Positions 1 to 25,868 of a DNA stretch of 25,868 bases are shown here, in pieces (the stretch's first letter is position 1; each line of letters starts with the position of its first letter). The notes beneath the pieces were generated by a model that searched no databases, was not told where the DNA came from, and worked only from the letters and a program-made list of their open reading frames with translations. This DNA comes from a virus. The translations under genes were made by a program, and so were the position numbers. The stretch covers positions 1 to 25,868 of the IMG/VR virus record IMGVR_UViG_3300022856_000031; one strand, 5' to 3'.

Positions 1-1
1 A

Positions 2-163
2 GCCAAGAAGGGTGACGACGTAAAGCTAGTGCGCTTTGGTGATCCGAACATGACTATCAAAAAAGCTATACCTGAGCGCCGAGCTAACTTTAGGGCCCGT
101 CACAATTGTGACACTGCAAAAGACAAATTCTCAGCACGATACTGGAGCTGTAAAAAATGGTAA
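2..163 (+). CDS. Partial small basic phage protein (C-terminal end)
   Basis: The reading frame is open from the window edge and stops at TAA 161-163, so only the last 53 residues are visible and the start lies upstream. The fragment is Lys/Arg-rich and contains the strings RFGDPNMTIKK, FRARHNCD and a terminal ARYWSCKKW. I recognise this ending from small uncharacterised proteins of many marine phages, but know of no assigned function. The two Cys residues sit in HNCD and WSCKKW, and a metal site is possible but not shown. The next gene starts inside it (ATG 157), overlapping by 7 bases, which suggests translational coupling. Family resemblance is from memory; the frame itself is certain. Confidence 0.75.
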   Translation, partial: AKKGDDVKLVRFGDPNMTIKKAIPERRANFRARHNCDTAKDKFSARYWSCKKW

Positions 164-417
164 CTAAAAAAGGTTTATATGCGAATATCGCGGCCAAAAA
201 GGCGCGCATAGCCGCAGGTTCTGGCGAGAAGATGCGGAAGGTAGGAGCCAAAGGGGCACCTACTGCAGGCGCTTTTAAGCAAGCCGCTAAAACTGCCAAG
301 CCCGTAGCCAAGAAGGATGGGGGAATAGTCAAGAAGGGCTCACACCGCATGCCTGATGGCACGATTATGAAGAATTCGGCTCATAAGGGCCGTAATACAA
401 CCAGACGAGGTAAGTAA
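157..417 (+). CDS. Small basic conserved phage protein
   Basis: This is an 86-residue, strongly basic protein starting KKGLYANIAAKKARIAAGSG, with AGSGEKMRKVGAKGAPT and FKQAAKTAK further on. This pattern is common in small uncharacterised phage proteins encoded near portal/capsid genes. About a quarter of the residues are Lys or Arg, so binding to DNA or to an acidic virion protein is plausible but only inferred. The start is supported by TGGAG about 9 bases upstream (143-147) and by overlap with the preceding stop. The next gene begins 1 base after its stop. No membrane segment or signal is seen. Function unknown. Confidence 0.8.
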   Translation: MVTKKGLYANIAAKKARIAAGSGEKMRKVGAKGAPTAGAFKQAAKTAKPVAKKDGGIVKKGSHRMPDGTIMKNSAHKGRNTTRRGK

Positions 418-418
418 C

Positions 419-664
419 ATGGCCGGACGTGGAATGGGTGCCGCTACCAGAGGCGGAGGATGCGTAGGAACAGGTCCTAGAAATAAAGTTGAATCTAAGC
501 CTAGCCGTAAGGTGGGTGACCCCGTCATGATGAACAAAGGAGGCATGGCAAACAGTAAGAAAAGCTTCCCTGACATGAACAAAGACGGCAAAGTGACTCA
601 AGCTGACGTTCTTATGGGCCGTGGTGTCAAAAAGAAAATGGGCGGCGGGATGATGTATAAGTAA
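419..664 (+). CDS. Small Gly/Lys-rich protein with EF-hand-like loop
   Basis: The 81-residue protein is glycine-, methionine- and lysine-rich. Residues 52-63 (DMNKDGKVTQAD) fit a calcium-binding EF-hand/dockerin-type loop: D52, N54, D56, G57, V59, T60, and D63 at position 12. A single loop in so small a protein would need dimerisation or a partner to bind calcium well. GAGG at 407-410 is spaced 8 bases from the ATG. Its stop overlaps the next start by one base (TAATG, 662-666). Similar small proteins with a PDxNKDGKVTQADxL motif occur near head genes of marine phages, in my recollection. The function is unknown; a structural or scaffold role is a guess from position. Confidence 0.75.
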   Translation: MAGRGMGAATRGGGCVGTGPRNKVESKPSRKVGDPVMMNKGGMANSKKSFPDMNKDGKVTQADVLMGRGVKKKMGGGMMYK

Positions 665-1329
665 TGGCTACTTCAGGAACAACAGACTTTAATTTATCGA
701 TTGACGACCTCGTAGAAGAGGCGTTCGAGCGTTGTGGCATGCAGATGACTGCAGGCTATCAGCTTAACTCGGCTCGTCGTTCGTTAAATCTGTTGTTTTT
801 GGATTGGGCAAATCGAGGCTTAAACCTGTGGACCATAGAGCAAGCTACTTATGCTTTGGTCCAAGGCGACGCTGAGATATCCCTGCCAACAGATACAGTC
901 AATGTTTTGACAGCAGTTATCCGTCAGACAACTAACGGTCAGCAGCAAGATATAAACATGGAGCGTATTGGCCGTCAGGAATACCTTAACGTGCCAAATA
1001 AGCTCACACAGGCAAGGCCGTCTCAGATATATGTCGAGCGCACAAGTGCGCCGAAAGCCTACCTGTATCCTGCTGCCGATAAGGATTACACGCTGGTTTA
1101 TTACCGCATACGTCGCATGGAAGACGCCGGAGATTACACCAATACTACGGATGTAAACTTCAGATTCCTTCCCTGTTTAGCATCAGGCCTCGCCTATATG
1201 CTGTCTTTAAAATACTCCCCAGATAGGACCGCCGCCTTGCAGCAAATGTACGAGCAGGACTTTGACCGAGCTGCACAGGAAGACAGGGACACAGCCAGTA
1301 CCTATGTACTGCCTGACGTAGGCTTTTAA
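664..1329 (+). CDS. Putative head-tail adaptor protein
   Basis: The 221-residue protein opens with a conserved-looking helical stretch (DLVEEAFERCGMQMTAGYQL, then SARRSLNLLFLDWANRGLNL). This resembles the adaptor/tail accessory proteins that dock on the portal of podoviruses, like P22 gp4 in role. A helical N-terminus is followed by a beta-rich middle (LVQGDAEISLPTDTVNVLTA, TLVYYRIRRMED) and a C-terminal helical part ending at PDVGF. The start overlaps the upstream stop by one base, so no separate strong ribosome site is needed. A second adaptor-like gene follows at 1667, as expected for stacked rings under a portal. The exact ring is uncertain and the adaptor assignment is by resemblance. 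Confidence 0.65.
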   Translation: MATSGTTDFNLSIDDLVEEAFERCGMQMTAGYQLNSARRSLNLLFLDWANRGLNLWTIEQATYALVQGDAEISLPTDTVNVLTAVIRQTTNGQQQDINMERIGRQEYLNVPNKLTQARPSQIYVERTSAPKAYLYPAADKDYTLVYYRIRRMEDAGDYTNTTDVNFRFLPCLASGLAYMLSLKYSPDRTAALQQMYEQDFDRAAQEDRDTASTYVLPDVGF

Positions 1330-1331
1330 AA

Positions 1332-1670
1332 ATGACTCAGGCAACGGGTAAATACTCTTACGGCCTGTGTGATTATTGCGGGCAGCGCTATCCTTATCAG
1401 ACTCTTAGAAAGAACTGGAAGGGGTTCATGGTATGTCCTGAGGACTACGAACCAAAAGAGCCGCAGTTAGACCCGTTGAAGTACAGGGGCGATGCGATTG
1501 CACTTGGGAATCCTCGCCCAGATAGAACTGAGCCGCTGAGCGTGTTTGTTAATAACACCGGCGGAGATACACCCTTTGAGACAGTGCCGGGTTCAATGCA
1601 GCCTGCCCCTCCTGCAATTGCAGTTGAAGGCGTAGGCACACTTGGGGCGGTTACGGTGGTAATTACATGA
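1332..1670 (+). CDS. Small virion-associated protein with CxxC motif
   Basis: The protein has 112 residues. The N-terminal third carries C13-D-Y-C16 and then C35 in the string MVCPEDYEPKEPQLDP. The arrangement CxxC...VCP(E/D)xxxP(R/K)xPQ recurs in small phage proteins encoded between adaptor genes, usually annotated as virion structural or hypothetical. Only three Cys are present (13, 16, 35); H or D/E would have to supply a fourth ligand if zinc is bound. The C-terminal half is Pro/Gly-rich and hydrophobic, without a clear membrane helix. Its TGA overlaps the next ATG (ATGA, 1667-1670). Function unknown; a tail-assembly role is inferred from position. Confidence 0.7.
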   Translation: MTQATGKYSYGLCDYCGQRYPYQTLRKNWKGFMVCPEDYEPKEPQLDPLKYRGDAIALGNPRPDRTEPLSVFVNNTGGDTPFETVPGSMQPAPPAIAVEGVGTLGAVTVVIT

Positions 1671-2323
1671 CCTATGATGAGCTAGTAACAAACATTCGTA
1701 ATTACACCGAGGTGGACTCTAACGTCTTCCCAAATTCGGTTATAGATACGTTCATCACAATGGCCGAGAACAGAATTCTCAGGGACATAGACCTTGACGT
1801 ATTTAAGCTAGAAGCCACTGCCAACATGACCGCAGGCAATCGTTTCCTAGTGGCGCCTAGCGATATTTTGACGCATCGATATATTATGGTGACGTTAAAT
1901 GGCGAGCAGACTTTTTTAGATTTCAGGGACACTTCTTTCATGAAGGAGTACTGGCCTGATTCTACGGTAACAGGGGCACCAAAATACTATTCGGTATGGA
2001 ACCAGAACACGTTCTATATTGCGCCGACACCCAACGCTAGTTACGAGGTCCAGTTAGGTTACATATACAAGCCGCAGCAGTTGTCGTCTGCAAATCCCAC
2101 GACGTGGGTAAGCACTGACGCACCCGAAGCTCTTCTATATGCGTGCTTGATTCAGGCATACAGCTACACTAAAGGCCCGATTGAAATGCTGCAATATTTT
2201 GAAAGCAGCTACAAGCAGGCTATACAAGGTCTCGGCATCGAGCAGCAAGGTCGCCGTCGTCGTGACGAGTTTAGAGATGGCATGATTAGATTGCCTATTA
2301 AATCGGAATCACCCGGCCCGTAA
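1667..2323 (+). CDS. Putative adaptor/tail connector protein
   Basis: The 218-residue protein begins MTYDELVTNIRNYTEVDSNV and continues FITMAENRILRDIDLDVFKL, a pattern typical of phage adaptor proteins of the type described in SU10-like podoviruses. The middle segment (FLVAPSDILTHRYIMV, APKYYSVWNQNTFYIAPTPN) looks beta-rich, and the C-terminal part is helical and basic (GRRRRDEFRDGM). It is translationally coupled to the preceding gene by a 4-base overlap. The pairing with the 664-1329 gene suggests successive rings between portal and nozzle. Adaptor identity rests on pattern recognition, and a generic structural role is the safer reading. Confidence 0.65.
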   Translation: MTYDELVTNIRNYTEVDSNVFPNSVIDTFITMAENRILRDIDLDVFKLEATANMTAGNRFLVAPSDILTHRYIMVTLNGEQTFLDFRDTSFMKEYWPDSTVTGAPKYYSVWNQNTFYIAPTPNASYEVQLGYIYKPQQLSSANPTTWVSTDAPEALLYACLIQAYSYTKGPIEMLQYFESSYKQAIQGLGIEQQGRRRRDEFRDGMIRLPIKSESPGP

Positions 2324-2344
2324 CATTAAAGAGAGGAAACACAA

Positions 2345-2776
2345 ATGGCTATTTCACAAGCTATGGCAACATCATTCAAAGTTCAAATCCTTGGTGGAGA
2401 CTTTGACTTCAGTTCAGGCACTGGAGAGACATTCAAGATCGCTTTGTTCACTTCATCCGCTACGCTGGGCGCGGCTACTACTGCGTATGCTACAACTAAT
2501 GAAGTCACAGGCACGGGCTACACTGCGGGCGGCAATACGCTGACCATCTCTGCAAACCCTGCTTCGAGCGGCACTACAGCGTTCTTGGACTTTGCTGATA
2601 CTACGTGGAGTTCTGCGACTATTACAGCTCGCGGTGCGTTAATCTACAAGTCTGGCGGCACTAACCCTGCAATCGCGGTACTAGATTTTGGTGCGGACAA
2701 GACTTCAACTGCGGGTGACTTCACTATTGTTTTCCCTGCTGCTGATGCGAGCAACGCAATTATTCGTATAGCCTAA
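2345..2776 (+). CDS. Small phage virion structural protein
   Basis: The 143-residue beta-rich protein includes [41 protein letters not shown] and a C-terminal [21 protein letters not shown] recognise this as a very common conserved phage protein encoded next to tail fibres, generally annotated as structural or hypothetical. The ATG is preceded by GAGAGG (about 2331-2336), a good ribosome binding site. It is one of the few genes here with a short spacer upstream (21 bases) rather than an overlap. Its precise place in the virion (head decoration, tail or fibre base) cannot be told from sequence alone. Confidence 0.75.
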
Positions 2777-2792
2777 AAGCGAGACCCCGACT

Positions 2793-4706
2793 ATGGTGAC
2801 GTTAGTTAACAGAGCTAAAATGTCCACCGCTACGACGGGGACTGGTACGATTACGTTAGGCTCTGCAATAGCGGGGTTTCAGACGTTTGCTGCGTCTGGC
2901 GTGGTTGACGCGGAGGTTGTTCGCTATACGATAGAAGACGGCACGGCGTTTGAGATAGGCACTGGCACTTACACGTCGTCGGGCACGACGCTTTCCCGTA
3001 CGCTCGATGAAAGTAACACGGGGTCGTTGCTTAACCTTTCGGGCAGTGCAACTGTTTTTGTTACAGCTGCCGCAGAAGACCTACAAAGCGCTACAGCCAA
3101 CACCGCCTCTACATTAGTCGCTAGGGACGCCTCTGGTAACTTTGCAGCCGGTACGATAACTGCGGCTCTTAGTGGTAATGCTACTACGTCAAGCTCTACT
3201 ACAGGTAATGCGGCAACGGCAACCGCCCTTCAAACTGCTCGTACTATTGGCGGCGTTAGTTTTAATGGCACAGCTAACATTAACTTGCCCGGAGTTAATA
3301 CCACAGGTGACCAGAATACTTCTGGAAATGCGGCTACTGCCACTGCTTTGGCTACAGGCCGGACAGTTAGTTTAACTGGGGATGTCACAGGCACTTCAGG
3401 TAGTTTTGATGGTACTGGAAACGTAAGTATTGCAGCCACTATCGCGGCGAACTCTGTTGCTTTGGGTACGGACACTACAGGTAACTATGTTGCTACTATT
3501 GCAACCGGCGCGGGGCTGGATGGCAGCGGCTCAAGTGAGGGTTCTACCCCTACTATTACCCTAGACTTAAATGAGCTAGCCACCTCCACTACCAACGGTG
3601 ACGGGGACTATTTCGTAGTTGTCGATACTGGCGGCGTACAGCGCAAGCTCACTAAGGGCAACATTAACAACAGTGGGTTTAACAACGACGCGGGCTACAC
3701 CACAAACGTAGGCGACATCACGGGCGTAACTGCGGGTGTAGGTTTGTCAGGTGGTGGTACGAGCGGAACTGTGACGCTTACGGTTGATTTGTCTGAATTG
3801 ACGGACATGACCGATGCAATGGTAGGCACTGACGAGTTTATTGTTCTTGACGCCGGTGCTGACCGCAGGAAAGCCGCAAACGAAATCGGGCTAAGCATCT
3901 TCAACAACGATGCGGGCTTTACCACTAACGTAGGCGACATCACGGGCGTAACAGCAGGTACTTACTTAACCGGCGGCGGCACTTCAGGTGCGGTAACACT
4001 AAACGTCGATGCTACTACTACAAATACCGCAAGCAAGGTCGTGGCTAGAGATGGTTCGGGTAACTTCTCCGCAGGCACAATAACTGCGACGCTTAGTGGT
4101 AACGCCACAACCTCAAGCTCCACCACCGGCAACGCAGCTACTGCCACCACTCTACAAACTGCCCGTACAATCAACGGCGTGTCGTTCAACGGCTCAGCCA
4201 ATATCACTGTAGCTGACTCCACTAAACTGCCTTTAACTGGTGGTACGTTGACAGGTGCTCTAGCGGGCACAACCATTACAGCGACTACGTTGCAGTCCGA
4301 CAGCCTAGCCAACGGCAGTGGCGTAGGTAAGATCAACTACGACTCTAGCACTTACTTCTCAGGAGCCTTCTCGGACGAAGTAAACGCATTAGGCAGCACC
4401 GGAACGGCCAAGACTATAAATTGCAGTACAGGAACCGTAGTTACGGCAACACTAACTGGAAACTGCACATTTACACTATCGACGCCTAACAGCACGGGCA
4501 GCCGAGCCACTTCGTTTACGTTAATCCTGACTAACGACGGTACAGCAGGAAGGACCGTAGTATTATCTGGCGGTACGTTTAAATATCCGGGCGGCTCCAT
4601 TTCTCGGAGCACAGAAGCCAACTACGTAGACATATGGTTTTTCTTTTCGCCTGACGGCGGGACAACGTGGTATGTAACTATACCCGCTAAAAACTTAAGC
4701 ACTTAA
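2793..4706 (+). CDS. Tail fibre-like protein with internal duplications
   Basis: The protein has 637 residues. The first ~100 residues ([40 protein letters not shown]) match a domain often found at the N-terminus of phage fibre proteins. The shaft is Thr/Ala/Gly/Asn-rich with repeats such as [15 protein letters not shown] and TARTIxGVSFNGxANI, typical of triple-beta fibres. Two large internal duplications are visible: residues ~103-162 against ~411-470, and the [18 protein letters not shown] block near 303 and 377. The C-terminal ~100 residues ([16 protein letters not shown] to [12 protein letters not shown]) form a distinct domain seen at the ends of many fibre or appendage proteins. No chaperone gene follows directly. 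Fibre assignment is confident; receptor unknown. Confidence 0.8.
3705..3952 (+). repeat. 26-base direct repeat within the fibre gene
   Basis: Bases 3705-3730 and 3927-3952 are identical over 26 bases (aacgtaggcgacatcacggg, then cgtaac) and lie 222 bases apart, exactly 74 codons, so the repeat is in frame. Flanking sequence is also close to identical (aacaacga.gcgggct). It looks like a relatively recent shaft duplication, and recombination between the copies would remove 74 residues in frame. Confidence 0.85.
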
Positions 4707-4719
4707 CTAGGCCGCGCCC

Positions 4720-6081
4720 ATGCTAGGCTTTAACCCTTTAGCTTCAGCCCCTTTAGCTGACGACGGAAATGTTAATGTAAGCATTAGCGTAACTGGAGTT
4801 CAGGGCACGACAGCGTTAGGCACCGCAGCGGTTATAGCCGAGGCTAATGTCTTTACTACAGGCGTTTCTTCCACGGGCGCGGTTGGCAGTGTAGTAGTAG
4901 CGGCGGACGCGCTTGTCGATGTTACCGGTGTTTCCGCTACGGGCGCAGTTGGCTCAGTAGAAATTGACATAGGCAAAATTGTCGATGTTACGGGTGTCTT
5001 TGCCACAGGTGCGGTTGGTAGCTTAGAGGTTACCGCTGAGGCTGTAGTTGCAGTCACCGGCGTCCAAGGCACCACTGCTTTAGGTAATACCGCAGTTGAA
5101 GCGGGCGCAGGAGTGGATGCCCTCGGGAATGCTGCTACGGGTGCGGTTGGTAGTGTAGTAGTCAACGCTGAAGCTAATGTCTCAGTTAGCGGCGTAGAAG
5201 CCACTGGCGCGGTTGGCTCAGTCACCGTAGAAGAAAGCGTAGTCTTTGCCGTTACAGGCGTTCAGGGCACTGCGGCACTAGGTCAAGAAACCGTAGAAGC
5301 AGGTGCGGTAGTTACTGCCACGGGCGTAGAAGCTACAGGGCAGTTAGGCGCAGTTACCGTAACAGAAGGCGCGGGCGTCGATGTTAACGCCGTAGGCGTA
5401 GAAGCCACAGGCGCGGTAGGTACGGTTACAACTATTGCCGATGCGATTGTTTCGATTTCCGGTGTTCAGGGCACTGTAGTACTAGGTAACACAGCGGTTG
5501 AGGCCGACGGAGCCATAGAAGCGTTAGGTAACGCGGCCACCGGCGAAATTGGTAGCGTAGCAGTTACTGCCGAAGCTGTCGTAGCGGTTACCGGCGTTGT
5601 GGGTACGGGCGCAGTAAGCACGGTTCAAGTAGCGGCTAACGCCGATGTTTTTGTTACTGGAGTCCAAGGCACCACAGCATTAGGTGAAGAGGCCGTAACT
5701 GCGGGCGCTACGGTATACGCCATTGGCGTACAAAGCACAGGCCAGATCGGTACTGTTAGTACCCAAACAGACAATGTTTTAAACGTAACGGGCCTGCAAG
5801 CAACTGCCCAACTCGGTACAGCAACAGCAGAAGCAAGCGCTCTTGTTAATGTAACTGGCGTTCAAGGCACTACAGCTTTAGGCGAGACTACCGAAACAGG
5901 GGGCGCCAAGGTATACGCCATTGGCGTACAGGGCACAGGTGCCGTAGGTAATGTGTTAATATGGAGCAACATCGTTCCAGATCAAAACCCGAATTGGGTA
6001 GACGTAGACGATAGCCAAACAGCAGATTGGGTAGAAATAGACGCTAACCAAACACCAAACTGGACGGAGATAGCAGCGTGA
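4720..6081 (+). CDS. 22-residue-repeat virion protein
   Basis: The protein has 453 residues. The first ~23 (MLGFNPLASAPLADDG) resemble an N-terminal tag seen on phage structural proteins. About 18 copies of a 22-residue repeat follow, consensus VTGVxATGAVGSVxVxAxAxV, from residue 24 to about 413. This is a regular pattern compatible with a beta-solenoid or stacked beta-hairpins. The last 40 residues are a different module with three imperfect repeats ending in NW.(D/E)(V/I) (PNWVDVDD, ADWVEID, PNWTEI). Composition is extreme: I find two Lys and no Arg, His or Cys. The gene sits between two fibre genes, so an appendage, spacer or capsid-surface role is likely but not proven. Confidence 0.75.
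   Translation: MLGFNPLASAPLADDGNVNVSISVTGVQGTTALGTAAVIAEANVFTTGVSSTGAVGSVVVAADALVDVTGVSATGAVGSVEIDIGKIVDVTGVFATGAVGSLEVTAEAVVAVTGVQGTTALGNTAVEAGAGVDALGNAATGAVGSVVVNAEANVSVSGVEATGAVGSVTVEESVVFAVTGVQGTAALGQETVEAGAVVTATGVEATGQLGAVTVTEGAGVDVNAVGVEATGAVGTVTTIADAIVSISGVQGTVVLGNTAVEADGAIEALGNAATGEIGSVAVTAEAVVAVTGVVGTGAVSTVQVAANADVFVTGVQGTTALGEEAVTAGATVYAIGVQSTGQIGTVSTQTDNVLNVTGLQATAQLGTATAEASALVNVTGVQGTTALGETTETGGAKVYAIGVQGTGAVGNVLIWSNIVPDQNPNWVDVDDSQTADWVEIDANQTPNWTEIAA
4789..5958 (+). repeat. Array of ~18 coding repeats of about 66 bases
   Basis: In-frame tandem array encoding the 22-residue motif. Units begin with GVQGTTALG, GVSATGAVG, GVEATGAVG or GNAATGAVG variants. DNA copies differ widely at third codon positions (for example gga gtt cag ggc, ggc gtc caa ggc and ggt gtt cag ggc all encode GVQG), while the protein motif is kept. 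At least one unit is 24 residues instead of 22. Confidence 0.85.
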
Positions 6082-6290
6082 TTAAAATAAACGAAGCAGT
6101 ACAGTTGGGAGATGCTATAGACCCCAAGCATGAAGTACAAGTAGTTTGTTCCCATTGTGGCTACGACCTTGACGAAAACGAGCTTAACGCCGATACTTGT
6201 TCGGACTGTGGTGAAGCACTAAATTTACGCCAAAATACAACCATTTACGCCACAACCATTCCCGCTGCCGGTGGCAGCACACTAGTTTAA
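6078..6290 (+). CDS. Small zinc-ribbon protein
   Basis: The 70-residue protein contains two CxxC knuckles: C24-S-H-C27-G and C41-S-D-C44-G, separated by 13 residues. This is a classic zinc-ribbon spacing and predicts one structural zinc. The start is GTG at 6078, overlapping the upstream TGA (GTGA), with translational coupling. Residues after the ribbon (NTTIYATTIPAAGGSTLV) are short and hydrophobic. Such a small ribbon between two fibre genes may be a virion or assembly factor, though nucleic-acid binding cannot be excluded. No enzymatic motif is visible. Confidence 0.75.
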   Translation: MIKINEAVQLGDAIDPKHEVQVVCSHCGYDLDENELNADTCSDCGEALNLRQNTTIYATTIPAAGGSTLV

Positions 6291-6305
6291 GACTGGAGCA
6301 CCCCG

Positions 6306-8294
6306 ATGGCGACCTATGTAAACAATCTCCGGCTCAAAGAAATCGCCACAGGCGATGAGAGTGGCACTTGGGGCACCAGTACCAATACTAACCTTGAGCT
6401 GATTACCGACGGTTTTAGTTTTGGTACGAAGGACATGGCGGCAGACGCCAACGAAACCTTCACAATGCCTGATGCTACGGCGGACGACACCCGCTCGTTC
6501 TACTTAAAGATTACCTCTGCCGTATCACTTACAGCTACCCGCGAAGTTACCCTTGGCCCAAACACCATCTCTAAAGTGTGGATGATCGAGAACGCTACTT
6601 CCGGCAGCCAGATTATTACGATCAAGCAGGGTTCAGGCGCTACAGTCAACGTGGCTAGTGGCTCTAAGGTCATGATCGTCACAGACGGCGCGGGTGCAGG
6701 AGCTGCGGTTCTTAATGCTAACCCCACCGAAGTCGGCGGCACAGTAACAAGCGTAGGCGGCACTGGCACAGTAAACGGCATCTCACTGTCTGGCACGGTG
6801 ACTAGCTCAGGAGACCTAACTCTTGGCGGTACACTAGCTAACGTAGACTTGACCTCACAGGTTACGGGCACTTTGCCTATCGCTAACGGCGGTACCGGTG
6901 CCTCACTCACAGACCCAGAAGCCGACCGTATTTTATTCTGGGATGACTCTGCTGGGACGACTGCGTTCCTTACTGTGGGGTCGGGGCTTTCATTAAGCGG
7001 CACAACCCTATCTTCTACAGATGCAGGCGGCACGGTAACAAGCGTAGCGGTCTCTGGAGGCACAACGGGGCTAACTACGTCAGGCGGTCCTGTCACTGGT
7101 TCGGGCACAATTACTATTGCAGGCACGCTTGGCGAAGAAAACGGCGGTACGGGTTTAACGGGGTACACCACGGGCGACCTTCTGTATGCCAGTGGCACGG
7201 ACACTCTAGCTAAATTAGGTCTTGGTTCAGCCGCGCAAATATTGCAAGTTAACTCGGGCGGGACTCAAGTTGAGTGGGCAGATGGCGGCTCAAGAGTTGA
7301 AACAGTAACCCGTACTAGCAACACCATACTAGCGGCGGCTAATAACTCTAACTTTATAGACATCACTTCGGGTACGTTTACGCAAACATTTACCTCTGCG
7401 GCGACGCTAGGAAATGGGTGGTTTTGCTATATAAGAAACAGCGGCACTGGCGATATAACCCTAGACCCTGCTGGAAGCGAGACAATAGATGGGCTTACAA
7501 CTTTTAAGATGTACCCGCAAGAAGTACGCCTTATAAAGTCTGATGGCACCAACCTAACAAGCACGGTTTTAACTAGTTTTTACAAGACATTTACTGCTAC
7601 AGGAACTTTTACAAAACCACCCGGCTATGCTTCTCTCGCAGGAATGCTATGGGGTGGAGGTGGCGCAGGTGGACTTTCTAGCTCCACGGGAGAAAGCCAC
7701 GGGGGCGGAGGTGCGTGTAACTTATTCAATGTTCCCAGTTCAACACTATCAGCCTCCTCCTCTGTAGTTATTGGAGCGGGGGGAGCAGGTCAAACAGTAG
7801 CCGGATCAGCGGCGGATACTGGGGGCACCTCTTCTTTAGACAGCAAAATATACGCGTATGGCGGAGGCGGCGGCGTAACTAACGCTTACGGAGACAACGA
7901 TGTATCGGGAGGCGGCGGAGGCGGCGTTTCTTCTGCGGGCGCACCAGCCTTTGCTACTACGGGCTCTAACGCTCAGAGTGCAGGAGGCAAACCAAATCCT
8001 TCAATTGGTCTAGATAATTCCGGCTTTGGTGGCGCGTCAAGTGCGGTTTCCATAGTCGGCGAGGCTTACGCGGGCGGAGGAGCAGGCGCAGGAGAAAACG
8101 CCTCTACAGGCGGAAATTCTGTATACGGCGGTGGCGGTGGGGGAGATACCACAGGCGGAACCTCTATTTTTGGTGGAGACGGCGGTTCTTCGGGGGGTGA
8201 TGGAGTAATCCCCGCAGGTGGCGGGTCTGGATCGGGGACTTCTCCTTCTGGCGCAGGCGCTAGGGGCGAGTTAAGAATTTGGGGTATCGTATAA
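6306..8294 (+). CDS. Tail fibre/adhesin with glycine-rich tip
   Basis: The protein has 662 residues. The N-terminus (NNLRLKEIATGDESGTWGTS, then TNTNLELI) is the virion-anchoring domain typical of this marine-phage fibre type. The middle is beta-rich with repeats such as GGTVTSVGGTGTVNGISLSG and VTGTLPIANGGTGASL. From about residue 427 (KTFTATGTFTKPPGYASLAG) it becomes a glycine-rich domain with many GGGGG runs, ending in GELRIWGIV. This resembles the Gly-rich receptor-binding domains likened to T-even gp38 adhesins with polyglycine-II packing. The next gene is a tail assembly chaperone overlapping by one base, which supports the adhesin role. Receptor specificity cannot be inferred. Confidence 0.82.
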   Translation: MATYVNNLRLKEIATGDESGTWGTSTNTNLELITDGFSFGTKDMAADANETFTMPDATADDTRSFYLKITSAVSLTATREVTLGPNTISKVWMIENATSGSQIITIKQGSGATVNVASGSKVMIVTDGAGAGAAVLNANPTEVGGTVTSVGGTGTVNGISLSGTVTSSGDLTLGGTLANVDLTSQVTGTLPIANGGTGASLTDPEADRILFWDDSAGTTAFLTVGSGLSLSGTTLSSTDAGGTVTSVAVSGGTTGLTTSGGPVTGSGTITIAGTLGEENGGTGLTGYTTGDLLYASGTDTLAKLGLGSAAQILQVNSGGTQVEWADGGSRVETVTRTSNTILAAANNSNFIDITSGTFTQTFTSAATLGNGWFCYIRNSGTGDITLDPAGSETIDGLTTFKMYPQEVRLIKSDGTNLTSTVLTSFYKTFTATGTFTKPPGYASLAGMLWGGGGAGGLSSSTGESHGGGGACNLFNVPSSTLSASSSVVIGAGGAGQTVAGSAADTGGTSSLDSKIYAYGGGGGVTNAYGDNDVSGGGGGGVSSAGAPAFATTGSNAQSAGGKPNPSIGLDNSGFGGASSAVSIVGEAYAGGGAGAGENASTGGNSVYGGGGGGDTTGGTSIFGGDGGSSGGDGVIPAGGGSGSGTSPSGAGARGELRIWGIV

Positions 8295-8656
8295 TGCGGG
8301 CACATATTTTAGAAAACGGCGTTATAGTAAACACGGTTGAAGTTGATTCTCTAGATGCCTTAGAAAACCTTGTCGACGCAAGCAATGGGGGCAGTATTGG
8401 TGATAGTTTACAGGACGGCCAGTGGGTAAAACCCCCACAAGCAACCGAAGAGCTAGAAGCAGCTATTAGAGGTGAGAGAGACGCGCGTTTAGCCGCTTCG
8501 GACTGGGTAACTACTAGGGCGGTAGATCAAAACGCTCAAGACAGCCTCGGCATACAAGTTCCGCAGGTATGGGCAACGTATCGCCAAGGATTAAGAGACA
8601 TAACCGCTCAAGACAGCTTCCCGCAAGAAGTAACTTGGCCCGAGAAACCGGCGTAG
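8294..8656 (+). CDS. Phage tail assembly chaperone
   Basis: I place the start at ATG 8294, overlapping the preceding TAA by one base (TAATG), giving 120 residues; an upstream in-frame start at 8279 would overlap more and has no better signal. The C-terminal half has the signature of the phage tail assembly chaperone family: RDARLAASDW, then W.TYRQGLRDI, then FPQEVTWPEKP. The N-terminal segment (MRAHILENGVIVNTVEVDSL) is a small variable domain. Family members usually follow the fibre they help fold or attach, as here. A second member with the same signature lies at 12902-13279. The client is inferred to be the 6306-8294 adhesin. Confidence 0.8.
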   Translation: MRAHILENGVIVNTVEVDSLDALENLVDASNGGSIGDSLQDGQWVKPPQATEELEAAIRGERDARLAASDWVTTRAVDQNAQDSLGIQVPQVWATYRQGLRDITAQDSFPQEVTWPEKPA

Positions 8657-8669
8657 TTTAATACAGCCT

Positions 8670-8675
8670 AGGAGG
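8670..8675 (+). promoter_or_regulatory. Strong Shine-Dalgarno site
   Basis: AGGAGG lies 8 bases before ATG 8684. It is one of the strongest ribosome sites in the window, at a gene with a 27-base spacer rather than a coupled start, so the small protein downstream is probably well translated. Confidence 0.7.
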
Positions 8676-8683
8676 CTATAGAA

Positions 8684-8923
8684 ATGAATCTTGAAGATCT
8701 ACCTATTGAGATGCAGCAACAAATAGCGATGCAGAAAGCTATAGATGAAAACCGAAACGCCGCTGTAAAGGAGCTTGACGACAAACGTGCAAAACATGAC
8801 GCAGTGCGTATGGCAAAAGACGTTGTTATGGAAAACCACCGTTCGTCTCCTCCGGGAACAGTGATTACTTCGGAAAATATAACTTCTATAGCGGAAGACT
8901 TGATTCAAACTATGAATAACTAG
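8684..8923 (+). CDS. Small helical protein of unknown function
   Basis: The protein has 79 residues and is mostly charged. It begins MNLEDLPIEMQQQIAMQKAI, with NRNAAVKELDDKRAKHDAVR likely to form a helix or coiled coil, and ends with ITSIAEDLIQTMNN. No Cys, membrane helix or signal is present. The strong upstream AGGAGG and the following gene starting 1 base after its stop show it belongs to the same operon. I do not recognise a named family. Its position between the chaperone and the oxygenase genes leaves open a fibre-assembly or accessory role. Confidence 0.65.
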   Translation: MNLEDLPIEMQQQIAMQKAIDENRNAAVKELDDKRAKHDAVRMAKDVVMENHRSSPPGTVITSENITSIAEDLIQTMNN

Positions 8924-8924
8924 C

Positions 8925-9503
8925 ATGGAGTCCTATGCTTATTTTTCATCGCCCATATACCGTGAAGAGCGGTCAGAGTGGGTAGAGCAAACCCTAAAGC
9001 ATACGCAGAAATACTACGAACAAATAGAGCCGCGTGTAGTCAAACAAACGGGGCCTATGTCAAATGACCCTGACCTTGGGTACTTAACGTCCTACTTTCG
9101 AGACAAAGGCGTTAGTATTTTAAAGGAGCAGGGTTATTTAACAGATGAGTATGAGTTTTACGTGGATGGGATGTGGGGGCAAGAGTTTGCGTGTACGGGC
9201 AGTAACATTATGCACGTTCATGGAGACAGCCAAATATCAGGGTTCTATTTCCTAGAAGTGCCCGAAGGCGGGTCGTACCCCATATTTGATGACCCTAGAC
9301 CGGGTAAGCGAATGGCGGATTTGTGGGCATCGCCTAGCAACCAAGTTACAATGGCTACGCCGCAGATACACTTTAACAATGTTCAAGCCGGAACCATGAT
9401 GTTATTTAACTCGTGGCTGCCGCACATGATTACGCCAAACCAATCTAATAATTCGACAAAGTTTATACACTTTATTTTGTCGCAAAGAAAAAGGTTTATT
9501 TAA
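8925..9503 (+). CDS. Putative 2OG-Fe(II) oxygenase (first of four)
   Basis: The 192-residue protein resembles the small 2OG-Fe(II) oxygenase family with an HxH(P/G)xxxxSGxYY motif. Here H97-V-H99-G-D101 precedes SGFYFLEVPEGG, then FDDPRPGK and TMMLFNSWLPH167MITPN. H99/D101 (or H97) and H167 are the likely iron ligands on a double-stranded beta-helix. The residue expected to anchor 2-oxoglutarate, usually Arg about ten residues after the distal His, appears as K179 (STKFIHFIL). Members hydroxylate proteins or small molecules; the substrate is unknown. It heads a run of four oxygenase-like genes and overlaps the next by one base. Family confident, activity not tested. Confidence 0.78.
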   Translation: MESYAYFSSPIYREERSEWVEQTLKHTQKYYEQIEPRVVKQTGPMSNDPDLGYLTSYFRDKGVSILKEQGYLTDEYEFYVDGMWGQEFACTGSNIMHVHGDSQISGFYFLEVPEGGSYPIFDDPRPGKRMADLWASPSNQVTMATPQIHFNNVQAGTMMLFNSWLPHMITPNQSNNSTKFIHFILSQRKRFI

Positions 9504-10087
9504 TGCAGCATATGCTGACGCCGTATTCTAGGAAGATAGAGCCGTTTGCGTGGTGGGAAGGGGCTTTCACTGAAAAAGAACTGGACTGGTTGCAACAAAA
9601 AGCCAGAGAGGCAAACACCCCTGCTCAAATAGGCGGCGGGGGGAACGGCTTAATTAACTCAGAAATAAGACGCTCTGAATTAAACTGGCTGCCTAAAAAC
9701 GAAAATACTGCTTGGGTTTTTGAAAAGATTGCCCATGTAGTATCTAGCTTAAATGCGGACTATTTTAATTTTAATTTAACAGCTCTGTCCGAGGAGCTAC
9801 AGTTAACAAACTACCATGAAAACAATAAAGGCATGTATGGGTGGCACCAAGATTTTGGAAGTCCGGGTAATAGCAGAAAAATGTCTGTAGTTTTGCAATT
9901 ATCTGACCCACAAGAATACGAGGGGGGTCAGCTACAGCTCTTCACCTCTAAAAACCCGACTAACATCGAAAAGAAGAGAGGCTTGATTGTAGTATTCCCT
10001 TCTTGGACGGTGCATCAGGTAACTCCCGTAGTAAAGGGAACAAGACAAACATTAGTTACATGGATTTCGGGGCCATCATTCACATGA
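9503..10087 (+). CDS. Prolyl-4-hydroxylase-like 2OG-Fe(II) oxygenase
   Basis: The 194-residue protein has a complete canonical active site: H115-Q-D117 (MYGWHQDFGS), distal H171 (FPSWTVHQVTPV) and R181 (GTRQTLVTWISGP), the residue expected to bind the 2-oxoglutarate carboxylate. The order and spacing match the P4H/PKHD-type hydroxylases. The N-terminal half is helical, and the jelly-roll core runs from about residue 95 to the end. The start overlaps the previous stop (TAATG) and the stop overlaps the next start (ATGA), so it is embedded in one operon. The protein or small-molecule substrate is not known. This is the most clearly intact of the four enzymes. Confidence 0.85.
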   Translation: MQHMLTPYSRKIEPFAWWEGAFTEKELDWLQQKAREANTPAQIGGGGNGLINSEIRRSELNWLPKNENTAWVFEKIAHVVSSLNADYFNFNLTALSEELQLTNYHENNKGMYGWHQDFGSPGNSRKMSVVLQLSDPQEYEGGQLQLFTSKNPTNIEKKRGLIVVFPSWTVHQVTPVVKGTRQTLVTWISGPSFT

Positions 10088-10680
10088 CTTCAGACTACAA
10101 AGACTTTATTGGTGTTTTTTCAGATGTGTACCCCGAAGGGTTCTGCGAGCATTTAATAGCCGAGTTTGACCGACACCGTAGTTTTGGGGCTGGAAGAAAT
10201 AGGCAGGACGGAGAGGGCGCACCTAAAGACCGTAAAGACGACTATCAAATTTGTTATAATGGAAGACAGAGTAGCTTTGAAGATTTTAACGGTACGCCCG
10301 CTAGAGATTTATTTTTTAAGGGCTTACAGCATTGTTTTGACCAGTATGTAAATGAGTTTTCTGCTTTGAAAACTGTAGACGTAAAGTGCGACAACATGAA
10401 AATGCAAAAGACCTCTTCTGGCGGGGGATACCATATTTGGCATTCTGAACAAGGCAACGGAGAGATGGCTAACCGAGGACTTGTGTATACGCTTTACCTC
10501 AACACCTTACCGGAGGGAGCAAACGGAGAAACCGAGTTTTTATATCAGCAAAGACGGCTCAACCCCATAGAAAACACTATGGTGCTGTGGCCCGCCGCGT
10601 ACACCCACGTACACAGAGGCAACCCTGTTCACGGAGATAACCACAAATACATCGTTACTGGGTGGTTCTACCATGAGTAA
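10084..10680 (+). CDS. Putative 2OG-Fe(II) oxygenase with HxE variant
   Basis: I choose ATG 10084 because it overlaps the upstream TGA as ATGA, giving 198 residues; the frame is open further upstream but that would overlap the previous gene by 85 bases. The core reads GGGYHIWHSEQ with H120-S-E122, LVYTLYLNTLPEG, GETEFLYQQRRL, WPAAYTHVHRGNPVH with H175/H177, and HKYIVTGWFYH. This resembles a 2OG-Fe(II) oxygenase type I know from cyanophages. The acidic iron ligand appears to be Glu rather than the usual Asp, and K188 may anchor the cosubstrate. HxE ligands are known in clavaminate synthase-like enzymes. Substrate unknown. Confidence 0.75.
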   Translation: MTSDYKDFIGVFSDVYPEGFCEHLIAEFDRHRSFGAGRNRQDGEGAPKDRKDDYQICYNGRQSSFEDFNGTPARDLFFKGLQHCFDQYVNEFSALKTVDVKCDNMKMQKTSSGGGYHIWHSEQGNGEMANRGLVYTLYLNTLPEGANGETEFLYQQRRLNPIENTMVLWPAAYTHVHRGNPVHGDNHKYIVTGWFYHE

Positions 10681-11254
10681 TTTAGACAAATTAGGCTATT
10701 TAAAGGTAGTAGGGCTAATAGATGCACAGACTATTGCAACGGTTTCTCAGTATTTTGAAAACAAAATTAACAGAGGCGAGTGGAAGCAAAAAGGAATAGA
10801 GGACTACGATAGCAGCAAACTAGGCTATTACGCAGACCCTCTAATAGAAGTACTATTAAAAGCTTGCCTTCCAGTTATAGAAAAAGAAACAGGGCTATCT
10901 TTAGAGCCAACTTATTCGTTTAGTCGAGTATACCAAGAAGGCGAAGAGCTAAAGCCGCACATTGATAGGCCCGCTTGTGAAATAAGCGTCACGGTTAACG
11001 TAGCCTGTACTATGAGCGAGCCTTGGCCTATATGGATGCAGTACAAAAACCACGACCCTGTAAAATGCCTGCTAAATCCGGGTGACGCGGTTATATACAA
11101 AGGATGCGAGTCCACTCATTGGAGAAGGCCGCTTGAGGAAGGCGCTATTAACCCGCAGTTTATGCTGCACTATGTAACAAAAGAAGGCCCTAATGCCTCC
11201 CATAAGTTTGATAAAAGACCGTCTTTAGGTTTAGACGAATCGTGTAGGAGTTAA
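10673..11254 (+). CDS. Divergent 2OG-Fe(II) oxygenase-like protein
   Basis: The 193-residue protein carries H96-I-D98 (EELKPHIDRPACEISVTVNV) and distal H149 (GDAVIYKGCESTHWRRPL), consistent with the iron-binding facial triad on a jelly-roll fold. Where an Arg or Lys is usually found after the distal His, the sequence reads INPQFMLHYV, so cosubstrate binding is uncertain. It could be an active divergent enzyme or one using R151/R152. The gene overlaps the preceding one by 8 bases and is followed 3 bases later by the collagen-like adhesin gene. That adjacency raises, but does not prove, the possibility that the adhesin is a substrate. Confidence 0.7.
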   Translation: MSNLDKLGYLKVVGLIDAQTIATVSQYFENKINRGEWKQKGIEDYDSSKLGYYADPLIEVLLKACLPVIEKETGLSLEPTYSFSRVYQEGEELKPHIDRPACEISVTVNVACTMSEPWPIWMQYKNHDPVKCLLNPGDAVIYKGCESTHWRRPLEEGAINPQFMLHYVTKEGPNASHKFDKRPSLGLDESCRS

Positions 11255-11257
11255 GTC

Positions 11258-12436
11258 ATGCCTATTGGAACCGGAAAGGTAGGTTTATTTGGGGGCGGGG
11301 TCAGCGTAGAAGCTGGATGCCAAACCTTTAATTCTCCGGGAAATTTTATTGTGCCCGACGGGCTTTCTATTGTGTCTTTGAGCGGTAATGGGTCAACAGG
11401 AAATCCCGGCAATGCGGGCAACCCCGGAGGAGACGGCCCCGGAGGTAATGGCGGAAGCGGAGGCCCCGTTACAGACCCCGGAGGACCTAATTGGGCTTCA
11501 AATGTAAATACTATTACTGCGGGAACGGGGGGTACAGGTGCTGTAGGTAATCCTCCCGGCGGTCCGGGTAATCCGGGTAATCCGGGGGGGCCTACGTCCG
11601 CGTTGGGCTATAACTGGACTTGTGGTGCAGTAGGAAATGGGGGAACGGGCGGAGTCAATGGCGTTGTAGGCAATCCGGGTACTACAGGCAACACTGTTAA
11701 CGGAAATATCATATGCTCTTGCGCGGCCCCTCCGGGCGCGGGGGACACTGCTTTTGCCTACAGCAGTCTTAGCCCGGGAGGCACAGGAGCGTCTAACATC
11801 TGCGTATCACCACCCAACCAAAAGGGGGGAACGGGGGCTTACGGAATCGCAGGCGCCACACAATGCCAAGACCCTTGCGGTAAATATGCGTTTAAATTCA
11901 TACAAAATAACGCCTTTGGTGGCGGTGGTGGCAGCGGGCAATGCCGTCAAAGTGTTTCTTTTCCCGGGACTCTATGTGGCGGCTGTCCGTCTGGCCCTCC
12001 TTGGCCCTCTCTCTCAGTTCCGCCAGCGGGCATCCCTGCTTTTTTCCCCCAAGGAGGTTCGGGCAGGGGTGGCATAGGAAAAACTTCCGCAAGCCAAAAC
12101 ACTACTACTTCGAACCCGCAGCCCAACGGGACTAGTGCCAATGCATTTAACACCCCCATAGATTACGGCCAAGGAGGCGGCGGAGGCGGCGGAGGCGGAG
12201 CGACAACAGTCTTGCCTAACCAGTACTGCGGGCCACCCCCAGGAGTTGGTGCCCAAGCGTCTAGTGGCGGAGGTGGCGGTGGTATGGGTTCTTCTGGGAA
12301 TCCCGGCAGTGGTGCGGGAAATCCCGGCAGTGCGGGCACACCCGCCACCTATAATGGTGCCCCCGTGACGGCAGGTACATACCCCGTTTCAGTAGGTACT
12401 GGGGGTCAAATAACTATTTCTTGGAACGCTCAATAA
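11258..12436 (+). CDS. Collagen-like glycine-rich adhesin, Cys-rich
   Basis: The protein has 392 residues. The N-terminus (GCQTFNSPGNFIVPDGLSIV) and C-terminus (VTAGTYPVSVGTGGQITISW) match the ends of Gly-rich phage receptor-binding domains. Between them, residues 45-71 are nine uninterrupted Gly-X-Y triplets and residues 101-112 are four Gly-X-Pro triplets. Further GNP units occur at 138, 347 and 354, and poly-Gly runs at 305-314 and 337-342. Eleven Cys (21, 122, 153, 155, 182, 203, 207, 229, 240, 243, 324) are unusual for a phage adhesin and may form disulfides or bind metal. AGGAG at 11246-11250 supports the start. A chaperone gene follows one gene later. Confidence 0.75.
   Translation: MPIGTGKVGLFGGGVSVEAGCQTFNSPGNFIVPDGLSIVSLSGNGSTGNPGNAGNPGGDGPGGNGGSGGPVTDPGGPNWASNVNTITAGTGGTGAVGNPPGGPGNPGNPGGPTSALGYNWTCGAVGNGGTGGVNGVVGNPGTTGNTVNGNIICSCAAPPGAGDTAFAYSSLSPGGTGASNICVSPPNQKGGTGAYGIAGATQCQDPCGKYAFKFIQNNAFGGGGGSGQCRQSVSFPGTLCGGCPSGPPWPSLSVPPAGIPAFFPQGGSGRGGIGKTSASQNTTTSNPQPNGTSANAFNTPIDYGQGGGGGGGGGATTVLPNQYCGPPPGVGAQASSGGGGGGMGSSGNPGSGAGNPGSAGTPATYNGAPVTAGTYPVSVGTGGQITISWNAQ
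12173..12199 (+). repeat. Triplicated GGAGGCGG[C/A] microrepeat in adhesin
   Basis: Three consecutive 9-base units (ggaggcggc, ggaggcggc, ggaggcgga) encode the poly-Gly run at residues 306-314. Such a G-rich in-frame repeat is prone to replication slippage in multiples of 3 or 9 bases, which would change glycine-tip length without breaking the frame. Confidence 0.75.
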
Positions 12437-12438
12437 CT

Positions 12439-12969
12439 ATGGCAAACGCAAAGCAAAACTTAAAACAGCTTGACGAGCAAATATTAATAAAAATGAAAGA
12501 ACGTCAGTTAAAAGCTATGGCCCAAGAAGACAACCGCGCTCAGTCCATAACTATTGGAAACGCGGGCGGGGGTGTCACAGAAATAACTATGCGTGGGACT
12601 ACTGGGGGGTCCTTGTGGAATGTATACCAGCCCGTTGAGGTGGTAGAGCTTATAAACCAGCTTGCTGCAAACATAGGCTGCCATATACATATACACCCCA
12701 GAGAAGACTTTTCTAGTTGGAGGCAGTGGAAAGAAATTTCTGACGAGGAAAAAGAGCGGCTAAAGGGCTTCCCTCCTTTTTCTGAGCATATGGAAAGTGG
12801 TTTTAGGTTAGGTACAGGCTCCCCAGTCTTACCCAGCCAAAAAAATCAAGGTAGGGTAGAATTCAAAGAATGTGTAAAATTGAAGGTACAGGAGAACGAA
12901 GATGCGGTGGCAACTAAAAAAGCTGTCAACAAACGAACCCCTAAGCGAAGCCGGGCCACTACCAAATAA
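12439..12969 (+). CDS. Conserved phage protein of unknown function
   Basis: I take ATG 12439, two bases after the adhesin stop, giving 176 residues; a TTG at 12421 is in frame but overlaps the adhesin end. The N-terminal ~40 residues are a charged helix (EQILIKMKERQLKAMAQEDN). A compact segment follows: SITIGNAGGGVTEITMRGTT, then VEVVELINQLAANIGCHIHI, then HPREDFSSWRQW. The His-rich GCHIHIHPR might bind metal but this is speculation. The tail is Lys/Arg-rich. I recognise the middle from hypothetical proteins of marine and cyanophages encoded beside tail fibre genes. A role in adhesin assembly is an inference from its place between adhesin and chaperone. Confidence 0.65.
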   Translation: MANAKQNLKQLDEQILIKMKERQLKAMAQEDNRAQSITIGNAGGGVTEITMRGTTGGSLWNVYQPVEVVELINQLAANIGCHIHIHPREDFSSWRQWKEISDEEKERLKGFPPFSEHMESGFRLGTGSPVLPSQKNQGRVEFKECVKLKVQENEDAVATKKAVNKRTPKRSRATTK

Positions 12970-13279
12970 TTGGGGTCCTATTTTCGGTATGGAGAATATC
13001 CAAGACCAACTGGGGGACTTGACGTGGCTGGGCAAAACTTACGCCGATCAGGGCTGGGTGCAGGTAGAAGGTGAAACTTTAAAGCCTTCAAGTGAAGCCG
13101 ACATAGTTTGGGAAAAGGCCAAGCAGCTATTAAAAGACTCAGACTGGGCGGTTCTTCCTGACGTTATAATGTTTAAAGAACTAAAAGACGAATGGATAGA
13201 ATACCGTAAAGTTATTAGGGAGATACGAACTCAGTCGGGTTTTCCTACAAATGTATTTTGGCCTAAAAAGCCCGAGTGA
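12902..13279 (+). CDS. Second phage tail assembly chaperone-like protein
   Basis: The protein has 125 residues. The C-terminal half has the same signature as the 8294-8656 chaperone: LLKDSDWAVLPD, then WIEYRKVIREI, then GFPTNVFWPKKPE. The N-terminal half (LPNNWGPIFGMENIQDQLGD, then WVQVEG) is a different domain. The start is well supported by AGGAG at 12890-12894, 7 bases upstream, even though it lies 68 bases inside the preceding gene; the next in-frame ATG (12989) lacks such a site. Its likely client is the collagen-like adhesin at 11258. The stop overlaps the next GTG start. Confidence 0.75.
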   Translation: MRWQLKKLSTNEPLSEAGPLPNNWGPIFGMENIQDQLGDLTWLGKTYADQGWVQVEGETLKPSSEADIVWEKAKQLLKDSDWAVLPDVIMFKELKDEWIEYRKVIREIRTQSGFPTNVFWPKKPE

Positions 13280-13494
13280 AATACCGTATAAGGTTTAACA
13301 AATCTCGCGGACAGCCGGGCAGGGGTACAGAAGAGCACGTTTGGCGAGTGCTACAGGGTAATACAGAGTGGCTTGCACGGCATGTTATTATTGAGGTTCC
13401 GTCCAGAAGCGAACAAGAGGGGCCGGACTGGAACATGGTGTGCGAAGGAACCATGTTATTTTTTGACGACACAGACACAGTGGTAATTCAATGA
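13276..13494 (+). CDS. Small conserved phage protein of unknown function
   Basis: The 72-residue protein has a GTG start at 13276 overlapping the preceding TGA (GTGA). The sequence begins MKYRIRFNKSRGQPGRGTEE and continues HVWRVLQGNTEW and PDWNMVCEGTMLFFDDTDT. I associate this pattern with small hypothetical proteins of T4-like cyanophages, with no known function. It is compact and probably an alpha/beta fold, with one Cys and no membrane helix. It is coupled at its end to the sulfotransferase-like gene (ATGA). Whether it acts with that enzyme is unknown. Confidence 0.65.
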   Translation: MKYRIRFNKSRGQPGRGTEEHVWRVLQGNTEWLARHVIIEVPSRSEQEGPDWNMVCEGTMLFFDDTDTVVIQ

Positions 13495-14240
13495 TCATAT
13501 CTAACTCTCAGAACTTTGTAGTTACTCGCGCCCAAAGGTCTGCGGGAACTTCTCTAGAAATGTATATTATAGAATCTGGTTTGGTTGATTTCGAAAACGA
13601 TAGCTACACCCTAGAAGGGGGATTTAAGACTTGGGAAGAGTTTAAACAGTATAGTGCAGAAAACAATAACTTGAGGTATTCAGACCTGCCTGAAAGTTTA
13701 TACGGGGAAAGTCTAGATGAAGTACAAATTACTTTTGAGGACCTTGTAGCCCAAAACCGTATTTCTCCTGACATGCCCTGTATTGGGGGAATAAGGCATC
13801 CTTTAGAGTGGCTTGCTTCTTTATTTAATGCTGCAAACGTCAGAAGAAAAATAATGGCGCAAGCTAACCTAAAAAAATATGGGCGTTACTCAGAGATAGA
13901 TTTGTCTTTAGCTAAGGACTTTTCTACACCAGACGCGTCGTGTGACTTTGTACTTTCAAATTTAGATAACCCCCACGTAGCTATTAGCGTAAAAGACCAA
14001 GTGGAATATTACCCAGATCATGCTCAACTCTTTAATCTGGAAAACATTCATGAGCATGTGTGTCAGTTTATAAAGGACAAAGGGGGCAAGGTGCCAACAC
14101 AAAGAATAGCCCTGCGCTACAATGAGTATGACCCTACTTACTATATCTCAAATTTGTCGGCCGACAGGAAGCAAAACGTGCTGACGCGTCTGGAAAAAGA
14201 CCTAGTGGCATGGGAAAAAGCACATGCAAAGTTCAACTAA
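13491..14240 (+). CDS. Sulfotransferase-like protein
   Basis: The 249-residue protein has the two PAPS-binding signatures of sulfotransferases. Near the N-terminus, VVTRAQRSAGTSLEMYI resembles the 5'-phosphosulfate loop (R16-S-A-G-T-S21, with Arg where Lys is common). The segment CIGGIRHPLEWLASLFN has R102 and S110, the spacing of eight expected for the 3'-phosphate site. The C-terminal region (RYNEYDPTYYISNLSADRKQ) fits the lid region of related enzymes. It would transfer sulfate from PAPS to a hydroxyl on a sugar, peptide or small molecule; the acceptor is unknown. It ends the accessory island and precedes a 39-base gap before the lysis genes. Fold assignment is fairly good, activity inferred. 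Confidence 0.7.
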   Translation: MIISNSQNFVVTRAQRSAGTSLEMYIIESGLVDFENDSYTLEGGFKTWEEFKQYSAENNNLRYSDLPESLYGESLDEVQITFEDLVAQNRISPDMPCIGGIRHPLEWLASLFNAANVRRKIMAQANLKKYGRYSEIDLSLAKDFSTPDASCDFVLSNLDNPHVAISVKDQVEYYPDHAQLFNLENIHEHVCQFIKDKGGKVPTQRIALRYNEYDPTYYISNLSADRKQNVLTRLEKDLVAWEKAHAKFN

Positions 14241-14279
14241 AACGCATAAACTATAAGGCATTAACCAGAGTAGTAAGTC

Positions 14280-14378
14280 ATGATTGAGATTGGATTAGCA
14301 TTAGGGGCGGCTAAGAAAGCCTTCGATTTGCGCGGGTTCAGCCATTTTTATAGCTGCTGTGGCAGTAGGGTAGTGTGA
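14280..14378 (+). CDS. Tiny ORF, possible remnant of a longer lysis-region gene
   Basis: This is a 32-codon frame: ATG 14280, stop TGA 14376-14378 overlapping the next ATG (TGATG). The first residues, MIEIGLALGAAKKAF, look exactly like the beginning of a longer (>100 residue) phage protein that I recall from marine phage lysis regions, which normally ends in a membrane helix. Here the similarity stops after about 17 codons. The +1-shifted frame of the downstream part encodes a hydrophobic string (AGSAIFIAAVAVG) like such a membrane end. An internal deletion with frameshift is therefore a good explanation. It may still be translated to couple the next gene. Family recall is unverified. Confidence 0.5.
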   Translation: MIEIGLALGAAKKAFDLRGFSHFYSCCGSRVV

Positions 14379-14599
14379 TGGAATATCAAGTAATGTTTAA
14401 CGTATCTATCGCTTTGGCGGGCTTTATTGGTGGTTGGCTAGTTAACCGCGTGTTTGCTCTGCTTGACCGTATAGACGCCGAAATGAAAGCCATACCGATG
14501 CAGTACGTTACCAAAGACGACTACCGCGAAGACATACGAGAAATCAAAGAGATGCTTGGTGCTATCTTTAAACGACTTGACAGTAAAGCTGACAAATAA
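14378..14599 (+). CDS. Small membrane-anchored coiled-coil protein, lysis region
   Basis: I take ATG 14378 (73 residues), whose first base is the last base of the upstream TGA; a GTG three bases earlier is also in frame. Residues ~6-25 (MFNVSIALAGFIGGWLVNRV) form one N-terminal membrane segment. A charged helix follows: VTKDDYREDIREIKEMLGAI, then FKRLDSKADK. One membrane helix plus an amphipathic coiled coil resembles the XhlA/holin-associated small proteins of phage lysis cassettes. The neighbours (small TM protein, 3-TM holin, lysozyme) support a lysis role. It is not obviously a spanin, since no lipobox or Pro-rich outer subunit is seen. Confidence 0.7.
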   Translation: MEYQVMFNVSIALAGFIGGWLVNRVFALLDRIDAEMKAIPMQYVTKDDYREDIREIKEMLGAIFKRLDSKADK

Positions 14600-14608
14600 G
14601 GAACGACT

Positions 14609-14731
14609 ATGAAATACGTTAAAGTGATAGGTAAATTTGTTAAATCTAAATTTATGAGTGCCACAGAAGAGCAAGCAACTGTTGTGACTATTCTAGCGGT
14701 CTTTGTCGTGATCGCATTAGCGGTTAATTAG
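14609..14731 (+). CDS. 40-residue single-TM protein
   Basis: This short gene has ATG 14609 and stop TAG 14729-14731, with AAGGAA about 6 bases upstream as a ribosome site. The N-terminus is basic (MKYVKVIGKFVKSKFMSATE), followed by a hydrophobic helix at about residues 24-38 (TVVTILAVFVVIALA). The net positive N-terminus suggests it stays inside with the helix in the inner membrane. It fits exactly between two lysis genes: the holin ATG begins at the next base. It could be an accessory holin, an antiholin or a membrane regulator. No family is recognised. Confidence 0.65.
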   Translation: MKYVKVIGKFVKSKFMSATEEQATVVTILAVFVVIALAVN

Positions 14732-15106
14732 ATGCTTGCCTCACTTAGCGCCCTGATTGGGCCTGTCTCGGCTATCTTGGATAAAGTAATTCCAGATAAA
14801 GACCTGCGTGAGAAGCTGTCGCACGAGATTGCGACTATGGCCGATAAGCAGATGTCAGCTCAGATTGAGGTCAACAAGGTCGAAGCCTCCCATAAGAGCC
14901 TGTTTGTAGCGGGGTGGCGCCCGGCAATTGGTTGGATATGCGGACTAGCCTTACTGTACTCCACCATAGTGTCTCCAATCTTAGGCATCTGGTTTACAGT
15001 TCCTGCCGTAGATACATCGCTTTTGACTACAGTCCTGATGGGAATGTTGGGCTTGGGAACGCTCAGGACGGTAGAAAAAATACAGAAGGTCAGCAGAGAG
15101 AAGTAA
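14732..15106 (+). CDS. 3-TM phage holin
   Basis: The 124-residue protein has the features of the 3TM holin family (also found in gene transfer agents). It has an N-terminal SALIGPVSAILDKVIPDKDL and a charged helix with IEVNKVEASH. The conserved FVAGWRPAIGWICGLALLYS then opens membrane segment one, with further hydrophobic segments at about 74-90 and 96-113 (LLTTVLMGMLGLGTLRTVEK). Holins oligomerise in the inner membrane and release the cytoplasmic lysozyme. The next gene starts immediately after its stop and encodes that lysozyme. The short length and residues match the family well, and this is one of the firmest calls in the window. Confidence 0.88.
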   Translation: MLASLSALIGPVSAILDKVIPDKDLREKLSHEIATMADKQMSAQIEVNKVEASHKSLFVAGWRPAIGWICGLALLYSTIVSPILGIWFTVPAVDTSLLTTVLMGMLGLGTLRTVEKIQKVSREK

Positions 15107-15526
15107 ATGCAAAAGCTACTAGACATGCTCAAGCGCCATGAGGGCGTAAGGTCCCACGTTTATTTGTGTTCTGCTGGGTACGAAACCATTGGTGTAGGGC
15201 GAAATATTTCTAACACCGGTATGGGCCTGTTTGACGATGAAGTCGATTACCTGCTTGAGAACGACATAGCGCGAGTAATTAAAGAGCTTTCTTTGGAATA
15301 TCCGTGGTTTACCGACCTTGATGATGTCAGAAAAGATGCTATGATTGACATCAGCTTTAACCTTGGCGCCACGCGCCTTCGCGGCTTTAAAAACGCGCTA
15401 TCGGCTATGGAATCAGCCGACTATACCCTTGCAGCAAAAGAATTCCTTGATTCAAAATGGAGTCGGGACGTGAAGGGTCGCAGCCATGAACTCGCATCTA
15501 TGATCGAGACGGGCAAATACTTGTAA
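15107..15526 (+). CDS. T4-type lysozyme (GH24 endolysin), E-C-T active site
   Basis: The 139-residue protein cleaves peptidoglycan between N-acetylmuramic acid and N-acetylglucosamine. The active-site region reads HEGVRSHVYLCSAGYETIGV. E12 is the catalytic acid (T4 E11) and T27 matches T4 T26. The T4 D20 position is occupied by C21, with spacing preserved. The remainder (DEVDYLLENDIARVIKEL, DAMIDISFNLGATRLRGFKN, TLAAKEFLDSKWSRDV) matches the family. No signal or SAR helix is present, so it probably needs the holin encoded directly upstream. Slightly shorter than T4 lysozyme. The Asp-to-Cys site is notable but compatible with activity. Confidence 0.9.
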   Translation: MQKLLDMLKRHEGVRSHVYLCSAGYETIGVGRNISNTGMGLFDDEVDYLLENDIARVIKELSLEYPWFTDLDDVRKDAMIDISFNLGATRLRGFKNALSAMESADYTLAAKEFLDSKWSRDVKGRSHELASMIETGKYL

Positions 15527-15544
15527 CGAGATTGGTAACCGCGT

Positions 15545-17413
15545 ATGGCTTATTTCCGATTGGCATTAAAGCCCGGCATCGACAAGCAGAACACCGAATA
15601 CGGTGCGGAAGGCGGGTGGACGAATTGTGATAACGTGCGCTTTCGTTTTGGCTTGCCAGAAAAGATAGGTGGATGGACCTATTTTAATGGAACTGCTGCT
15701 TATCTTGTAGGCGATGCAACCGATGCTTTTTCGTGGAATAATCTAGCCGGAAGCCCTTATCTAGCTATTGGTACGGACCGTAAAGTCTACGTTTCAAATG
15801 GCGGAGTCTGGTCTGATATAACACCTTTGAGGGCCACGACTACAGCAGGCGACGTTACGTTTGCAGCCTCTTCAGGCTCCCCGACACTTACCGTAACCGA
15901 CGCCGCTCATGGCGCGGTCGAGGGTGATTTTGTCACGTTTAGCGGGGCAGTCAGTTTAGGTGGCGCAATCACTGCTGACATTCTGAATTCTGAGTATCAA
16001 ATAACCGAAGTCACTAACTCCTCTACCTACACTATCACAGCCCCTGTTAACGCAAACGGTTCTGATACAGGCAACGGCGGAGCTTCGGTAGTAGGCGAAT
16101 ATCAAATAACCGCAGGTTCTGATGTCAGCCTGTTCGACTTTGGATTTGGCAGTGGAACGTGGGGCGCGGAAACTTGGGGCACAGAAAGAACGTCTAGCAC
16201 AGAGGTCTCTCTTTTCTCTAGAAGTTGGAAGTTTGACAACTTTGGGCAGGTCCTTATCCTGCAGCTTGTGGACGGTCAGATATTCAATTGGAACCCTGCC
16301 TCCGGCATAGACACGCGAGCCACTGCAATTAGCGGGGCGCCTAGCGCCAGTACTTTTGCCCTAATCTCTAGCCCAGACAGGCATTTGGTGTGCTTAGGCA
16401 CGGAGACCACGGTAGGCGATCCAACCACACAAGACCCCTTGTTCGTTCGGTTCTCTGACCAAGAAAACATTAACGAATTTGCGGAATCGGTCACTAACAC
16501 GGCAGGCGGGCAACGCCTCTCGGACGGGAACAGGATTATGACCGCCGTGCGCTCACGCGGCCAGATACTTATTTTAACCGACACCTCCTTGCACGGCATG
16601 CAATATATCGGTCCTCCTTACACCTTTGGCTTTCAACAGCTTGCGAGCAACTGCGGGGCTTTGGGGCCACACTGTGCTCTGGACGTGAATGGCCTAGCCA
16701 TGTGGATGGGACCTGAGGCTTTCTATGTGTTTGACGGTACGGTCAAGAAGATACCCTGCACCGTGCAAGACTACGTCTTTAAAGACTTAAACCTCGTCCA
16801 AGGCCGTAAGGTCTTTGCCGGATTAAACACGGATTACAACGAGATTACGTGGTTCTACTGTAGTTTCACGTCTGACTCTATAGACCGTAGTGTGACCTAT
16901 AATTACCTTGAAAACGTCTGGTCAATAGGCAGTTTAGCTCGCACCGCGTGGCAGGATGTAGGCACATTTAACCTCCCTGTTGGTACAGAGCAGCTAGTCG
17001 ACAGCACTGCGACATCGCCAAGCACTATATACGGCCTTACTGCAGGTCGCACCGTGGTCTATAACCAAGAATCAGGCGTCAATCAGGCCGACGGCACGGG
17101 CATAACAGCCTCTCTTGAGTCAGGTTATTTTGACATGGGCGAAGGGGATAACATGCTGCTTATGCGGAAGTTTATCCCTGACTTTAAAGATCAGCAGGGC
17201 AACCTCACGGTTAACCTCTTGCTCCGCCCCTACCCGCAGGCTTCTGCAAGCCCAAGCTCTTTGGACCCGTATGTCATAGCACCGGGAACGCAAAAAGTGG
17301 ACACGCGAGCACGTGGCAGGCAGATAGCGATTAAGATAGACAGCTCCGGCGTAGACACCAACTGGCGCTACGGAACCCTGCGCGTTGACATACAACCGGA
17401 TGGCCTGCGATGA
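15545..17413 (+). CDS. Putative tail hub/nozzle structural protein
   Basis: The protein has 622 residues. It starts RLALKPGIDKQNTEYGAEGG and contains VRFRFGLPEKIGGW. A series of beta-rich blocks follows (SWNNLAGSPYLAIGTDRKVY, ILQLVDGQIFNWNP, LAMWMGPEAFYVFDG), suggesting a propeller-like middle. An insert at about 97-180 (SGSPTLTVTDAAHGAVEGDF) looks like an added domain. The C-terminus (ESGYFDMGEGDNMLLMRKF, KVDTRARGRQIAIKIDSSG) is shared with many phage proteins annotated as tail or packaged-DNA stabilisation proteins, so a hub or nozzle role like P22 gp10 or T7 gp12 is likely. It overlaps the next small gene by 4 bases. The exact role is uncertain. Confidence 0.65.
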   Translation: MAYFRLALKPGIDKQNTEYGAEGGWTNCDNVRFRFGLPEKIGGWTYFNGTAAYLVGDATDAFSWNNLAGSPYLAIGTDRKVYVSNGGVWSDITPLRATTTAGDVTFAASSGSPTLTVTDAAHGAVEGDFVTFSGAVSLGGAITADILNSEYQITEVTNSSTYTITAPVNANGSDTGNGGASVVGEYQITAGSDVSLFDFGFGSGTWGAETWGTERTSSTEVSLFSRSWKFDNFGQVLILQLVDGQIFNWNPASGIDTRATAISGAPSASTFALISSPDRHLVCLGTETTVGDPTTQDPLFVRFSDQENINEFAESVTNTAGGQRLSDGNRIMTAVRSRGQILILTDTSLHGMQYIGPPYTFGFQQLASNCGALGPHCALDVNGLAMWMGPEAFYVFDGTVKKIPCTVQDYVFKDLNLVQGRKVFAGLNTDYNEITWFYCSFTSDSIDRSVTYNYLENVWSIGSLARTAWQDVGTFNLPVGTEQLVDSTATSPSTIYGLTAGRTVVYNQESGVNQADGTGITASLESGYFDMGEGDNMLLMRKFIPDFKDQQGNLTVNLLLRPYPQASASPSSLDPYVIAPGTQKVDTRARGRQIAIKIDSSGVDTNWRYGTLRVDIQPDGLR

Positions 17414-17586
17414 GCAAGATACAGAACGTCCGACTCCCTAACGCAGCGTTGGGCGACTACAACCCGCAGCAGTTTGACCAACTGGTTAGATCGCTCGAGC
17501 AGATCATTTTGCAGTTAAACAGCAGCTACACGCCGATTACTACTCAGCAGAAGAGTAATGCCCGCGCGTGGTTTGAGGGTACTTAG
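17410..17586 (+). CDS. Small conserved protein downstream of tail hub
   Basis: This is a 58-residue frame, ATG 17410 overlapping the preceding TGA (ATGA) and ending TAG 17584-17586. It begins MSKIQNVRLPNAALGDYNPQ and continues QFDQLVRSLEQIILQLNSSY, a helical segment, then a short tail ending WFEGT. I recall the same short helical protein after this tail gene in other marine phages. It is probably a small virion component or assembly factor, but no function is established. The coupling overlap and the exact fit between neighbours support that it is real despite its size. Confidence 0.7.
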   Translation: MSKIQNVRLPNAALGDYNPQQFDQLVRSLEQIILQLNSSYTPITTQQKSNARAWFEGT

Positions 17587-17588
17587 CC

Positions 17589-17921
17589 GTGGCAGATAAA
17601 TATTTCCATCAGCGACTTATCCCTGCAGCGGCGACCGAGACAACGATTTACACCGTTCCTGCTGCAAATACAGCGATTATTAAGTCGCTAAGGGTGACCA
17701 ATGCCTCTAGCAGTCCGTCGGATATTACGGTAAGTCAGTACGAAACATCGGGCGGTGCAGTAGGCTATTTGTATCATGAGCAAGCATTAGCTCAAAGTGC
17801 AAGCGTTGACGTGTTCGCAGGTGTTCCATGCATTTTAGAAGAAGGTAACGTCTTAAAGGTTACTTCAGTCGAAGCCGACGTGACTTTTTACCTGTCCTAT
17901 CTTGAAGTGGACAGGGACTGA
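17589..17921 (+). CDS. Small virion structural protein
   Basis: The 110-residue protein has a GTG start at 17589, two bases after the upstream stop. The sequence is beta-rich: YFHQRLIPAAATETTIYTVP, ANTAIIKSLRVTNAS, GVPCILEEGNVLKVTS and ending VTFYLSYLEVDRD. It resembles small conserved phage proteins (typically ending YLSYLEVDR) found with tail genes and annotated as structural. A jelly-roll or Ig-like decoration domain is plausible. It is the last gene before the longest gap in the window and may close a transcription or translation unit. The role in the virion is unknown. Confidence 0.65.
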   Translation: MADKYFHQRLIPAAATETTIYTVPAANTAIIKSLRVTNASSSPSDITVSQYETSGGAVGYLYHEQALAQSASVDVFAGVPCILEEGNVLKVTSVEADVTFYLSYLEVDRD

Positions 17922-18005
17922 TAATTGCTTGATAATCAGCAGTAATTTCGCGTCTTTTGGCGCGCGACCCTGTGTGGTCCTACTTAAAAAATTAAGGAAA
18001 AGATC
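17922..18005 (+). other. 84-base intergenic region with two short dyads
   Basis: This is the longest non-coding gap. It holds two short, partly overlapping inverted repeats: TCGCG (17948-17952) with CGCGA (17963-17967), and GACC (17966-17969) with GGTC (17976-17979). AAGGAAAAG precedes ATG 18006 as ribosome site. No T-tract follows the dyads, so an intrinsic terminator is not supported, and I see no convincing -35/-10 pair. It may carry a regulatory element for the ejection-protein operon. Confidence 0.35.
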
Positions 18006-19955
18006 ATGGCAGAAGCGATGCCCCTACCCGCTCAAATGGGCGATATGAGCGCCGAAATGGCCGCCGTCAACGAGATGCGCGGACAGGTTTCCCCGACTGA
18101 AGTTAACTCCGAAATGCTAATGGCGGCTGAACAGGCCGACCCTATTGCCGTTTCCGAGTTTAGGCGTGAATTAGAGGAGATGGAGATACCGCCAGAGGTA
18201 ATCTCTCTTCTTGACGCTATGGTTGATGAGGTGCTTTCTGACCCCGCCAACTACGCGGCTATTCGTCAGCGTTACATGGCCCAAGGTGTAGACGAGGAGC
18301 TTCTGCCAGAGGCGTTTGACGCGCAGCTATTTGGCGCTCTGCAGGTTGCGCTTGATCAAATGCGCCCCTCTGAGACAATGACTCCCCCACAGAATTTCGC
18401 CAAGGGCGGTGTCGCAAGCCTCCGTCCAATGGCTCAGGCTATGGCCGACGCAGGCCGTAACGGCGACACGATGGTCGCCCACATTAGCCCCATTGAGGCA
18501 CAGATCCTAAGGCGTATTGGCGGTAGCGGCACTACTAACCCCACCACCGGCATGCCTGAGTTCTTCTTGAAAAAGCTATTTAAGAAGATCGGTAAGACGA
18601 TCAAGAAGTTTGCCAACACGACGATTGGTAAGATCGTTATCGGTACGGCGCTCTTCATGGTCGCCGGGCCTGCTGCCGCCGGGATTTTTGGTACTACAGC
18701 CGCCCCTGCCCTGATCGCAGCTACTCAAGGCTTTGTTGCCGGTGCAGGCTCGTCTCTTATTGCAGGTGGAAACCTTAAGGACTCCCTAAAGGCAGGCGCT
18801 ATTGGCGCGGTAACTGCCGGTGCCGTGAAAGGCGTGACCCAAGGAGCAAGCGCATTTAAGTCTACTGCGGCGCCTACGGGTGCTCCGGTGAGCGACTCCA
18901 TAGCCACTGTAGACAGGACAGCAGGTTCGGCGCTTCCTGATGTAAGCACGGCAGCGGCAGAAACAGTGGCGGCAGGGACTCCTATGCCGGGCATAGACAC
19001 AGCGGCAATTGATCAAGCGTCACAACTAGCTCGGCTGACCGAGCCTAGCGCGGCGCAATCTTTTGCTGCAGGTCCTCAGGGACCCGCACTTACCCGTTCA
19101 GCTATTCCCCCTGCGACTCCTATTGCAGCAGCCCCTTCTTCAGTTCAAAGCGGTGTGGCCTCTTTAGACAGGGCGGCAATTGATCAAGCTTCACAGGCCG
19201 CAAGGCTCAGAGAAATTTCAGCCGGAGGCACAGGCAGTCAAGCAGCTACAGTCAGCCAAACTGCAGCGCCGGGCTTCTTTGAAAACATAGGCGACGCTTT
19301 CGGACCCGATGCGACCTTGGGCGAAAGGGTAGGAAGTATAAAAGACGCCTTTTCCCCGACCGCCCGTCAGGCGGCAAGCAAAGCAAATAAAATGCAGAGT
19401 ATAGCCGATACATTTTATGGCGGGGATGTAGAGTTACTTAAAACAAAATTAGCAAATAACACTGCATCTAAGACCATTAACGATTTAGCTATACAAGCAA
19501 ACGCAACTAATACAATCTCTAACCTAATGCCTCTAGCCGCTGCAGGCATGGGCATCGCCGGATTATCCGGAGCGTTTAGCCCTGAGCAGCCACAACTGCC
19601 GCCCGGCTATGAAGACTTTATGAATGCGCACGGCCAACGACTGCTCGAGCAGTACCCTGAGCGTTACGGCCTGAGCTTTGGCGGTGTGAATACCATGTCG
19701 CAAACTGCGCCGTATCAAACGTACCGCCCCTACGGTGCCGCAACGGGAGGCAGCACGACTGACTTCCCACGCAAGAATGGCCCCATAAACGGGCCGGGCA
19801 CTGGTACATCCGACGACATCCCCGCAATGCTCAGCGACGGCGAGTTTGTATTCACCGCCAAGGCAGTACGCAACATGGGCAACGGATCACGGCGCAAGGG
19901 AGCCAAGAAAATGTATGCACTTATGAAGAACCTAGAGGGCCGCGCCAATGGTTGA
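18006..19955 (+). CDS. Putative internal/ejection virion protein with membrane-active segment
   Basis: The protein has 649 residues. An acidic helical N-terminus (SEFRRELEEMEIPPEVISLL) leads to MVAHISPIEAQILRRIGGSG and TTNPTTGMPEFF. These motifs, together with the C-terminal DDIPAMLSDGEFVFTAKAVR, I know from large marine podovirus structural proteins. Residues ~186-209 (FFLKKLFKKIGKTIKKFANT) form a strongly basic amphipathic helix, followed by hydrophobic helices at about 209-230, 232-253 and 262-280. This combination suits a protein that inserts in the host envelope during genome ejection. Two similar AAIDQASQxARL segments lie near residues 336 and 394. It overlaps the next gene by 8 bases. 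Ejection role inferred. Confidence 0.65.
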   Translation: MAEAMPLPAQMGDMSAEMAAVNEMRGQVSPTEVNSEMLMAAEQADPIAVSEFRRELEEMEIPPEVISLLDAMVDEVLSDPANYAAIRQRYMAQGVDEELLPEAFDAQLFGALQVALDQMRPSETMTPPQNFAKGGVASLRPMAQAMADAGRNGDTMVAHISPIEAQILRRIGGSGTTNPTTGMPEFFLKKLFKKIGKTIKKFANTTIGKIVIGTALFMVAGPAAAGIFGTTAAPALIAATQGFVAGAGSSLIAGGNLKDSLKAGAIGAVTAGAVKGVTQGASAFKSTAAPTGAPVSDSIATVDRTAGSALPDVSTAAAETVAAGTPMPGIDTAAIDQASQLARLTEPSAAQSFAAGPQGPALTRSAIPPATPIAAAPSSVQSGVASLDRAAIDQASQAARLREISAGGTGSQAATVSQTAAPGFFENIGDAFGPDATLGERVGSIKDAFSPTARQAASKANKMQSIADTFYGGDVELLKTKLANNTASKTINDLAIQANATNTISNLMPLAAAGMGIAGLSGAFSPEQPQLPPGYEDFMNAHGQRLLEQYPERYGLSFGGVNTMSQTAPYQTYRPYGAATGGSTTDFPRKNGPINGPGTGTSDDIPAMLSDGEFVFTAKAVRNMGNGSRRKGAKKMYALMKNLEGRANG

Positions 19956-21237
19956 TATGACTTACAGCACTCAATATGTGCGTGAGGCCCCAGAAGTTGA
20001 GGCCTATAAACTCGGCCTGCTTCAAGAGGCCCAGAACCTCTACAATCAGCCAATGTCCCTGCCCGCCGTTGAGGCCGCAGGTCTTTCTGGTACTGAGCTA
20101 CAGGGAATTGACTTTGCCAAGCAAGGTGTAGGGTCGTTTGAGCCTTACATCCAAGCAGCCTCCCAAGGCGTCACTCAAGGCATGGACCTCACGCAGCGCG
20201 GAGCGTTAGCGGCGGGTGCAATAGACACCGCAAGCCAGTACCAAGCCGCTCAAGATATGATGGGTCGCGCAGTCCCTGTTATCGGTCAAGGTATCGGCGG
20301 TATCTTAGGTTCTGCTCAGGCGTATGATCCTACTCGCCAAAGAAAACAATTCAGTAGTTTACAAGAACAGCAGGCTGATCCTACGGTTCAACGGTTAAAT
20401 AGTATTACTCAACAATTGAGCGGGATGGACCCTTATTCCCCCGAAGCCCAGGCGTTACGGGGCCAATATAAAACAGAGGAGCAGTCGCTATATACTAGCC
20501 CTGTAACTCAATACATGAACCCGTACCAAGAGCAGGTGACACAAAACGCTCTTGGTGAGATGCGCCGTCAGGCTGATATTGCTCAAACGGGCCAAGCCGC
20601 TCAAGCAGTTGGTTCCGGTGCTTTTGGGGGTACTCGAGAAGGTGTTCAGCGTGCTGAAACTGAGCGCGGTGTTCAGGACCTGATGCAGCAGAGAATCATG
20701 CAGGACTACGCGAACAACTACCAACAGGCTCAAGCCGCTGCTATGGGCAACTTTGAGCAGCAACAACAGCGCCAGTTAGCCGGTGGTCAGGCACTAGGTC
20801 AGGCGGGTATGCAATTCGGTAATCTCGGACAAGGCATCGGCGGTCTCACTGCACAGCAGGCGGGCGTTGACATCAACAAGGCAGGCACATTAGGTAGCCT
20901 TGGCGGCCAGATGGGTTCGCTTGGCACGCAATACGGCGCACTAGGTCAGGCTACACAGCAACTCGGTGCAGCCGACACAGGCGTGTTGATGGGGCTTGGC
21001 GGCCTAGAACGTCAAAATGAGCAGGCTCAAATTGATGCCATCCGCTCTACCCAGATGCAGGAGTCAATGGCGCCTTATCAGCAGCTTGGATTTGTTTCAG
21101 ACATTTATCGTGGCGCACCAACCACTTCAATGGCACTTACCTCGCAGACAGCACCTAGTGCAAGCCCGCTACAGACAGCGGTAGGCTTGGGAGTAGGCGC
21201 GTTGACCACGGCCGCAGGCGCGGCTAAAGTATTCTAA
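19948..21237 (+). CDS. Gln/Gly-rich putative internal virion protein
   Basis: The protein has 429 residues (ATG 19948; ATG 19957 is an alternative start three codons later). It is very rich in Gln, Ala and Gly, with helices such as YMNPYQEQVTQNALGEMRRQ and AQAVGSGAFGGTREGVQRAE. This NPYQ...GAFGG(T/S)R pattern is familiar from marine phage structural proteins next to ejection proteins. The region 250-345 contains runs of GQAxxQxGxLGxQxG that may form long helices or coiled coils. It is the second of four consecutive long genes with similar composition, as expected for the set of internal core proteins of a podovirus. Specific role unassigned. Confidence 0.65.
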   Translation: MVDMTYSTQYVREAPEVEAYKLGLLQEAQNLYNQPMSLPAVEAAGLSGTELQGIDFAKQGVGSFEPYIQAASQGVTQGMDLTQRGALAAGAIDTASQYQAAQDMMGRAVPVIGQGIGGILGSAQAYDPTRQRKQFSSLQEQQADPTVQRLNSITQQLSGMDPYSPEAQALRGQYKTEEQSLYTSPVTQYMNPYQEQVTQNALGEMRRQADIAQTGQAAQAVGSGAFGGTREGVQRAETERGVQDLMQQRIMQDYANNYQQAQAAAMGNFEQQQQRQLAGGQALGQAGMQFGNLGQGIGGLTAQQAGVDINKAGTLGSLGGQMGSLGTQYGALGQATQQLGAADTGVLMGLGGLERQNEQAQIDAIRSTQMQESMAPYQQLGFVSDIYRGAPTTSMALTSQTAPSASPLQTAVGLGVGALTTAAGAAKVF

Positions 21238-21238
21238 G

Positions 21239-21243
21239 GTGGG
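21239..21243 (+). promoter_or_regulatory. Ribosome binding site deciding the start of the next gene
   Basis: AAGGTGGG (21236-21243) lies just upstream of ATG 21248 with a short spacer of 4 bases. A GTG at 21239 is in frame but would sit inside this site, so ATG 21248 is the better start. Confidence 0.5.
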
Positions 21244-21247
21244 AAAA

Positions 21248-22978
21248 ATGCAAAAAGATAAGCTACAGATGGTCGACGAAGATCAAGTTGAGAATGTCGG
21301 CATTATGTCCGGCTTTATGGACGAGATCGACGAGCTGATGAGTGAAATCTCTGACGACGACAGGGAAGAGGGCGAAGACGCCGACATGGCTCGGATGATG
21401 TCGCGCACGCCTGACTCGCCTGAAATCCTGATGAATAACCTTCGCGGAGACATGCGTTCGATTGACGCGCGCCGTGAGGAGCTTGCCGATCTGGTTGGAT
21501 TCCGTGAAGCAGAAGAGACGCCCGAGGGTGTTCTCACATTGTTGCAGTCGGTCCTTGCTCAGCAAGCGGCTGCTCCGCCTATGCCTGCGCCTCAGGGAAT
21601 GCCACAGGGCATGCCTCCTGAAATGGCCGGAATGGCGCCACCGCCTATGCCTGCGGGTCCTGCACCTGCGATGGGCGGTATTGGTGGATTGCCCATGGAC
21701 CAAGGACCTGCGCCTATGGCGATGGCTAACGGAGGCATGGTCCAGTATTTTCAAGACGGTAGCGAGGAGCCAAAAGGCTCTGATCTGGGCGGCGTTACCC
21801 CTAATAGTGGAGCGTATCCGCCCGAAGTTGTGGCCTCGGCCATAGCACGCTATCAAGCGATAATGAATCAGCAGCCTGAAGCCGTGCCTACCCTACAGGC
21901 AGGTATGGATGCAAGCTTGCCTATGTACCAAGAGCTTCTTGGTAGCGATCCGAAGGATACGCAGGCTCAAATGCTGTTTGACATTGGTCAAGCTGCGCTC
22001 GGCTATGCCGGTAATGTTGGCCCTGATGGGCAACCACTTCGCGGCTCTGCTGCGGCAAGACTGGCAGGGGCTACACGTGAACTGCCCGGCCGTATAGGTC
22101 AGCGTGCAGCAGGCATGTCCAAAGAAGCGCAAGCGCTTAAGATGGCAGCACTGCAGGCGGCCCAAGGAGAAAGGACCGCTGCTCAGGAACGCAACTTGGC
22201 CCTTGGTGAGCGTCAGGGTGAAATTTATAAGGATGTGGTCACACAAGAACCTGCAGCAAGAATGTTGACGCCGGAAGAAGTTAGCGTAATGGGCTTGGAC
22301 TCTGAGGCGGGCGCATGGGGCGTGGACGGGAAAGGTAAGCCTTTCTTGGCGGGAGGTCGGACGCCTGCAGGCACTAACATAAGCATGGGTACAAATAAGC
22401 TTGGGGGGAAAGTTGGACAACTGGCCGGCGATCAGCTTAATGCTTCCTACAACGCGGCTAATGGAGCATTGTCAACTAAGAACAGCATTGCTTTAATCAG
22501 GCCTACACTAGAAGCGGAAGACGCTGTGTTTGCAGGACCGTTAAGCGGTGCCCGTTTATATGTCAATAGATTAGGCAGTGTTCTTGGCGTAGAAGGCGCA
22601 ACGGACCAAGAGCGGCTGAATAATACAGTAACCGCAATGCGTACCCTTGCTCAATTTGAATTGCAGGCAGCAGAAGCAATGCGTGGACAGGGTCAGATCA
22701 CAGAAAACGAGCGTAAGTTGATTAGACGAACTGCCGCAGGTGACTTGGCCACTATGACGCAAGAGGAGGTTGTCACGCTCTTAGGTGCCCTCGAAAAAAC
22801 GGCGGATTACAAAATTAATCAACATACCTCACGCTTAGACCACTTTAAGTCAGTTTATTCAGATGACGAGGATACGATGAAAAACCTGAGGCTGTTTGAA
22901 TTAACTGACGTGCCGTTGTTCAGTCCTACTACCGACGTTAGGGAAGCGGCAAGTGCAATTATCCGAGGAGTTGATTAA
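21248..22978 (+). CDS. Putative internal virion/ejection protein
   Basis: From ATG 21248 the protein has 576 residues; starting at GTG 21239 would add three. The N-terminal ~100 residues are very acidic (DEIDELMSEISDDDREEGED). A Pro/Met/Gly-rich linker follows (PPMPAPQGMPQGMPPEMAGM, APPPMPAGPAPAMGG). The rest is helical with AQALKMAALQAAQGERTAAQ and a C-terminal RTLAQFELQAAEAMRGQGQI then TENERKLIRR, which I recognise from large phage virion proteins near the ejection genes. No enzymatic motif is seen. The acidic head and flexible Pro/Met linker suggest interaction with other core proteins or DNA-mimicking charge, but this is inference. Confidence 0.62.
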   Translation: MQKDKLQMVDEDQVENVGIMSGFMDEIDELMSEISDDDREEGEDADMARMMSRTPDSPEILMNNLRGDMRSIDARREELADLVGFREAEETPEGVLTLLQSVLAQQAAAPPMPAPQGMPQGMPPEMAGMAPPPMPAGPAPAMGGIGGLPMDQGPAPMAMANGGMVQYFQDGSEEPKGSDLGGVTPNSGAYPPEVVASAIARYQAIMNQQPEAVPTLQAGMDASLPMYQELLGSDPKDTQAQMLFDIGQAALGYAGNVGPDGQPLRGSAAARLAGATRELPGRIGQRAAGMSKEAQALKMAALQAAQGERTAAQERNLALGERQGEIYKDVVTQEPAARMLTPEEVSVMGLDSEAGAWGVDGKGKPFLAGGRTPAGTNISMGTNKLGGKVGQLAGDQLNASYNAANGALSTKNSIALIRPTLEAEDAVFAGPLSGARLYVNRLGSVLGVEGATDQERLNNTVTAMRTLAQFELQAAEAMRGQGQITENERKLIRRTAAGDLATMTQEEVVTLLGALEKTADYKINQHTSRLDHFKSVYSDDEDTMKNLRLFELTDVPLFSPTTDVREAASAIIRGVD

Positions 22979-22980
22979 AA

Positions 22981-25464
22981 ATGCCGGATACTGCTGAAGA
23001 TTACGCAGGTTGGATCGTAGCCAACGAAGACAAGAAGGGCACGCCTGAATTCGACACCGTTGCGACGGCGTATCAGCAGGCCCTTGACGCTGAGGGAGCT
23101 GCTGTTGCCTCTACGGCTGTCCCTGCACCGACCGAGGACGTTGGCTTTTTGGGCGGTATAAAAGAAACCTTTACCGGCGAACGAAGAACAACCGACGAGA
23201 TTGAAAGGCTGCCTACTTGGCAAAGCATGCCCGAGTTCCAGTCATGGTCTACGGTTTTCCCGGAGCAGGCAAAAGTAGCTGTTGGCACTATGATGGCCCG
23301 CCCTGAAGAAATGAGTAATGTCATTAAGGAGCAGTTTCCTGACATCACTTCTCGAATGGATGAGATGGGAAATCAAATTTTAACGTCCTCGGTAAACGGG
23401 CAGGAATATGTAATCAAGCCGGGTTTTGAGGCAAGTGACATCCCACGCGGACTGTCTTCAGGCGCCCTATTCGCCCTGCTTAAAGGCCGAGGACTTATTC
23501 GTTCGGGTGTAGAAAGTGCGGGGATGCAAGCAGGTTACGAAAGTCTTCAAACTTTATTAGGAGGAGACTTTGGGAAAGCCGACGTAGGCTTAGCCGGTGC
23601 TGCTCCGCCTGCGTTAAAAGCGTTGGGTTTCGCCTTAAAGTTTGGTTACTCAAATACCATAGGTAGGCTGCTTAACAGAAACAGCCCTCCCGCTAACGTG
23701 ACAACCCTGCCAACACTGTCAGACCAAGAGCTTGTTGATGTAGCTAGAAGAGCGGCACAAAACGACAAAGAAGCCATTCGTTTAATGGCAGAAATGGCCG
23801 CGCCTGATGAAAAAGTACTTGCTGCTGCACAGCGCTTAGGTATTGAAGATTTCCTGCAGCCTGACCATTACACCACAGACCAAGGCTTTAGGGAGATTGC
23901 TCAAATTGCAAAATCTGTAAAACCTTCTTCCGTAGGAGCTGCTGAAACACAGGGCCTGCAGAAAGTTGGCCAAAGAGCGTTGGATTTAGTCGAAGAGCTT
24001 GGAGGAACAACAGATTTAAGCAGGGTAAACCAACAAGTACGCCAAACAATGCGTACTACGTTAGATGAATTAGGCCCCGCTGAGACAAGCCAATGGACTA
24101 ACCTCAGAAAAGGGGTTGGCGAATCTATCCGTTTTAACCCATCTAAAATTATTGCCCACTTAGAGGAAAGGATTCAAAAAGTTGGTGGCGAGGTTAGTGA
24201 TTTATCTAACTTAGAGCAGTATGTCTACAATAAATTAATGCCTAGAGAAGTTTACGGGAGAGCGGGCGGGCAAAAAATCTTAGTTTCAATTGACGACCCC
24301 ACGTATACCCTAATAGACGATGTTAGGCGCACCGTGGGCAAAGCTGCAAGGTCACAGGGTGAGTTAGGGGCTAACGCAGACACTGGGATGGCCAAGTTGT
24401 TGTACGGAATCCTAGATTCTGATGTTGCAGCCATTGCCGCTCAAGCAGGGAAACAAGAGTTATACGATGCTGCTAAAGCAACCACTAGACTTATAGTTGG
24501 GCTTGAAAGCGACATGATCTCGTTGTTTGGGAAACAGCTTTCGATGTCGATGGTTGACAACATAAACAACAGCATAAAACAGTTAGCCAAGGGCGACTCG
24601 GACACAATAGTACGGTTAATAAATAATGTGCCGGAAGAAATGCGTGAGCGCGTAGTAACTTCTGGATTAGTGGGAGCATTTGGCAAAGCTACGGCAGACG
24701 GGGCGTTAAATTTCAATAGCTATAAATTATGGTTTGAAGGGCTGCTCCGTAATCGCGTAGCCATGAACACCATGTTTAAATACCTGCCAGAGGGCAGTAG
24801 GCGCCAGTTATTCGACCTTTACCGTGTCTCAAAGGCAGTGAAGTTATCCACTGACCAAAGAGTGCGAACAGGACGACCTATTCAAAAGGGTTTAGAAGAG
24901 GGGGACAGGTTATTAGCCCGCCTTTACGAGGTAGGGAAGCGCACTGCAGTGGGTATTCCAATAGAAGCTGCAGGAGCAACGGTAGGATTGGGGGGTTGGG
25001 GCATAGCTGCAGGCATTACGTCAGCGATAGTTGGCGGCAGAGGAATGAAGGAGACAACCAGTGCGGCATTAGATAGATTAATTGCCTCACCTCAATTTGT
25101 TAATGCAGTCAAACAAGCAGGAACGGCCCAAGAACAGCAGACGGTTAAGGCTTTGGCGGCAACAAAACCATTTGTTCAATTTATGGAATCGGTAGGCCTG
25201 CCTCCAAGTTCTGCTGAGCAGTTCATCTTAAGCGCATTTCAATCAGCACGTGCGGCCGCAGGGGAACAAGAGTTCCCAGTTGAAGCCCCAATCGAAGAGC
25301 CTGCCGCGCCACCTCAGGCTCGAGTCATGCCTAGCGCACCGCAGACCCGTGGCGTGCCCGGCCTTGGTTCAGAGCAACCGGCTCCCGCCGCACCTGCCGT
25401 GGCCCAAGGACCTACGGGTCAAAGCAGCAGGGACATGCTTGAGCAGCTATTCCCCTTTGGCTAA
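22981..25464 (+). CDS. Large putative internal virion/ejection protein
   Basis: At 827 residues this is the longest gene here, starting with GAGGAG ten bases upstream. The N-terminal segment (YAGWIVANEDKKGTPEFDTV, ATAYQQAL) is a short module common at the start of phage internal virion proteins. Hydrophobic stretches occur near 155-170 (GLSSGALFALLKGRGLIRSG) and about 665-690 (GIPIEAAGATVGLGGWGIAA), and the rest is long helical segments. The end is Pro/Ala-rich and closes SSRDMLEQLFPFG. I see no transglycosylase or protease motif. Size, composition and place at the operon end fit a DNA-ejection protein. Its stop codon begins a strong inverted repeat and its 3' end overlaps the opposite-strand gene. 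Confidence 0.65.
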   Translation: MPDTAEDYAGWIVANEDKKGTPEFDTVATAYQQALDAEGAAVASTAVPAPTEDVGFLGGIKETFTGERRTTDEIERLPTWQSMPEFQSWSTVFPEQAKVAVGTMMARPEEMSNVIKEQFPDITSRMDEMGNQILTSSVNGQEYVIKPGFEASDIPRGLSSGALFALLKGRGLIRSGVESAGMQAGYESLQTLLGGDFGKADVGLAGAAPPALKALGFALKFGYSNTIGRLLNRNSPPANVTTLPTLSDQELVDVARRAAQNDKEAIRLMAEMAAPDEKVLAAAQRLGIEDFLQPDHYTTDQGFREIAQIAKSVKPSSVGAAETQGLQKVGQRALDLVEELGGTTDLSRVNQQVRQTMRTTLDELGPAETSQWTNLRKGVGESIRFNPSKIIAHLEERIQKVGGEVSDLSNLEQYVYNKLMPREVYGRAGGQKILVSIDDPTYTLIDDVRRTVGKAARSQGELGANADTGMAKLLYGILDSDVAAIAAQAGKQELYDAAKATTRLIVGLESDMISLFGKQLSMSMVDNINNSIKQLAKGDSDTIVRLINNVPEEMRERVVTSGLVGAFGKATADGALNFNSYKLWFEGLLRNRVAMNTMFKYLPEGSRRQLFDLYRVSKAVKLSTDQRVRTGRPIQKGLEEGDRLLARLYEVGKRTAVGIPIEAAGATVGLGGWGIAAGITSAIVGGRGMKETTSAALDRLIASPQFVNAVKQAGTAQEQQTVKALAATKPFVQFMESVGLPPSSAEQFILSAFQSARAAAGEQEFPVEAPIEEPAAPPQARVMPSAPQTRGVPGLGSEQPAPAAPAVAQGPTGQSSRDMLEQLFPFG

Positions 25465-25868
25465 GGACATGTGGAACTCGTCAACTCGACGCATCCACAT
25501 GTCCTTATAGCCTTGAAACTCGCGGCCTGCGGTGGAGAACTCCGCAGTGCTGCCGTCTGATCGAACCGCCATCAGCACCACCGCGTTGTCTATCTTAGTG
25601 CCGTGCATTTCATCGTGCGCTAAAGCGTAGGCCGCCAACTGACAAAAGTAATCCTCGATCCACTGGCGCTTCTTTGGTTTGTTGCTTTGCTTGAAGTCGA
25701 TGATGGCAGGCTTGTCTCGATAGACGCCGACAAGATCAGTCGTCCCCGCATACTTCTCCGGATAAAACAGAGAAACCTCAGAGCCCCAGATTTCATTGAC
25801 GTTGTGAAAGTAGGTGTTGATGATTTTGTAGCCGAGCTCGTAGCCCTTGCACATCTCCCAGTTTGTCG
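25447..25868 (-). CDS. PD-(D/E)XK nuclease (exonuclease-like), partial
   Basis: Only the C-terminal ~140 residues are visible; the frame is open to the window edge (TNWEM...), so the true start lies beyond. Signature: SEVSLFYPEKYAGTTDLVG with the first catalytic Asp in GTTDLVG, then AIIDFKQSNKPKKRQW with the D-x-K pair, then a Q..AYALAH helix. This is the RecB/Cas4-like PD-(D/E)XK core used by phage exonucleases in DNA degradation or recombination. It runs opposite to all other genes, so it likely begins the replication/nucleotide module. Its last 18 bases overlap the end of the large ejection gene tail to tail, and an inverted repeat lies within its C-terminal codons. Confidence 0.85.
   Translation of the reverse strand, partial: TNWEMCKGYELGYKIINTYFHNVNEIWGSEVSLFYPEKYAGTTDLVGVYRDKPAIIDFKQSNKPKKRQWIEDYFCQLAAYALAHDEMHGTKIDNAVVLMAVRSDGSTAEFSTAGREFQGYKDMWMRRVDEFHMSLAKGE
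25462..25507. repeat. 14-base perfect inverted repeat at operon convergence
   Basis: TAAGGACATGTGGA (25462-25475) pairs perfectly with TCCACATGTCCTTA (25494-25507) across an 18-base loop. The loop itself contains a 4-base pair CGTC (25479-25482)/GACG (25488-25491). The left arm begins with the TAA stop codon of the + strand gene, and the whole element lies within the last codons of the - strand nuclease gene. No T-run follows on either strand, so it is not a classical intrinsic terminator. A bidirectional transcription barrier or RNA-processing hairpin is plausible. Confidence 0.75.

Follow-up and report, generated by a model that had tools for sequence, protein, structure and literature searches.

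A phage gene cassette that pairs 2OG-Fe(II) oxygenases with a Gly-X-Y adhesin and may direct its hydroxylation

The prolyl 4-hydroxylase (P4H) of chlorovirus PBCV-1 (PDB 5c5t) is a virus-encoded 2OG prolyl hydroxylase and stood first among the PDB profile matches to ox3, one of the phage oxygenases described here, although the match is weak (E 0.014) and PBCV-1, unlike the phages of the present module, infects eukaryotic algae. We know of no fixed adhesin-enzyme gene pair that involves it. The viral use of prolyl 4-hydroxylase "remains cryptic" according to a Baltic Sea study, which cites earlier published work that reported hydroxyproline in viral proteins (PMC9301287). The phage oxygenases of PHROG 61, to which ox2 and ox3 belong by profile, are abundant in marine phages, and a 2026 survey singled out their structural match to human EGLN3 and proposed no substrate (PMC12774648). 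Collagen-like fibres of the EPclA type, found in phages and prophages, share Gly-X-Y repeats in a tail fibre; their Pro lies mainly at X (48.1%, against 7.4% at Y), which has been ascribed to a missing prolyl hydroxylase (PMC3368898). Mimivirus combines collagen-like proteins and their modifying enzymes in one virus, but it is an amoebal giant virus, and the enzymes named for it serve lysyl modification and glycosylation, with no P4H coupled to a tail adhesin (PMC9546862). Finally, gp38 of Salmonella phage S16 is a Gly-rich tip adhesin with variable segments that is encoded with fibre genes. It differs from the adhesin studied here in having no oxygenase gene within the surrounding 20 kb and, in the gp38 records examined, no separate X or APC-type neighbour, and its family has far fewer Gly-X-Y triplets, with Asn-Pro-Gly not in excess.

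The window, which is the whole stretch of 25,868 nucleotides that was analysed, makes up the virion block of a short-tailed, P22/SU10-like phage, and no near DNA match to it was found among named phages. Neither an RNA family nor a tRNA was found in it. Its cassette runs in the order ox1-ox2-ox3-ox4, Gly-X-Y-rich adhesin, X, tail-fibre chaperone, small conserved protein and sulfotransferase-like gene (Table 1). Overlaps of 1, 4 and 8 nt join the four oxygenase genes, with a gap of 3 nt between ox4 and the adhesin gene, indicating that the genes are coupled, as the sequence-only reading had proposed. That reading had also listed an apparent chaperone after the adhesin; a chaperone is indeed present, but X lies between the two. 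Gene starts were slightly corrected for ox3 (10084), X (most likely 12439) and the chaperone (most likely 12989). Terminator-like sites within the operon (10, against 7.2 expected) are near chance.

Table 1. Features of the oxygenase-adhesin cassette and its flanks in the window
Feature	Coordinates	Strand	Description	Evidence and remarks
adh1	6306..8294	+	Another fibre; C-terminal region rich in Gly	Internal control without Asn-Pro-Gly
orf8684 (z)	8684..8923	+	Small conserved protein opening the type I cassette, 79 aa	Precedes ox1 in most type I loci; no confident family in Pfam or PHROG
ox1	8925..9503	+	2OG-Fe(II) oxygenase, PF13759/TIGR02466 type	PF13759 50.2 bits, 3.5e-13; phrog_81 5e-25
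ox2	9503..10087	+	PKHD/PiuC-type 2OG-Fe(II) oxygenase	PF13640 63.9 bits, 2.8e-17
ox3	10084..10680	+	P4H-like 2OG-Fe(II) oxygenase, core adhesin-linked enzyme	PF13640 42.5 bits, 1.3e-10
ox4	10673..11254	+	Divergent 2OG-Fe(II) oxygenase	phrog_2954 1.4e-46
adh2	11258..12436	+	Gly-rich Gly-X-Y adhesin, 392 aa, proposed substrate	Composition, motifs, alignment
X	12439..12969	+	Undescribed conserved protein, 176 aa	ATG after adhesin stop; ORF opens at TTG 12421
apc2	12989..13279	+	Tail-fibre assembly chaperone	PF16778 1.8e-12; phrog_4912 1e-13; start most likely 12989 (junction read), ORF opens 12902
orf13276 (y)	13276..13494	+	Strongly conserved small protein, 72 aa	found across loci by phmmer (E about 1e-20 to 1e-50); no family match in Pfam or PHROG
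sulfotransferase-like	13491..14240	+	Sulfotransferase-like protein, optional accessory gene	PF03567 at family level

Three of the four enzymes (ox1, ox2 and ox3) score above the cut-offs of the 2OG-Fe(II) superfamily, whereas ox4 has weak matches in its relatives only. Against TIGR02466, ox1 scored 62.1 bits, slightly below the cut-off; its H97, H99 and H167 are invariant in 91/91 homologues, in an H97-x-H99 arrangement, and the second ligand position lacks an invariant acid, D101 being present in only 44/91. In ox2 the H-D-H triad (H115-x-D117, H171) and R181 are kept in 102/102 homologues, and its profile matched a PKHD-type hydroxylase in the PDB at 2.5e-11 and bacterial P4H more weakly, at about 1e-4. 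In ox3 (H120-x-E122, H175/H177, K188) the H-E-H triad is kept in all 128 homologues, as are H177, V182 and K188, and a W appears in the 90% consensus. K188 fits the P4H motif, H...V.G...K...W, with the 2OG-binding Lys ~10 residues past the distal His. A Pfam search with ox4 gave no hit above the cut-off, and three of its relatives reached PF13532 weakly, with weak PhyH matches as well; its H96-x-D98...H149 is kept in 70/70 homologues. The PHROG label of ox4, "ferrochelatase" (phrog_2954), is probably a misannotation.

Oxygenase and adhesin are genetically linked, much more strongly than was first argued. The comparison set comprised about 300 IMG/VR loci, and as bait we used protein X, which is unrelated to oxygenases and whose two profiles retrieved 326 and 215 IMG/VR relatives. 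Whenever the sequence was long enough, the X-baited loci held a Gly-rich ORF and an oxygenase upstream. Among distinct complete adhesins located upstream of X and preceded by at least 500 nt of sequence, 132/133 had an oxygenase gene immediately upstream, so the co-occurrence that the sequence-only reading had put forward as a check was found. In a tree, the adhesin-linked ox3 proteins formed one clade (support 100/94), in which 47/48 representatives were scored as linked, compared with 0/26 outside it; the 48th (L207) has X and a 26%-Gly adhesin slightly under the linkage threshold. The clade is common to podoviruses, whose module carriers have needle/neck genes, and one T4-like phage, represented by a contig of 207,655 bases with gp23 (3.7e-150) and a tail sheath.

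Oxygenases free of the adhesin, which had been named as evidence against the idea, do occur among distant ox3 relatives in cyanophages (about 40% identity) and not among close ones, and the majority of the PHROG 61 relatives that we examined lack a link to this adhesin type. Dam and the clamp loader flank the distant relative of S-CAM8; that of S-SSM5 lies near CP12/cpeT, and those of S-RSM4 and ACG-2014i lie next to fibres without Gly-X-Y. Such placements away from adhesins, together with the PKHD/PiuC-like character of ox2 and the DNA-repair role guessed for cyanophage P4H-domain proteins (PMC2984593), speak for oxygenases whose targets are the surface of the host, metabolites or nucleic acids (AlkB-like repair or LPS/lipid hydroxylation, for example) and which travel in the adhesin gene cluster only because host-range genes move together. 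We regard this as unlikely, since a freely carried gene would hardly be found beside one adhesin type in 132/133 cases and across the linked-enzyme clade, nor would it make the presence of ox4 predict adhesin proline, as described below.

The window adhesin contains 28% Gly and 11% Pro. In the L002 copy, which has the same length and composition, Pro-Gly occurs 16 times (12.0 in shuffles), Asn-Pro-Gly 7 times (1.1) and G..G 52 times (29). In the alignment the N-terminus is fairly conserved, the middle is variable and the C-terminal end is of the SYPV type. Across 136 adhesins, Pro at Y outnumbered Pro at X by 1177:147, with Y ahead in 129/136 proteins; Asn-Pro-Gly was found 939 times versus 129 in shuffles, a 7.3-fold excess, and Gly-Pro was depleted to 0.36. 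G..G was 1.74-fold above shuffles, indicating that Gly recurs at every third residue in runs. In 103 adhesins we counted 560 runs of at least four Gly-X-Y triplets, the longest of 48, within which Pro makes up about 2% of X and 18% of Y positions, the opposite of the bias described for EPclA-type fibres and for earlier viral and bacterial collagens (PMC3368898). A 1091-aa adhesin adjoining ox3 contains 73 Asn-Pro-Gly. By contrast, the Gly-rich part of the control adh1 (C-terminal 242 aa, 30% Gly) has one Pro-Gly and no Asn-Pro-Gly, the other Gly-rich ORFs of the same contigs have Pro at Y and X in a ratio of 46:33, and T-even gp38 adhesins without this cassette show no Asn-Pro-Gly excess (1.0-fold). 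Y-position Pro alone is not a decisive signature of hydroxylation, as the gp38 controls share it (7:0, in few triplets), and because of this shared preference polyglycine-II geometry may favour Pro at Y even without hydroxylation.

Since the Gly-X-Y runs are mostly short and interrupted, the adhesin looks likelier to consist of packed polyglycine-II/polyproline-II helices than of a collagen triple helix. Its predicted model (pLDDT 70.2, pTM 0.62) is mostly neither helix nor strand, and at this pLDDT a Foldseek search of the PDB (E <= 0.001) returned no fold match, polyglycine-II adhesins included. The Bxb1 tail tip occupied the top Foldseek row with a probability of 0.06, which is not significant.

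After phylogenetic correction, loci with ox4 had 1.5 to 1.9 more Pro per 100 adhesin residues, and Pro gave the strongest association of the 20 residues. This association was found in exploration, and independent sister pairs favoured it in only 8/12 cases (Wilcoxon p 0.08). Together with the upstream oxygenases, the single ox3 clade and the preference of Pro for Y, it supports a specific tie of the oxygenases to this adhesin type. A relation between ox4 and Asn-Pro-Gly, striking in the first 29 adhesins, reached only p 0.04 in a larger mixed set and was lost under phylogenetic correction without the GC covariate; total proline alone survived.

From gene order, linkage, motif statistics and conserved catalytic residues we infer a substrate, a target residue, an order of events and a benefit. 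The module is probably a dedicated maturation system, in which phage-encoded enzymes would hydroxylate prolyl and possibly Asn residues of a polyglycine/collagen-like receptor-binding tail adhesin. Its Gly-X-Y stretches, typically Gly-Asn-Pro-Gly, would pack as polyglycine-II/polyproline-II helices that bear variable loops. Late in infection, in the host cytoplasm, P4H-like ox3, an enzyme that almost all modules possess, would hydroxylate Y-position Pro (X-Pro-Gly), and ox4, where present, further adhesin prolines; ox1 and ox2 may hydroxylate other Pro or Asn residues, or may act on partner fibre proteins. The effect could be more stable helices or an adjusted contact with the receptor; X and the chaperone would then fold and mount the adhesin.

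It is improbable that the oxygenases act instead on a cassette partner (X, the chaperone, orf13276 or an upstream fibre) and leave the Gly-X-Y of the adhesin alone. X is linked as tightly as the adhesin, and in S-RSM4 and ACG-2014i the oxygenase adjoins a fibre gene where no Gly-rich adhesin is encoded; yet the other cassette proteins tested showed no change of proline with ox4 (p 0.9), and the strong X-Pro-Gly signature is confined to the adhesin.

The sulfotransferase-like gene is a real but optional accessory gene. Its reading as sulfotransferase-like holds for the family, 9/16 homologues reaching PF03567 (best 1.4e-7), and not for the window copy alone, which has no match. The family consensus contains two candidate PAPS motifs: PKTGGTS, a 5' loop that has drifted to AQRSAGTS in the window, and RHP..W.ASLY, for the 3' Arg/Ser part, with R102 and S110 invariant. 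In a profile comparison, heparan sulfate 2-O-sulfotransferase was matched weakly (E 0.14) over both motifs; hemocyanin matches were due to chance. A two-step modification, in which the adhesin is hydroxylated and then sulfated, would accord with the overlap of this gene with the operon end and with the slightly higher Asp and Thr and lower Arg of adhesins that accompany it. We consider it quite improbable: the gene occurs in only 30/64 testable type I loci and in none of the type II loci seen, some loci have two copies, and its presence brings no increase in adhesin Tyr, so that the proposed adhesin sulfation is left unsupported.

The least probable reading is that Asn-Pro-Gly has a structural role only (polyglycine-II capping) and that the gene order is an old inherited module with no functional link. 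It can point to the two Asn-Pro-Gly of S16 gp38, which has no such enzyme nearby, and to the Pro at Y in the few triplets of the gp38 controls, but gp38 homologues as a group lack Asn-Pro-Gly enrichment, the linkage has persisted as sequences diverged and the module passed between podovirus-like and T4-like phages, and the active-site residues are all still conserved.

Returning to adhesin hydroxylation, the module, which is widespread in marine phages, offers a large group of marine-phage auxiliary genes, the 2OG-Fe(II) oxygenases being among the commonest, a concrete candidate substrate, namely the adhesin whose gene comes next. We give even chances to the broader proposal that many marine phages possess a private prolyl-hydroxylation pathway yielding a hydroxyproline-containing collagen-like receptor-binding protein, inherited as one enzyme-substrate-chaperone cassette across phage types. 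The module contradicts the view that viral collagens lack Y-position Pro because viruses lack prolyl hydroxylases (PMC3368898), and the proposed modification would resemble collagen hydroxylation in animals. If the proposal is true, no earlier bacteriophage virion protein is known to have a hydroxylase system dedicated to it, and a part of the "prolyl 4-hydroxylase" auxiliary genes that abound in marine viromes would be explained; host recognition in these phages would depend in part on the oxygen, iron and 2-oxoglutarate of the infected cell, and recombinant adhesins produced without the enzymes would be incomplete.

Protein X matched nothing in Pfam, PHROG or NCBIfam, and its structural model is of low confidence (pTM 0.35). 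Relatives of X and of the sulfotransferase were sought in named phages and none were found; one X relative lies in an 11.6-kb contig of a bacterial MAG, and this contig may come from a phage and have been binned with the bacterium.

The window, a linear virus record in IMG/VR, is 25,868 bases long, and its genes form a short-tailed phage's virion block, including two SU10-type neck adaptor proteins, fibres, a holin, a lysozyme and a needle/stabilisation-type protein, through which its closest named relatives are phage DSL-LC04 (67% identity) and the Pelagibacter phages HTVC027P (41%) and HTVC023P (36%). The operon of oxygenases, adhesin and sulfotransferase described in the sequence-only reading was confirmed. 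Its order is orf8684 (a small protein), four 2OG-Fe(II) oxygenase genes (ox1 to ox4), the Gly-rich adhesin, a conserved protein (X), a tail-fibre assembly chaperone, orf13276 and the sulfotransferase, with overlaps of 1-8 nt or gaps of 1-19 nt between adjacent genes. The 72-aa orf13276 is very highly conserved throughout window-like (type I) cassettes.

Positions of the features discussed, in the window and in compared loci
Locus	Position	Feature
Window	8925-11254	ox1 to ox4
Window	10673-11254	ox4
Window	11258-12436	adhesin
Window	12439-12969	X
Window	13276-13494	orf13276
L027	10001-11170	ox2-ox3 fusion
L032	8311-10563	cassette with halves on opposite strands
L214	8612-11887	1091-residue adhesin
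L015	8236-9695	tandem sulfotransferase-like genes
L020	12692-14151	tandem sulfotransferase-like genes

Pfam cut-offs were passed by ox1, ox2 and ox3, and ox4 was assigned through PHROG, weak matches among its relatives and conserved ligands. The iron and co-substrate residues were conserved in all ox2 (H-D-H and R181, n = 102) and all ox3 sequences (H-E-H and K188, n = 128), and H-D-H was kept in 70/70 ox4 sequences; ox1 is atypical, with invariant histidines and an acid that is not invariant. The ox3 lysine following the distal histidine stands in a context that we take to resemble prolyl 4-hydroxylases (P4H), and the top PDB profile match of ox3 was a chlorovirus prolyl 4-hydroxylase, a weak one (E 0.014). 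Profile comparison placed ox2 nearer to PKHD/PiuC enzymes. PHROG families 2954 and 3531 are named 'ferrochelatase', a name copied into public phage records; proteins of both families, the window's ox4 included, look like 2OG-Fe(II) oxygenases and carry an HxD...H motif. In L027, a single 389-aa open reading frame directly 5′ of the adhesin fuses ox2 and ox3. In one contig (L032 and L326), the ox2-ox3 half of the cassette lies on the strand opposite to the X-chaperone half, reflecting either an inversion or an assembly artefact.

Relatives were gathered with five separate baits (ox2, ox3, ox4, sulfotransferase and X), and all loci were annotated by profiles made from the first round. X is the fairest bait, because it is neither oxygenase nor adhesin. 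Upstream of X lay 136 complete Gly-rich ORFs, all distinct; 133 of them had at least 500 nt of sequence before them, and the proposed co-occurrence of oxygenases with the Gly-X-Pro adhesin was borne out in 132 of these, where an oxygenase gene lay immediately upstream (ox4 in 71, ox3 in 60, ox2 in 1); the single exception is in L208, where it belongs to the leading unit of a tandem adhesin-X-chaperone pair. Since the loci are interrelated, these counts are not independent trials, and a stronger argument comes from the confinement of linkage to a single clade together with its spread over phage types. In a maximum-likelihood tree of 74 ox3 representatives, the linked ones fell in one clade (100/94) made up of 47 scored as linked plus L207, scored unlinked with an adhesin slightly below the 26% glycine threshold; outside it, 0/26 were linked. 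A linked contig of 207,655 bases has a gp23 (3.7e-150) and a tail sheath that mark it as T4-like, and the module therefore crosses tail morphologies. Its core enzyme is ox3: in type II loci it is followed by the adhesin, X and the chaperone, in that order, and relatives of ox2 and ox4 mostly lie 3′ of the chaperone. X, without a family in Pfam, PHROGs or NCBIfam, has hundreds of IMG/VR relatives (L208, L214 and L216 among them), each with a Gly-rich adhesin directly upstream where flanking sequence suffices, which makes it well suited as a marker for such adhesins.

Compared with shuffles, the 136 adhesins were enriched in G..G (1.74-fold), Pro-Gly (1.49-fold) and Asn-Pro-Gly (7.3-fold; 939 vs 129) and depleted in Gly-Pro (0.36-fold). 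Inside Gly-X-Y runs, proline occupied Y 1177 times and X 147 times, Y being ahead in 129/136 proteins and X in 2. By contrast, in earlier published bacterial and viral collagens proline is mostly at X, which the authors blame on the lack of a prolyl hydroxylase (PMC3368898). Among controls, eleven T-even gp38 adhesins had 2 Asn-Pro-Gly vs 2 expected, other Gly-rich ORFs of the compared contigs had a proline Y:X of 46:33, and adh1, the window's other Gly-rich fibre, had zero Asn-Pro-Gly. The Y preference alone is not proof of hydroxylation, because gp38 shows it too, in few triplets. The most collagen-like adhesin found, in L214 (73 Asn-Pro-Gly), lies directly 3′ of ox3 and is a good first substrate for experiments. 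The adhesin structure model was of moderate confidence (pLDDT 70), with no significant match in the PDB.

Across 91 type I loci, adhesin proline was 8.60% with ox4 nearby vs 6.75% without. The ox4 effect was +1.52 with the ox3 + X tree as control (p 0.0008), and including the GC content of the locus as a covariate gave +1.94 (fitted lambda 0, p 7e-8); under full Brownian correlation p was 0.016-0.017, and 8 of twelve independent sister pairs were in favour (Wilcoxon p 0.08). Proline showed the strongest effect among the 20 residues, and other cassette proteins showed no proline difference (p 0.9). For a test picked post hoc on data already seen, this covariation is a suggestive hint of an enzyme-substrate relationship.

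Relatives of ox3 (~40% identity) also occur in cyanophages. In S-CAM8 the gene sits between Dam and the clamp loader, and in S-SSM5 it adjoins CP12 and cpeT; in the T4-like S-RSM4 and ACG-2014i it immediately follows a long fibre gene, the next gene encodes a protein with a chaperone-like segment, and there is no Gly-rich adhesin at the ox3-like gene. Enzymes of this family are thus found in several genomic settings. For cyanophage P4H-type genes, earlier authors guessed a role in DNA repair (PMC2984593); the S-RSM4 and ACG-2014i setting suggests that the oxygenases may modify other fibres too. Across the sequences compared, the adhesin tie is limited to the ox3 clade containing the linked loci. 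Many marine contigs (L127-L191) carry a trio of ox2-ox1-ox4 relatives directly before a needle/stabilisation gene and no Gly-rich adhesin, and HTVC023P has a similar set.

The module is best explained, with moderate confidence, by a proposed hydroxylation of the adhesin by the oxygenases; the earlier interpretation is partly supported, in this part by linkage, motif signature and conserved residues. A literature search, with subscription journals and preprints outside its scope, found no paper describing an oxygenase-adhesin coupling; the components all belong to known kinds, and the pairing of P4H-like enzymes and a phage adhesin appears new.

The suggested sulfation of the adhesin, on the other hand, was not supported. 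The sulfotransferase family is real (PF03567 matched by 9/16 homologues), but the gene was present in only 30/64 testable type I loci and was not seen in any listed type II locus, and adhesin tyrosine was not higher where it was present; we treat it as an accessory gene. Some cassettes have two copies, as in L015 and L020, where the second of the tandem genes is only ~31% identical to the window copy.
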